Positions 1 to 64,000 of a stretch of 64,000 nt of DNA are shown here, in pieces; the stretch's first letter is position 1; the number at the start of each line of letters is the position of its first letter. The notes beneath the pieces were generated by a model. The model ran no database searches. It was given only the letters and a program-made list of their open reading frames with translations, and was not told the DNA's origin. The position numbers were made by a program, and so were the translations under genes. The DNA comes from Prochloraceae cyanobacterium PL24a_bin.78 (GTDB taxonomy: Bacteria > Cyanobacteriota > Cyanobacteriia > Cyanobacteriales > JANQIW01). The stretch lies in NCBI GenBank assembly GCA_028281945.1, contig JANQIW010000081.1, positions 1 through 64,000 on the forward strand, given 5' to 3'.

Positions 1-2
1 AA

Positions 3-797
3 TTACAACAATATGAAAAACAAGGGTATCTTTTCTTTTCTAGTTGCTTTTCAACACAAGAAGTAGAGAAAATGAAAGCCGAGTTACCAGATATATATGC
101 TAAAGAATTACCAGGAAAAGTGCTAGAAAAAGATGGTAAAACAGTACGAATGGTTCATGGTATTCATAAAGAAAAAAAAGTTTTTCAAAAATTAGCTCAA
201 AATGCCAAAATAGTACAACCAATAATGCAAATTTTAGGTAGTGAAATTTATGTTCACCAGTTTAAGATTAATGCTAAAAAAGCTTTTGATGGTGAAGTTT
301 GGCAATGGCACCAAGATTATGTTTATTTGTGGCAAGATGATGGTATTCCTACTCCTAGAATGGCTAATGCTGTGATTTTTTTAGATGAAGTAAATGAATT
401 TAATGGACCTTTGATGTTAATTCCCGGCTCTCATAAAGAAGGAGTAATTAGTATCTCAACTGAAGGTAAACAGGATTCTAATTATGAAGATAGTCCAGAT
501 TGGATTAAATCTATGACTACTAGTCTTAAATATATAATTGATAAAGATACTTTGGCAAGATTAGTCAATGTTTATGGTTCTATTATTGCACCTAAAGGAC
601 CCGCTGGTTCAGTTTTATTGTTTCATCCTAATTGCGTTCACGGTTCAGCTTCTAATATGTCTCCTGACGATCGAGCAATTGTTGTGATTAACTATAACAG
701 TATTGAAAACCTTCCAGTAGCAGTAAAAAATCCACGTCCGGAATTTTTGGCCACTCGAGATTATCAAGCCATCGAGCCTTTATTGAACTTGATTTAA
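3..797 (+). CDS. Phytanoyl-CoA dioxygenase (PhyH)-like Fe(II)/2OG oxygenase, 5' end outside window
   Basis: Frame stays open upstream of the listed ATG to the window edge (LQQYEKQGYLFFSSCFSTQEVEKMKAELPD...); WHQD and PGSHK motifs. Confidence 0.8.
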   Translation, partial: LQQYEKQGYLFFSSCFSTQEVEKMKAELPDIYAKELPGKVLEKDGKTVRMVHGIHKEKKVFQKLAQNAKIVQPIMQILGSEIYVHQFKINAKKAFDGEVWQWHQDYVYLWQDDGIPTPRMANAVIFLDEVNEFNGPLMLIPGSHKEGVISISTEGKQDSNYEDSPDWIKSMTTSLKYIIDKDTLARLVNVYGSIIAPKGPAGSVLLFHPNCVHGSASNMSPDDRAIVVINYNSIENLPVAVKNPRPEFLATRDYQAIEPLLNLI

Positions 798-803
798 ATA
801 GGT

Positions 804-1595
804 TTAATTTGATTTAATCAGAGATAATATAGTTTTCATTTCTTCTAATAACTCTTTTTCTTCCGTTTTTATCTCATCAAGTCTGGTTACTATACGATTA
901 AGTCTTGCTTTTGGATTATTATCAAATGATAAATCTTGAGAAGATTTAGATTTAAAAATACTTTTAAAAACTTGAAAAATACTACCAAAAATAAATTTAC
1001 TGAGTTGAATCGGGTATTTGAGAATAACATACCAGACATCTTCGCTTAGACGAGCAAAAAACCGAAATAAACCCCAAAATAAAAAGATAAATAATAGCAA
1101 TATTCCCAAAGTCCAAAGGGGATGAGTAATCATCCAAACCAAGATTCGATTATTTTCAGCCCATTGTTGAATAAAAACAGTTATTGCTCTATTGACAGAT
1201 TCCGTAAGAGTTTCATTTATTTGAGATGCTTTATCCATAATTCCATCTAGAGAAGATTTAGCTTTTTCTGTAGTTTCACTAACAGTTTCCACACCTTGTT
1301 TAGTTACATTATTCACTTGTTCGATGGCTTGATTTGCCATATTGGTTAATTTATTTTGGGCAGAATCAGCAGTTTTGATGACAGAATTCATACCTTGATT
1401 AGTTATATCCGTCAGAGTATTTTTAGCTGTTTCAGTTATTCCTCCAATCTTGTCAATGGCAACATTACTAGCCTCTGAAGCTGCTTGAAACACTCCATCA
1501 AAAGAATTTTTAAATTTATCTATACTATCTTTAGGAGAATTAATACTAAGGAAATTTTTAGTTTCAAACAAATTAATATCTAATTTTTCTAACAT
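804..1595 (-). CDS. Hypothetical membrane protein with amphipathic apolipoprotein-like N-terminal repeats
   Basis: ORF; A/T/N/K-rich helical repeats then hydrophobic segment WTLGILLLFIFLFWGLF. Confidence 0.6.
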   Translation of the reverse strand: MLEKLDINLFETKNFLSINSPKDSIDKFKNSFDGVFQAASEASNVAIDKIGGITETAKNTLTDITNQGMNSVIKTADSAQNKLTNMANQAIEQVNNVTKQGVETVSETTEKAKSSLDGIMDKASQINETLTESVNRAITVFIQQWAENNRILVWMITHPLWTLGILLLFIFLFWGLFRFFARLSEDVWYVILKYPIQLSKFIFGSIFQVFKSIFKSKSSQDLSFDNNPKARLNRIVTRLDEIKTEEKELLEEMKTILSLIKSN

Positions 1596-1663
1596 TTAAT
1601 ACAATCCACATTTATTTTATTTTTAAACTATAAATCAATGATCTTAAACCATTAACCAGACTT

Positions 1664-3229
1664 TTAAAACTCTACATAATCTTCTTTTTTATATCGCTCT
1701 TTTAATTTTTTGCAGAATTCTTCTAAAGGTTTTTCCTCTCTATCAAATTCTCCAAATATTATAGATTCACCATTATATTCTTGAAGTATTTGAAATACTG
1801 TTTTTAAATCTTCATATTCTCCAAATAATTCTTCGTATCTATAAGCAAGATTCAGATAATATTTAGTATTATGATACTTATAATAGCCAACTCGATCGTC
1901 AACATCGATCAATGATTTTGTCCATTGATTTAAAATTTTAGAAATCCATTGACTTGGGATGTTATTATCAGTTTGATAACCTAGTAAATCCATAGTTCCA
2001 AAGTTATTCGATCTAATAGATTCAATTAATTCATCAGCAAATTTATTCTTTTCATCATCTGTAAGATCCTCTGCTAGTTCCCAAAGTCCATATTTACTAA
2101 TTCTATCAAGAGCAGGATTAACAATATATCCATTTTCTGTTCTAAGTGCTTCTCTAAAATGTTCCAATAAATTCGGTCCATATTTTTTTCTTATTATATT
2201 TATATCAAAAAATTGATATAATACATAATCAACAAATTTACCATTTAGTCCTTCTTCTTCAATTAACTTTGCTATAAATATTTCAAAAAGTTGATTTAAA
2301 TTTTTTAGTATATCAGAAGATAGAATTATTTTTTTTATTGAATTACGATAAAAATCGATTTTTGTTATATTTAATACTTTATATTCAAAGAATTTATTGA
2401 TTATTAAAAGAGACTTTTCGGATAAGTTGATTATTTTTTCTGGATAATTTATCAATGCAATAAATAATTCATTGTCAATATCTCTATCTTCAATATAACC
2501 ATCAATTTCTTTGGATATTATTAACGAAGTTTCATCATGAAGATTCCCCCATAAATTTATGATAAAACATATGATATTGCGTTGATGATTTGAATTTTCA
2601 GGTTTACGGAAATCTTCAAAAAGTAATTTAATTAATCTTGGAAGTTGACGTTTATTAATTTTATTATATCTTTCTAGAACACTACCCTTTGAGAGACGAA
2701 AATCATCTAACAAAGGTCGATCTCTAAAAAATCTTTCTGCTTTAATATTTTCACGAAGTTCATTGACATATAAAGCACCTAGTTGAACTGGTTGAGAAAA
2801 AACTAAATCATATAGAGTTCTAATAAAATATCTGACTTCTTCAGGTGTGGGATCGAACAAATCACCGATATCATCAAAAGATGGATGAGCATATTTATTT
2901 CTAGTATTTCTGAGATTCTCAAGAGTATCATATTCGTATTTACTAATCATATCAGCAGATTTAGCTCCTTGGATCAATTCTTTTTCCCAATTATGATGCT
3001 CTTTTATTTTTGGCTTAATTTTTTTCCAATGCTCTTTAGCAGTTGGTTCAGAATCATTAACAAGTATCTCAAATTTTTTAACCAAATCAAACATTGCTGC
3101 AATCCAAGAACTAATAATTGCACTTCTATAGTTTCCAACATGATAACTTTTAATTGCTTCACCTAAATACTTTTTAACATTAGGATTTTTAACTCTAACT
3201 AATATTTCATCGAAGTCTAACATTTTCAA
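1664..3229 (-). CDS. Hypothetical protein with HEPN-like N-terminal region
   Basis: 521-aa ORF; ENLRNTRNKYAHPSF contains an Rx4H (RNKYAH) HEPN-type motif in a helical context. Confidence 0.55.
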   Translation of the reverse strand: MKMLDFDEILVRVKNPNVKKYLGEAIKSYHVGNYRSAIISSWIAAMFDLVKKFEILVNDSEPTAKEHWKKIKPKIKEHHNWEKELIQGAKSADMISKYEYDTLENLRNTRNKYAHPSFDDIGDLFDPTPEEVRYFIRTLYDLVFSQPVQLGALYVNELRENIKAERFFRDRPLLDDFRLSKGSVLERYNKINKRQLPRLIKLLFEDFRKPENSNHQRNIICFIINLWGNLHDETSLIISKEIDGYIEDRDIDNELFIALINYPEKIINLSEKSLLIINKFFEYKVLNITKIDFYRNSIKKIILSSDILKNLNQLFEIFIAKLIEEEGLNGKFVDYVLYQFFDINIIRKKYGPNLLEHFREALRTENGYIVNPALDRISKYGLWELAEDLTDDEKNKFADELIESIRSNNFGTMDLLGYQTDNNIPSQWISKILNQWTKSLIDVDDRVGYYKYHNTKYYLNLAYRYEELFGEYEDLKTVFQILQEYNGESIIFGEFDREEKPLEEFCKKLKERYKKEDYVEF

Positions 3230-3338
3230 ATTTGATTTCTGGTAATATTTTGGTTAAGATATAACATCAGAAACTTTTTGTCTGACATCTTTGATCATAG
3301 CAAATCTAAAAAAGCTTAATATTAGACCTATATATAGG

Positions 3339-3369
3339 AAACCCCCTATTCTAAGTAGAAAGGAGGTTT
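3339..3369 (-). terminator. Hairpin terminator candidate downstream of the atp operon
   Basis: Minus strand AAACCTCC t TTCT actt AGAA ta GGGGGTTT, between gamma-subunit stop and HEPN-like gene. Confidence 0.55.
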
Positions 3370-3484
3370 AAAAGGATATTAAATTTTTCATTTTTTTAAG
3401 ATATATTTGAAGATATATTTTACGATCGACCTAAAAATAAATTAAAGTTTGCTAAAATTGGCGAGCATTCACCCGCCAAAAACC

Positions 3485-4429
3485 CTAAATAGAACTAGCA
3501 CCAGCAACCACTTCAAGGATTTCTTGAGTAATAGCAGCCTGACGAGCCTTGTTAAAAGATAAAGTCAAAGTACCCATTAACTCAGTAGCATTATCAGAAG
3601 CATTATTCATAGCAGTCATTCTTGCCGCCAATTCACTAGCCGCCGACTCTTGTAGAGCACGTAACAACTGGTTATTTAGATAAAGAGGCAATAAAGAATC
3701 CAAAATTTGAACAGGATCTTGTTCAAAAATCATATCTTGAGGGAAAGTAGAAATGGCAGGACTTACCGTATCTCTTTCTACTTTAAAACCACCTTCACCC
3801 GTTGTAAGACGGAAAATTTCATCATCATGTACTTCCAAACCTTGAGGAGTCAAAGGAAGTAAAGTTTGAATTACAGGGCGAGAACTAATCAAAGAAACAA
3901 ACTTGGTATAAATTAACTCCACCCGATCAACAGAATTAGACAGGAATAGAGAAACCAACTCATCAGCGATACTAGAAGCTTCTCCCGCAGTAGGGATTTG
4001 TTCTAAACCGACAAAACTCTTATGAATAGGAGCTTCACGACGTTGAAAATATTGAGTAGCCTTGCGTCCTGTCAAAATATACTCATAACCTAAACCTTGA
4101 GATTGAAGTTCTTTTGCTCTCATTTCAGCCTTGCGGATTACATTAGCATTATAGCCACCACATAAACCCCGATCGCCAGAAATCACCAAAAGAGCAACAG
4201 ACTTAACCTCACGTTGATTAAGTAAAGGAAGATCTACATCTTCCATAGAGAGACGACTTTGTAAGTTATAAAGAACTTCTGCCAAAGCATCAGCAAAAGG
4301 ACGGGTGCTGCTGACTTGCTCTTGAGCACGACGAACTTTAGCCGCTGCTACCAGACGCATTGCTTCAGTAATTTTTTTAGTATTTTTGACCGACTTAATG
4401 CGATCGCGTATAGCTTTAAGATTAGGCAT
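3485..4429 (-). CDS. atpG: ATP synthase F1 gamma subunit
   Basis: [37 protein letters not shown]-terminal [19 protein letters not shown]. Confidence 0.97.
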
Positions 4430-4684
4430 TTTATTTATTACCGATTATTTAAATTAACAAATCAAAACCAAGCTAAGGAAGGGATCAAGATTAATTGAAA
4501 ATGAGGAGATTTATTGAATTGAGAAGTTAAGAGAATACAAAAGAAGCAAGAAAACCTAGTAAGACTGGAAGTATTTAGAAAACTTAGAAACATTAAGTTA
4601 TCCAAACCTTGCTTTATTCACCAATTCTTACTGATTTGTCCAGCTTACTTATCTTTTGAATACTCTAACTTCAATATTTATTGA

Positions 4685-6205
<1,521 letters not shown>

Positions 6206-6252
6206 CTATATCCCTATTTGTTTTTTTTTGTTTTTGGTATTGTTAATGTAGT

Positions 6253-6807
6253 TTATGCAGCACTCATTAGACTGTAGCTAATGCGACGTAATTGTCCTTG
6301 GATGCTAGCATCTAGAACTTGAGAACCTACTTTAATAATCACACCACCGATTAAATCTGCATCGATGCTGGTTTTTATTTCTACAGAAGTTGCCCCTGTG
6401 ATTGACTTCACCTTATCAGAAATCGCTCTTTTTTGGGATTCATCTAATTCAGTTGCTGAAGTTACTTCTGCCAATACAGCATTGTTTAGATCTCGAAGAA
6501 TTTCTAGATATTTTTTACAAACTAATTCTAGAAACATCACTCGTCTGCGGTCTACTAATACCTTCAAAAAGCTCTGTAAGTACTCATTTGTATTCCCTAC
6601 AATCCTTTGCAATACTGCTTTTTTATCGTCCGATGAAATCAGAGGATTTTCCAATAATCCTTGTAATTCTGGGGATTCTTCCAATAAATTCGCCAGATTT
6701 CGCATGATTTCGCCAAAGTTATCGGTTAAATTTCTTTCTTGGGCGATGGACATCAAAGCTTCTGCATAAGGATCCACTACTTGGGCGCCTACACTACCCC
6801 CTTTCAT
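6253..6807 (-). CDS. atpH: ATP synthase F1 delta subunit
   Basis: DPYAEALMSIAQERN...IGGVIIKVGSQVLDASIQGQLRRIS. Confidence 0.95.
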   Translation of the reverse strand: MKGGSVGAQVVDPYAEALMSIAQERNLTDNFGEIMRNLANLLEESPELQGLLENPLISSDDKKAVLQRIVGNTNEYLQSFLKVLVDRRRVMFLELVCKKYLEILRDLNNAVLAEVTSATELDESQKRAISDKVKSITGATSVEIKTSIDADLIGGVIIKVGSQVLDASIQGQLRRISYSLMSAA

Positions 6808-6810
6808 ACT

Positions 6811-7347
6811 CTAACCTCCTAATTGACTAATGCAGCGATCGACCAATTTTCTTTGCTTAGAGCTATCCAAAGTCTCTTTTAGCTGAGATTCAACTCGTTC
6901 GAGGGCAAGAGTAGCGATGCGCTGTTTTAGATAAGCCATAGCCTTAGCTTTTTCAGTATCTAATTCTTGGGCTGCACTAGCTTGAAGACGTGCCAAATCT
7001 TCTTTTCCACGAGCGAGGATCTCTTCTTTAGTTTTTTGAGCAGTTTCTTCTGCATCTTTGCGTATTTGTTCAGCACGGGCTTGAGCTTGTGCCAAATTTT
7101 GTTGGGCATCTGCTAAAGCTGCGGCTGCTTCTTTGGCTCGATTTTCTGCCTCAAGAATTTCTCCTTCAATTTTGGTGCGTCTTTCCTCAAGAATATTCCC
7201 GATAAATTTGCCGCCATAGACTACTAATAGAATGATAATAATCCCTAAATTTATCAGGTTTGTTTCTAAAATGTCGAAATTAAAACCAAAACCACTTTCA
7301 CCAGCTGCTTCTGTGGCTAAGTATAGATAATGAACCACTATTTGCAT
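6811..7347 (-). CDS. atpF: ATP synthase F0 subunit b
   Basis: N-terminal TM plus long A/E/Q-rich helix; operon position. Confidence 0.93.
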   Translation of the reverse strand: MQIVVHYLYLATEAAGESGFGFNFDILETNLINLGIIIILLVVYGGKFIGNILEERRTKIEGEILEAENRAKEAAAALADAQQNLAQAQARAEQIRKDAEETAQKTKEEILARGKEDLARLQASAAQELDTEKAKAMAYLKQRIATLALERVESQLKETLDSSKQRKLVDRCISQLGG

Positions 7348-7486
7348 CTACCTTTGAGCTATATTTTTTTTACTTTATTAAAGGATTCTTGGCCACAATT
7401 TTTAGTTTTCAAATTTTAGGTTTCAAAAATTCTTACTAACTAATGTTTGCCTTAAGATCCCATCTGGCAAAATGTCATATTTGCTT

Positions 7487-7978
7487 TTATTTAACCAATT
7501 CTGGCCCTAATAATTTAGTTACAATCTGACTTGAAAGAGTATCCACCTCTTGCTCCAAAGACTGTAAAGCATTAGCTTTTTCATTTTCGATTTGGGCTGC
7601 TGCTTCTTGTCTTTGTTTTGCCACTTCTTGCTGAGCTTCTTGCATTTGAGAGGAGATAATTTTTTGTGCTTCGGCTTGAGCGGTCCCAATTATTTCTTGA
7701 GATTTACGACGCACATCAAATAACTCTTGTTCGTATTGTTTGGCCAGATTTTCGGATTTTTCTTTTTTTTCTCGAGCATCGGCTAAATTTTTGCGAACAT
7801 ATTCAGCACGATCTTCGATTGCTTTAGTTAATGGTTTATAGAAAACCATATTTAATAATGCCACCAGAAGTACAAATTGTATTGCCATTAATGGCAGGGT
7901 AGCATTTATATCAAATAATCCTCCTTCGACAGCTTCTTCTAATGGTTCTGTCACCAAGAAAATTGTCCAGTGTATCAT
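7487..7978 (-). CDS. ATP synthase F0 subunit b'
   Basis: Second b-type subunit ([22 protein letters not shown]), typical of cyanobacteria. Confidence 0.93.
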
Positions 7979-8099
7979 TAATTTTTCACTGATTAAGTAA
8001 TCTTAACTGTATGTATTTTTTGCCTGGGAATAGCCATTTTTGCTGCTATTTTTGACCCAGGCAATTTAGATACTACGTAGGCGTAGTTTATTTCCCAAT

Positions 8100-8363
<264 letters not shown>

Positions 8364-8511
8364 TTACTAAAAAACAACTACGAAAATTTAACAACAAATT
8401 AACCATTCTTCTAGGGATTTTTCCCTTGGAAGTTATCGCTTTCTTTTCAGCGATACAGGGTATTTTATCTCTTTATTAGCCCATAATCAACAGGTTTATA
8501 TTACCAAATGA

Positions 8512-9264
8512 TTAATGTTCTTCTTCACCGTGGCCCTCTAGAGCTTCTCCAATATAAGAAGCAGCAAGAGTTGCGAAAATTAGTGCTTGAATTGCACTTA
8601 AAAATAGACCCAAAATCATCAATGGCAAGGGTACAAATAGGGGAACTAATAGTACTAATACAGCTACTACTAGCTCATCTGCCAAGATATTTCCGAAGAG
8701 ACGGAAACTTAATGATAAAGGTTTTGTAAAATCTTCTAATACTCTAAAAGGAGCCATAATTGGCGTTGGCTGAAGATAGTCGGCAAAATAGCCTAAGCCT
8801 TTTTTACTAATACCTGCGTAGAAGTAAGCCAATGATGTTAATAAAGCTAGAGCCACTGTAGTATTGATATCGTTAGTGGGAGCTGCTAATTCGCTATCTG
8901 GTATTTCAATTACTTTCCAAGGAATTAGTGCTCCGGACCAATTTGAGACAAATATAAACAAAAATAGTGTGCCTACAAATGGTACCCAAGGGCGATATTC
9001 TTTTTCTCCGATTTGATCTCTAGTTAGACTCCTAATAAAATCCAGTACATATTCCATGAAATTCTGGATTCCAGTAGGTACTGTTTGGATATTTCTGGTA
9101 GCTGCGATGGAAAGAATTAGTAATACTGCAATTACAAACCAGGATGAAAGAAATACCTGACCATGTAATTGAATGCTGCCAATTTTCCAGTAGAAGTGTT
9201 TACCTACTTCTAATTCAGCTATATTCCAAGAATTTAGAAAATTTAAACTCTCTAAAATCTCCAT
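8512..9264 (-). CDS. atpB: ATP synthase F0 subunit a
   Basis: [33 protein letters not shown]. Confidence 0.97.
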
Positions 9265-9316
9265 TTTATTCTCATTCCCCTAATCTTGATCTACTTTTTG
9301 GATTTTATTAAAGCAT

Positions 9317-9748
9317 TCAATCTTTTTTATTTTGTACCGACAATAAAGTGTTTGGTATTACATAAAAAATTATTGTTGCTTTATAGGTCATAAATCCGAG
9401 TATAATGGGCAAAACTTCTAATTGTTGCCATTGTGTGGCGGCAATTATCAATCCTGCAACCAATGCTAATCGACCCGAACCTACTCTCTTGTTATTACTA
9501 CCTATTCTTTCAACTTCCCGTGCTAACATTCTTAAGTATACCACCCCAACACAAGCTCCTAATATATAACTAGATGCTATGTGCAAGCTGTAAAATTTCC
9601 AGACAAAGATGAAAATTATAGCCGTAATAGCTATTGTTACCAATAAAATATTTTGTTTTAGTTGGTGATACTCTTGCATAGAGTCTTCATTGTTGGAAGT
9701 CTCATTGATTGGTTGTGATTTAAGGGATTGATTAGATGATGAAGTCAC
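9317..9748 (-). CDS. atpI: ATP synthase-associated protein I
   Basis: Small 4-TM protein at the head of the atp operon. Confidence 0.75.
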   Translation of the reverse strand: MTSSSNQSLKSQPINETSNNEDSMQEYHQLKQNILLVTIAITAIIFIFVWKFYSLHIASSYILGACVGVVYLRMLAREVERIGSNNKRVGSGRLALVAGLIIAATQWQQLEVLPIILGFMTYKATIIFYVIPNTLLSVQNKKD

Positions 9749-9996
9749 TTTTTTTTCAGTAGTAATAAATCTTGATTTGGTAGCATTGATTTTGATCTCT
9801 ATGGAATAATACCCAATATGGGTTTTTCCTTGTCAGAGATGATCTTACTGAGACTTGGAGATTGGATGAACTCCAGATTCCAAGGTGGTGTATTTTGGGG
9901 CTATAAACGAGCCACGAGTTATAATATCATGGTATGGCTTGAAAATTTTAATTTTTGTAAATCTTAAGAAACACGTTGATTTTCTGTAGTTTCTCT

Positions 9997-11226
9997 TTAC
10001 TTTGAAATTTGAGGTTTCAAAATAATTAGCTGTTTAGTTAAAAGTGCGCGAACTTGATTTAAATCTAAAGAAACTGTAGCTAAAATTTCCTTAACTGTTT
10101 TTTCTCCGTCGCTTGTGCTAAGAAACTGAAACTCTGCCTCTGATATATTAACAATCTCGTATTCTAGGTTAAATAAATTCTGACTAGGCCAACCATTGAT
10201 ACAGGGATGACGTTCGCTTGTGGCTGCTAGTAATTCATTGTCATTAGCCCAATCATTTTTTTCAATAGCTGATGTACTTAGGAAGAATTCATAGTGAGTA
10301 ATAATATCTGGATCCAAAAGTTCAATCAATCGATAAGTTTCTTGAGGTGTTAAACCAGCAGCCCTTTCCATCAAACTAGAAGAGTTGCCCAATAGACGTT
10401 CTATTTGCCAATATTTAGGATTAGAAAAGCCTACAAACTCTAAACCTGAAGCATCAATTAATTCAAAGAGAGTATTAACATTGTAATCAATTTCTTGGGG
10501 ATGAACATACATATCAGCAAAATAACCATCCAAATGATTTTCTAAACTCCAACGTTCTTTATCTCTTTTTACCAAACGATTCTCTGGTGGTAGAGTAGCA
10601 AATAATTTGCGGCCAATATCTACCCCATCAACATAATCACCTTGTTTTTCTCCTTGTAAAAGACTGATGGCTTGTTGCATTAAACTAATTTCCCAACGCC
10701 CTAACTCTGAATATACAAAGATATGCATTAATCCACCGGGACGAAGTTTTTTTGCCAAAGACTGGATCCCCTTAATAGGATTAGCTAAATGGTGTAAAAC
10801 CCCAACACAATTAATCAAATCGAATTGCCCAGGTAATGTCTCTGCCTCTTCCAAAGGAAGCTGATGAAATGCTACTTTCCCTTGAGAATTAGCAATCACA
10901 CCCGATCGATGACAACGCTCTTGCGCTATAGATAAAGCCTCTTCACTAATATCGATGGCAACTACTTCTGCTTGAGGGTTAAGCATAATTAAATACTCAG
11001 TTCCCACACCAGTACCACAGCCCGCATCTAAAATCCGAATATCAAGATGGGGTGGTTTTTCTCCCCTGCAAAAATTATAAGCTGCTAGCCAACTCCAACG
11101 CCAATTATGACCTGGAGGAGGTTCATCTAAAAGAGCCTCTGGAGGAAAGGGATAAGTATTGTAAAGTTTGGAAACAGCAGCTCTAATGTCAGACATGACT
11201 AAATTAACTCCATTACTCAGATGCAA
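9997..11226 (-). CDS. SAM-dependent class I methyltransferase
   Basis: ILDAGCGTGVGTEYL motif I, NCVGVLHHL; likely true start at MSDIRAAVSKLYNTYPFPPE. Confidence 0.85.
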   Translation of the reverse strand: MHLSNGVNLVMSDIRAAVSKLYNTYPFPPEALLDEPPPGHNWRWSWLAAYNFCRGEKPPHLDIRILDAGCGTGVGTEYLIMLNPQAEVVAIDISEEALSIAQERCHRSGVIANSQGKVAFHQLPLEEAETLPGQFDLINCVGVLHHLANPIKGIQSLAKKLRPGGLMHIFVYSELGRWEISLMQQAISLLQGEKQGDYVDGVDIGRKLFATLPPENRLVKRDKERWSLENHLDGYFADMYVHPQEIDYNVNTLFELIDASGLEFVGFSNPKYWQIERLLGNSSSLMERAAGLTPQETYRLIELLDPDIITHYEFFLSTSAIEKNDWANDNELLAATSERHPCINGWPSQNLFNLEYEIVNISEAEFQFLSTSDGEKTVKEILATVSLDLNQVRALLTKQLIILKPQISK

Positions 11227-11647
11227 CGCTCATTTTATCTTGATCATCTTACTGTATCTAGGCTCTAATGTTTAGGATATTCTGTAAATTTGAAATCTTC
11301 TATAGTTTTCAATACCAATTTCTATGATAACTCAAAAGAGAAAAAATTAAGAAATTATAAAAAATAAACAATTTAGAGATAAAAAGTGCTTTCTTTCCTT
11401 TGAGAAGAAATTATCAACTATGTAGATCTAGTGCTGTATATTCGTCTTTTGCAAGAATCCTTTGCTAAGAAGGAATAGAATTGTTAAAAAATAATTGTTT
11501 TGACATAAATCTTAATAAAACCCCTATGGAAGCCCGAAAAGTTTTAATCTAGATTCTGATTATGATATTAAAGATTAAATTGGATACACGGGCCAAAATC
11601 TAAGAAATTGTCTAGATAGATCCAAGCCCCTGTTCTTAAGAAAGTAA

Positions 11648-14437
<2,790 letters not shown>

Positions 14438-14460
14438 GGTATAAACTTGATCCTATCCTG

Positions 14461-14488
14461 AGGGCAAAATGGCTTTAAGTCTTGCCCT
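14461..14488 (+). terminator. Hairpin between apcE and apcA (terminator or attenuator)
   Basis: AGGGCAA-N14-TTGCCCT followed by TATTTTG. Confidence 0.55.
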
Positions 14489-14764
14489 TATTTTGCTGAT
14501 TATAGAGATTTAGTTTCTCGACTTTTGACTAGAACTTAATTAGCTTTGTGGAAAAAAACTAAACTGAGTCAGAATGTTAAAAAGTATTAAGAAACTAAAG
14601 CGAATGTCAACTTCATGCCTGAAAATAATCTCAGGAGAATTGCGGCAAGGTTATCAAAATAAAGGTAGAAGTTTTTTACCTAAAAAGTTAATCTGTGCCC
14701 AATACCAGTTACAGTAGTACTGGAATAGTCGATAGATTTGGAATGTTATCGGAGGAATCCATAA

Positions 14765-15250
14765 ATGAGTATAGTCACGAAGTCAATCGTGAATGCAGAT
14801 GCGGAAGCCCGCTATCTTAGCCCCGGAGAATTAGATAGAATTAAAGCTTTTGTTACTAGCGGTGAAAGCCGTCTTCGTATTGCTCAAACTCTAACTGAAT
14901 CTCGTGAGCGTATCGTTAAGCAAGCTGGAGATAAATTATTTCAAAAGCGTCCTGATGTTGTTTCTCCTGGCGGAAATGCTTATGGTGAAGAAATGACTGC
15001 TACTTGTTTACGTGACATGGATTACTACCTTCGTTTGATTACTTACGGAGTAGTAGCTGGGGATGTAACTCCAATCGAGGAAATCGGATTGGTAGGCGTT
15101 GCTGAAATGTACAAGTCTTTGGGAACTGACATCGGTGCAGTAGCTCAAAGCGTTCGCGAAATGAAAGAGATTGCAACTTCTATGATGTCTGCTGAAGATG
15201 CAGGTGAAGCTGGAAGCTACTTCGATTATGTAATCGGTGCTATGCAATAA
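14765..15250 (+). CDS. apcA: Allophycocyanin alpha subunit
   Basis: [47 protein letters not shown]. Confidence 0.98.
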
Positions 15251-15368
15251 GGGATTAATTCCCAAAGTACGAGTCTTTGCTATTTGATTTTAGTTAATTT
15301 GCTAAAAGGCAAAGAGAAATTGAACATTTGCTACGAATTTTAGACCAGGAAAAAAAGGAAACAAAACA

Positions 15369-15854
15369 ATGCAAGACGCAATTACCTCTGTAATTAATTC
15401 TGCTGACGTCCAAGGCAAGTATTTAGATGCTGGTGCTATGGATAAGCTTAAGAACTATTTTCAAACAGGCGCATTAAGAGTTCGTGCTGCTAGTGTAATT
15501 AGTGCTAACGCAGCTAGCATCGTTAAGGAAGCTGTTGCTAAGTCTTTACTTTACTCTGATGTAACTCGTCCCGGTGGAAATATGTACACTACTCGTCGCT
15601 ATGCTGCTTGTATTCGCGACTTGGATTACTACTTACGTTACTCTACTTATGCAATGTTAGCTGGGGATCCTTCCATCCTTGATGAGCGTGTTCTTAATGG
15701 GTTAAAGGAAACTTACAATTCTTTAGGTGTACCTATTAGCTCTACAGTTCAAGCTATTCAAGCAATGAAAGAAGTTACTGCTAGCTTGGTTGGTATGGAT
15801 GCTGGTAAGGAAATGGGCGTCTATTTCGACTATATCTGCTCTGGCTTAAGCTAA
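15369..15854 (+). CDS. apcB: Allophycocyanin beta subunit
   Basis: [42 protein letters not shown]. Confidence 0.98.
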
Positions 15855-16117
15855 TTAAATCGTCTTGATCGTCTTTGACGAGAGTCGATTTTCACTAAAG
15901 GTCTGGGAAGTTAAGAGTAAGTGCTAGTTTTTTGAAGACTGTGTCTTTCTAGTATTGACTCCTGACTCCCTGCCTTTGAATTAAATGAAAAATTCAAAAA
16001 AGTTGTAGAGCGATAGAGAAAATACTCTAGTTTTGAATCGCTTTTTATGTTTAGATCAACTTAGCAAGATCATTTTTAAAATTTTTAAAGAGATATTTAC
16101 ACAGGAGAAGTTAACCC

Positions 16118-16321
16118 ATGCGGATGTTTAAAGTAACTGCTTGCGTTCCTAGTCAAACTAGAATCAGAACTCAAAGAGAATTACAAAATACTTATTTTAC
16201 TAAGTTAGTTCCTTATGATAACTGGTTTCGGGAACAACAAAGAATTATGAAAATGGGTGGAAAAATTCTTAAAGTTCAGTTAGCTACAGGGAAGCAAGGT
16301 ACTAATACTGGACTTTTATAA
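16118..16321 (+). CDS. apcC: Phycobilisome core linker LC
   Basis: MRMFKVTACVPSQTRIRTQRELQNTYFTKLVPYDNWF. Confidence 0.97.
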   Translation: MRMFKVTACVPSQTRIRTQRELQNTYFTKLVPYDNWFREQQRIMKMGGKILKVQLATGKQGTNTGLL

Positions 16322-16390
16322 AAAAAAATATAAAATGTCGGGAGTATTAACTCATATGTGTTTGCATTGAGATGTAAACCCGACAATTCT

Positions 16391-16722
16391 GGTAGATGGG
16401 GAAAATGGGAGAATGGGAGATTGGTTAATGGGAGAATGGGAGATGGGGAGATGGGGAGATGGGGAGAATGGGAGATTGGGAGATTGGGAGATTGGGAGTT
16501 TCTTAAGATTTGGGAAGACTTGGGAAGACTTGGGAGAGTCGGGAGAAAAAAAGTGCATCTTATTTACTTATTACTTATTACTTATTACTTATTACTTATT
16601 ACTTAAATCAAGGATGGGGAGAATGGGAGAATGGGAGATGGGGAAGACTTGGGAGAGTTTAGTATATATTCTTATTTCTTACTTTTTACTTAATCAAAGA
16701 ATGGGAAGAATGGGAGATGGGA
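16391..16722. repeat. G-rich GGGAGAT/GGGAGAAT short tandem repeat patch
   Basis: Many GGGAGATG, GGGAGATT, GGGAGAAT and TGGGAAGACT units, in two blocks around a heptamer array. Confidence 0.85.
16564..16605. repeat. Perfect heptamer array (TTACTTA)x6
   Basis: Six consecutive TTACTTA units read directly. Confidence 0.93.
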
Positions 16723-16816
16723 ATAGTAATGATTAATCAAAATTTTATAAAAAAATAATTAATAAAAATATTATAGTATTATTAAGCCAGAAGTATTAGT
16801 TAATCTTTTTTTAATA

Positions 16817-17968
16817 GTGTTTAAAAATATAATTCCTTGTTTTGATTCGGAAGTAAAAGAATGGGGTTTTGAAGCCCGAATTCTACGTTGGTTAACATTA
16901 TTATGGCTAACTGTTGGTTTGATAACTTTGTTTTCTGCTTCTTATCCGGTGGCTGAAGCAGAGTATGGGAATGGATTCCATTATTTCTTTCGACAGTTAA
17001 TTTGGGTAGCAATTGGTTTAACTCTTTTTAATAAAATTGTTCGCGCGCCTCTGAATGATTTTTTAGTCATTTCTCCATTTATGTTTTTTATAATACTGGG
17101 ATTAATTATTTTAACTTTAATTCCGGGAATGGGAACAACAATTAATGGTGCAACTAGATGGTTATCTGTTGGCCCAGTTTTAGTTCAACCATCTGAATTA
17201 CTTAAACCTTTTTTAGTTATTCAATCTGCTAAAATATTTGGTCAATGGAATAAAGTTAAATTTGATAAAAGACTCTTGTGGCTTATAGCTTTCGCTACTG
17301 TTTTGGCAGTTATTCTCAAACAACCTAATCTTAGTACTACAGCTTTGTGCGGAATTAGTCTCTGGAGTATCGCTTTAGCTAGTGGGATTCGTTTGAGATA
17401 TCTTAGTTCAATGGCAGTTTTAGGAATATTGACAGCAGCTATTAGTATCAGTATCCATGAATATCAATTCCGTCGAGTAACATCTTTTATCAATCCTTGG
17501 AAGGATCCTCAAGGAGATGGTTATCAATTGGTTCAAAGTTTAATTGCCATAGGTTCTGGAGGTCTTTCAGGCGCTGGTTTTGGCTTGTCTCAACAAAAAC
17601 TATTTTATTTGCCAATCCAATATACTGATTTTATCTTCTCCGTCTATGCAGAAGAATTTGGCTTTTTTGGCTCGATTTTCTTACTATGTTTGCTGATTAC
17701 TTATGCCACATTTGCTTTGATGGTGGCTTGGAAGTGTAAAGATCGTGTTTCAAGATTAGTTGCTATGGGGGGAATGATTTTTCTAGTGGGCCAATCTATT
17801 TTGAATATTGGTGTGGCTACAGGGGCATTACCTACTACTGGTTTACCATTCCCTCTATTTAGCTATGGTGGTAGTTCGGTTATTGCTAGTTTAGTTTTAG
17901 CGGGTTTATTAGTTAGAGTGGCACGAGAAAGTAATGAGGCTGAAATCGTGCAATTTATCAAGGTTTAA
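16817..17968 (+). CDS. ftsW: FtsW/RodA/SpoVE family lipid II polymerase, FtsW-like
   Basis: Polytopic; GATRWLSVGPVLVQPSELLKP, GLPFPLFSYGGSSV. Confidence 0.85.
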   Translation: MFKNIIPCFDSEVKEWGFEARILRWLTLLWLTVGLITLFSASYPVAEAEYGNGFHYFFRQLIWVAIGLTLFNKIVRAPLNDFLVISPFMFFIILGLIILTLIPGMGTTINGATRWLSVGPVLVQPSELLKPFLVIQSAKIFGQWNKVKFDKRLLWLIAFATVLAVILKQPNLSTTALCGISLWSIALASGIRLRYLSSMAVLGILTAAISISIHEYQFRRVTSFINPWKDPQGDGYQLVQSLIAIGSGGLSGAGFGLSQQKLFYLPIQYTDFIFSVYAEEFGFFGSIFLLCLLITYATFALMVAWKCKDRVSRLVAMGGMIFLVGQSILNIGVATGALPTTGLPFPLFSYGGSSVIASLVLAGLLVRVARESNEAEIVQFIKV

Positions 17969-19164
17969 GCATTTTTTTCGATATATTTTCCCCATAACCA
18001 CAATGGTAATGCTCCTCCAATCCCTAGCAGAATCAAAATGACAACAACCATTCCAAATCTATAAGCAAAAGGTAGGGGTTCCCAAAGAATTCTGTAATAC
18101 ACTGGATCTGAGATGATACTTTCTCCTTGGTTCACTTTAACTACAGTCTCGTATTCTCTTCCTTTTTCTGGAAATGGTGTATTGAAAGTGATTTCATATT
18201 CCCCAAGGGTGGCATTGAGAAAGGTTTCTAAGGCTGTAACAACTTCAGAACTTCTGGCAGAAAATTGATAAATTCCTTTATTTATATCAGCAATTTGTCT
18301 TAGTGTTTTACGATCTGCATCATAACCATATCCAAGAGTATGCACAATAATATTAGGATTTCCCTCTAATATTCCTTGGAGTTGTTGGAAGTATTGTTGA
18401 TCATTTCCCTCTGTATGACCACCATCTGAGAGAAGAATGACAGAAAGTTGTGGTTTACGAGGTTGTTGGGGATGGTCTTCTGGTAATTGAGGATTATTTG
18501 GGTATAAATTTGAGTTAGTTCGATCGTTTAAAAATTGAACTACTTCAATTAAAGGATTATATAAATCTGTAGAAGCGCAGAGATTTTTCTCTTGAGAGGC
18601 GAGATTATCTATAAAATCTCTTAATTTATTATCATTGGCTGTAAAAAAATCATCATTTTTTAAATCATAAGTATATGGAGTGAAATTTATAGGACAACCT
18701 CTTCCAGATGTTACACCAAAAGGCACAATTGCTATAGTAATCTCATCGCTATTTTTGGTTTTTATTTTGTTAATAAAATCACGAATTGCTCGAATTGCTC
18801 CTTTAAATTTAGTAGTTCTAGTGGAATCATTTTCTCTCATACTACCACTCATATCTAATAAAAAGACAATTCTAGCAGGAGGGGGGGCTATTTCCTCAGG
18901 GCTTTTCCAATTTATAATATCAACTTCATCATCGTTCACTAAAACTTGAAAGTTTTCTTCTTTTAAATACAAAGCTGATCTATTTGTTTCTTGTACTTTA
19001 ATTCTTAATTCTACTTTTTCTTCGTCAACTGTTTTATTTTGAATAGTAACTTTTTTTATTTGCCCCCACGCTGGATTAGTTAAACAGCTTAAGATTAACA
19101 TTGATATACTAAGCTTGGGGATCCAAGAAGCGGTTGTAGTAAACAAAGCGATACATTTTTTCAT
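17965..19164 (-). CDS. vWA domain protein with signal peptide and C-terminal TM anchor
   Basis: IVFLLDMSGSMREND (MIDAS DxSxS); C-terminal FGMVVVILILLGIGGALPLWLWG. Confidence 0.85.
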   Translation of the reverse strand: MKKCIALFTTTASWIPKLSISMLILSCLTNPAWGQIKKVTIQNKTVDEEKVELRIKVQETNRSALYLKEENFQVLVNDDEVDIINWKSPEEIAPPPARIVFLLDMSGSMRENDSTRTTKFKGAIRAIRDFINKIKTKNSDEITIAIVPFGVTSGRGCPINFTPYTYDLKNDDFFTANDNKLRDFIDNLASQEKNLCASTDLYNPLIEVVQFLNDRTNSNLYPNNPQLPEDHPQQPRKPQLSVILLSDGGHTEGNDQQYFQQLQGILEGNPNIIVHTLGYGYDADRKTLRQIADINKGIYQFSARSSEVVTALETFLNATLGEYEITFNTPFPEKGREYETVVKVNQGESIISDPVYYRILWEPLPFAYRFGMVVVILILLGIGGALPLWLWGKYIEKNA

Positions 19165-20212
19165 GGTTGATTATTTTATCCTTTACAGTATAAAAAGTGA
19201 TAACATCATTATGTTTTAAGGCCCTATTTTCTCTAGGCCCTAATTTTTCTTCATTAATGGTAATACTAAAATAAGCTTGAGGATTAGGTTTAAGAATTAC
19301 TTTGCGCTCAACTAACTCAAGAAATGCTACATGAATTGGGACTTCTGGTAAACAAATATGTGCCTTTTTATTATTTGGAGAACCAATAATAATTTTTCCT
19401 TGACTTGGAAGTTGAATAGATAATCCTTCTTCTATCCTATTTTCTTCGCTTAAGCCAATGATTTGAAGAAAAGATTTATCAATCCAAGGATAATTAACTG
19501 CTATGGTAGCACTTGAATTTAGATTACTAAAACTATCTCGATATTCAAATCCTGTACCTGCTCTCAAGGCGGCTACAGAACTAGGAGAATTTGTGAAACT
19601 AAATGTTAAACCCAATGATAAGCCTAAAAGAGAAAATCCTATGGGTTCTTCGATTATTCTTAAAACAGGTGATAAATTTCCAAATAAACGAATAATTTCA
19701 AATATTAATGCTGCTATTAAACTTGCTATACCAGCACCTTTTAAACTGTTGATAAATCTTTTTCGGAAACGTTTTTTATTGCCTGCTTCTACACTTTGCC
19801 AACGCCAAGTTAATCCTTCAGATAAACCAACAGCGATTCCTACTAATATCCAACTGAAACTTCTGACAATTGGAGATGGTAAGTTTCCATGTCGGAGTAA
19901 AATTTCAAATAGTATCCCCCCGACTAATCCTAATCCTAATCCTAATCCTAAAGCAATGGGAATGGCTTGTTTGATTCTACGCCAACAAAGTTTGATTCGG
20001 GTTGGGGTGGTAAGCAGGATTTCATTGGATACCATGCCAATAGCTAGGGAGATTGCTACGCAGGGGAAGATGATAATTTCTTTGAGTTGGGCTGTCTCAA
20101 ATAATCCTATGTCGGTAAATAAAAATTCTCCTATATTCCAACCTATTAATGCTGATGTTATTCCAGCTAGTATGTATAAATAGATTCTCATTGATTCCAT
20201 TTGATACCACAT
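19109..20212 (-). CDS. Multi-TM protein with C-terminal FHA-like domain; true start probably at MESMRIY or MRIYLYI
   Basis: Hydrophobic N-terminal half; C-terminal IIIGSPNNKKAHICLPEVPIHVAFLEL...LKHNDVITF; predicted MWYQ start lies inside an inverted repeat. Confidence 0.65.
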   Translation of the reverse strand: MWYQMESMRIYLYILAGITSALIGWNIGEFLFTDIGLFETAQLKEIIIFPCVAISLAIGMVSNEILLTTPTRIKLCWRRIKQAIPIALGLGLGLGLVGGILFEILLRHGNLPSPIVRSFSWILVGIAVGLSEGLTWRWQSVEAGNKKRFRKRFINSLKGAGIASLIAALIFEIIRLFGNLSPVLRIIEEPIGFSLLGLSLGLTFSFTNSPSSVAALRAGTGFEYRDSFSNLNSSATIAVNYPWIDKSFLQIIGLSEENRIEEGLSIQLPSQGKIIIGSPNNKKAHICLPEVPIHVAFLELVERKVILKPNPQAYFSITINEEKLGPRENRALKHNDVITFYTVKDKIINHEKMYRFVYYNRFLDPQA

Positions 20213-20312
20213 CCGGTTTACATACCCCCTTTATTGAAAATAGCTGAATTCTTTGTATAGAATGGATTTCATAGATTTAAAGTTTGTGATTTTTTTAAAC
20301 AGGATTTAGTAT
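20204..20312. repeat. MITE-like element bounded by imperfect terminal inverted repeats
   Basis: ATACCACATCCGGTTTA ... TTAAACAGGATTTAGTAT. Confidence 0.5.
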
Positions 20313-20336
20313 GACTCATCTTTGGAGTATTGATTT

Positions 20337-20411
20337 AACCTCCTGCTATTTTTATTTTACAAGAGGTTTGGTAATATTTCAGCTTAGAGCATCGATGGAT
20401 TAATTTTGCTC
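20337..20411 (-). promoter_or_regulatory. Two-hairpin structure downstream of ORF 20414..21730, copy 1
   Basis: AACCTC...GAGGTT (20337-20368) and GAGCA...TGCTC (20387-20411). Confidence 0.55.
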
Positions 20412-20413
20412 TT

Positions 20414-21730
20414 TTATGTTTTTATGTTTCGTTTGCTGGCTAAAATTTCCCCTAGCTGATTTAATTTTGGATCTTCTGAGAGTGAGAGTTTCTTGTATAA
20501 ATCTTTTTCAATTTGTTTGATAGTTCGTCCACCATAATTTACGATGCCATCTGCTGTTAAATTATGTTTCTCTTGATATCTATAAATTGCTTTTGACCAT
20601 TCTATTGCATATTTTTCTTGAAGTTGTTTATTTGCTTTTTCAAATAAATTTGGATGAATGGCATTTCTCTTTGGTAAATCAGGCTTTTCTAGAACTTCAG
20701 TTATTAAACTTAAAATAGTTGGACGATATTTTTCCTCATATACTTCAACTAAAGTGCAAATGGTATAACGAGTAGATTTACGATGTCCAAATTCGTCTAT
20801 GGCTTTTTGTGGTACATTTCTACTATTAGAAAGAATTAGCTCATTATTTAGGCTGGCATTAATGGTATTATTATTATTTATTTCAGAATCTATAGATGCT
20901 TCTGAGTTAGTATCTTTAGGTTTTTCAGCTAAATTTTCACTTATCATTCTATTGCTTAGATAATTTCCTCCTAAAGCTGCTAAACTAATAAAAGCTATTA
21001 TTCCCGCGATGACTCCAGCAAATATTAGAAGATTAGGCTTTTCGTCATTTGCAGGAGGAATTATGGGCTTTATTGTATGAATATCAATTCCTTTGTTACT
21101 AATGACATGGATGACATTAAAATCTTTACTTTCTAGATGTTCTGCGTTAGATGCCCATGCTACTGGAGTACCATCAAGATTAGATTTACTTTGTGACCAA
21201 GAATGAATATGAGATAAAACTTCTTTTTTTTGAAGGTCTTTGATTAGATATGTTTTAGTCTTAATTAGAGTATTTTTATAATCATTGTCAAGCTTAGAAC
21301 AATCAAAAAGAGGCTTTTGATAGATTATTGTCTCTTTACTTAATTTTCTATTGGCAATACTAGAATAATTATGGTTAGAATTTTCACATTCAGATAATAA
21401 ATTTAAGATACTCCATATACTATCTTTACCTTGAGCTACTAAAATATAATGCAAACACTTATTAGTATTAGCACAACGCATAATCACAGCCACGGCACAC
21501 CAATTAGAAATAATTCTACCAATGATTGTTGGGCGAGTGGGATGGATGGAATTAACACTAAACTGTTTAGCGGTGATGGCTTTTTCTATTTCTTGGGGTA
21601 TGGAGGCAAAAGTCGTATGTTTTCTGGCTTTGCCAATATTATTCCAAGTCCCATCAGGTTTTAATTTTATATTTGTTTCCACAAAAATCTTATGGATTTC
21701 TATTTTTTTAGGGGATGGTAATTGCATCAT
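20414..21730 (-). CDS. Paralog-family protein: conserved N-terminal domain, TM, C-terminal peptidoglycan-binding-like module
   Basis: N-terminus shared with the three ORFs that follow; TM NLLIFAGVIAGIIAFISLAAL; YQEKHNLTADGIVNYGGRTIKQIEKDL. Confidence 0.65.
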   Translation of the reverse strand: MMQLPSPKKIEIHKIFVETNIKLKPDGTWNNIGKARKHTTFASIPQEIEKAITAKQFSVNSIHPTRPTIIGRIISNWCAVAVIMRCANTNKCLHYILVAQGKDSIWSILNLLSECENSNHNYSSIANRKLSKETIIYQKPLFDCSKLDNDYKNTLIKTKTYLIKDLQKKEVLSHIHSWSQSKSNLDGTPVAWASNAEHLESKDFNVIHVISNKGIDIHTIKPIIPPANDEKPNLLIFAGVIAGIIAFISLAALGGNYLSNRMISENLAEKPKDTNSEASIDSEINNNNTINASLNNELILSNSRNVPQKAIDEFGHRKSTRYTICTLVEVYEEKYRPTILSLITEVLEKPDLPKRNAIHPNLFEKANKQLQEKYAIEWSKAIYRYQEKHNLTADGIVNYGGRTIKQIEKDLYKKLSLSEDPKLNQLGEILASKRNIKT

Positions 21731-22134
21731 GGTATTTTAAATTGATATATTTAATTTTGGTGTATGTATTTTTAGTGTATTTAGTGGAGATTAATAAAAA
21801 TATTCTCATTTTCTAAATTTCAAGATTATTAGAAAAAGTAATTTGTAATAATCTTTTATCAAAAGTCTATTAGTTTATTCGATTTTTTACATTAAATAGA
21901 TTTGAGTTAAAATGAGAACTGGAAATATAATAACAAATTTAATTATAAATTAGAAAAATTTTTTTGTTGTAAAGAATTATTATTTTAAAAAATGATCAAG
22001 ATTGATTACTTTAATTCTATAATAGCTAAAAATTAAGTAAACTTACTATAAATAAGATTTTAATAGATGAAATTATAATTTTTTATATGGCTACTTTTAC
22101 ATAGATATTTAAATTTTTAATAAAGTTTTGATTT

Positions 22135-22207
22135 AACCTCCTGCAATTTTAAGGTTACAAGAGGTTGTGCAATGAAGTAGGTAGAGCATTTATAATTAGA
22201 TGTGCTC
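22135..22207 (-). promoter_or_regulatory. Two-hairpin structure downstream of ORF 22213..23757, copy 2
   Basis: AACCTC...GAGGTT (22135-22166) and GAGCA...TGCTC (22184-22207), same layout as copy 1. Confidence 0.55.
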
Positions 22208-22212
22208 ATTAT

Positions 22213-23757
22213 TTAGTGTGTGGTTAAATTTGATGCTAAGTGTTTAAACTCTGGATTTTGAAGCAATTTATTTTTTAAATCGTTCTCAAGTTTTCTAATA
22301 GTCGTCCCACCATAATTAACGATCCCATCTGCTTTGATATTTTGTTTTTCTTGATATTTGTAAATAGCATTAGCCCATTCTATTGCATATTTTAAGCGAT
22401 TTTTTTCTGTTGAATTTTTAAAATATTTGGGATTAATTGCATCTTTTTTGGGCAAGTTAGGTTCTTCAAGAATTTGTGTTATTAAAGATGCTATGATAGG
22501 ACGATGTGAAGGATTAAATTTTTCCACTAAACTACAAACTGTATAACGGGTCGATTTGAAATCACCAAAGACTTTTCCTCCACGTTCTATTTGCTTTATT
22601 CTTTCAGATAATGATGATTGTATACTATCTCTTGTTTGATTGTCGATTAAACCATTGGTATTAGATAATTGATTAGATGCTTGGTATTGAGAAATATCAT
22701 TCTTTAATTCTTGAGCTTGTTGTATTTGATAATCTTTTTCTAATTGTTCTAATTCATTTAACTCTTTATTAGAGATATCAGTTAATGATTTAGAACTCAT
22801 AAGTATTTCTTGAAGTGATGAAACAATAACTTCATGAGGAACTAATTCCCTTGAAGATTGAGTATCTTCTATAATTTTATCCAAAATTTTGGCATTTTTA
22901 GCAAATTCTTCGAGATTTTTTTGTTCTGGATCTGGATCTGGTGCTTTTTCTTGAAGGTTAGGAATATTATTAGATGATGCTGTGACTTGATCTAGACTAG
23001 GTCTTGGAGTATCTACTATTTGTGCTAAAGCATATCCTGCTAATGATAATAATGGTATCATTGTCCAAATAAACTTCTTAGGAGAATAAGTTTTCGCCGG
23101 TTGATCATAAATCTTTTTAGCTTTTTCACTTATGACATGAATTAGGTTAAAATCCTTGCTTACTAGATATTGTGCATTAGAAGCCCAAGCTATTGGTGTT
23201 CCATCAAAATTGGATTTACTATAAGACCAATAATGAATATTAGTCAATGAATGTTTTTTCTCAAGATCGAAGATTAAAAATGGAGTTTCTTTCACAAGTC
23301 TATCTCTATCTTGAGCCTTTAATCCAAAACTATTATAAGGACGATCTTTATAAGATAAGTTAATAACTCTTGAATTATGAGAAGATATAATTGAAGAATA
23401 ACTATCTTTACTGTTATTATCATCTAACCAATTTAATATGCTCCACATACTTTCTGCACCTTCAGTAATAAAAAAGTTATAGGAGCAAAGGTCAGTTTTA
23501 AGATTACGAAGGGCTATACAAACTATTGACCAACCTGATATTATTCGAGCAATAATTGTTGGGCGAGTAGGTTCAATTGATTTCACAAAAAATTTGCCAG
23601 AGGCGATGGAATTTTCTATTTCTTTGGGGATTGATGCCAATGTAGTATTTATGTATATAGGTTTTCCCCAATTATGCCAACTACCATCAGAGTGAGGTTT
23701 AATTTTCATCTCGACAGTAAGTCTGTGAACTTCAACTTTTAGATTCAATTGTGTCAT
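22213..23757 (-). CDS. Paralog-family protein: conserved N-terminal domain, TM, peptidoglycan-binding-like C-terminus
   Basis: VEVHRLTVEMKIKPHSDGSWHNWGKPIYINTTLASIPKEIENSI; YQEKQNIKADGIVNYGGTTIRKLENDL. Confidence 0.65.
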   Translation of the reverse strand: MTQLNLKVEVHRLTVEMKIKPHSDGSWHNWGKPIYINTTLASIPKEIENSIASGKFFVKSIEPTRPTIIARIISGWSIVCIALRNLKTDLCSYNFFITEGAESMWSILNWLDDNNSKDSYSSIISSHNSRVINLSYKDRPYNSFGLKAQDRDRLVKETPFLIFDLEKKHSLTNIHYWSYSKSNFDGTPIAWASNAQYLVSKDFNLIHVISEKAKKIYDQPAKTYSPKKFIWTMIPLLSLAGYALAQIVDTPRPSLDQVTASSNNIPNLQEKAPDPDPEQKNLEEFAKNAKILDKIIEDTQSSRELVPHEVIVSSLQEILMSSKSLTDISNKELNELEQLEKDYQIQQAQELKNDISQYQASNQLSNTNGLIDNQTRDSIQSSLSERIKQIERGGKVFGDFKSTRYTVCSLVEKFNPSHRPIIASLITQILEEPNLPKKDAINPKYFKNSTEKNRLKYAIEWANAIYKYQEKQNIKADGIVNYGGTTIRKLENDLKNKLLQNPEFKHLASNLTTH

Positions 23758-24059
23758 AGATTTTACCTTGCTGTGCTTAATTTAATAATATCAAATAATT
23801 TTACGATTTGATGTTAATTATTAAATTTATCTTTAATTTAATTATGCCGAAAGAATGATAGGTCTAATTATTTTGATTCTATGACATTTTAAAGTTTAGG
23901 TGATTGGTTGTAGACGAAATTTGAGGATGATTTGTTCCTGATTTTTTAATAAATTTTTAGTTTTAAAGTGGATTATCTCTCTAGTAAAAGAAATTGACTA
24001 TATATCATCAAAAACTTATTTTCTTCTATTGACTTGATAATTTTGGGAGATTAAAAATC

Positions 24060-25598
24060 CTACCAAAAAAATTTTTTCTTTTGTTTCAAAGTCAATCCAT
24101 ACAAATTTACTTCTTTATTTTTGAAGTTAGCTTCTCTAAAAATTTCTGCCATAACATAGTTATAACTTACTTGACAAAAATAGGCTGCTAGTTTGTATTC
24201 AAATATTAAATAGAATAAATCGGCAAAAGGTTTATAATAAGAGATTGGTTTCTCAGGTAAATCATCCCATTCTTGGATTAATTTTAACCAAATTATTTCT
24301 CCAAAATTTAAAGCTTTTCTATCTACTTCACTACCTTCTTCTCCTATCATTTCTAAATCAATTTTTATCTGATCTATTAAATGATTTTTGACAGTTACCC
24401 AAGCACCTCCTCCTGTTAATAATATAGTAAAATATTGTGGGGTAATTTCTTCTTTTAGCAATTTTGGCAACATAATATTAAGTCCTGCCATTAATTTTTT
24501 TTCTAACAATTCTTCTTGCTTTTTTGGGAACTTTTCGATAAATTCTAATTGGAATTCTCTAGATTTATTTTGAAAACACTGATTATCTTTTTTATTTAAC
24601 CAAGATAAAAATTCTTTAATTGTATTAGGAATAATCATTGCTCTAATACTTAATAGTTTGGCTATTTTTTCGTTAGCTATTTCGTTATATATAGCCATAT
24701 TTGCACCTTTTTTATTGAAGATTTTCTGCCAATTTTGAATATTTATTTCTTTGTTTTCTAAGGCTTTGGCTATAATATCTATTGCTTGATGGGATATTCT
24801 ATTATCTTGGATTAAATTATCGATGGCATTTTCTATATCTCTGAATTTAAAATTATTACTTCCACCATCATTTTCATTGTTACTTTTATTATTACTTCTA
24901 TTATCATTTGAGGATGAGATATTAGGGGTAAAAATAGTTTGTTTAAGTCGATTAAAAGCTTCATCTGTTGCAGGCTGAATTAAAATAAATTCTTGAGGTT
25001 TAGAGAGGATTTCAATATTATATGCCCAAGATATTTTTTGATTAATGGCGTTTGCTTTTGCTGATGCCCAATAGTTAATGGTTTGTAAATCATAGTTTTT
25101 TTTTGGTTTTATTAAAATGGGAAAAGATTGACTATTTAACCATTGTTGTGTTTGATTATCTACTTGCCCAAACGGTGATTTTTCTGGTTTACAGGGGGTT
25201 GGTTTTCCTACTAATCTTTGATGGGATGGATTGAAAATAGGAAAGATTCCATATTTATCTTTTACTCTTTTTATCAGTCTTAAAATTGTCCACAAACTAT
25301 TAGTGTCTTCACTGAGAAAGTAACGATATACTTCAACATTTCGATCGAAATCATCTTTACCTTTACTAATAATTGCTACTACACACCAAGTTTCTAGAAT
25401 TCTCGCAATTATTGCTGGTTGATTATCGAGTATTTTTTCGATACTAAATAATTTGTTATTGATAGCGGTGGAAACTTCATGGGGAATAGATGCTAAAGTA
25501 CTATTCATATAGTTTCCTGTAAAACCTAGGGAAATCCAACTTCCATCGGAACGAATTTCTGCTTTTATCCCAGTACTAAATTCATGAATATCAACCAT
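24060..25598 (-). CDS. Paralog-family protein lacking the TM and C-terminal module
   Basis: N-terminal and middle regions colinear with ORF 25870..28248, ends just before its TM. Confidence 0.65.
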   Translation of the reverse strand: MVDIHEFSTGIKAEIRSDGSWISLGFTGNYMNSTLASIPHEVSTAINNKLFSIEKILDNQPAIIARILETWCVVAIISKGKDDFDRNVEVYRYFLSEDTNSLWTILRLIKRVKDKYGIFPIFNPSHQRLVGKPTPCKPEKSPFGQVDNQTQQWLNSQSFPILIKPKKNYDLQTINYWASAKANAINQKISWAYNIEILSKPQEFILIQPATDEAFNRLKQTIFTPNISSSNDNRSNNKSNNENDGGSNNFKFRDIENAIDNLIQDNRISHQAIDIIAKALENKEINIQNWQKIFNKKGANMAIYNEIANEKIAKLLSIRAMIIPNTIKEFLSWLNKKDNQCFQNKSREFQLEFIEKFPKKQEELLEKKLMAGLNIMLPKLLKEEITPQYFTILLTGGGAWVTVKNHLIDQIKIDLEMIGEEGSEVDRKALNFGEIIWLKLIQEWDDLPEKPISYYKPFADLFYLIFEYKLAAYFCQVSYNYVMAEIFREANFKNKEVNLYGLTLKQKKKFFW

Positions 25599-25869
25599 CT
25601 TTTAAGTTTATAATATTTGTTAATTTATCTATTTTTATTGTTTAATTCTCTAGTTTTATTCTATCATATTTTTTATTATTTTTGGTTGAGTATCTAAATT
25701 AGATTTTCCTGAAAAAAATAAGTGATAATTAATAATAATCATTTTCAGTTTGATATATTTTATACATTAATTTTTAAGTTGGGAAAATACTAAAACAAAT
25801 AAACCCATAACCTCTCACTTTTAAATTATCTTAAATTTCCATTGTTAATTTTTAGAGAATACACTTATT

Positions 25870-28248
25870 TTATGGTTTTAATTTTTCTTCCATTTCTGTT
25901 TTGATTAAATTAAAAGTATCGTCTCCTCTTTTGATTTTTCCATCAGGATTTTTCATTACCTTCTCTTTATTTTGGTTTTGATATTGATAAATTTGCCCTA
26001 CCCATTTTAATTGTTGTTTTTCTCGATTAATTTTTGTATTTTCTCCTCCTTCTGTAACTACACCTGTATAAGCAATTTCCTTCCATTTTTCTTGTTGCCA
26101 ACCAAGTATTTCTTTAAGAGTATTAATAATATTAATAACATTAATACTTTCGTCTTCGTTTTCTGGATTTAATTGATTTTTCATGTCATTAATAATAGTT
26201 TGAAGTGCTTGACTAGTGTCATCAAATTCATATTCTGTTTCAATATAATTTTTATCAGTTAACTTTTTTTCTAATTTTGATTTAAGAGATTTAGTAGTTT
26301 CGCCTTCAATAATGCCATCAACTTTAAGATTTTGATTGTCTTTTTCTATTATTTTTTCATAATTATAAATAGCTTCTATCCATTCTTTTTTGTTATTTTC
26401 TTCGGTATCATCATTAATAATTGCTTTTGAATTGAGGTTAGAATTTTCTAAAATTGTTTTCATTAAATTAATCATCGATGTTTCAATTAGCTGTTGAGGC
26501 ATTCCATATTCTTCTTCTAATTGTGATATGATATTTTTAGTTTCTTCAACATTAGTTTGATATTGAGCTAAAGCCTGTTGTAATTTTTTTGGAGAAATCT
26601 TATCTTTTTCTCTATTTAAAAACCAAATTGTACCAAAAGAACCAATAGCTAAACAAACTAATCCATAGAAAATTAAAAATAATAATAATACTCTATTATC
26701 CCAAGAAAATTTAATAAATGTAATTAAATTGTTCGCTAATTTTTCTGGTAATAAAATTTTTCTTCTGATGATAATTCCATACAGTTTCCCTTGTTCATCT
26801 TGGGGATTAAACCCTGCTTTTCTAAAAAGTTCTTTACTAACATAATTATTAGTAATCTGGGTAAAATAAGCAGCTAATTTATATTGGTTGAGTGCAACAA
26901 ATAAATCAATAAAAGGCTGATAATAATCATTTTTTCTAATAGTAGCTGTAACCTTTCCCGTCTTAATTAATTTCTCCCAGATTTTTTTACTACACAAAAA
27001 AGATTTGTCATCTATTTGAAGTGGATTTTTGTGTTGACCTATTAATTCTAAATCTTGTTCAACATTTTTAATCAACTTTTGTTTAGTATGTTGCCAAGCA
27101 CCATTGGAATTTAATAACCAAACTATGGATTGAGAATCAACTTTTTTAGTTAATAATTTGCTTAAAATAATATCTATTGCTTTTTCTATTTGAATATTGA
27201 ATGTATCTCTCTGGGTTCCAATTTTTTGAACAAAAGATTTTTGAAATTGACTAGATATTTCTAATAATTCTTGAGAGTTTTTTTGATAAAGCCATTGTAA
27301 AAATTCAGGTATAGTTTTAGGAATAACTATTGCTTGAAGAGTTAATAATCTTACAGTTTGTTTAGTATAAATTGGTTTTTTTATTGCGTTTTCTGCGCCT
27401 TCTCCCTCAAAAAGTTTTTGCCAATCTTGAGATGATATTTGTTTATTTTCTAGAGTATTAATTATTTTTTTTACCCCATCTGAAGAGCAACTAGAAGAAT
27501 TAATCAAAGTTTGAATTGCGGATTTAATACCTTGTAAATCAATATTTGGAGACGCTGGTAAAAGTCTTGGTTGAGAGAGTATTTTATGAATTGAAAGCCT
27601 TGCAGAGTCGTTAGCGGGATGAATAATAGTAAAACTCCATGGATTATCTAATGCTTCAACATTGTACGCCCAAGCTACGGGTGTTTCTATCATTCTTGCT
27701 CTAGCTTTTGCCCAATCATTTATGGTTTCAATATTATCATATGCTGAATCTATTTTTGGTAAAATAGGAGAAGGAAGTCTTGATAACCATTGAAGAAGTT
27801 CTGGATTCAATTGTGCACCTATAATTTCCGTTGGATCTGGAAACTGATTATATTGTCCTATCTTTTTTTTATCTAAAGGGTTAAAAACTGGAAAAATACC
27901 TTTCATCCTTTTTTCTCTAAGTAGATATTTCACCATACCCAAAAGACCATTATTCATTTCACATAAAAAGTATCGATATAAAGATATGGGTCTATTTTGT
28001 TCATCTTGCCCTCGAGTAACTAAAGCTATAACAGACCAATTGTCAATTACTCTCCCAATTATTGCTGGGTCTTCACTAGCTTTTCCTTCAGCCACCTTGA
28101 ATAAGTTATTAGCGATCGCCATTTCCACTACTTCAGGTATAGGATCAATAGTACTATTCATATATTCTTGAGTAAAACCAAGAGAGAACCAGCTTCCATC
28201 TGAGTTAATTTCTGCCTTAATTCCAGTACTAAATTCATGAATATCCAT
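25870..28248 (-). CDS. Largest paralog-family protein: N domain, helical middle domain, TM, tandem peptidoglycan-binding-like modules
   Basis: DIHEFSTGIKAEINSDGSWFSLGFTQEYMNSTI; TM VLLLFLIFYGLVCLAIGSFGTIWFL; two C-terminal DG-containing YxYxxxN repeats. Confidence 0.68.
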   Translation of the reverse strand: MDIHEFSTGIKAEINSDGSWFSLGFTQEYMNSTIDPIPEVVEMAIANNLFKVAEGKASEDPAIIGRVIDNWSVIALVTRGQDEQNRPISLYRYFLCEMNNGLLGMVKYLLREKRMKGIFPVFNPLDKKKIGQYNQFPDPTEIIGAQLNPELLQWLSRLPSPILPKIDSAYDNIETINDWAKARARMIETPVAWAYNVEALDNPWSFTIIHPANDSARLSIHKILSQPRLLPASPNIDLQGIKSAIQTLINSSSCSSDGVKKIINTLENKQISSQDWQKLFEGEGAENAIKKPIYTKQTVRLLTLQAIVIPKTIPEFLQWLYQKNSQELLEISSQFQKSFVQKIGTQRDTFNIQIEKAIDIILSKLLTKKVDSQSIVWLLNSNGAWQHTKQKLIKNVEQDLELIGQHKNPLQIDDKSFLCSKKIWEKLIKTGKVTATIRKNDYYQPFIDLFVALNQYKLAAYFTQITNNYVSKELFRKAGFNPQDEQGKLYGIIIRRKILLPEKLANNLITFIKFSWDNRVLLLFLIFYGLVCLAIGSFGTIWFLNREKDKISPKKLQQALAQYQTNVEETKNIISQLEEEYGMPQQLIETSMINLMKTILENSNLNSKAIINDDTEENNKKEWIEAIYNYEKIIEKDNQNLKVDGIIEGETTKSLKSKLEKKLTDKNYIETEYEFDDTSQALQTIINDMKNQLNPENEDESINVINIINTLKEILGWQQEKWKEIAYTGVVTEGGENTKINREKQQLKWVGQIYQYQNQNKEKVMKNPDGKIKRGDDTFNLIKTEMEEKLKP

Positions 28249-28263
28249 TCCAATTAAATCTCC

Positions 28264-29169
28264 TTATTCAAAATCTAATTGCTTATAGCGATTGCCACTA
28301 CAAAGCCAATAAATGGGAGCAACTAATCCAAAAGGTTTCCAAAGCTCCGGTTTTTTGATAATATAACCACCCTGTCGCGATTGCCCTTTATTGATTAATG
28401 TCATATTTCCCTCTGGAAAACGATTATTAAACACTCCAAAAGCCGATGCCATAAAATACTCTACACTACCTCCTCCTGACTTTTGCCAAGAGTCCAATTT
28501 TTCTTTGACTTTTGGGAAACGAGCTTGGATAACTTTCATGGGTTTGTTTCGATTTGTCCATAATTCAGGATGTTCACATTTGGTCAAAACTAAGGCAATT
28601 CGCTTTGGAGAGTCTTCATCTTCTTTGTTTTTTTCTAATAATTGTAGCAATTCTTCTAAACCATTCCTATAATCGACATCTTTACGGTAAGATAAACCAT
28701 CAATTAATAAGAGAAATCCACTAGCTTGTAAACAATCTTTAATATATTCTTTTAATAATGGATCGTTTGCTTTATGAAGTAAATCCCCAAAAAATTCACC
28801 TGCATAATCCTTACTATTAATGGTCAATGCAACTTGAGATATGCCTTTTCTTTCTCTTGGAGAAGGTTTTAGAATAATACGAAAAGTATAATCTTTAATA
28901 AAAGCTATATTTTGTTCTAAAAACGTAGGTTCAAATACATCCCCTTGTTCTAAAATATTTTTAGCTTTAGCAATTAAATCTGAGCCATCCTCATTCATTG
29001 CTGTAATATATTCTACAATCTTATTATCTCTGTTCACATCAGGCCAACGGGCTAAAGCTGCTAAATAAGTAGTTTTTCCCGCCGCACGATCGCCAATAAT
29101 TCGGATAGATGCTTCTAACTCTTTAACTTCTGATTCTTTATTTTTATTTGCAAAAATTTTATTGAACAT
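28264..29169 (-). CDS. P-loop GTPase-like protein (third of trio)
   Basis: IIGDRAAGKTTYLAALARWP; INSKDYAGEFF; LVLTKCEHPELW. Confidence 0.75.
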   Translation of the reverse strand: MFNKIFANKNKESEVKELEASIRIIGDRAAGKTTYLAALARWPDVNRDNKIVEYITAMNEDGSDLIAKAKNILEQGDVFEPTFLEQNIAFIKDYTFRIILKPSPRERKGISQVALTINSKDYAGEFFGDLLHKANDPLLKEYIKDCLQASGFLLLIDGLSYRKDVDYRNGLEELLQLLEKNKEDEDSPKRIALVLTKCEHPELWTNRNKPMKVIQARFPKVKEKLDSWQKSGGGSVEYFMASAFGVFNNRFPEGNMTLINKGQSRQGGYIIKKPELWKPFGLVAPIYWLCSGNRYKQLDFE

Positions 29170-30013
29170 TTGCGCCTATTTTTTTACCTGTAGTTAACCA
29201 ATAAAGAGGAGCGATTGCATTGTATGGTTGCCATTTATTTTTCTCTCTTAATACTGCCATTTCTAAAGATTTAGTACCAGAATTGATACGATTGGGACGG
29301 GGATCATTATCTCCTAAGACTCCAAAGGTTGAGATTGCATAAAAGCACAAATTTTTTTTAGGAATATTTTTCTCTAAAATTGATTTTGTATAAGGTAAAT
29401 GACGTTGAAATATATCTCGGTCAGGTTCTAATCTTCCAGGCCATAATTCCCCTCGTTCACATTTACTCATAGCTACTGCTACTCGAAAATCTTTAGTTCT
29501 TTGTTTTTCGTCCATTAAGTTAATAAATGCTTCCAAACTTTTACCATATTCTCTATCTACTTTTCCCCACCATTTTGTTAGTAAAATTAAACAACCAAGA
29601 TTGTCTGGTAAAAAACAGTCTTGCCAAAATTCTTCATGTTTAGGTCTAATTCCATAATGAAATTCTTGTTGAGATAAATAGTCTGCTAAATCATCAAATA
29701 TTTCTCCTGGATAATCTTTAACTACTAAATTAATTATTTCTGGTTCTTTTTTTAAACGTTGATTAAGTTCTATATAAAAATTAAATACTGGTAAATTTTT
29801 ATGAGTTGGTATTTTAGTTGCCTCTAAAGATTCTCCTTCTGAAATTAAATCTTCTGCCATATTTTGCAGTTTTTTGGTATCTTCATTTACAGGAGTAACA
29901 TTCAATTGTGTTTTTTGTTTGATTTTAGTTTTCAGTTTAGGCCAATAAGCTAATCCTGCTAAAAATGTAGTTTTGCCTGAGCCACGAGGTCCTATAATTA
30001 CAATATTTCCCAT
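29159..30013 (-). CDS. P-loop GTPase-like protein (second of trio)
   Basis: IIGPRGSGKTTFLAGLAYWP; LVVKDYPGEIF; VAMSKCERGELW. Confidence 0.75.
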   Translation of the reverse strand: MGNIVIIGPRGSGKTTFLAGLAYWPKLKTKIKQKTQLNVTPVNEDTKKLQNMAEDLISEGESLEATKIPTHKNLPVFNFYIELNQRLKKEPEIINLVVKDYPGEIFDDLADYLSQQEFHYGIRPKHEEFWQDCFLPDNLGCLILLTKWWGKVDREYGKSLEAFINLMDEKQRTKDFRVAVAMSKCERGELWPGRLEPDRDIFQRHLPYTKSILEKNIPKKNLCFYAISTFGVLGDNDPRPNRINSGTKSLEMAVLREKNKWQPYNAIAPLYWLTTGKKIGANVQ

Positions 30014-30030
30014 TACTGATTTCCTTTATT

Positions 30031-30795
30031 TTATCTTAAATGACCAGCTAAGTAAATCCAAGGTAATTCTAACAAACTTCTATTTTTGATGCTAGTGATA
30101 AAACATTTGACTATTTCTGTCTTATAATGCTCGTTTATGGTCATAATTTGTTGTTCTATAGGGTAAAAATATTTTTGTTTAATATATGAATTTCGCCTAA
30201 ACCAATTTAGCATAGATCCTTCTGGATTGTATTCTAATAAATTTACTTCTGTGTTTAAATCACAAAACAGATCTGCTTTATTTAAACAAATAAGAATATG
30301 TCGTGCTTCATGACAATTAGAACGAAAAAAACTAACCCAACGTTGAAAACGATAACACCATTGTTCTTGAGTAGGAAATTGCATTGCAACCTCTGTTTTA
30401 AGGTCTGGCAGATCTCGATAAGGAGGTAAAATTAGCATAATACCTTCACTCTTAGACAAATTAGCTAAAATTTTTTGCCACTGTTGAGGATTTTCTTTAG
30501 GCCAATATCGCCGCCAAACTTCCCCCGGAGTATCTACCCAATCCACAGGAATAATCTGAGGACCTGAAGGCAATTTGACTTGCACTTCAAACCGTCGAGT
30601 ACTAGAAACATTTACTCTATCAATATCAGTACCTTTAAAATTACCAAGATCATCGCATAAAATCCGTTTGAGATTATCATAGCTTTGTCCAGAAATATGG
30701 ACCCATTTTTTCAAATCAGGATTAATTAATTCTGTCGCTAGAGCAGTCTTTCCAGTAGCTCGATCGCCGATATAAACTACTCCCAACCCCATCAC
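30031..30795 (-). CDS. P-loop GTPase (first of trio)
   Basis: YIGDRATGKTALA Walker A, DWVDTPGEVW switch II, CLNKADLF (NKxD). Confidence 0.8.
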   Translation of the reverse strand: MMGLGVVYIGDRATGKTALATELINPDLKKWVHISGQSYDNLKRILCDDLGNFKGTDIDRVNVSSTRRFEVQVKLPSGPQIIPVDWVDTPGEVWRRYWPKENPQQWQKILANLSKSEGIMLILPPYRDLPDLKTEVAMQFPTQEQWCYRFQRWVSFFRSNCHEARHILICLNKADLFCDLNTEVNLLEYNPEGSMLNWFRRNSYIKQKYFYPIEQQIMTINEHYKTEIVKCFITSIKNRSLLELPWIYLAGHLR

Positions 30796-31008
30796 CTCCT
30801 GTTCTAATTTAAGGGGTCAATTTAGCATTTCTCACTTAAATAGTAACACATTAAAAAAATTTTTGCCCTATGAATCGATATAGATGGATCTATGATAATA
30901 AAAGGTTGAAGTTTAACAAAATTTAGAAAAAATCTAGCATAGATTGACTGATTAAGTTTAACTAAATAAGTGTACACTTAGCTTTGCTAAAAATTGAGAA
31001 AATAGAAG

Positions 31009-31404
31009 ATGGAGTTAGAATATCCCGAAGATTTAAAATATCTTGATACCCATGAATACGTCCGTTTAGATGGGGAAATTGCCACTGTAGGCATTAGTGC
31101 TTTTGCTATCGAGCAACTTGGTGATATTGTTTTTCTTGAATTACCAGAAGATGGCGATGCTCTTGAGGCTGGAGCAACTTTTGGAACAATTGAATCGGTA
31201 AAAGCAGTAGAGGACTTGATTTCTCCAGTTTCTGGCACAGTAATTGCTAGAAATGATGGATTAATTGAATCCCCTGAAACCATTGCAGATGATCCTTATG
31301 GAGAAAGTTGGTTAATCAAATTGAGGGTTGACAATCCTGATGATGAAATTGAAGATGCTTTATCTGCTAGCGAATATCGTAGCCATGTTGAAGGTGATGA
31401 ATAG
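31009..31404 (+). CDS. gcvH: Glycine cleavage system H protein
   Basis: [38 protein letters not shown] lipoyl site. Confidence 0.97.
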
Positions 31405-31491
31405 AGTTTTTAACTAATATAGAACTAAAATTCTCTAAAAACTTCCCCAATCCTCAAATTATTGATTTTTTTTGTAAACACTGTTGATTTT

Positions 31492-31526
31492 GTAGTTGCG
31501 TCTGAATTCATCTTTTGACGCACTAC
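31492..31526 (+). terminator. Hairpin terminator candidate after gcvH
   Basis: GTAGTTGCGTC / GACGCACTAC stem followed by TACTTTTT. Confidence 0.5.
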
Positions 31527-31747
31527 TACTTTTTGGTGATTTAAGATTAATTTTACCTTGTTAGTTATAGAGTTGAGGTAATTTTTTGATGATACTTTTC
31601 ATTTTGGAAATGGTTAATATTTAATGATTGCAAATTCCGCTTAAATACGCAATCCTTGATTAATCAGGCTTCATTACCTTATATAATAGTAAAATACTTG
31701 AAAAAATAGATTTTTCCAAGATTTAAGAAAATTATCAAATTTATCGG

Positions 31748-34618
31748 ATGCAACAACAAGTAACACCTTTTTCCCAGCGACACATCTCAATTACTCCAGA
31801 ATCAATGGATCTAATGCTCAAATCATTAGGGTTTTCTACTCTAGATGCCCTGATTGAGCAAACTATTCCCAAAAAAATTAAATTGGATGAATCTTTAAAT
31901 TTACCAGTAGCACACAGTGAATATACGGCTCTTGCCAAATTAAAAGAAATTGCTAGTAAAAATCAAGTTTTTCGCTCTTATATAGGAATGGGATACTCTG
32001 ATTGTATAACCCCACCTGTCATACTACGGAATATTTTAGAAAATCCTGGTTGGTATACTTCCTATACTCCTTATCAAGCAGAAATCGCTCAAGGTAGATT
32101 AGAAGCATTACTTAACTTCCAAACAGCTATTATCGATCTAACAGGCTTGGAAATTGCTAACGCTTCTTTATTAGATGAAGGTACGGCAGCGGCTGAAGCA
32201 ATGAGTATGAGTTATGGTATCTCTAAATTATCTACGGATACTTTTTTTGTTGCCGATACTTGTCATCCCCAAACTATTGAAATTGTTAAAACTCGTGCTG
32301 AACATTTAGGAATTAAAATCATTATTGGTGATTATTCAAGTTTTGATTTCCAAGAACCAATTTTTGGGGCATTATTACAATACCCTGCAACTGATGGCAC
32401 TATCTATGATTACCGGGAATTTATCTCTAAGGCACATGAAGCTAAGGCGATGGTTACTGTAGCAGCGGATATTTTGAGTTTGGCAATGCTGACTCCTCCT
32501 GGTGAATTTGGGGCGGATATTGCGGTGGGTAATACTCAACGTTTTGGTGTGCCTTTGGGATATGGTGGGCCTCATGCTGCTTATTTTGCGACGAAGGAAG
32601 CTTATAAACGTCAAATTCCTGGCAGAATTGTTGGGGTTTCTAAGGATGCTAATGGTAATCCTGCTTTGCGTTTGGCATTACAAACCAGAGAACAACATAT
32701 TCGTAGGGAAAAGGCTACTAGTAATATTTGTACGGCTCAAGTGTTACTGGCGGTTATTGCTTCTATGTATGCTGTTTATCATGGGCCGGAAAGAATTAGA
32801 AAGATTGCGGAAGAAATTCATCGCTTAACTGTACTTCTGGCTGAGGGTTTAAAGCGACTTAATTTTACTATTGCTTCAGATGATTTCTTTGATACTATTA
32901 ATATAAAGGTAGATAATCCAAATTTAATTATTAAGGCTGCTCAAGATAAGGGTATTAATTTACGTTTAATTGATGATAAATCTATTGGTATTAGTTTAGA
33001 TGAAACTACATCTGAACAAGATGTTATGAAACTTTGGGATATTTTCGCCCAAAAAGAAGATTTAGGTTTTAGTATCAATGATTTAAATCCTGATTTTTCC
33101 TTTAAAGAGCCTTTTGCTCGTACAAGTAGTTATCTAACTTTACCTGTATTTAATAGTTATCATTCTGAAACCGAACTGTTGCGTTATCTTCACAAGTTAG
33201 AAAGTAAGGATTTATCTTTGACAACTTCTATGATTCCTTTAGGTTCTTGTACTATGAAGTTGAATGCTGCAGCGGAGATGATTCCTGTCACTTGGCGGGA
33301 ATTTGGTAATATTCATCCTTTTGTACCTTTGTCACAAACTGAAGGTTATCAGGTTTTATTCCGACAATTAGAGTCTTGGTTGGCTGAAATTACGGGAATG
33401 TCTGGTATTTCTTTACAGCCAAATGCTGGATCTCAAGGGGAATATACTGGCTTAAAAGTGATTCGCAAGTATCATGAATCTCAGGGAAATGGCCATCGAA
33501 ATATTTGTTTGATTCCAGAATCTGCTCATGGAACTAATCCTGCTAGTGCGGTTATGTGCGGTTTAAAGGTAGTTGCCGTGAAATGTGATGGCGAAGGGAA
33601 TATTGATATTCAGGATTTAAAGGCTAAAGCTGAAAAACACAGTGAGAAGTTGGCGGCTTTAATGGTAACTTATCCTTCTACTCACGGTGTATTTGAGGAA
33701 GAAATCACTGAAATTTGTGAGATAATTCATCAAAATGGTGGACAAGTTTATTTAGATGGTGCCAATCTTAATGCGATGGTAGGCTTATGTCGTCCTGCGG
33801 ATTTTGGGGCAGATGTATGTCACCTGAATTTGCACAAGACTTTCTGTATTCCTCACGGAGGTGGTGGTCCGGGAATGGGTCCTATTGGGGCTAAATCACA
33901 TCTTGTACCATTTTTCCCTGATACTTCTTTAGCTGAAGGGGGAACTAATTATGGAAAAGTTCAAGAGAGTGATTCTGTTGGGGTGATTTCTGCAGCTCCT
34001 TGGGGAAGTGCGAGTATTCTTACTATCTCTTGGATGTATATTGCCATGATGGGTAGTGAGGGTTTGACTCAAGCAACTAAGGTGGCTATTCTTAATGCTA
34101 ATTATATTGCTCACCGTCTTCAATCCTATTATCCTATTTTGTTTAAGGGAAATAATGATTTAGTTGCCCATGAATGTATTATCGATTTACGTCCTTTGAA
34201 GAAAAGAGCGGGAGTTGAGGTGGATGATGTGGCGAAAAGATTGATGGATTTTGGTTTTCATGCGCCAACAATATCTTGGCCTGTGCCGGGCACTATGATG
34301 ATTGAGCCTACGGAGAGTGAGTCTAAGGAGGAATTAGATCGTTTTTGTGATGCCATGATTGCTATTCGTGAAGAAGCTCAAGCTATTGAGGAAGGTAAGG
34401 TGGATGCTAAGGATAATGTTCTGAAAAATGCTCCTCATACGGCGGAGAGTTTGATTTGTGGTGAGTGGAATCATCCTTATTCTAGGGAAGATGCTGCTTA
34501 TCCTGCCCCTTGGTGTAAGGAATTTAAGTTCTGGCCTTCTGTGGGAAGAATTGATAATGCTTATGGTGATCGTTCTTTTGTATGTTCTTGTGCTGGTATG
34601 GATGCTTATATCAAGTAA
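31748..34618 (+). CDS. gcvP: Glycine dehydrogenase (decarboxylating), P protein
   Basis: 956 aa; PLP site [24 protein letters not shown]. Confidence 0.98.
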
Positions 34619-34888
34619 TAAGTAATCAGTAAGAAGTAATAAGTAATCAGTAAGATTCTCTAGATAATATCCTTTATCTGGTTACACTTTTTCTTTAATT
34701 GCTTATACTTCTTTAATTATCAGTGATTAAATGAACTTGATATTATAACGGATAGTTAGGAAGATGGAATTCGGAAAGTAAGAGAATGTTTGAAATGTCT
34801 TTTTGATATGTTTTTTTAGGAAAAAGGTTGGATTTGAAATATAATTCTGCCTTATTTTTTTTGATTAAATAATCTAGATGGTGATTTA

Positions 34889-35401
34889 CTATTTATTAAA
34901 CCATTCTTCCCCTCCTGCTAAGTCTTTTAAGGTGTGATTGATTTTCATGGGTAAGTCTTTTTTGGAGTATTGATAGGTTAAATTTAGTAATTTTTTTGCT
35001 ATATCTATAATTTCTTGTCGATGGATGGATTTACTAAGTTGTATTGGAGAGATGCTACCATTCAAAACTTCAACGCTGGCAGGGTTTATTGCTACTTCGA
35101 TTTCTTCGGTTAATATTTCCTGCCATTCATTTTCTTTGATATAGTATGAGGTTTTATTATCTTTGAGGTTGAGTTTTTTGATTTGGATAATGGAATAGGA
35201 AATGGAGGCGGCTGAGGAATTTGTTAAATGTTTTTCGATTTGATTTTTAATTAAATGAATTAGTATTTTTACTAAAAATGATTATATATTCCTAAGAATA
35301 GCTTGTTTTCCCATTTCTTCTAATTCATCTATGATGATTAAAGCTTCTTGATAATTTCCTTCTATAATATTTTTTCTTAAATCGATCAATTCTTCTACCA
35401 T
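34889..35401 (-). pseudogene. DUF29-like protein gene with one in-frame TAA (35282-35284)
   Basis: 171 colinear codons: MVEELIDLRKNIIEGNYQEALIIIDELEEMGKQAILRNI*SFLVKILIHLIKNQIEK...GGEEWFNK*. Confidence 0.75.
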
Positions 35402-35422
35402 AATCTTTTCTCTTTATTAGTA

Positions 35423-36036
35423 GTTTCAATCCCTAATAGGTATTAATTAGAATTTAAACGTTTTTTTATTGCAAAATTTAAAGTTGAATTAATCGTTTCA
35501 ATCCCTAATAGGTATTAATTAGAATTTAAACACAAGACGGCAAAAAATATTAATCTAACTGCAAATGGTTTCAATCCCTAATAGGTATTAATTAGAATTT
35601 AAACTCGGGACGATCGCCGACCATAATAATATTCTCCTTTTGTTTCAATCCCTAATAGGTATTAATTAGAATTTAAACTTTTTTGCAGAAAAGCTTTGTT
35701 GGATAAACTAGGGTTTCAATCCCTAATAGGTATTAATTAGAATTTAAACTGGCTGCAAAAGGAATTTAGATATGAAATCACTTTGGTTTCAATCCCTAAT
35801 AGGTATTAATTAGAATTTAAACCTCTACTCGTTTTTCGTCAGTTTTAGATGGATCTGTTTCAATCCCTAATAGGTATTAATTAGAATTTAAACAAGATTA
35901 ATGAAATAAAACCATAAACCATAGCTAGTTTCAATCCCTAATAGGTATTAATTAGAATTTAAACAACAAATATATAGAAGTAAGTAATTCTTCTGATAAG
36001 TTTCAATCCCTAATAGGTATTAATTAGAATTTAAAC
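35423..36036 (+). CRISPR. CRISPR array, 9 identical 37-bp repeats, 8 spacers of 34-37 bp
   Basis: GTTTCAATCCCTAATAGGTATTAATTAGAATTTAAAC at 35423, 35495, 35568, 35642, 35713, 35786, 35857, 35928, 36000. Confidence 0.98.
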
Positions 36037-36045
36037 TGCCGGCAT

Positions 36046-36306
36046 CTAGAAGCCGTAAAATATTTGACTTTCAAGGTACCATTGCGGGACGCTAGTAATA
36101 TTATAGACAATAGGGAGAAGAAATGTCAAGGAAAATCCCTGAAACCCTGATAAAATATAGAGCGGGAGGGTTTGAAAACTCGATCGAACTTGAAACCCAA
36201 TCACCATAAGACATCCAGCCAATAAAGAGAGAGAGGAAAAAATTACACCCCATGGCTCCCGAGAGCCCGAAAAGTAGTATACAAAGAAACTATCAAAAAT
36301 ACACAT
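36046..36306 (-). CDS. Possible small membrane protein
   Basis: 86-aa hydrophobic ORF 4 bp after the upstream protease-TPR stop; weak. Confidence 0.25.
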   Translation of the reverse strand: MCIFDSFFVYYFSGSREPWGVIFSSLSLLAGCLMVIGFQVRSSFQTLPLYILSGFQGFSLTFLLPIVYNITSVPQWYLESQIFYGF

Positions 36307-36310
36307 AAAA

Positions 36311-38056
36311 TTATCGACCCAACTCTTCCCTTAAAATAGCCCTATTTTCAATAGCAGGCTGATAGTTATTATCAATTTCGATCGCCCTTTCAAAAGAAGA
36401 TAAAGCATCATTTTTCCGCCCCAATTGATATAAAATAATCCCGCGATTATTCCAAGTATTAACATCATTAGGATTAATATCAAGAGCACGATCAAAAGCC
36501 GCAATAGCCTCATTTTGCCTATTTAAATCGCTCAAAACCAAACCCTTATTACTCCAAGCAGAAGCATAATTAGGATTAATATCAAGAGCACGATCGAAAT
36601 CATTTAAAGCATCTTGAAAACGCTCCATTAATAATAGAATAAAACCGCGATTGTGCACCAATACAGAAGAAGAAGCCAACCCTTGACTTTGCCTAATTTG
36701 GATGGCACGATTAATGGCATCAATTCCACTTTGATATTGCTGTAAAGCCGCCAATAACTCCCCCTTAGTCGCCCAATCTCCAGAATTTTCAGACACATTT
36801 TCAGGATAATTATCAATCGCCTTATTCAAAGCAGTCAAAGCACCATCGAAACGTTGTAATTCTTGCAGGGCACCAGCGCGACACCTCAGTGTCTCATAAT
36901 ATAAATCTCCCTTATCCCTTACCCTTTCCACCTCTAAAATTCTCACAGCTTGGTTACACGCATCCAAAGCTTCCCCATATTGCCTAGCAAATCCCAAGGC
37001 GAATCCTTTGGCAAAATAAGCTAGGGGATAATTAGGTTTAATTTCGATCGCTCGATCGAAAGCCGCAATAGCTTCTTGATTTCGATTGACACGCCATAAC
37101 TGATTCCCTCGATCCAACCAATAGAGAGGATTATTTTGATCTTCCACTTCAATAGTAGGCTCCCAAGATTGGGTTTGGGAATTAGAAATAACAGGAGGAG
37201 GAGAATTTTCCACCCGCAATTTTGACTTTAAACTAGTGCCATTTGCCCACTGAGTAAAGGTTTGAATCGGAATTCCCAGACTTAAACCGAACTTAATGCG
37301 AACAGTATATTTCCCTTCCTCCTCTAAAAACTGACCCACAATTTCATTATCTGAAGTGATTTTTTTCCCATCTGCCCTACCATGAACACCGATTACTCTC
37401 CCTTGAGTATCCAAAACAGGACCACCACTCATCCCTGGAGCAGATAAATTTGTATACAATAATTCATACCCTCTAGAGCCAACTAAAGGATTAGATACAG
37501 ATGTTCCAGAGTTATCAAACAAAATACCAGGATTAAATCTCCACTTTAATTCACCATTTTCATATTCAGCAGGCCATCCTGAGAGGAATATATAAGGCTT
37601 TTCTGGTTGTTGAAGAGATTGCCCTCGATTATAATCAGCACTTGGATACTCCCGATCGCGATATACTTGGTAGTTAAAATTAGATAAAGTAGCTATTCGG
37701 TAATTACGATCGCTAGTAAATTCCAACACAGCTAAATCGATATTGTTAGGTAATTTTTGGATATTAGTTACATTTATAGAATGATTTTCACCATCATAAG
37801 TTTTCAAATCTGCTTCATCATTACCGCCAATAAATTCAACTACGTGCAAAGCCGTCAAAACATAGTATTTATTTCCTTCTCTGCCAATAATAATTCCCGA
37901 ACCAGTTTCACCAGGAGGATAAATTAAAACAGTAATTTCCCTCGCGATATTTTCAATTTCATTAATAGTTAAAGCAGTAGCCATTTGTGGTGCTTGAAGG
38001 ATAACTATTGCAGCACCAAAAGCCATACCTGTTAATTTATAAGAAAAATCCATCAT
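36311..38056 (-). CDS. Trypsin-like serine protease with C-terminal TPR repeats
   Basis: GSGIIIGREGNKYYVLTALHVV, NLSAPGMSGGPVLD; multiple TPRs. Confidence 0.88.
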   Translation of the reverse strand: MMDFSYKLTGMAFGAAIVILQAPQMATALTINEIENIAREITVLIYPPGETGSGIIIGREGNKYYVLTALHVVEFIGGNDEADLKTYDGENHSINVTNIQKLPNNIDLAVLEFTSDRNYRIATLSNFNYQVYRDREYPSADYNRGQSLQQPEKPYIFLSGWPAEYENGELKWRFNPGILFDNSGTSVSNPLVGSRGYELLYTNLSAPGMSGGPVLDTQGRVIGVHGRADGKKITSDNEIVGQFLEEEGKYTVRIKFGLSLGIPIQTFTQWANGTSLKSKLRVENSPPPVISNSQTQSWEPTIEVEDQNNPLYWLDRGNQLWRVNRNQEAIAAFDRAIEIKPNYPLAYFAKGFALGFARQYGEALDACNQAVRILEVERVRDKGDLYYETLRCRAGALQELQRFDGALTALNKAIDNYPENVSENSGDWATKGELLAALQQYQSGIDAINRAIQIRQSQGLASSSVLVHNRGFILLLMERFQDALNDFDRALDINPNYASAWSNKGLVLSDLNRQNEAIAAFDRALDINPNDVNTWNNRGIILYQLGRKNDALSSFERAIEIDNNYQPAIENRAILREELGR

Positions 38057-38215
38057 AAATTTCTTTTTATTAAATTTAATTATACATTAAAGTTTATTTT
38101 TAATCTTTAGATTATATCATGAAGAAAATTCTTTCGGTGGAACATTGATATTAATTGTGCAATTAGCAAATTTTCAATAGTTATTAATATTGTTTTAACT
38201 CAAGACGGTTGACGT

Positions 38216-38231
38216 ATCAATTAATATTGAT
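38216..38231. promoter_or_regulatory. Putative ArsR/SmtB-type operator ATCAA-N6-TTGAT upstream of acr3
   Basis: ATCAATTAATATTGAT, about 85 bp upstream of the acr3 start. Confidence 0.6.
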
Positions 38232-38315
38232 GTAGAATTTACATAGAGAAAAAAAATTTCTAGTGATAATCTAATCGAGAAAATTTTCTTTAAATGATAA
38301 AAAGAGGACTAATTC

Positions 38316-39461
38316 ATGACAACCGATATTAATCCAAAAGCTGTAAAAGCAGGTGGGCAACTCAGCTTTTTTGAAAAATACCTCACAATTTGGGTAGCAG
38401 TTTGTATTGTAGTAGGTATTCTTTTAGGGAAATTATTCCCAGCAGTAGCACAAACCCTAGATGCCATGAGCATTTATAATGTATCAATTCCCATTGCTAT
38501 CTGCCTATTTTTCATGATGTATCCCATTATGGTAAAAATAGATTTTTCCCAAGCAGTCAAAGCAGTCAAAGCACCAAAACCAGTTATTCTTACCTTAGTT
38601 GTAAATTGGTTAATAAAGCCTTTTACCATGGTAGTATTTGCTCAATTTTTCTTAGGATACCTCTTTCAGCCATTATTACAGAATACTGAAATTATTCGAG
38701 GAGTAGAAGTAAGTCTAGCAAATTCCTATATCGCCGGAACAATTTTATTAGGAATCGCGCCTTGTACCGCAATGGTTTTAATGTGGGGTTATTTATCCTA
38801 TAGTAATCAAGGGCATACATTAGTAATGGTGGCAGTTAATTCCTTAGCAATGTTATTTTTATATGCACCTTTGGGAAAATGGTTATTATCTGCTAACAAT
38901 TTAACTGTACCTTGGGAAACCATAGTTTTATCAGTATTGATTTATGTAGGATTACCTTTAGCAGCAGGAATTTATAGTCGATCCTGGATCTTAAAACACA
39001 AAGGAAGAGAATGGTTTGATCAGAAATTCCTCCACTACCTTAATCCAGTGGCGATTTCAGCATTGCTTTTGACTTTAGTATTATTATTTGCCTTCAAGGG
39101 AGAATTAATTGTTAATAATCCTCTTCACATTCTTTTAATTGCTGTACCCCTATTTCTTCAGACAAATTTTATTTTCCTCATCACCTATGTTGCAGGATTA
39201 AAATTAAACCTAACTTACGAAGATGCCGCACCAGCCGCATTAATTGGCGCAAGTAATCATTTTGAAGTAGCCATTGCCACCGCAGTTATTTTATTTGGTT
39301 TAAACTCAGGTGCAGCATTAGCCACCGTAGTGGGAGTATTAATCGAAGTGCCTGTCATGTTAATGTTAGTTGAATTCTGTAAAAAGACCGCTTCTTGGTT
39401 TCCTAGAGATCCTGAAAAAGCAACTTTACTCGATCCTCGTTGTATTAGTTCTATCAAATAA
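38316..39461 (+). CDS. acr3: Arsenite efflux transporter, Acr3 family
   Basis: [55 protein letters not shown]. Confidence 0.95.
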
Positions 39462-39488
39462 GGTGATCTAGAAGAAAATATTCCAGAT

Positions 39489-40112
39489 ATGAGCAATTTT
39501 AATCATCCTCCAAGAATATTATTTTTATATGGCTCTTTAAGAGAACGCTCTTATAGTCGTTTACTGGCAGAAGAAGCCGCCCGAATTATTGAAGATCTAG
39601 GAGCAGAAGTAAAGTTTTTTCATTCTCACGATTTGCCATTACGAGGTAGAGTAGAAGAATCTCATCCTAAAGTACAAGAATTAAGAGAATTAAGCCAATG
39701 GTCAGAAGGTCAAGTATGGTCTTCACCAGAAATGCACGGGAATATTACAGGTATTCTTAAGAATCAAATTGATTGGATACCATTAAGTATTGGTTCAATT
39801 CGTCCTACTCAAGGGAAAACTCTTGCTTTAATGCAGGTAAGTGGCGGTTCACAGTCTTTTAATGCTCTTAATACCATGAGAATTTTAGGAAGATGGATGA
39901 GAATGTTTACTATTCCTAATCAATCTTCTGTGGCTAAAGCTTATCAAGAGTTTCATGAGGATGGCAGGATGAAAGACTCTCCTTATCGTGATCGAGTTAT
40001 TGATGTAATGGAGGAACTATATAAATTTACTATGCTATTGCGGGATAAAGTAGATTATTTAACCGAGCGTTATAGTGAAAAAAAGCAAAAGCAAGAAAAA
40101 GAAAACAGTTAA
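39489..40112 (+). CDS. arsH: ArsH family NADPH-dependent FMN reductase
   Basis: [43 protein letters not shown]. Confidence 0.95.
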
Positions 40113-40154
40113 ACATAGAATAAAAACCTAATATTTCAAATAAAGTAAAGAACA

Positions 40155-40550
40155 ATGAAAAAAGTAATGTTCGCTTGTAAAAGGAATTCCTGTCGTTCTC
40201 AAATGGCAGAAGGATTTGCCAAAACATTAGGAAAAGGAAAAATAGAGGTGAACAGTTGTGGCTTAGAGGCTTCAAGAGTACATCCTACCGCCATTGAAGT
40301 AATGAAAGAGATAGGTATCGATATTAGTGACCAAACTTCTAACCCTATTAGTGAATTCAAAGCTCAAGATTATGATGTTGTAATTTCTATGTGTGGTTGT
40401 GGGGTAAATCTACCTCAAGATTGGGTGTTACAAGAAAGATTTGAAGATTGGGAATTAGAAGATCCCGATGGAAAACCTCTTGAAACCTTTCATCGAGTGC
40501 GTGACGAAATTAAAGAAAGAATAACCAAATTAATTGAAAAGATATCATAG
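40155..40550 (+). CDS. arsC: Arsenate reductase, LMW phosphatase-like fold
   Basis: MFACKRNSCRSQMAEGFAK; VVISMCGCGVNLP. Confidence 0.93.
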   Translation: MKKVMFACKRNSCRSQMAEGFAKTLGKGKIEVNSCGLEASRVHPTAIEVMKEIGIDISDQTSNPISEFKAQDYDVVISMCGCGVNLPQDWVLQERFEDWELEDPDGKPLETFHRVRDEIKERITKLIEKIS

Positions 40551-40594
40551 AAACTACTTAAAGTTCTAATTTCTATAATGATCTTAAAAAGAAA

Positions 40595-40638
40595 TAGGAA
40601 TACTTGAGAATATTATAGCTATATCCATAGTATTCCTA
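40595..40638. terminator. Bidirectional hairpin terminator candidate between convergent arsC and M48 gene
   Basis: Perfect 10-bp arms TAGGAATACT / AGTATTCCTA followed by CTCTTTTAT. Confidence 0.6.
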
Positions 40639-40658
40639 CTCTTTTATAAGCCGTTAAA

Positions 40659-42554
40659 TTAAAACTCAATTCTAAAAACCCTAGCCCTTCCCAGAGTTTC
40701 AGTAACTTCCAATGTCAAACCTTGAGCTTCGCTGTTTTCCCAACCAACACCTATACCAGAAGGCACATAGATTTTTCCAGTACGAGTGCTATTAGGTTGA
40801 ATAACATCTTCACCTGTATTATCATCAAAATTGAATTCACTTAAAATTCTCGATCCATCACCACGATAAATTAATACCCTTTCTGGAATAATTTTAACCT
40901 TCCGTTCACTATTATTGACAATAGAAAGACTCAAGGTAAAACTACGATCTTCTTCCACATTAGCATCGTGTAAACGAATTTCAACATCACTTTTCTTTTG
41001 AAGTAAAGCTATTTCCACCTTACCTGTAATTGGTTCATTTGATGGAGGAGATGATCTGTCTTGAGGAATAGAATCAACTAATGCTTCGGGACTAGAAATA
41101 CCTTTAACAGCCGTTTGATATTCAATAACCCCTTCTTTAGCATAACGATTATAACCATTACGTTCAATTAAATCTTCAAGATATTTCACTCTTTTAGCAG
41201 GAACAGGATGAGTTGCCAACCAAGGAGTCTTGGTAGAAGAATTACCACTAATTTGTTTGATAATATTCATCATACTATGAACTCCATCAGCCGAATAACC
41301 AGCTGTAGAAATCACTCTTGTAGCAAGTTCATCAGCTTGACGCTCAAAACTACGAGAAGTATCTGCTAAAATAAATTGATTAGCAATATTTGCCATTGGA
41401 GTTACTTCAGTCAAAATATCTAAACTTTCTCGATTTACCATTTTTTTGAAACTATGTGATAAAACGGAGTGAGCAACTTCATGACCTAGTAATCCAGCTA
41501 ATTCTGCTTCGGAATTCATTTGTTCTAATATTCCCGTATTAACAAATATTTTCCCTCCAGGAAAGGCAAAAGCATTAATATTAGGATCTTCAACTATAAA
41601 AAACTCATAATTAAAATCATCTCTTCCCATTAGTTTTGCGATATTTTGCCCCACTTGATTAACATAATTCACCATAGTTTCGTCTTCAACTAAAGTTAAC
41701 TGGGTTTTATATTGCTGTGCCAACATTTCTCCTGCTTTGGCTTCTCCATCTAATAAGATACTCATTCTAGAGACTCCTTCTCTTCCTCTGAGTGCGGCAA
41801 TGATAATCCCTTTGGAAATCAAATCTTGCTGAATTTGAGATCTAAATTTTTTCTCATTTTCCATTGCTAAGTTTTGATATTTTGGAGCTTCTGGATGTTC
41901 TGGATTGGTGATGGCAAATTGACGGGCAGCAATGGATGCTTCTAGCCATCTTCTCTCTTCTCCCAGCAAATTGATTTGGGTATCTAATGATGTTGTTACG
42001 TTTGGATATAAACTTCTGGTATTTTCTAGGATCTCAATAGCTTCTTCTGTGCGATCGTATTTCACCAATTGCTGTACATACAATAACTGACCTGGAATAA
42101 ATTGAGGATAATTTTCACTTAATAACTGTAAAGGTTGTATAATTTTACTTTCTAAATTATCTCTAATTCCTTCATTAGCTATACGCCAATAAACTTTTGC
42201 AGCTGGATCTATTTTATCTATATCGTCAGCTTTTAAAATTGGTTGTGGAATAGGTGCCGGTTGAGCAAAATCTGGTTTCACTTGTCGCTGGAGACTTCGT
42301 GCCATTCTCAGATTACCTTGCTCGTAGAATTGATCGGCTTTTGCTAACACTTGATAGCGATTTGCATCAAATAATTGGAAAATTTGAGCTACTTCAAAAG
42401 ATTTATCTAAATCTAAATTACTATTTAGTTCTGTTTTAATTTCTGAACTTACAGATTTTGATATTACTTGTGAATTAGGACTAAAAACCAAGATAATTGT
42501 TAAACTAACTAGAAAAGCTATGGTTAAACTTTTCCATAATCTTCTTTGTCTCAT
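40659..42554 (-). CDS. M48 family metalloprotease, BepA-like, with TPR-like N-terminus
   Basis: LLGHEVAHSVLSHS (HExxH), SFERQADELA. Confidence 0.9.
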   Translation of the reverse strand: MRQRRLWKSLTIAFLVSLTIILVFSPNSQVISKSVSSEIKTELNSNLDLDKSFEVAQIFQLFDANRYQVLAKADQFYEQGNLRMARSLQRQVKPDFAQPAPIPQPILKADDIDKIDPAAKVYWRIANEGIRDNLESKIIQPLQLLSENYPQFIPGQLLYVQQLVKYDRTEEAIEILENTRSLYPNVTTSLDTQINLLGEERRWLEASIAARQFAITNPEHPEAPKYQNLAMENEKKFRSQIQQDLISKGIIIAALRGREGVSRMSILLDGEAKAGEMLAQQYKTQLTLVEDETMVNYVNQVGQNIAKLMGRDDFNYEFFIVEDPNINAFAFPGGKIFVNTGILEQMNSEAELAGLLGHEVAHSVLSHSFKKMVNRESLDILTEVTPMANIANQFILADTSRSFERQADELATRVISTAGYSADGVHSMMNIIKQISGNSSTKTPWLATHPVPAKRVKYLEDLIERNGYNRYAKEGVIEYQTAVKGISSPEALVDSIPQDRSSPPSNEPITGKVEIALLQKKSDVEIRLHDANVEEDRSFTLSLSIVNNSERKVKIIPERVLIYRGDGSRILSEFNFDDNTGEDVIQPNSTRTGKIYVPSGIGVGWENSEAQGLTLEVTETLGRARVFRIEF

Positions 42555-42593
42555 TTATCTATCACCTTTATTATTTATTAGATTATAGAGATT

Positions 42594-44372
42594 TTACCAT
42601 AATGGTGGTCCTGATGGTGGTTTGTAACTTGGAGAATTATTAATAGGAGGAGTTTTTCTCCGTGATTGCTCTCTATTAGATTCTCTTCTAATGACTCTTC
42701 TTCTAATAGCTTCTCTTCTCGCTTTTCTTCTCGCGCTTTCTTGTTGCCTTTGAATTTCAACTAATTGATTAATTTTTTGATCAATTTCTTCTATTTGTAT
42801 TTGAGAGTTATTTAGCTGTTGTTGTATTTCATTGTTAAATAAGGTATCTTTGGGAAACTTTTCTAATTTTTCTCCAATTTCTTGCCATTTAACTTTAGCT
42901 TGTCTAAAGTCATTAATAGTTGTAGCAGCTTCCGTTTCTCTTTTACTTTCATTAATTAATGAATTTATTTCTCCTAATTGAGCCTCGGCTTTACGTTCTT
43001 TTTCAAGTCTATCGTCAATTTTTTCTAATTCTTGTTCATAATTTTTTATTGTTTCTTTTCCTTGATCATAGACTTTAACATCGGAAGGAATAGTTTTTAA
43101 TTCACTAATAGCAGTATTTAAATCATTACGACTTACTTCTAACGCTGTAATATTTTGAGCTTCTAAAGCAGTTTCAATACTTTGAATGCCATTTTCTTGA
43201 GCTTCATCATATTTTTCTTGGTATTCCTTATCTTTAGCACAGTTATCAAGTATCTTGCATATTGAAGAAATAGAAGGAGATTTTATGGCAATAAAACTAC
43301 CTCCAAGTAAAAGTATTCCCACCAGAGAGCTAATTATTATAGTAATCGTTTTATTTTTGTTAGATTTTTCTTCAGTTTTGGGATTAACTGCTATCGTTTT
43401 CAATAAATTTTTTTGAGTATTATTTGAATTTGAAACTACTGTTTTAACAGAATTTACTTTTGTTTTTTTCGATTTATATATTGATTCAGAAGGAGAAGCT
43501 ATCATCGTAGACACAGCTTTTCTAGTAAAATTTTGATTAAATTCTCCCAATATTTCACTCGCAGATTGATATCGATCAGCAGGAATTTCCGCCAACATTT
43601 TATTAAAAACTTGAGATAATTTACCACTTATCGTGATATATTGCCCCCAATTCCACTTCATAGATAAACTATCAAAGATCTCATTAGGCTCTCTTCCCGT
43701 TAATAAGACTAAAGCTGTTACAGCTAAAGCATAAAGATCACTACAAGGATAACATTTCCCTATACGAATTTGTTCCGGAGGCGAATAACCTTGTTTTCCT
43801 ACAATCGAACCTGAAACTGAATTACCATCAAAACTAGAACATACTTGGGTCATTACCTCTCTTACAACGCCAAAATCGATGAGCATTACTTTACCATTCT
43901 TAGAAAACATAATATTATCAGGAGAAATATCTCTATGAATAATACTTCTAGAATGAATATAATCTAAAACAGGCAATAATTCTTTTAACCATTGAGTGAT
44001 TTCAGCTTCTTGAAAAACCCGATTTTCTTTTTTAAGATTGTTAAGTAAATCTCTATAAGTTTGTCCATCAATATATTCCTGAACGATAAATAAACCTTCT
44101 GATTGTTCAAAAAAATCTAGAAATTGAGGAATTTGAGGATGACTTAATTGCTGTAGGGTTCGCGCTTCCCGTTCAAATAATTCCCGGCATTTTTCCATAG
44201 CTTCCCCATTGGAAACGCTAGGAAAAAATTCTTTGACAACACAGGGGCGATCATGAAAAAGAGTATCACTCGCTATATAAGTGCGCCCAAAACCGCCTTG
44301 GCCAATAACACGCTTAATCAGATAGCGGTTATTCAATAATGTATCTGAGAGTATTTTTGGTTTCACTATCAA
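42594..44372 (-). CDS. Serine/threonine protein kinase with TM and coiled-coil C-terminus
   Basis: IGQGGFGRTYIASD, IIHRDISPDNIM, LIDFGVVRE. Confidence 0.93.
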   Translation of the reverse strand: MIVKPKILSDTLLNNRYLIKRVIGQGGFGRTYIASDTLFHDRPCVVKEFFPSVSNGEAMEKCRELFEREARTLQQLSHPQIPQFLDFFEQSEGLFIVQEYIDGQTYRDLLNNLKKENRVFQEAEITQWLKELLPVLDYIHSRSIIHRDISPDNIMFSKNGKVMLIDFGVVREVMTQVCSSFDGNSVSGSIVGKQGYSPPEQIRIGKCYPCSDLYALAVTALVLLTGREPNEIFDSLSMKWNWGQYITISGKLSQVFNKMLAEIPADRYQSASEILGEFNQNFTRKAVSTMIASPSESIYKSKKTKVNSVKTVVSNSNNTQKNLLKTIAVNPKTEEKSNKNKTITIIISSLVGILLLGGSFIAIKSPSISSICKILDNCAKDKEYQEKYDEAQENGIQSIETALEAQNITALEVSRNDLNTAISELKTIPSDVKVYDQGKETIKNYEQELEKIDDRLEKERKAEAQLGEINSLINESKRETEAATTINDFRQAKVKWQEIGEKLEKFPKDTLFNNEIQQQLNNSQIQIEEIDQKINQLVEIQRQQESARRKARREAIRRRVIRRESNREQSRRKTPPINNSPSYKPPSGPPLW

Positions 44373-44477
44373 ACTACTAAATTATAGTAGTAATTCTACT
44401 TTCAATATTGTGGCAAAAAATTTCTCTAAATACAAATGATCTTGGTTAAATTCTTTAACAAATAATTAAGAGGTGTT

Positions 44478-44558
44478 TTACTCCATGGGTTTAATGGTAA
44501 TAATCCTCCGATGTCGAGAATCCCTTGCTACAGTAGTTTTGTAATCAAACCCTAGCAT
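44478..44558 (-). pseudogene. 3'-end relic of a methyltransferase gene like 45753..46715
   Basis: MLGFDYKTTVARDSRHRRIITIKPME* vs EVGFNYKTTVASDPRHRTIIGIKPMK*. Confidence 0.8.
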
Positions 44559-44688
44559 TATATTATTTTCTCAAACTATGGTAGAATTCTTTCTTTAAGG
44601 TGATTTTGTGCCTCTTCTTATGAGAGACTTTTATACTAAAGTACCATATTTCCAATCTTAAATTAACCACCATTCAAATTAGAAAATA

Positions 44689-45630
44689 ATGAAACGCATT
44701 GTTACGGACTCTAATAATATCGGATTCCTTACTTTTGGAGAAGGAGAAAAACCAAATCCACTTCCCCATCAAAGCCTTATCAAAGTAACAAAATATTCTC
44801 TCAATCGAGGAGAGATTGTCATGGCCAAAGATGCTCAAAAAAATAGTTCCATCGGGTGGGATTATGTAGGAATTATTGAAGAAACTGCCTCCGATGGCAA
44901 AGGCTTTCCTCAAGGAACCAGAGTCGTTGGCTGGAGACCAGAACAGGATGCTTTTGCCGAATATGTCATTGGGGAGCCGAGGTATTTTGCACCCATTCCT
45001 GATGATGTTTCCGATGCTCAAGCAGCTACTCTCCCCGTGGCTGGTTTAACAGCTTTAGCAGCTATTGACAAAGGAACCCGACTTATTGGTAACTCAGTGC
45101 TTGTTAACGGCATAACTGGTGGAGTGGGCTTTTTTGCCTTACAGTTAGCAAAACTCAGTGGAGCCAGAGTTGTAGCACAAATTCGCAAATCAGAGCAAGT
45201 AGATTTTGCCAAGAGCATAGGGGCGGATGCTGTGGTGGTGACGATCGATGGTAAGGAGTTGAAAACAGAAGGTCCTTATCGCTTAGTGATTGATGGTGTT
45301 TTTGGGCCTGTCTTTGATAAATTGCTGGAAAATACTGAAAAAGGAGGCACTCTAGTTTGTTATGGTGGCTCCGGTGGCTATGATAGTGAATTTTCTGTCT
45401 TATCTTTGATTGGTAATGGTGGGCAGCGTAGTGTTTATGGTTTGACTCTCTATACTGAAGTTGAATTGGAACCTTCTTCTATTGCTTTGGCAAGATTACT
45501 ACGTCTTGTGGCTGATGGCAAAATTAAAGTCCCTCAAATTGTAGAAGCAGATTGGTCAGAAACTCCTCGTTATGCTCAAGATCTTCTAGATCGTAAATTT
45601 GAAGGTAAAGCTGTTTTAACAGTGTCTTGA
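44689..45630 (+). CDS. Zinc-type alcohol dehydrogenase/quinone oxidoreductase (MDR family)
   Basis: GWDYVGIIEETASDGKGFPQGTRVVGW; NGITGGVGFFALQLAKLSGARVVAQ. Confidence 0.9.
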   Translation: MKRIVTDSNNIGFLTFGEGEKPNPLPHQSLIKVTKYSLNRGEIVMAKDAQKNSSIGWDYVGIIEETASDGKGFPQGTRVVGWRPEQDAFAEYVIGEPRYFAPIPDDVSDAQAATLPVAGLTALAAIDKGTRLIGNSVLVNGITGGVGFFALQLAKLSGARVVAQIRKSEQVDFAKSIGADAVVVTIDGKELKTEGPYRLVIDGVFGPVFDKLLENTEKGGTLVCYGGSGGYDSEFSVLSLIGNGGQRSVYGLTLYTEVELEPSSIALARLLRLVADGKIKVPQIVEADWSETPRYAQDLLDRKFEGKAVLTVS

Positions 45631-45660
45631 CATCTGTGGTAAATACTCTGTAATAATTTT

Positions 45661-45713
45661 TTATACTAAATCCTGTTTTTATAAATGGGCTATTCAAACC
45701 GGATTTGGTATAA
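45661..45713. repeat. Short palindromic (MITE-like or terminator-like) element
   Basis: TTATACTAAATCCTGTTTT ... CAAACCGGATTTGGTATAA inverted repeat. Confidence 0.55.
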
Positions 45714-45752
45714 TTGGGAATTATATTTTGAAAAACCATTCATTGAAGATTA

Positions 45753-46715
45753 TCATTTCATGGGCTTAATCCCGATAATAGTTCGATGTCGAGGATCGCT
45801 TGCTACAGTAGTTTTATAATTAAAACCTACTTCCATTAGACATTCTTCTATATTAAAAGTATAATAATCATCGCTCCAAGGTTCAGTACTTTTCATTAAA
45901 ACAAAAAGAGCAGGAGGAAGATTTTGAATGACAGGAGAATTAGGATTATTATCTACAATAGCTAAACATCCTCCGGGTCGTAAAATCCTTAAAGCTTCCT
46001 GAAAAACAGCTTTAGTTGCATACCTTGGTAGTTCGTGAAGCAGAAATTGAGCAGTAATCACATCAAAATAATTTTCAGGAAAATCTGTTTTTTCAGCTAA
46101 ACAATGAATCCATTGTGAAATTTTTTCTTTTTCATCAAGAGATTTGGCGACAGATAACATATACGGAGATAAATCTAAACCTATTGTATTGATATCTTTC
46201 TGTTCTTTGTTAGTATAAAAATCATGAAGAGCTAAAGTAGAAATACCAACTGAACATCCTAAATCTAAAATATTACTTACAGATGATGGACTATACTGTA
46301 CCAAAACTTCATGAAAACTAGAACGAAGTTTTTCTTGTGCCTTCTGCCATGTAAGATTTTCCTCTTTCCAAACTCTTAATGCCATAGAGAGAGTAGCCGA
46401 TGGTGCTTCAAAAGCTGCTTGCCAACATAAATTACCTTCATCATAGGCATGAAAAGGCTGTTGATAATAGTCAGGGTAAATAATATTCTCATTAATAATT
46501 TCTGGTAATACTTCTTTGACTCCAGATTGTGCTAAATCTTCAGTATTTTGTCGCCAAGGAATACCATTTTTTTCAGCAGTTTTGATCAACACTTGTCGCG
46601 CTTGATATTTCATCAATTTGTAGATAGGTTTAGTTTGAATTAGAAGATTAACAAATTTGGAGAGTAAATCTTCTCCTGCCCAATCTGGTTTAATGTTATT
46701 GATGGTTTTGGTCAT
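45753..46715 (-). CDS. SAM-dependent methyltransferase
   Basis: NILDLGCSVGISTLAL; ITAQFLLHELPRYAT; RILRPGGCLAIVDNNP. Confidence 0.88.
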   Translation of the reverse strand: MTKTINNIKPDWAGEDLLSKFVNLLIQTKPIYKLMKYQARQVLIKTAEKNGIPWRQNTEDLAQSGVKEVLPEIINENIIYPDYYQQPFHAYDEGNLCWQAAFEAPSATLSMALRVWKEENLTWQKAQEKLRSSFHEVLVQYSPSSVSNILDLGCSVGISTLALHDFYTNKEQKDINTIGLDLSPYMLSVAKSLDEKEKISQWIHCLAEKTDFPENYFDVITAQFLLHELPRYATKAVFQEALRILRPGGCLAIVDNNPNSPVIQNLPPALFVLMKSTEPWSDDYYTFNIEECLMEVGFNYKTTVASDPRHRTIIGIKPMK

Positions 46716-46770
46716 AAAATATTACTAATAAAATATTACTAATAAACTATTACTAATAAATATCACTAAT
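46716..46770. repeat. Degenerate ~14-bp AT-rich tandem repeat upstream of the methyltransferase
   Basis: AAAATATTACTAAT x2, AAACTATTACTAAT, AAATATCACTAAT. Confidence 0.7.
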
Positions 46771-46893
46771 TGATTATTTTAAACGAGGAAAATTAATATT
46801 TTTGAAATTTTTTTTGATTATAATCTAAAAAGAAAATAGTTAATCTAATTCGATTAAACAAATTAGATTATGGTTAAGATTAAAAGATTAAAT

Positions 46894-47826
46894 TTAAGAA
46901 GCTTCTGGTGAGACTTCTTTCTTTTTTACGACATTTCTATCAGTTAAGCTACGGAAATAAAGACCACCTACTAATGCTAAAAATGCTAAATAAGCTATTC
47001 CTTGTGCTAAATATAAAATTTGTCGATAGCCAAACAAAGTTTTGAGAATAATACCGGGGAATTGTTTATCTGGTAACACATTAGAAGCATCCCAAAGTAA
47101 AGGCCCTAAAATGCAAGAATCACTTCCTGGAATACACCAAGATAATTGTTCATTGACATTAGAAAAAATAGCAACAGAAGCATCAACGTGTTTGAGGAAT
47201 CCTATTACTAAACCTCCTACTATTAGTAATAATAAAACTCCCATTACTTGGAAAAAGAGGCGAATATTGATCTTGATACCCCATTTAAATAGTAAAACTC
47301 CAATTACAGCGGCTAGAGTTAAACCAGAAACAGCACCAATAGTCGGATAAATTATATCATCTTGAAACTTAGCTACAATAAATAAAACTGTTTCAAAACC
47401 TTCCCGTAAAACAGCGATAAAAATCAAAATAAAGATAGCTTTAACAGCGTTATTATTATTAATTAAAGCTTGTTGGATTGCTCCTTCTACTTCTGATTTC
47501 ATTGACTTAGCTTGCTGTGTCATCCAGATTAACATCCAACTCAACATAGCAATAGCTATTAAGCCAAATATTCCTTCTAAACTTTCTTTAATGACGGGGG
47601 CATATATTCCTTGATTTGATTCCAATCCTTTCAGGGTTTGCCATAGTAATAATCCTACAATTACACTAGCAACTACTCCTGCACTAATACCTACGTAAAC
47701 CCATCGATTTAATTTAGTTTGTCCAGCTTTTTCTAGACAAGCTAATACTATTCCTACCACTAGGGCAGCTTCAAATCCTTCTCGTAAAGTAACAACAAAT
47801 GTTGGTAAAGCGGCAGTAAAATCCAT
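46894..47826 (-). CDS. FTR1 family high-affinity iron permease
   Basis: TLREGFEAALVVGIVLACL and VLREGFETVLFI (two REGxE motifs). Confidence 0.93.
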   Translation of the reverse strand: MDFTAALPTFVVTLREGFEAALVVGIVLACLEKAGQTKLNRWVYVGISAGVVASVIVGLLLWQTLKGLESNQGIYAPVIKESLEGIFGLIAIAMLSWMLIWMTQQAKSMKSEVEGAIQQALINNNNAVKAIFILIFIAVLREGFETVLFIVAKFQDDIIYPTIGAVSGLTLAAVIGVLLFKWGIKINIRLFFQVMGVLLLLIVGGLVIGFLKHVDASVAIFSNVNEQLSWCIPGSDSCILGPLLWDASNVLPDKQFPGIILKTLFGYRQILYLAQGIAYLAFLALVGGLYFRSLTDRNVVKKKEVSPEAS

Positions 47827-48113
47827 ATTTATCTTTTTTCTTACATAAGATTATTATATCTTAAAATATCTCAATTTTTACCTTTATTTGATGTAGCTAA
47901 TTATTCTTTTTGCTAAAGTTTATCTTTAATCTCGAATCATTACTTATTGATTGAGTATTTAACTATTAATAATAAAATTTTTCTAAACAAAAGATTACAG
48001 GAAAATTTAAACTGGAATTTTAATTAAAATTTAGTTATTGAAAATTATCAAGAGTAAACATAAAATAAAAATAAAAATTATAAAACTAGTAACCAAAATA
48101 CCCGCTAGGGGCA

Positions 48114-48992
48114 TTGAAAAATTTGTATATATGTAGACAATTAATCTATAGAATCAATTATTTTAGCAAAATTATAATGAGAAAAATCTGGCTTCTAGCA
48201 ATTTTAATGGGTTTGTCAGTAGGATGTACCCCTTCTGAAACTACAGATAACACAAATGATACTACAAACAATAACAAAGGTAATTTATCCTTGGTTGCCA
48301 ATGGGGAAGATTTTGTGCGTCAAGGTTTTGTTTCTAAAGATGGTTGGCAAATTAATTTTGATGCTGTTTATATCACTGTGGCTGATGTAACTGCATATTC
48401 TACCCAGCCTCCTTTTAATCCTGAGACAAGTAATACAATTGAAGCTCAAAATCAAGTGGTTTTAGTAAAAGATGCTAAAACTATCGATTTAGCTGAAGGA
48501 GAGTCAAATGCTCCGCCAATTTTAGTTAATACGGTAGAAGCACCACCAGCTAATTATAATGCTATATCATGGCAATTATCACCTACAAATGATGGACCAG
48601 CATCTAATAAAACAATCTTACTTGATGGTATGGCAACTAAAAATGGTCAAACTATTGATTTTAAATTAGGCTTAAATAAACCATTAAAATATACTTGTGG
48701 CGAATTTGTAGGGGATGAACGTAAGGGTATTCTCCAAGAAAATTCACAAGCTGAAGTTGAAATAACTCTTCATTTCGATCATATCTTTGGAGATGCTGAA
48801 ACAGAACCAGATGATCCACTAAATGTTAAGGCTTTAGGGTTTGATCCCATCGCAAATTTGGCAGACAATGGCAAGGTAGAAGTAGATGAAGTTATACTAA
48901 AAGAGAAATTAAAACAAGAGGATTATCAAAAACTCCTCAAATCGATCGCAGGTTTAGGTCATGTCGGTGAAGGTCATTGTCAAAAAAATTAA
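48114..48992 (+). CDS. Putative lipoprotein linked to the Ni/Co transporter; start likely at MRKIWLLAILMGLSVGC
   Basis: Lipobox LSVGC; overlaps next ORF by 32 bp. Confidence 0.65.
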   Translation: MKNLYICRQLIYRINYFSKIIMRKIWLLAILMGLSVGCTPSETTDNTNDTTNNNKGNLSLVANGEDFVRQGFVSKDGWQINFDAVYITVADVTAYSTQPPFNPETSNTIEAQNQVVLVKDAKTIDLAEGESNAPPILVNTVEAPPANYNAISWQLSPTNDGPASNKTILLDGMATKNGQTIDFKLGLNKPLKYTCGEFVGDERKGILQENSQAEVEITLHFDHIFGDAETEPDDPLNVKALGFDPIANLADNGKVEVDEVILKEKLKQEDYQKLLKSIAGLGHVGEGHCQKN

Positions 48993-49467
48993 TATTTTCT
49001 TTATTATTCTGGTACTTATTTTCTTTTCATATTCTCTCAAAACATTAGCTCACGGTAGTATAATTGACTATCGATCTACAAAAGCTATCCAAGTTCAAGC
49101 AAGCTACGATGATGGATTACCCATTGCGAATGGACAAGTTATCGTCTATGCACCAAACAATCCTACTACACCTTGGTTAAAAGGAGAAACAGATAGTAAA
49201 GGGCATTTTTTCTTCATTCCAGATGAATCATTATCAGGAAATTGGGATGTAAAAGTACGTAAAGCAGGACATGGTAGTATAGTTAGTATTCCATTGACTC
49301 CAGATTCTGATGCAAATTCCGAATCAATAGCTTCAAAAGAAACTCAATGGCAATCATCCAGCAATGGTGGATATACTCCTTTGCAAAAATTAGTCATGGC
49401 TTCCGTTAGTATATGGGGTTTTATCGGCACAGCCCTATTTTTTTATCGTAAAAAGGTGGAATCGTAA
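48961..49467 (+). CDS. Ni/Co transport accessory protein (NikL/CbiN-like, signal peptide, carboxypeptidase-regulatory-like fold, C-terminal TM)
   Basis: SLKTLAHGSIIDYRSTKAIQVQASYDDGLPIANGQVIVYAP; next to CbiM-type gene. Confidence 0.65.
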   Translation: MSVKVIVKKINIFFIILVLIFFSYSLKTLAHGSIIDYRSTKAIQVQASYDDGLPIANGQVIVYAPNNPTTPWLKGETDSKGHFFFIPDESLSGNWDVKVRKAGHGSIVSIPLTPDSDANSESIASKETQWQSSSNGGYTPLQKLVMASVSIWGFIGTALFFYRKKVES

Positions 49468-50105
49468 TGCATATACTTGATGGTTTTCTCCCAGCCAAAG
49501 TTTGTATCTTGGGTTATGGGATTACTGGCGGTATGACTTGGTATTCTTTATACAGAATTAATCGAGAAACAAATCCCCAAGAAAATATTCCTAAAGCATC
49601 TTTATTTACTTCTGCTTTTTTTGTCGCTTCTTTAATCAATATTCCTTTAGGTTTTACTAGTGTTCATTTAGTATTAAACGGTTTGATGGGAGTAATTTTA
49701 GGCTTCTATTCTTTTCCAGCAATTTTAATTGGATTGTTTTTCCAAGCGGTAATGTTTGGCCATGGAGGTTTATCTACTTTAGGTGTTAATGCAGTGATGA
49801 TGGGTGTTCCTGCATTATTAGCTTATGGTATTTTTAAACTACGATATTTACGGAAAAATAATCAAGTTTGGAAGAATATTTTTGCTTTCTTCGCAGGTGC
49901 TGGTGGTTTAGGTTTAGCTGCTACTATTTTTGTCATTTTAACTATTACTAATATATCAGCAGATCTCAATGTTCGAGATGAAGAAATAGCTATTTATATT
50001 GCTTTAGGTGGTTATTTAATTCAGGCAATTATTGAGGGAATTTTCACCGTGATGCTAGTTACTTTTGTCGATCGAGTAAAACCTGAATTGTTGGAGAATT
50101 CATGA
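49467..50105 (+). CDS. cbiM: Cobalt/nickel ECF transporter S component, CbiM/NikM family
   Basis: MHILDGFLPAKVCILGYGITGG. Confidence 0.92.
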   Translation: MHILDGFLPAKVCILGYGITGGMTWYSLYRINRETNPQENIPKASLFTSAFFVASLINIPLGFTSVHLVLNGLMGVILGFYSFPAILIGLFFQAVMFGHGGLSTLGVNAVMMGVPALLAYGIFKLRYLRKNNQVWKNIFAFFAGAGGLGLAATIFVILTITNISADLNVRDEEIAIYIALGGYLIQAIIEGIFTVMLVTFVDRVKPELLENS

Positions 50106-50863
50106 GATTATTGTTGGATAAATATGCTAACTTAGCATCCCCTATTCATCGTTGGTATCAACCTTCTAAAATAATCGGTTTATTTAGTTTAATTTTGGCA
50201 TTTGCTTTTGTAGAGCATTTGCTTTTATTACCTATCATGGTGTTAATAACTATTCTCCTTTATTGGTTATCAAAATTGCCTTTTCATTTTTTAATAAATC
50301 GATTGCGTTATCCAGGTTTATTTATCGTGGGGGTGGTATTTTTTTTACCTTTTTTTGCAGGAGATACTATCATTTTTAGTTGGGGTTTTTTGACTATTAG
50401 ACAAGAAGGTTGTTACCAAGTTTTGCTAATTATTACTAGGTTTTTTTCCATTTTAAGTGTCAGTTTAGTTTTATTTGGTACTTCTCCTTTTTTAACTACT
50501 ATTAAAGCCATGAAAACTCTTGGGATTTCTAAAATAATTATCGATATGGCTTTACTTACTTATCGTTATTTAGAAGAGTTAGCTACCATGTTAATTACAA
50601 TGCAAAGGGCAACTCAATTACGAGGTTTTCAACCTAAGACTTTTAAGATGTATAATCTTAAAGTTTTGGCTCAATTAATGGGGAGTTTACTAATTAGAAG
50701 TTACGAACGATCGCAAAGAGTTTATCATGCCATGATTTTAAGAGGATATGGTTATCAAACATCTCAAATTAAGAGACAAAAAATTGATAATCTCAGTTTA
50801 TGTTTTTTGTCAATTAGTATTTTATTATCAATGGGATTAATTGGTAGTGAATTACTTTTATAA
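50102..50863 (+). CDS. cbiQ: Cobalt/nickel ECF transporter T component CbiQ
   Basis: LTYRYLEELATMLITMQRATQLRGF; AMILRGYG. Confidence 0.92.
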   Translation: MRLLLDKYANLASPIHRWYQPSKIIGLFSLILAFAFVEHLLLLPIMVLITILLYWLSKLPFHFLINRLRYPGLFIVGVVFFLPFFAGDTIIFSWGFLTIRQEGCYQVLLIITRFFSILSVSLVLFGTSPFLTTIKAMKTLGISKIIIDMALLTYRYLEELATMLITMQRATQLRGFQPKTFKMYNLKVLAQLMGSLLIRSYERSQRVYHAMILRGYGYQTSQIKRQKIDNLSLCFLSISILLSMGLIGSELLL

Positions 50864-51080
50864 CCAGAGGTTTTCTCTTTTTACTTCTTCTTGATTAACA
50901 ATGGAAATTTAGATATTTCTACTGAGTTAAAAATCCATTGTTTGTAATGTTAAAAAATGAAAAAATAATCTAATTAAATTTAGGTATCAATAGGCATGGA
51001 AATTACTCTCAGTGCCAACTTTTTTTTTAAAACTTTGAGAATTTTAGAGCTAATTTATAGTTGTAGATTTCTTATAAAAA

Positions 51081-51866
51081 TTGAATCAAAAAAATAGAGC
51101 AAAGAAAGAAGAGATTGTGGGAAAAGAAATAGAGAATAAAGCTACTCTTTTATTAAATAATCTAGGTGTAGCTTACGATAATAATAATCAAGTTTTAGAA
51201 GACATAAATTTAAAAATATTTCCCCAAGAAAAAGTAGGCTTAATCGGAGCAAATGGGGCAGGAAAAACAACATTATTTCTCTCAATTTGTGGGCTATTAT
51301 CCCCTAACAAAGGAGAAATTATTTTATCTGGAAAACCAGTAAAAGTAGGAGAATTTCGACCAGAAATTGGATTAGTATTTCAAAATCCTAACGATCAATT
51401 ATTTTGTCCAACAGTAAGAGATGATATTGCTTTTGGGCCAGAAAATATGGGATTAAATCCAGAAGAAATTGACAAATGTGTTGAGGAAGCATTGTCATTA
51501 ACTGGAGTAGAAAAATTAAGAGATAGAATCCCTTATCAACTTTCTGGAGGAGAAAAATGTATGGTGGCAATAGCCGCTGTTTTAGCAATGAACCCTCAAT
51601 TAATATTATATGATGAACCTAGTGCTAATTTAGATTTAAAAGCTCGTCGTCGTCTGATTAATTTTTTAAAAGTATCAACACAAAGTATTATTTTATCTTC
51701 CCACGATTTAGAGTTGATTCTAGAAGTATGTCATCGTGTTTTATTACTTAGTAAAGGAAAAATAATTGCTGATGGAAATCCCTTTGAAATAATGAAAGAT
51801 AAAAAATTAATGGAAGATAATGGTTTAGAAGTTCCCTATTCTTTAGTAAACAAATTTAAAAATTAA
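51081..51866 (+). CDS. cbiO: Cobalt/nickel transporter ATPase CbiO; TTG start uncertain
   Basis: GANGAGKTTLFLSICGLL; YQLSGGEKCMVAIAAVLAMNPQLILYDEPSANLD. Confidence 0.93.
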   Translation: MNQKNRAKKEEIVGKEIENKATLLLNNLGVAYDNNNQVLEDINLKIFPQEKVGLIGANGAGKTTLFLSICGLLSPNKGEIILSGKPVKVGEFRPEIGLVFQNPNDQLFCPTVRDDIAFGPENMGLNPEEIDKCVEEALSLTGVEKLRDRIPYQLSGGEKCMVAIAAVLAMNPQLILYDEPSANLDLKARRRLINFLKVSTQSIILSSHDLELILEVCHRVLLLSKGKIIADGNPFEIMKDKKLMEDNGLEVPYSLVNKFKN

Positions 51867-51973
51867 TAACTTAAATTCTCACTTTTTAAGAGATTAACTA
51901 CTAGTAATCACCAGTTATTTTTTAAGCATTTTAATCTAGATTTAGATTTCAATTTTTATAATATAAAAGAAAA

Positions 51974-52867
51974 ATGACAAGATTTATCCATGATGAATTC
52001 GCAAAAGACTTTTTAGAAGAATTATTATCACCTTATGGAGAAATAAAAACACCCCGCCGAGTTTCAGCAGAAGTAAGAGAAATTGACGTATGGTTTGCAC
52101 CTTCTCAAATAGGAGTAGCCATTCCAAATTTAGGATTACTAGGGCGTTTAGCAGCAAAACCAGCATTATTTGAACCATTTCGTAATGCTGCCACACCAAA
52201 TGATATTTGTAATTGTTTGCTAAAATTATTAATATTACGAGGAGAATTTCAAAGAGAAGCAAATCGCAAAAAACAATCGATCATAGAAGAAGAATTGCCT
52301 TATCTTTGGATCTTATCTCCTACATTATCAAAGCCAATTTTAGAAGGATTTGGCGCAAAAATTAAACCAAAAACATGGGAGGGGGGAATTTATTTTTTAG
52401 CAGATTATTTACGCACAGGAATAATTGTACTTCATCAATTACCAGAAACAAGAGAAACTCTGTGGTTAAGATTATTATCAAAAGGAAAATTTCAAGAAAA
52501 AGCCATAGAAGAATTACAACAATTAGAGTTAACAAATCCATTAAAATCAAACATACTTCAATTATTAACAAATTTACAAGCAAAACTAGAAGCAAAACAA
52601 AACATCGAAGAAGAAGAGAGAGATTTAATTATGAAACTATCACCTTTATATATAAAGTGGCGAGAAGAAGCTATCAATGAAGGGATTCAACAAGAGAGAC
52701 GTATCATGATTGAAAATATGCTTTTAACCAGATTTGGGGCAATAGATATAGCATTATCAGAAATAATTGAACCTTTAACTAAAATGCCTCCAAGGGATGC
52801 AATCCAATTATTAATGCAATCTTCTAAAGAAGAAATCTTAGCACACTTTCAATCAAATCAATCCTAA
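51974..52867 (+). CDS. Cyanobacterial hypothetical protein with DUF4351-like C-terminus
   Basis: N-terminal FIHDEFAKDFLEELLSPYGEI...; C-terminal MLLTRFGAIDIALSEIIEPLTKMPPRDAIQLLMQSS. Confidence 0.6.
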   Translation: MTRFIHDEFAKDFLEELLSPYGEIKTPRRVSAEVREIDVWFAPSQIGVAIPNLGLLGRLAAKPALFEPFRNAATPNDICNCLLKLLILRGEFQREANRKKQSIIEEELPYLWILSPTLSKPILEGFGAKIKPKTWEGGIYFLADYLRTGIIVLHQLPETRETLWLRLLSKGKFQEKAIEELQQLELTNPLKSNILQLLTNLQAKLEAKQNIEEEERDLIMKLSPLYIKWREEAINEGIQQERRIMIENMLLTRFGAIDIALSEIIEPLTKMPPRDAIQLLMQSSKEEILAHFQSNQS

Positions 52868-53193
52868 TTAATAGCAAAACAAATCAGCTTTTTAAAGTCA
52901 AAATTTTTGGCAACTATACTATCAGCCATCAAGTTAGAAAATCCAGTTAGAAACAGAGGTTTAGAAATTAATTAAAGCTAAACCTTGATCTCTAACTCAT
53001 CTAGAAAATAAAAACTAAAAAATAATTAAATATATAAAAAATTAATCTCAAAACCAAAAGAAATTCAGGAACAAAAAAAAGAAAAATTTAAGATAAAATC
53101 AGATAGAAAAGATTTACTTACAAATTGTAGAGAAATTAAAATATAATAGAATTCTTTGACAGTTAAAACCCGTGGAATGGGAAACTCGATTTT

Positions 53194-54600
53194 ATGAGTA
53201 AAGGAACACTATTCGATAAAGTTTGGGACTTACACACCGTTGGAATTTTACCATCAGGACAAACACAACTATTTATCGGTTTACATTTAATCCATGAAGT
53301 AACTAGCCCACAAGCCTTTGGTATGTTAAGAGAAAGAGGCTTAAAAGTACTATTTCCAGAAAGAACGGTAGCCACAGTAGATCACATCGTTCCCACAGAA
53401 AACCAAGCCCGTCCTTTTGTTGATTCTCTTGCAGAAGAGATGATTCAAGCTTTGGAAAAAAACGCCCAAGATTATGGAATTAGATTCTATAATATTGGTT
53501 CTGGTAATCAAGGTATTGTCCATGTTATTGCACCGGAACAAGGCTTAACTGCCCCCGGCATGACCATTGCTTGTGGAGACTCCCATACCTCAACTCATGG
53601 GGCTTTTGGAGCCATCGCCTTTGGGATTGGTACATCTCAAGTCAGAGATGTTTTAGCTTCCCAAACCCTTGCCCTCTCTAAACTCAAAGTCCGCAAAATT
53701 GAAGTTAATGGAGACTTGGCACCTGGAGTATATGCTAAAGATGTTATCTTACATATTATTCGCAAATTAGGGGTAAAAGCTGGAGTTGGCTATGCTTATG
53801 AATATGCAGGGAGCACTTTTTCTGCCATGAATATGGAAGAACGTATGACTGTTTGCAATATGTCTATCGAAGGTGGTGCTCGTTGTGGCTATATTAATCC
53901 TGATGATATCACTTTTGAATATCTTAAAGGAAGAGATTTTAGCCCAAAAGGTGAAGATTGGGATCGTGCTGTCACTTGGTGGAAAAGTATTGCTAGTGAT
54001 AGTGATGCTATTTATGATGATGTAGTTACCATTGAAGCCAGTGAAATTGCCCCGACAGTAACTTGGGGGATTACACCAGGACAAGGAATAGCCGTAAATG
54101 AGAATATTCCTACATTAGAAAGCTTACCAGATTCCGAAAAAGCTATTGCATCTGAAGCCTATGAGTATATGAAATTAAACCCTGGAAAACCAATTCAGGG
54201 AACTAAAGTAGATGTATGCTTTATTGGTAGCTGTACTAATGGGAGAATTAGCGATTTACGTGAAGCAGCCTTAATTGCTAAAGGACAGACTGTCTCCAAT
54301 ACAGTGAAAGCATTTATCGTGCCAGGTTCAGAAAGAGTGAAGCAAGAAGCCGAAGCAGAAGGATTAGATAAAATCTTTTTAGAGGCTGGTTTTCAATGGA
54401 GAGAACCCGGATGTTCCATGTGTTTAGCAATGAATCCCGATAAACTTCAAGGTAGTCAAATAAGTGCATCATCTTCTAACCGTAATTTTAAAGGTCGTCA
54501 AGGTTCATCTACTGGACGTACTTTACTTATGAGTCCAGCAATGGTGGTAGCGGCAGCTATTAAAGGGGAAGTGTGTGATGTACGAGAATTATTAAATTAG
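53194..54600 (+). CDS. leuC: 3-isopropylmalate dehydratase large subunit
   Basis: [53 protein letters not shown]. Confidence 0.97.
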
Positions 54601-54606
54601 GAATTA

Positions 54607-55206
54607 ATGGGAATGAGTGCAGTTAAATTAGTAAGTGGAAGAGGGATTCCTTTAGAAGGAAATGATATTGATACCGATCGCATTATTCCTGCTCGGTTTT
54701 TACGATGTGTGACTTTTGATGGTTTAGGAGAACAAGTTTTTATTGACGATCGAGCACAAAAAAAAGGGAAACATCCTTTTGATTTACCTGAATATCAAGG
54801 AGCCTCTATTTTAGTAGTTAATAATAACTTTGGTTGTGGATCATCTAGAGAACACGCACCTCAAGCTTTAAACAGATGGGGAATTAAGGCAATCATCGGA
54901 GAAAGTTTTGCCGAAATCTTCTTTGGTAATTGTATTGCCATGGGAATTCCCTGTGTAACTGCTAATTTAGATAAAATTGAAGCGTTACAAAAATTCCTCC
55001 AATCTAATCCTCAAATATCAATAACTTTGGATTTAGAAGAAATGAAAGTTAATTGTGGAGAATTTGTCCTAGAAGTTTCCCTCGGAGAAGGAACAAGACA
55101 AATGCTTTTGACTAATACTTGGGATAGTTGTGTTCAATTAATTAATTATGTAGATGAAATAAAAACAACAGCAAATAATCTACCTTATCTCAATTGGGGC
55201 ACATAA
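54607..55206 (+). CDS. leuD: 3-isopropylmalate dehydratase small subunit
   Basis: GNDIDTDRIIPARFL; NNFGCGSSREHAPQAL. Confidence 0.97.
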   Translation: MGMSAVKLVSGRGIPLEGNDIDTDRIIPARFLRCVTFDGLGEQVFIDDRAQKKGKHPFDLPEYQGASILVVNNNFGCGSSREHAPQALNRWGIKAIIGESFAEIFFGNCIAMGIPCVTANLDKIEALQKFLQSNPQISITLDLEEMKVNCGEFVLEVSLGEGTRQMLLTNTWDSCVQLINYVDEIKTTANNLPYLNWGT

Positions 55207-55446
55207 CTTATTTCACAATCTCAATCATAATTAGTTTTCTTTAAAATCTCGAAGGCATAACAGTCAAGACATCATAGTCAAGGCTAAAGCCTTCTAGCTT
55301 CTTTTTCCTTATAAGATTCTATGATAAAAAAGAAAATATAGCCGTTAGGAATTTCACTATCAGCTATAAATACTAATCTGAAAACAAATACCTCTAAATT
55401 CCGTAGAGATTTATATTAAATAATATTTATCTATCCCTAAAACTTC

Positions 55447-56430
55447 TTAAAACCGCCGAGAGCTTCGTATAACTTTAATAGAACTAATTTGGTCATTCCA
55501 GTTTCTATATTGACTAATATTTCTAATATATTGTTCTCCACTTATTCTCAAAGAATTTCCTTGATAATTTGCATGCTGATATACTATAAGACTCCAACCT
55601 TTTGGTACACAAATAGAAGAAATTTCATCATTAAATCTGATTCGGCTTAGATCATGAATTGAATCCGTTAGTCTATATTCTCTTCCTTCAAAATCAACAT
55701 GTTGAAAGATGATTGGTGCATCTTCGCAAATGCGATTAATTTCATCCCCTCTACCAAAAGAAATAGAACTAATTCTATCATTCCAATCTCTACCATCTGG
55801 AGTATCATAACGGAGATCTCTTAAAGATCCTTGCCCTTTGATTGTCAAAGAACGGCCTTGATAATTAGCGTGCTCATAGACAGTCATTGTCCAACCTCTT
55901 GGTACGCAAATAGAAGAAATTTCATCATTAAATCTGATTCGGCTTAGATCATGAATGGGACGAGTAACTTGATATTGTTCTCCCTGAAAATCAACATGTT
56001 GAAAAATAGTTGGGTTATTATTACAAGAACGATTAGATTGTTGTTCTCTTCTAAAAGAAATAGAGCTAATTCTGTCATTCCAATCTCTACCATCTGGAGC
56101 ATTATAACGAAGATCTCTTAAATATCCTTTCCCTCTTATGGTAAAGGAACGTCCTTGATAGTCTGCGTGTTCATGAAAATTTATTACCCAACCTTCAGGA
56201 ATGCACATAGAAGAAATTTCATCATTAAATCTTATTCTCGTAAGATTAGAAATTGGGCGAGTAATCAGATATTCTTCTCCTTGAAAATTTACATCTCTAA
56301 ATATTCTTATTCCATCATTACAAGTCCGAGGGAATCTTCTTTGTGCTTGAGTAGGATTTATATTCAAAAAAGATAAGGGAATTGCTGCTAAAAGAAGCAA
56401 AAAGAAACGAAATATATTATTTTTGTTCAT
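55447..56430 (-). CDS. Secreted protein with three beta/gamma-crystallin domains
   Basis: Signal peptide; three repeats with (Y/F)x5(Y/F)xG and six NDxxSS Ca-binding-type motifs. Confidence 0.85.
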   Translation of the reverse strand: MNKNNIFRFFLLLLAAIPLSFLNINPTQAQRRFPRTCNDGIRIFRDVNFQGEEYLITRPISNLTRIRFNDEISSMCIPEGWVINFHEHADYQGRSFTIRGKGYLRDLRYNAPDGRDWNDRISSISFRREQQSNRSCNNNPTIFQHVDFQGEQYQVTRPIHDLSRIRFNDEISSICVPRGWTMTVYEHANYQGRSLTIKGQGSLRDLRYDTPDGRDWNDRISSISFGRGDEINRICEDAPIIFQHVDFEGREYRLTDSIHDLSRIRFNDEISSICVPKGWSLIVYQHANYQGNSLRISGEQYIRNISQYRNWNDQISSIKVIRSSRRF

Positions 56431-57388
56431 AATTTTTCTATCCTTAAATTGATTTAATTTTCTATTTTTGTAGCACGATTTCTATGATTAAAAGATCATT
56501 ACTAAGACTTCTATATAATATTGAGATTTGAAAAATTTTCAGCTTACAAAACAGTAATATATCTTGGCTATTGTTATACCAAAAATTAATTATTTCTTCC
56601 TCATCATTTAATTTTGGCATTTTGAAATAGTTGTAATAGCCCATTTTGTAATAATCTATCAAAAATAGTTTAGTTTTTGTGCTATAGGATTAGAGACAGG
56701 AAATTATTCTATTTTGTTCCCATTTGTTATTTCTTTATTGATAATTTTGCTTTAAGGTTGCTTTAAGGATTGATGTTAATCTTGAACCAAGATATTTATA
56801 CTTTCAACTTATTCAAAAGTTTAACTAAACCAATATTTTTTAAAATGATTGATAGTTAATAGTTTGGAAATCCTATTATTTACTATTCTAATTATTTTTT
56901 TACCAGCTAATATCTTAAACACTAGGTAGTTTTCAGAACCATTAGTACTTAGAGTATGGGGATTTTATAGCCTTATTCCCTATTATTATATTAGTTTATT
57001 GCTTTAGTTAAAAATTTTTGATATGAGTGCAAATTTTAAAATTCAATCTTTTTAGATCTTATTAATTGCTATAATCCAATCTAGAAATTTATAATACTAT
57101 TGCAACAGCCTATGGAAAATCCCATATGATTTTAGAACTTATTTTAGAATATTATTAAATCAATTTTTGTCTTAAAAAAGGAGTTGAAAATGACCATCTA
57201 ATCATCATGAAATTCTACAAATATTAATAATGGAAACTAGAGAATTTCAAAAAATGAAATATTTATTAGGTAATTATTAAAAGCATAAAAACTCTATCTT
57301 ATTCCAAATATTTAAATTAAATAAACTTTAAGTTAGAGCCATAGATTGATATTTCATTGTTATTTTTACCCAATAGGAGCACAAATAC

Positions 57389-58582
57389 ATGAGTCAAAAT
57401 AATTCTAAGGAAATTATAACTCAATTATTACATTTTAATGACAAAATTCATAAAGGTAATCTCATTATTGAAGTAAATGAAAAACTTAAATGGCAATTCT
57501 ATTTTCGCTTAGGTCGCTTGAGTTGGGTGACAGGAGGACAGAATTCAAAAGAGCGTTTAAAACGGAATATAAATCTATACTGTCCAGAAGTTCAAAGAAT
57601 AGAATTAAAACATATTTTATTATACCATAAAAATCAACGCGAAGAAGAAATATTAGTTTCTTTACAAAGAAAAAATTTAATTGATCGTTCTAAACTCACT
57701 GAGTTAATGAAAAATGTTGCTATAGAAATTTTATTTGATATATTTCAATTAGATAATGATGAAAAATTTGTTCAAAATTTATCTTGTGAAAGAGTTCCTG
57801 AAGAACCTGAAGATAAAATAGCTTTACTTCTACCTCTGTTAGATATAAAATATATTGTACAATCTGCCAAAAAAGCTTGGCATGAATGGCAGAAGTCAGG
57901 TTTAAGTCATTATTCACCTAATTTGTATCCTGTTGTTAAACAACCAACTTTATTAAGAAAGCATATTATTACTGAAACTCAAAAGCAAATTATTTCTTTA
58001 GCTGATGGAACAAAAACTATACGAACTCTTGCACTTAAAATTAATTCAGATATCATCAGTGTAACTCGTTCCATTGATCCTTTGATCCATTCAGGAAGAA
58101 TGGAATTTTTTACTTTTCCCCATTTGCGGAAAGTTGATGTAAGCAATAACCATAAGAACTCGAACCATCAAAAACTAGCAAGTCTAACTTTACGGGAAAA
58201 GCAACCTTTAGTTGCCTGTGTAGATGATAGTGAGATGATTTGTATGACGATGAAGAGGATTATCTCAAATCTTAATTATCGTTTTATGAGCATTCAAGAG
58301 CCAATTCAAGTAATTGCTACACTTTTGAAAAATAAACCTGATTTTATTTTCTTAGATTTGTTGATGCCTGTGATTAATGGTTATGAACTTTGTTCTCAAC
58401 TGCGCAGAACTCCTAGTTTTAGAGATACTCCTATTGTGATTTTAACAGGAAAAAATGGTTTAGTCGATCGAATGAGAGCTAAAGTTGTGGGTTCGACAGA
58501 TTTTCTGAGTAAACCAGTAGAAAAAAATCAAGTTATTGGTATGCTAGAAAAATATTTAACCGTAGGAGATGGAAATGAGTAA
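57389..58582 (+). CDS. PatA/PixG-like response regulator with DUF4388-type N-terminus
   Basis: C-terminal receiver ACVDDSEMICMTMKRI...FIFLDLLMPVINGYEL; operon context. Confidence 0.85.
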   Translation: MSQNNSKEIITQLLHFNDKIHKGNLIIEVNEKLKWQFYFRLGRLSWVTGGQNSKERLKRNINLYCPEVQRIELKHILLYHKNQREEEILVSLQRKNLIDRSKLTELMKNVAIEILFDIFQLDNDEKFVQNLSCERVPEEPEDKIALLLPLLDIKYIVQSAKKAWHEWQKSGLSHYSPNLYPVVKQPTLLRKHIITETQKQIISLADGTKTIRTLALKINSDIISVTRSIDPLIHSGRMEFFTFPHLRKVDVSNNHKNSNHQKLASLTLREKQPLVACVDDSEMICMTMKRIISNLNYRFMSIQEPIQVIATLLKNKPDFIFLDLLMPVINGYELCSQLRRTPSFRDTPIVILTGKNGLVDRMRAKVVGSTDFLSKPVEKNQVIGMLEKYLTVGDGNE

Positions 58583-58937
58583 AGTACTTTTAGTAGAAGA
58601 TAGCTTATCTCAAGCACAATTAGTAACTCGTTGTTTAGAGAAAGAAGGAATTGGTGTTTTCGCTGTAACTAGTGGTGAAGAGGCTGAACTAAGAATTAAA
58701 CAACAACAACCAGATCTTATTTTACTTGATGTTATTTTACCAGGTGAAAGTGGTTTTGAACTTTGTCGAAAGTTGAAAAAAAATTCAGAAACAAAAGCTA
58801 TTCCTATTGTGATTTGTTCTACAAAAAATTCAGATGTTGATAAAACTTGGGGTAAAATGAGTGGGGCTGATGCTTATATGGCTAAACCTATTGATGAAAA
58901 AGAATTAGTGAAAATAATTAAACAATTCATTGGGTAA
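58569..58937 (+). CDS. CheY-like response regulator (PixH/PilH-like); start probably 58575
   Basis: KVLLVEDSLSQAQL...DLILLDVILPGESGFEL. Confidence 0.9.
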   Translation: MEMSKVLLVEDSLSQAQLVTRCLEKEGIGVFAVTSGEEAELRIKQQQPDLILLDVILPGESGFELCRKLKKNSETKAIPIVICSTKNSDVDKTWGKMSGADAYMAKPIDEKELVKIIKQFIG

Positions 58938-59478
58938 GATATTCATGAATACAACAAATTTCGAGTTTTCTTTATCAAAAAATGATGATTCTCTACTTCA
59001 ATTTAGAAAGCTTCAACAACTAGAAGGGGAAAAATTCTTGCGATTTTCTCTTACTAATGATGTCAATGGATTAATTCCTTTGTCAGATTTGCAAGGTACA
59101 ATAGAAGTTCAAATTAAAGAGATTCTCCCCATTCCAGAAGTTTCAGAGTATTGGTTGGGGTTGGTTAATTGGCAGGGTGAAGCAACTTGGATTTTGGATT
59201 TAAGTAGTTTATTGGGGGCATCTCATTGGTTTGAAGGGGATTCTTTCTATAATTCTGGTTTTGTAATGTTAATTCAAGTTGAGAAACAAACCATTGGACT
59301 TCTGGTTAAAGAAGTTAAAGGAATTGAATCTTATGATAGAACATTATGTTTTCCTATTTCTGATGTTATTTCTTTTGAAGAATTGAGTTCTTTTCTTGGT
59401 GGTTATTTTGTCGATAGTCAAAATTCTCCTCTAATGCTATTGGATATTCAAAAATTAATTGATACTTTAGCCAATTAA
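58930..59478 (+). CDS. CheW-like adaptor (PixI-like)
   Basis: PIPEVSEYWLGLVNWQGEATWILDLSSLLG. Confidence 0.88.
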   Translation: MGKIFMNTTNFEFSLSKNDDSLLQFRKLQQLEGEKFLRFSLTNDVNGLIPLSDLQGTIEVQIKEILPIPEVSEYWLGLVNWQGEATWILDLSSLLGASHWFEGDSFYNSGFVMLIQVEKQTIGLLVKEVKGIESYDRTLCFPISDVISFEELSSFLGGYFVDSQNSPLMLLDIQKLIDTLAN

Positions 59479-59614
59479 ATGATTAAATAATCTTGAGAAC
59501 ATCAATTGAAATTTGTTGATAATTAATTATTAATCAATTGATTAAACAAAATTCAGGAAAAATTAAATCTATATCCTTTTTTTAGTCTTAATTGTTAATA
59601 GTTGAACTGCTAAG

Positions 59615-62600
59615 ATGAAGTTAAGGAGCTATCTAATTAACAGTGTATTTAAGGTAATTACTATGAATTTGCCTATTGTTTCAAAAAATGAAAACTCTCA
59701 AGAAAATTTACTTCAAAATGAAGTAATGAATTTAACTACAACAGAAACCGAAACTCAAACTCAAACCCAAACCGAAGCAAGAAAAACCAACAATAATCAA
59801 AATAGTTTTTTTGGTGAAGAAAAAATTTATAGTAACAAAATTATTGATAAAATTCGCTCCTATTCTGATTGGAATAGTTTGATTGATGGACTAGTAAAGG
59901 TTCTACAAGAAGCATTAAAAGTTAACCGTGTGTTAATTTATCGCTTTGATAGTAATATTAGTGGCACTGGAATCGCTGAGTCTATGGAATCAGATTGGAT
60001 GCCAACTAAAAATGAAAGTTTTGCTTGTAATTTATTTGGCAAGAAACAAGCTAATGAATATGCAAAACATGATTATGTTGTCTTAGGAGAAGGAACAGGA
60101 GTTGAACCAAGCCCTTATCAACAAAAACTTTTAGCTCACTTTCAAGTTAAATCATCTTTAGCTTTGCCGATTTGGATTAGATCTTATGGACGTAGTCCTA
60201 AAAATCAGGTTCTTAATAAGGTATGGGGATTGTTAGTTGTGCAACAGTGCGATGGACCTCGTACTTGGCAAATAGAAGAAATTCAATTACTTGAGCGTGT
60301 TAGTGTAGAACTTTCTTTAGCTTTACTACCAAGTCAACCTCTTTTGTTATTAGAAAAAGATCGAGATATCAATACTACGATCTATCAAAATATGCAGCAA
60401 TTAATGAAAAAGATGTTGACAGTCATTAGACAAACTCTAAAAGCAGATCGAGTATTAGTCTATGGCTATAATCCTGATGGTAGTGGAAAAATATTAGGTG
60501 AATCTTTTGACATTCAATATCAAGCAGCAGGTTCATATTTTGATCAAGATTATTTTCTCGACCATAATTGTAAACCCTATTATGTTGTTAACGATATCTA
60601 TACTAAAGGTTTTGCTCGTTGCTTTATCTCAGCATTAGAAGGAATCAAAGCCAAAGCATATATCACAGTACCTATAGTCGAAAATAACGATCTCTTAGGT
60701 GTCTTAAGTGTGTATCAGAATTCCAATCCTCGCAATTGGCAAAAATCAGAGGTAGAGTTGATGGTGAAATATGCCTCTAAATTTATTTTTCCACTCCAAC
60801 AAACCCTCTATCTACGACATACTGAGTTTAAACTAGAGTGGAATAAGAAAATAATAGCTAGAGAACAAGGTTTAAACAAAATGTTAGAGCGAATCCGCTC
60901 AACTAATGATCTAGAAACGGTGTTTCAAATTGCAACCCAAGAAGGAAGAAAATTGATAAATGTCGATCGTGTAGCTATTTATCGTTTTGAATCTGATTGG
61001 AGTGGGAAATTTATTGCTGAATCAGTGACTCCTGGGTGGGCAAAACTAATCGATACAATTTTGGTTGTCCAAGATACCTACCTACAAGAAACCCAAGGAG
61101 GCCGTTACAAACATGGAGAATGTTTTGCTGTTGATGATATTTATACCATTGGGCATCAAGACTGTCATCTTGAATTATTAGAACAATTTGAAGCTAGGGC
61201 TTATCTCATTGCTCCCATTTTTACTGGCAATAAAAAACTTTGGGGCTTAATTGGTGCCTATCACAATAGTGGATCTCATAAATGGCAGTCCGATGAAATT
61301 GATGCTGTCAGACAAATTGGTTTGCAAGTGGGCATTGCCATGGAACAAATTGAATTGATCCAACAGATTCAAACTCGTAATCAAGAATTGGATCATCTTA
61401 ACAAACGAGAAAATACCATTATTGAGTTCTCTACTGAGTTAGTCAATCGTTTGGCAGGGTTGGCACAGGGTGGGGATTCAACTCCTATGTTGGAATTTGC
61501 TACTAATGAATTACGTCAAGTTTTAGATGTTAGTCGGGTAGGTGTTTATCGTTTCTTTCCTGACTATATGGGAGAATTTATAGTTGAATCTGTGAATCCT
61601 AAATATTCTAAGTTAATTGGAACAGAATTAGCTCAAGTTCAAGATACTTATTTAAAAGAGAATAAAGGAGGGCGTTATGCTAATAGGGAAAATTTAAGGA
61701 TAGAAGATATTTATCAAACCAATTATAATGAGTGTCATTTAGATCTTTTAGAAAAAATGGAAGTTCGTGCTTATATGATTGCTCCAATTTTTAAAGGAGA
61801 AGATCTTTGGGGTTTATTAGGTATTTATCAGAATGATAGTCCCCGAAATTGGACAAATTCTGAAGAGGCGATTATGAATCAGGTGGCTACTCAAATTGGT
61901 GTAACCTTACAACTTACAGAATATTTAAATCAAGTAAAGGAACAAGAAGCACAATTAACCCAAGCAGCAGAACAAGAACGATCGAAAAGAGAACAATTGC
62001 AACAGGGAGCATTACGAGTACTTCAGGCTTTAGAACCTTCTTTCCAAGGGGATTTAACCATTCGTGCTCCTTTATCGGAGGATGAAATCGGAACTATTGC
62101 TGATGGCTATAATACTACGATTCAAAGTTTACGAGAGTTAGTAAGACAAGTACAAATGTCTGCTATTAGAGTTAGTGATACCTCCGAAAGTAATACTATT
62201 TCAGTTACTGAATTATCTTCAGTATCTCAAAAACAGGTAAATCAACTTAAGGAAGCTTTAAATGAATTAGAAGTAATGGTACTTTTAACTAAAGAAGTTA
62301 CAAATAATGCTCAAAAGGTAGAACAGGCAGTTCAAGAAGCTAACCAAAAAGTACAAAGTGGTGATTCTTTAATGAGGAAAACAGTAGAAAGTATTTTAGA
62401 AATTCGAGATACTGTTTCAGAAACTGCGAAAAAAGTGAAGAAACTTGGGGAAGCTTCTCAAAAAATATCCAAAGTAGTGAATTTAATTGATAATTTTGCC
62501 ACTCAAACTAATTTACTTTCTCTAAATGCTGCCATTGAAGCCACTAGAGCGGGGGAATATGGTAAAGGCTTTGCGGTGGTTGCTGATGAAGTTAGGGTGT

Positions 62601-62983
62601 TGGCTTATCAGTCTGCTAATGCAACTACAGAAATTGAACGTCTGATTGAACAAATTCAAGGGGAGGTTTCAGAAGTAACTGAGGTGATGGAAATTGGGAT
62701 TGCTCAGGTGGTTAAAGGTTCTAATTTGGTTGATGAAACCCGTCAAAGTCTGAGTGAAATTGTGACGGTAACTAGCAATATTAGTGAATTAGTTGAGGAA
62801 ATTACTCACGCTACTTCTACTCAAGATCAACAGTCTCAAATCGTTACTCAAGCGATGATTGATGTATCCACCTTGGCTAATGAAACTTTAGAAAATTCGG
62901 CTCTTATTTCTCAATCTTTCCAAGAACTTTTAGATACTTCTATGGAATTACAAACCAGTGTTAGTAAGTTTAAAGTAGATTAA
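59615..62983 (+). CDS. PixJ/TaxD1-like methyl-accepting protein with four GAF domains, HAMP-like region and MCP signalling domain
   Basis: QDCHLELLEQFEARAYLIAPIF and NECHLDLLEKMEVRAYMIAPIF (CBCR-type GAF Cys-His); LSLNAAIEATRAGEYGKGFAVVADEVR. Confidence 0.9.
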   Translation: MKLRSYLINSVFKVITMNLPIVSKNENSQENLLQNEVMNLTTTETETQTQTQTEARKTNNNQNSFFGEEKIYSNKIIDKIRSYSDWNSLIDGLVKVLQEALKVNRVLIYRFDSNISGTGIAESMESDWMPTKNESFACNLFGKKQANEYAKHDYVVLGEGTGVEPSPYQQKLLAHFQVKSSLALPIWIRSYGRSPKNQVLNKVWGLLVVQQCDGPRTWQIEEIQLLERVSVELSLALLPSQPLLLLEKDRDINTTIYQNMQQLMKKMLTVIRQTLKADRVLVYGYNPDGSGKILGESFDIQYQAAGSYFDQDYFLDHNCKPYYVVNDIYTKGFARCFISALEGIKAKAYITVPIVENNDLLGVLSVYQNSNPRNWQKSEVELMVKYASKFIFPLQQTLYLRHTEFKLEWNKKIIAREQGLNKMLERIRSTNDLETVFQIATQEGRKLINVDRVAIYRFESDWSGKFIAESVTPGWAKLIDTILVVQDTYLQETQGGRYKHGECFAVDDIYTIGHQDCHLELLEQFEARAYLIAPIFTGNKKLWGLIGAYHNSGSHKWQSDEIDAVRQIGLQVGIAMEQIELIQQIQTRNQELDHLNKRENTIIEFSTELVNRLAGLAQGGDSTPMLEFATNELRQVLDVSRVGVYRFFPDYMGEFIVESVNPKYSKLIGTELAQVQDTYLKENKGGRYANRENLRIEDIYQTNYNECHLDLLEKMEVRAYMIAPIFKGEDLWGLLGIYQNDSPRNWTNSEEAIMNQVATQIGVTLQLTEYLNQVKEQEAQLTQAAEQERSKREQLQQGALRVLQALEPSFQGDLTIRAPLSEDEIGTIADGYNTTIQSLRELVRQVQMSAIRVSDTSESNTISVTELSSVSQKQVNQLKEALNELEVMVLLTKEVTNNAQKVEQAVQEANQKVQSGDSLMRKTVESILEIRDTVSETAKKVKKLGEASQKISKVVNLIDNFATQTNLLSLNAAIEATRAGEYGKGFAVVADEVRVLAYQSANATTEIERLIEQIQGEVSEVTEVMEIGIAQVVKGSNLVDETRQSLSEIVTVTSNISELVEEITHATSTQDQQSQIVTQAMIDVSTLANETLENSALISQSFQELLDTSMELQTSVSKFKVD

Positions 62984-62997
62984 TTATACCTAGAATT

Positions 62998-64000
62998 ATG
63001 AATATTGAGGCTGATTCCCAACCAGATTTATATCAATACTTCCTAGCTGAAGCACCAGATTTATTACAATCCATTGAAGATACTCTTTTAAGTTTGATAG
63101 ATGAAAAAACTACTGATAAGGTTCATATTCTCATGCGAAGTGCTCATACTCTTAAAGGGAGTGCTGCTAGTGTTAAAGAAGAAACTATTCAGACAATTGC
63201 TCATCATCTTGAGGATGTGTTTCAAGCACTTTATCCTTCTGAAGTAGAAATAGATCCTGAATTAGGTTCTTTATTACTTGAAGGTTATGAATGTCTTTGT
63301 ACTCCTATACATTCTGCTTTATCTGGTATATCTTATGATGAAAATGCTATTTTACAGCAAACCGCAGCTATTTTTGCTCAACTTAAAGAGAAATTGGGTG
63401 ATTTTTTCGGGAGAGAAGCTCCTATTCCTACTTCAGATGAATTAGGGTTTGATGTTGTTGGGAGTATTTTTCAAGATAGTATTACTGAAGAATTAGATGA
63501 TTTACAACAAGTTATTTCAGATTCTGATGCCAAAAACTTAGAAAATGTCTTACGATCTTTTACTCAATTTCTCTTAGAATTGGGTATTTCTTATCAGTTA
63601 ACGGGTTTGGAAGAAATCTCTCAAACTGTTTTACTAGCTTTAGATAGCAATCCTGATGAGGTGCAATCTATTGCTCAAGTTGCTTTAGAGAATTTTTATC
63701 AAGCTCGTGAAACTATCTTGGCAGGCGATCGCGTTCGTGGTGGAGAAGTATTACCTCAACTGAAGGAATGGATTGAGATGAGGGCGGAGGAAAAATCACC
63801 TTCTCTAGATGAAGAGGGAATTTTGGATGATTTAGAGGTAGAATTTATTGATTCTACAGAAGAAGAGAGAAATTATTCTTTATCATCTGAATTTAAAAAT
63901 ATAGAAATAGATGGAGAAATAACCAATGAAAATGAGGTTAAAGGAGAACTAGATATTGTAATAGAAAGTATTTATCCTGAAAATAAGGAGAAAATTCTGT
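62998..64000 (+). CDS. CheA-like hybrid histidine kinase (PixL/TaxAY1-like), truncated at window edge
   Basis: MNIEADSQPDLYQYFLAEAPDLLQSIEDTLL...MRSAHTLKGSAASV HPt; missing from ORF track because it has no stop in the window. Confidence 0.85.
   Translation, partial: MNIEADSQPDLYQYFLAEAPDLLQSIEDTLLSLIDEKTTDKVHILMRSAHTLKGSAASVKEETIQTIAHHLEDVFQALYPSEVEIDPELGSLLLEGYECLCTPIHSALSGISYDENAILQQTAAIFAQLKEKLGDFFGREAPIPTSDELGFDVVGSIFQDSITEELDDLQQVISDSDAKNLENVLRSFTQFLLELGISYQLTGLEEISQTVLLALDSNPDEVQSIAQVALENFYQARETILAGDRVRGGEVLPQLKEWIEMRAEEKSPSLDEEGILDDLEVEFIDSTEEERNYSLSSEFKNIEIDGEITNENEVKGELDIVIESIYPENKEKIL

Follow-up and report, generated by a model that had tools for sequence, protein, structure and literature searches.

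A putative trans-envelope signalling cassette of cyanobacteria built around double-GTPase family proteins

A preliminary description of the window (the whole 64,000-nucleotide stretch analysed here) had placed nine genes in a row on one strand, and an ORF check recovers all nine on the minus strand, spanning exactly 17965-30795. The row and its flanking features are as follows.

16817-17968, plus strand: ftsW, flanking the block, convergent
17965-19164, minus strand: vWA protein with signal peptide, MIDAS-containing vWA domain and C-terminal TM segment (Pfam, TM prediction; sequence inspection for signal peptide and MIDAS)
19109-20212, minus strand: FHA membrane protein, six TM helices and an FHA fold (AlphaFold, Foldseek)
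20326-20375, no strand assigned: 50-nt element with AACCTC/GAGGTT inverted arms just 3′ of P3 (hairpin arms read by eye)
20414-21730, minus strand: P3, shared N-terminal domain (PN), TM segment and peptidoglycan-binding-like tail; putative tandem duplicate of P4 (identity to P4, TM prediction, PG_binding_1 below cut-off)
22213-23757, minus strand: P4, PN, weak TM segment and peptidoglycan-binding-like tail, lacking PM (PG_binding_1 below cut-off)
24060-25598, minus strand: P5, PN and PM paralogue lacking a TM segment, soluble form (identity to P6, AlphaFold)
25870-28248, minus strand: P6, PN, helical PM, TM segment (residues 516-544) and C-terminal tail (ORF, TM prediction, family comparison)
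28264-29169, minus strand: G7, predicted DO-GTPase, second of an adjacent pair (PF19975 and PF19993; GDRAAGKT, DYAGE, TKCE)
29159-30013, minus strand: G8, predicted DO-GTPase, first of the pair (PF19975; GPRGSGKT, DYPGE, SKCE)
30031-30795, minus strand: G9, predicted divergent third DO-GTPase-like P-loop GTPase (hhalign to G7/G8; GDRATGKT, DTPGE, NKAD)
From 31009, plus strand: gcvH, flanking the block on the other side, divergent

Gaps are 17 bp between G9 and G8, -11 bp between G8 and G7 and 15 bp between G7 and P6; spacing among P3-P6 is 201-482 bp, and the FHA and vWA genes overlap by 56 bp. A promoter and terminator scan of the cassette gave results near shuffled expectation, which does not settle the operon structure.

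Three P-loop GTPase-like proteins had been proposed, with a link to the double-GTPase (DO-GTPase) families, and both points were borne out. Judged by profile scores, G7 and G8 are DO-GTPase family members: they reach 37.7 and 35.5 bits against Pfam DO-GTPase1 (PF19975, cut-off 27), G7 reaches 33.8 bits against PF19993 (cut-off 27), and G8 was recovered by a PF19975 profile search of its own genome. G9 gave no above-cut-off match in the Pfam scan. It aligns to G7/G8 (hhalign 97.6%, E=3e-12) with its motifs intact, and on this alignment is a divergent homologue of the pair. A column check of the TRAFAC-type motifs found DYxGE/DTxGE in nearly all members of the GTPase family, and our reading is that its glutamate probably corresponds to the published conserved glutamate of the Walker B region of DO-GTPases. 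G8 and G7 are neighbours in nearly all loci compared; of the published systems, 38% have two adjacent paralogues. Searched against solved structures, the GTPases returned generic P-loops only.

The four P proteins do share an N-terminal domain, as had been suggested. All pairs are related: P3 and P4 are 44-46% identical, P5 and P6 38% over 514 columns, and cross-pair identities are 24-29% with E values of 1e-16 to 1e-23. A second copy of the 50-nt element lies behind P4 (22124-22173) and is 84% identical to that behind P3; the presence of the element behind both genes is evidence that P3 and P4 arose by tandem duplication. The claim that three paralogues carry a TM segment followed by peptidoglycan-binding-like modules stands in its first half, with TM segments in P3 (230-259), P4 (weak, 230-248) and P6 (516-544) and none predicted in P5. 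Its second half holds only in part, since the window copies fall below the PG_binding_1 cut-off of 23 bits (P4, E=2.5e-4, 21.6 bits; P3, 15.7 bits) and P-family homologues match strongly (E=7.5e-15). The P6 tail sits where homologues carry these modules.

PN matches no Pfam family, GAP1-N1/N2 included; TagF_N (PF09867) likewise gave no Pfam match in the P proteins. The confident P5 AlphaFold model (pLDDT 91.5) has a strand/helix order that agrees with longin. Its best Foldseek matches are to TagF and are weak (E=0.065, prob 0.66, top-match TM-scores at most 0.28), with further weak matches to longin domains and FLCN-FNIP complexes. TagF has itself been likened to a longin domain (PMC3325213). 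The modelled similarity of PN to TagF/longin is weak and is without sequence support. Isolated Pfam matches of P proteins below cut-off (Sa_NUDIX, Suv3_N, Mhr1 and similar) and a Cmr4 match in the PDB search (E=0.5) were discarded as noise.

The FHA membrane protein has six TM helices within residues 1-207 and an FHA-fold domain at about 250-360. Its model (pLDDT 88) confirms the FHA-like assignment: the top Foldseek matches of the domain are FHA domains (prob 1.00, TM to target up to 0.74). A sequence match to the Ki-67 FHA domain (E=0.003) was retained because the structure model confirmed the fold. In a column check the canonical phosphothreonine-binding Arg/Ser (GR ... SxxH) were missing, G-S replacing G-R in 39/40 sequences and P-x-H standing in place of S-R-x-H. 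The last gene encodes, as first described, a vWA protein with signal peptide and TM anchor (362-393); Pfam VWA/VWA_2 are above cut-off and the MIDAS is intact (DMSGS ... SDG). The proposed envelope-anchored layout was upheld.

The core order G9-G8-G7-P-FHA-vWA recurs in dozens of cyanobacterial loci, which excludes a chance arrangement. It is complete in 34/45 well-flanked loci, P lies directly downstream of G7 in nearly all, and P tails and copy number vary between loci; this conserved synteny contradicts the concern that homologues might not be co-located elsewhere. All loci returned by a genome scan (80/80) were cyanobacterial. The cassette, scored by G9, occurs in 24/386 cyanobacterial genomes and is patchily spread (16/143 genera), and several loci are carried by plasmids. 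In fuller copies it is followed by lipoproteins, ARC6-IMS and a serine hydrolase, and by a vWA/FHA/PP2C/Ser-Thr-kinase module, which in this genome lies on another contig (C129). Neither the window nor the searched C129 neighbourhood has the lipoprotein and serine-hydrolase sensor genes, so the part that senses may have been lost, or may differ, in this genome. A kinase in the window (42594-44372) was rejected as a part of the system, matching the accessory kinase generically only (33% over the kinase part). Co-occurrence of cassette and module is near-obligate: 18/18 sampled genomes having the module's VWA3 orthologue also carry the GTPase cassette, and all 18 fall within the 24/386 G9 genomes (hypergeometric 4e-26, unlinked cases included, a p-value that ignores genome kinship).

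The cassette resembles the DO-GTPase/GAP1 systems but differs from them in its third component. As those systems are described in the relevant sections of Kaur et al. (2020; PMC7159879), including an actinobacterial kinase/PP2C/vWA theme, the shared features are DO-GTPases in pairs, with a large partner gene immediately 3′ of them, TM and wall-binding parts, and associated vWA, kinase and PP2C genes. Relative to the same sections, the cyanobacterial cassette lacks a recognisable GAP1, an FNIII component and GTPase zinc ribbons, whereas an FHA membrane protein and a third GTPase are constant members of it; moreover, cyanobacteria are missing from the phyla given there for GAP1 systems. The suggested GAP1 link found no support at the sequence level. 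Pfam scans of 21 and 45 P family members gave no GAP1 match, so that P does not appear to be a GAP1 member, and no above-cut-off GAP1-N1/N2 was found in the 386 genomes, searches in which a control genome was positive for GAP1-N2 and no control was positive for GAP1-N1. The core and accessory proteins scanned gave no Pfam match to a GASH (N1) or FNIII-repeat (N2) protein, and the plasmid records searched held no GAP1-N2 or TagF_N. A DO-GTPase also occurs in gammaproteobacterial Psp operons, with a proposed membrane-stress role (PMC11237479), where partners and gene context differ.

Taken together, the cassette looks like a cell-envelope signalling system that has yet to be described, a relative of the 'double-GTPase' systems found in other bacteria. 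That the whole is a horizontally mobile cyanobacterial trans-envelope signalling system based on DO-GTPases, with mechanism steps that we infer, is a reading to which we give even weight. Wall state or a surface ligand would be read by the P peptidoglycan-binding tails and the outward-facing vWA, joined in relatives by outer lipoproteins and a beta-lactamase-like serine hydrolase. Across the membrane, the signal would reach the cytoplasmic N-domain of P, a putative longin/TagF-like adaptor, which would bind the G7/G8 pair as longin/roadblock proteins do with their GTPases, G9 being a third switch. The GTP-dependent complex may then contact the six-TM FHA scaffold protein-to-protein, not by phosphothreonine binding, and output would run through the separately encoded vWA-FHA-PP2C-Ser/Thr-kinase module, setting Thr phosphorylation of targets. 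More tentatively, we suggest a plasmid-spread bacterial GTPase-pair/longin switch. Its longin/TagF-like adaptor, bearing a peptidoglycan-binding tail, would link the state of the wall to the kinase/PP2C module by way of the DO-GTPase pair and a membrane FHA scaffold of non-canonical type, and GAP1 proteins elsewhere would then belong to the same structural class.

The preliminary description had left signalling, conflict and wall surveillance side by side, and trans-envelope signalling is the better fit. A conflict (defence) role is possible, if doubtful: the GTPase pair would be a threshold switch in an anti-phage or anti-plasmid system and P a counterpart of GAP1, sensing invasion and setting off an effector. 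The DO-GTPase family was defined from such systems (PMC7159879), and the patchy distribution, plasmid carriage, variable P tails and copy number, and the position of P directly downstream of the GTPases, as for GAP1, are all in keeping with this. However, the P proteins give no GAP1-N1/N2 match, the core is without an effector domain, and PADLOC calls no defence system, with weak P-loop matches on G8 only. The associated genes are moreover a recurrent sensor and phosphorylation set, where conflict systems typically have variable effectors, and the published DO-GTPase/GAP1 systems are themselves predictions.

Roadblock/longin proteins are known to pair with GTPases, MglA/MglB being an example, and the cassette could on this model regulate polarity, motility or filament growth, its vWA and peptidoglycan-binding parts locating it at the wall. 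The longin-like topology predicted for the P N-domain and the membrane and wall parts would suit such a role, and complexes such as MglA-MglB and Ragulator/FLCN-FNIP with the Rag pair share with the predicted arrangement two GTPases and a longin-like partner. DO-GTPases belong to another TRAFAC family. We think such a role unlikely, given that the cassette occurs in only 24/386 genomes and on plasmids, unlike core motility or division genes, and that adjoining motility genes were not recognised. Least probable is post-translational control of a contractile or secretion machine, after the T6SS threonine-phosphorylation pathway (PpkA, PppA, Fha, TagF). Here too a kinase, a PP2C, an FHA protein and a TagF/longin-like protein make up one co-occurring set, with the FHA and TagF/longin-like proteins as neighbours, and TagF binds Fha directly (PMC5995506). 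Yet the T6SS pathway has no GTPases, while GTPases and vWA proteins are central to the cassette; its core FHA is membrane-embedded and non-canonical, the TagF fold similarity is weak, and no secretion-machine gene was recognised in the scanned neighbourhoods.

The DO-GTPase systems in the literature that we found are known from prediction alone. The cassette offers a cyanobacterial version that is compact and conserved, its parts list defined and its third component distinct, and its partner module is genetically separable, co-occurring with it even when unlinked. The whole set lies on a 36-kb plasmid of the standard strain Trichormus variabilis ATCC 29413, and the proposed GTPase switch is thus directly testable.

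All nine ORFs that the preliminary description placed at 17965-30795 were recovered on the minus strand, in the order G9, G8, G7 (GTPases), P6, P5, P4, P3 (paralogues), FHA and vWA, flanked by ftsW on one side and gcvH on the other. Spacing is tight from G9 through G8 and G7 to P6 (17, -11 and 15 bp), the FHA and vWA genes overlap by 56 bp, and the wide spacing described for the paralogue section holds, with gaps of 201-482 bp. At 30% GC, the cassette is richer in AT than the neighbouring apc and gcv genes on both sides (37-38%). Between the apc genes and ftsW, an ORF at 16413-16736 built from repeated MGDWEMGRWGDGE-like words is probably a non-coding repeat tract.

One genome per species was scanned, yielding 123 encoding stretches, the best 80 of which are all cyanobacterial. 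Gene neighbourhood is conserved: 34 of the 45 loci with enough flank carry the complete G9-G8-G7-P-FHA-vWA order; most incomplete loci had a part missed via distance limits or rearrangement. The FHA/vWA overlap is kept in nearly all loci, and P is the variable element (1-3 copies, with PN, PM or tail present or absent). G9 was found in 24/386 sampled cyanobacterial genomes (16/143 genera), and the cassette is plasmid-borne in Trichormus, Tolypothrix, Nostoc and Gloeothece. This patchy spread, together with the plasmid locations, points to horizontal transfer. The set of genes for GTPases, lipoproteins, vWA, PP2C and kinase takes up about half of the 36 kb plasmid B of Trichormus variabilis ATCC 29413 (L171), making this plasmid a convenient test bed.

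Relatives carry further genes behind the cassette: first those for lipoproteins of two kinds and a further ARC6-IMS kind, for a serine hydrolase of the beta-lactamase family and for a membrane vWA protein. Next come genes for a protein of 127 aa, for VWA3 (a vWA protein of the cytoplasm), for an FHA protein with a zinc ribbon, and for a PP2C phosphatase and a Ser/Thr kinase. None of these lipoprotein-to-kinase genes occurs in the window. The last part of this second module lies on another contig of the same genome:

C129:55170-63326 (L183 8170-16326): 131-aa protein, VWA3 (65% identical), zinc-ribbon FHA protein, PP2C and two Ser/Thr kinases, in that order

At E<1e-100 in the 386-genome sample, 18/18 genomes with a VWA3 orthologue fall within the 24 G9 carriers (genome-level hypergeometric 4e-26, genus-level 1e-17, both figures ignoring relatedness). 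Moreover, cassette and module are on different contigs in the window's genome, G149 and G176, and ~0.4 Mb apart in G250, thus their link is not merely physical. This co-occurrence is the strongest functional clue of the analysis. The window also encodes a 592-aa Ser/Thr kinase-like ORF (42594-44372, minus strand), whose likeness to the accessory kinase is generic only.

G7 and G8 scored above the cut-off for Pfam DO-GTPase1, and G7 also matched DO-GTPase2. G9 matched neither family above cut-off, but hhalign paired its profile with that of G7/G8 across 200 columns (97.6%, E=3e-12), and G9 keeps motifs G1, G3 (DTPGE) and G4 (NKAD). Separate from the cassette, a large cyanobacterial protein at L055 (10205-13294) fuses a DO-GTPase domain to a GUN4 tetrapyrrole-binding domain, and another at L056 (10048-13722), counted as DO-GTPase, is matched by G7/G8 by BLAST only.

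The four paralogues do share an N-terminal domain (PN), and three of them (P6, P4 and P3) have the TM and tail attributed to them; P6 and P5 carry the helical domain PM. Tails of P homologues elsewhere contain clear peptidoglycan-binding modules (E=7.5e-15; for the CtpB PG-binding domain, E=2.6e-4). P3 and P4 are 44-46% identical, and just behind each of them lies a 50-nt element whose arms read AACCTC/GAGGTT (20326-20375 and 22124-22173; copies 84% identical). The two genes are thus a tandem duplicate, with the element as part of the duplication.

PN matched no Pfam family, GAP1 and TagF included, when 21 and 45 family members were scanned. In the confident P5 model (pLDDT 91.5) PN runs strand-strand-helix-strand-strand-strand-helix-helix, the order expected of longin domains. 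The four best Foldseek matches of this model were TagF structures, counting PA0076, the TagF of P. aeruginosa, but they were weak (E=0.065 or worse). TagF reportedly resembles the Sec22b longin domain (PMC3325213). Our best current guess from the model is that PN is longin/TagF-like.

The vWA protein has a vWA domain above the Pfam cut-off, a DxSxS MIDAS motif and the predicted anchor, a single C-terminal TM. The confident FHA membrane protein model (pLDDT 88) comprises six TM helices and a beta-sandwich whose top Foldseek matches are FHA domains (probability 1.00), upholding the FHA-like assignment. Its phosphothreonine-binding positions are altered, and therefore it is probably an FHA-fold scaffold rather than a classical phospho-reader.

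The T6SS threonine-phosphorylation pathway has similar working parts (kinase, PP2C, FHA and TagF), and there TagF binds Fha (PMC5995506); we note the resemblance and do not claim membership. A closer parallel is offered by the DO-GTPase/GAP1 systems, which (PMC7159879) have in common with the cassette the GTPase family, a downstream partner gene and TM plus wall-binding parts, one actinobacterial theme including kinase, PP2C and vWA genes. A search for the parts that define those systems, GAP1 and FNIII/GASH, found none of them. We therefore file the cassette as a variant of these systems and not a member. The accessible DO-GTPase literature, supplementary tables apart, contains no description of the cyanobacterial arrangement, which may be listed in those tables.

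Parts, membrane segments, synteny and co-occurrence are established. In the mechanism we propose, wall or surface would be sensed outside, and inside the longin-like PN would act as an adaptor binding the GTPases. The DO-GTPase pair may serve as the switch, the membrane FHA as scaffold and the kinase/PP2C module as output.

Divergent loci (e.g. L053, L058, L161 and L167) form a second subtype of the cassette and have, downstream of vWA, a 127-aa protein and then a 537-672 aa AAA+ ATPase that replaces the vWA/FHA/PP2C/kinase module; one upstream gene of L058 resembles a radical-SAM activase. On the Tolypothrix plasmid (L172, 1701-6065), a MoxR ATPase and GUN4-domain genes lie near the GTPase cassette, an arrangement recalling MoxR-vWA conflict systems.
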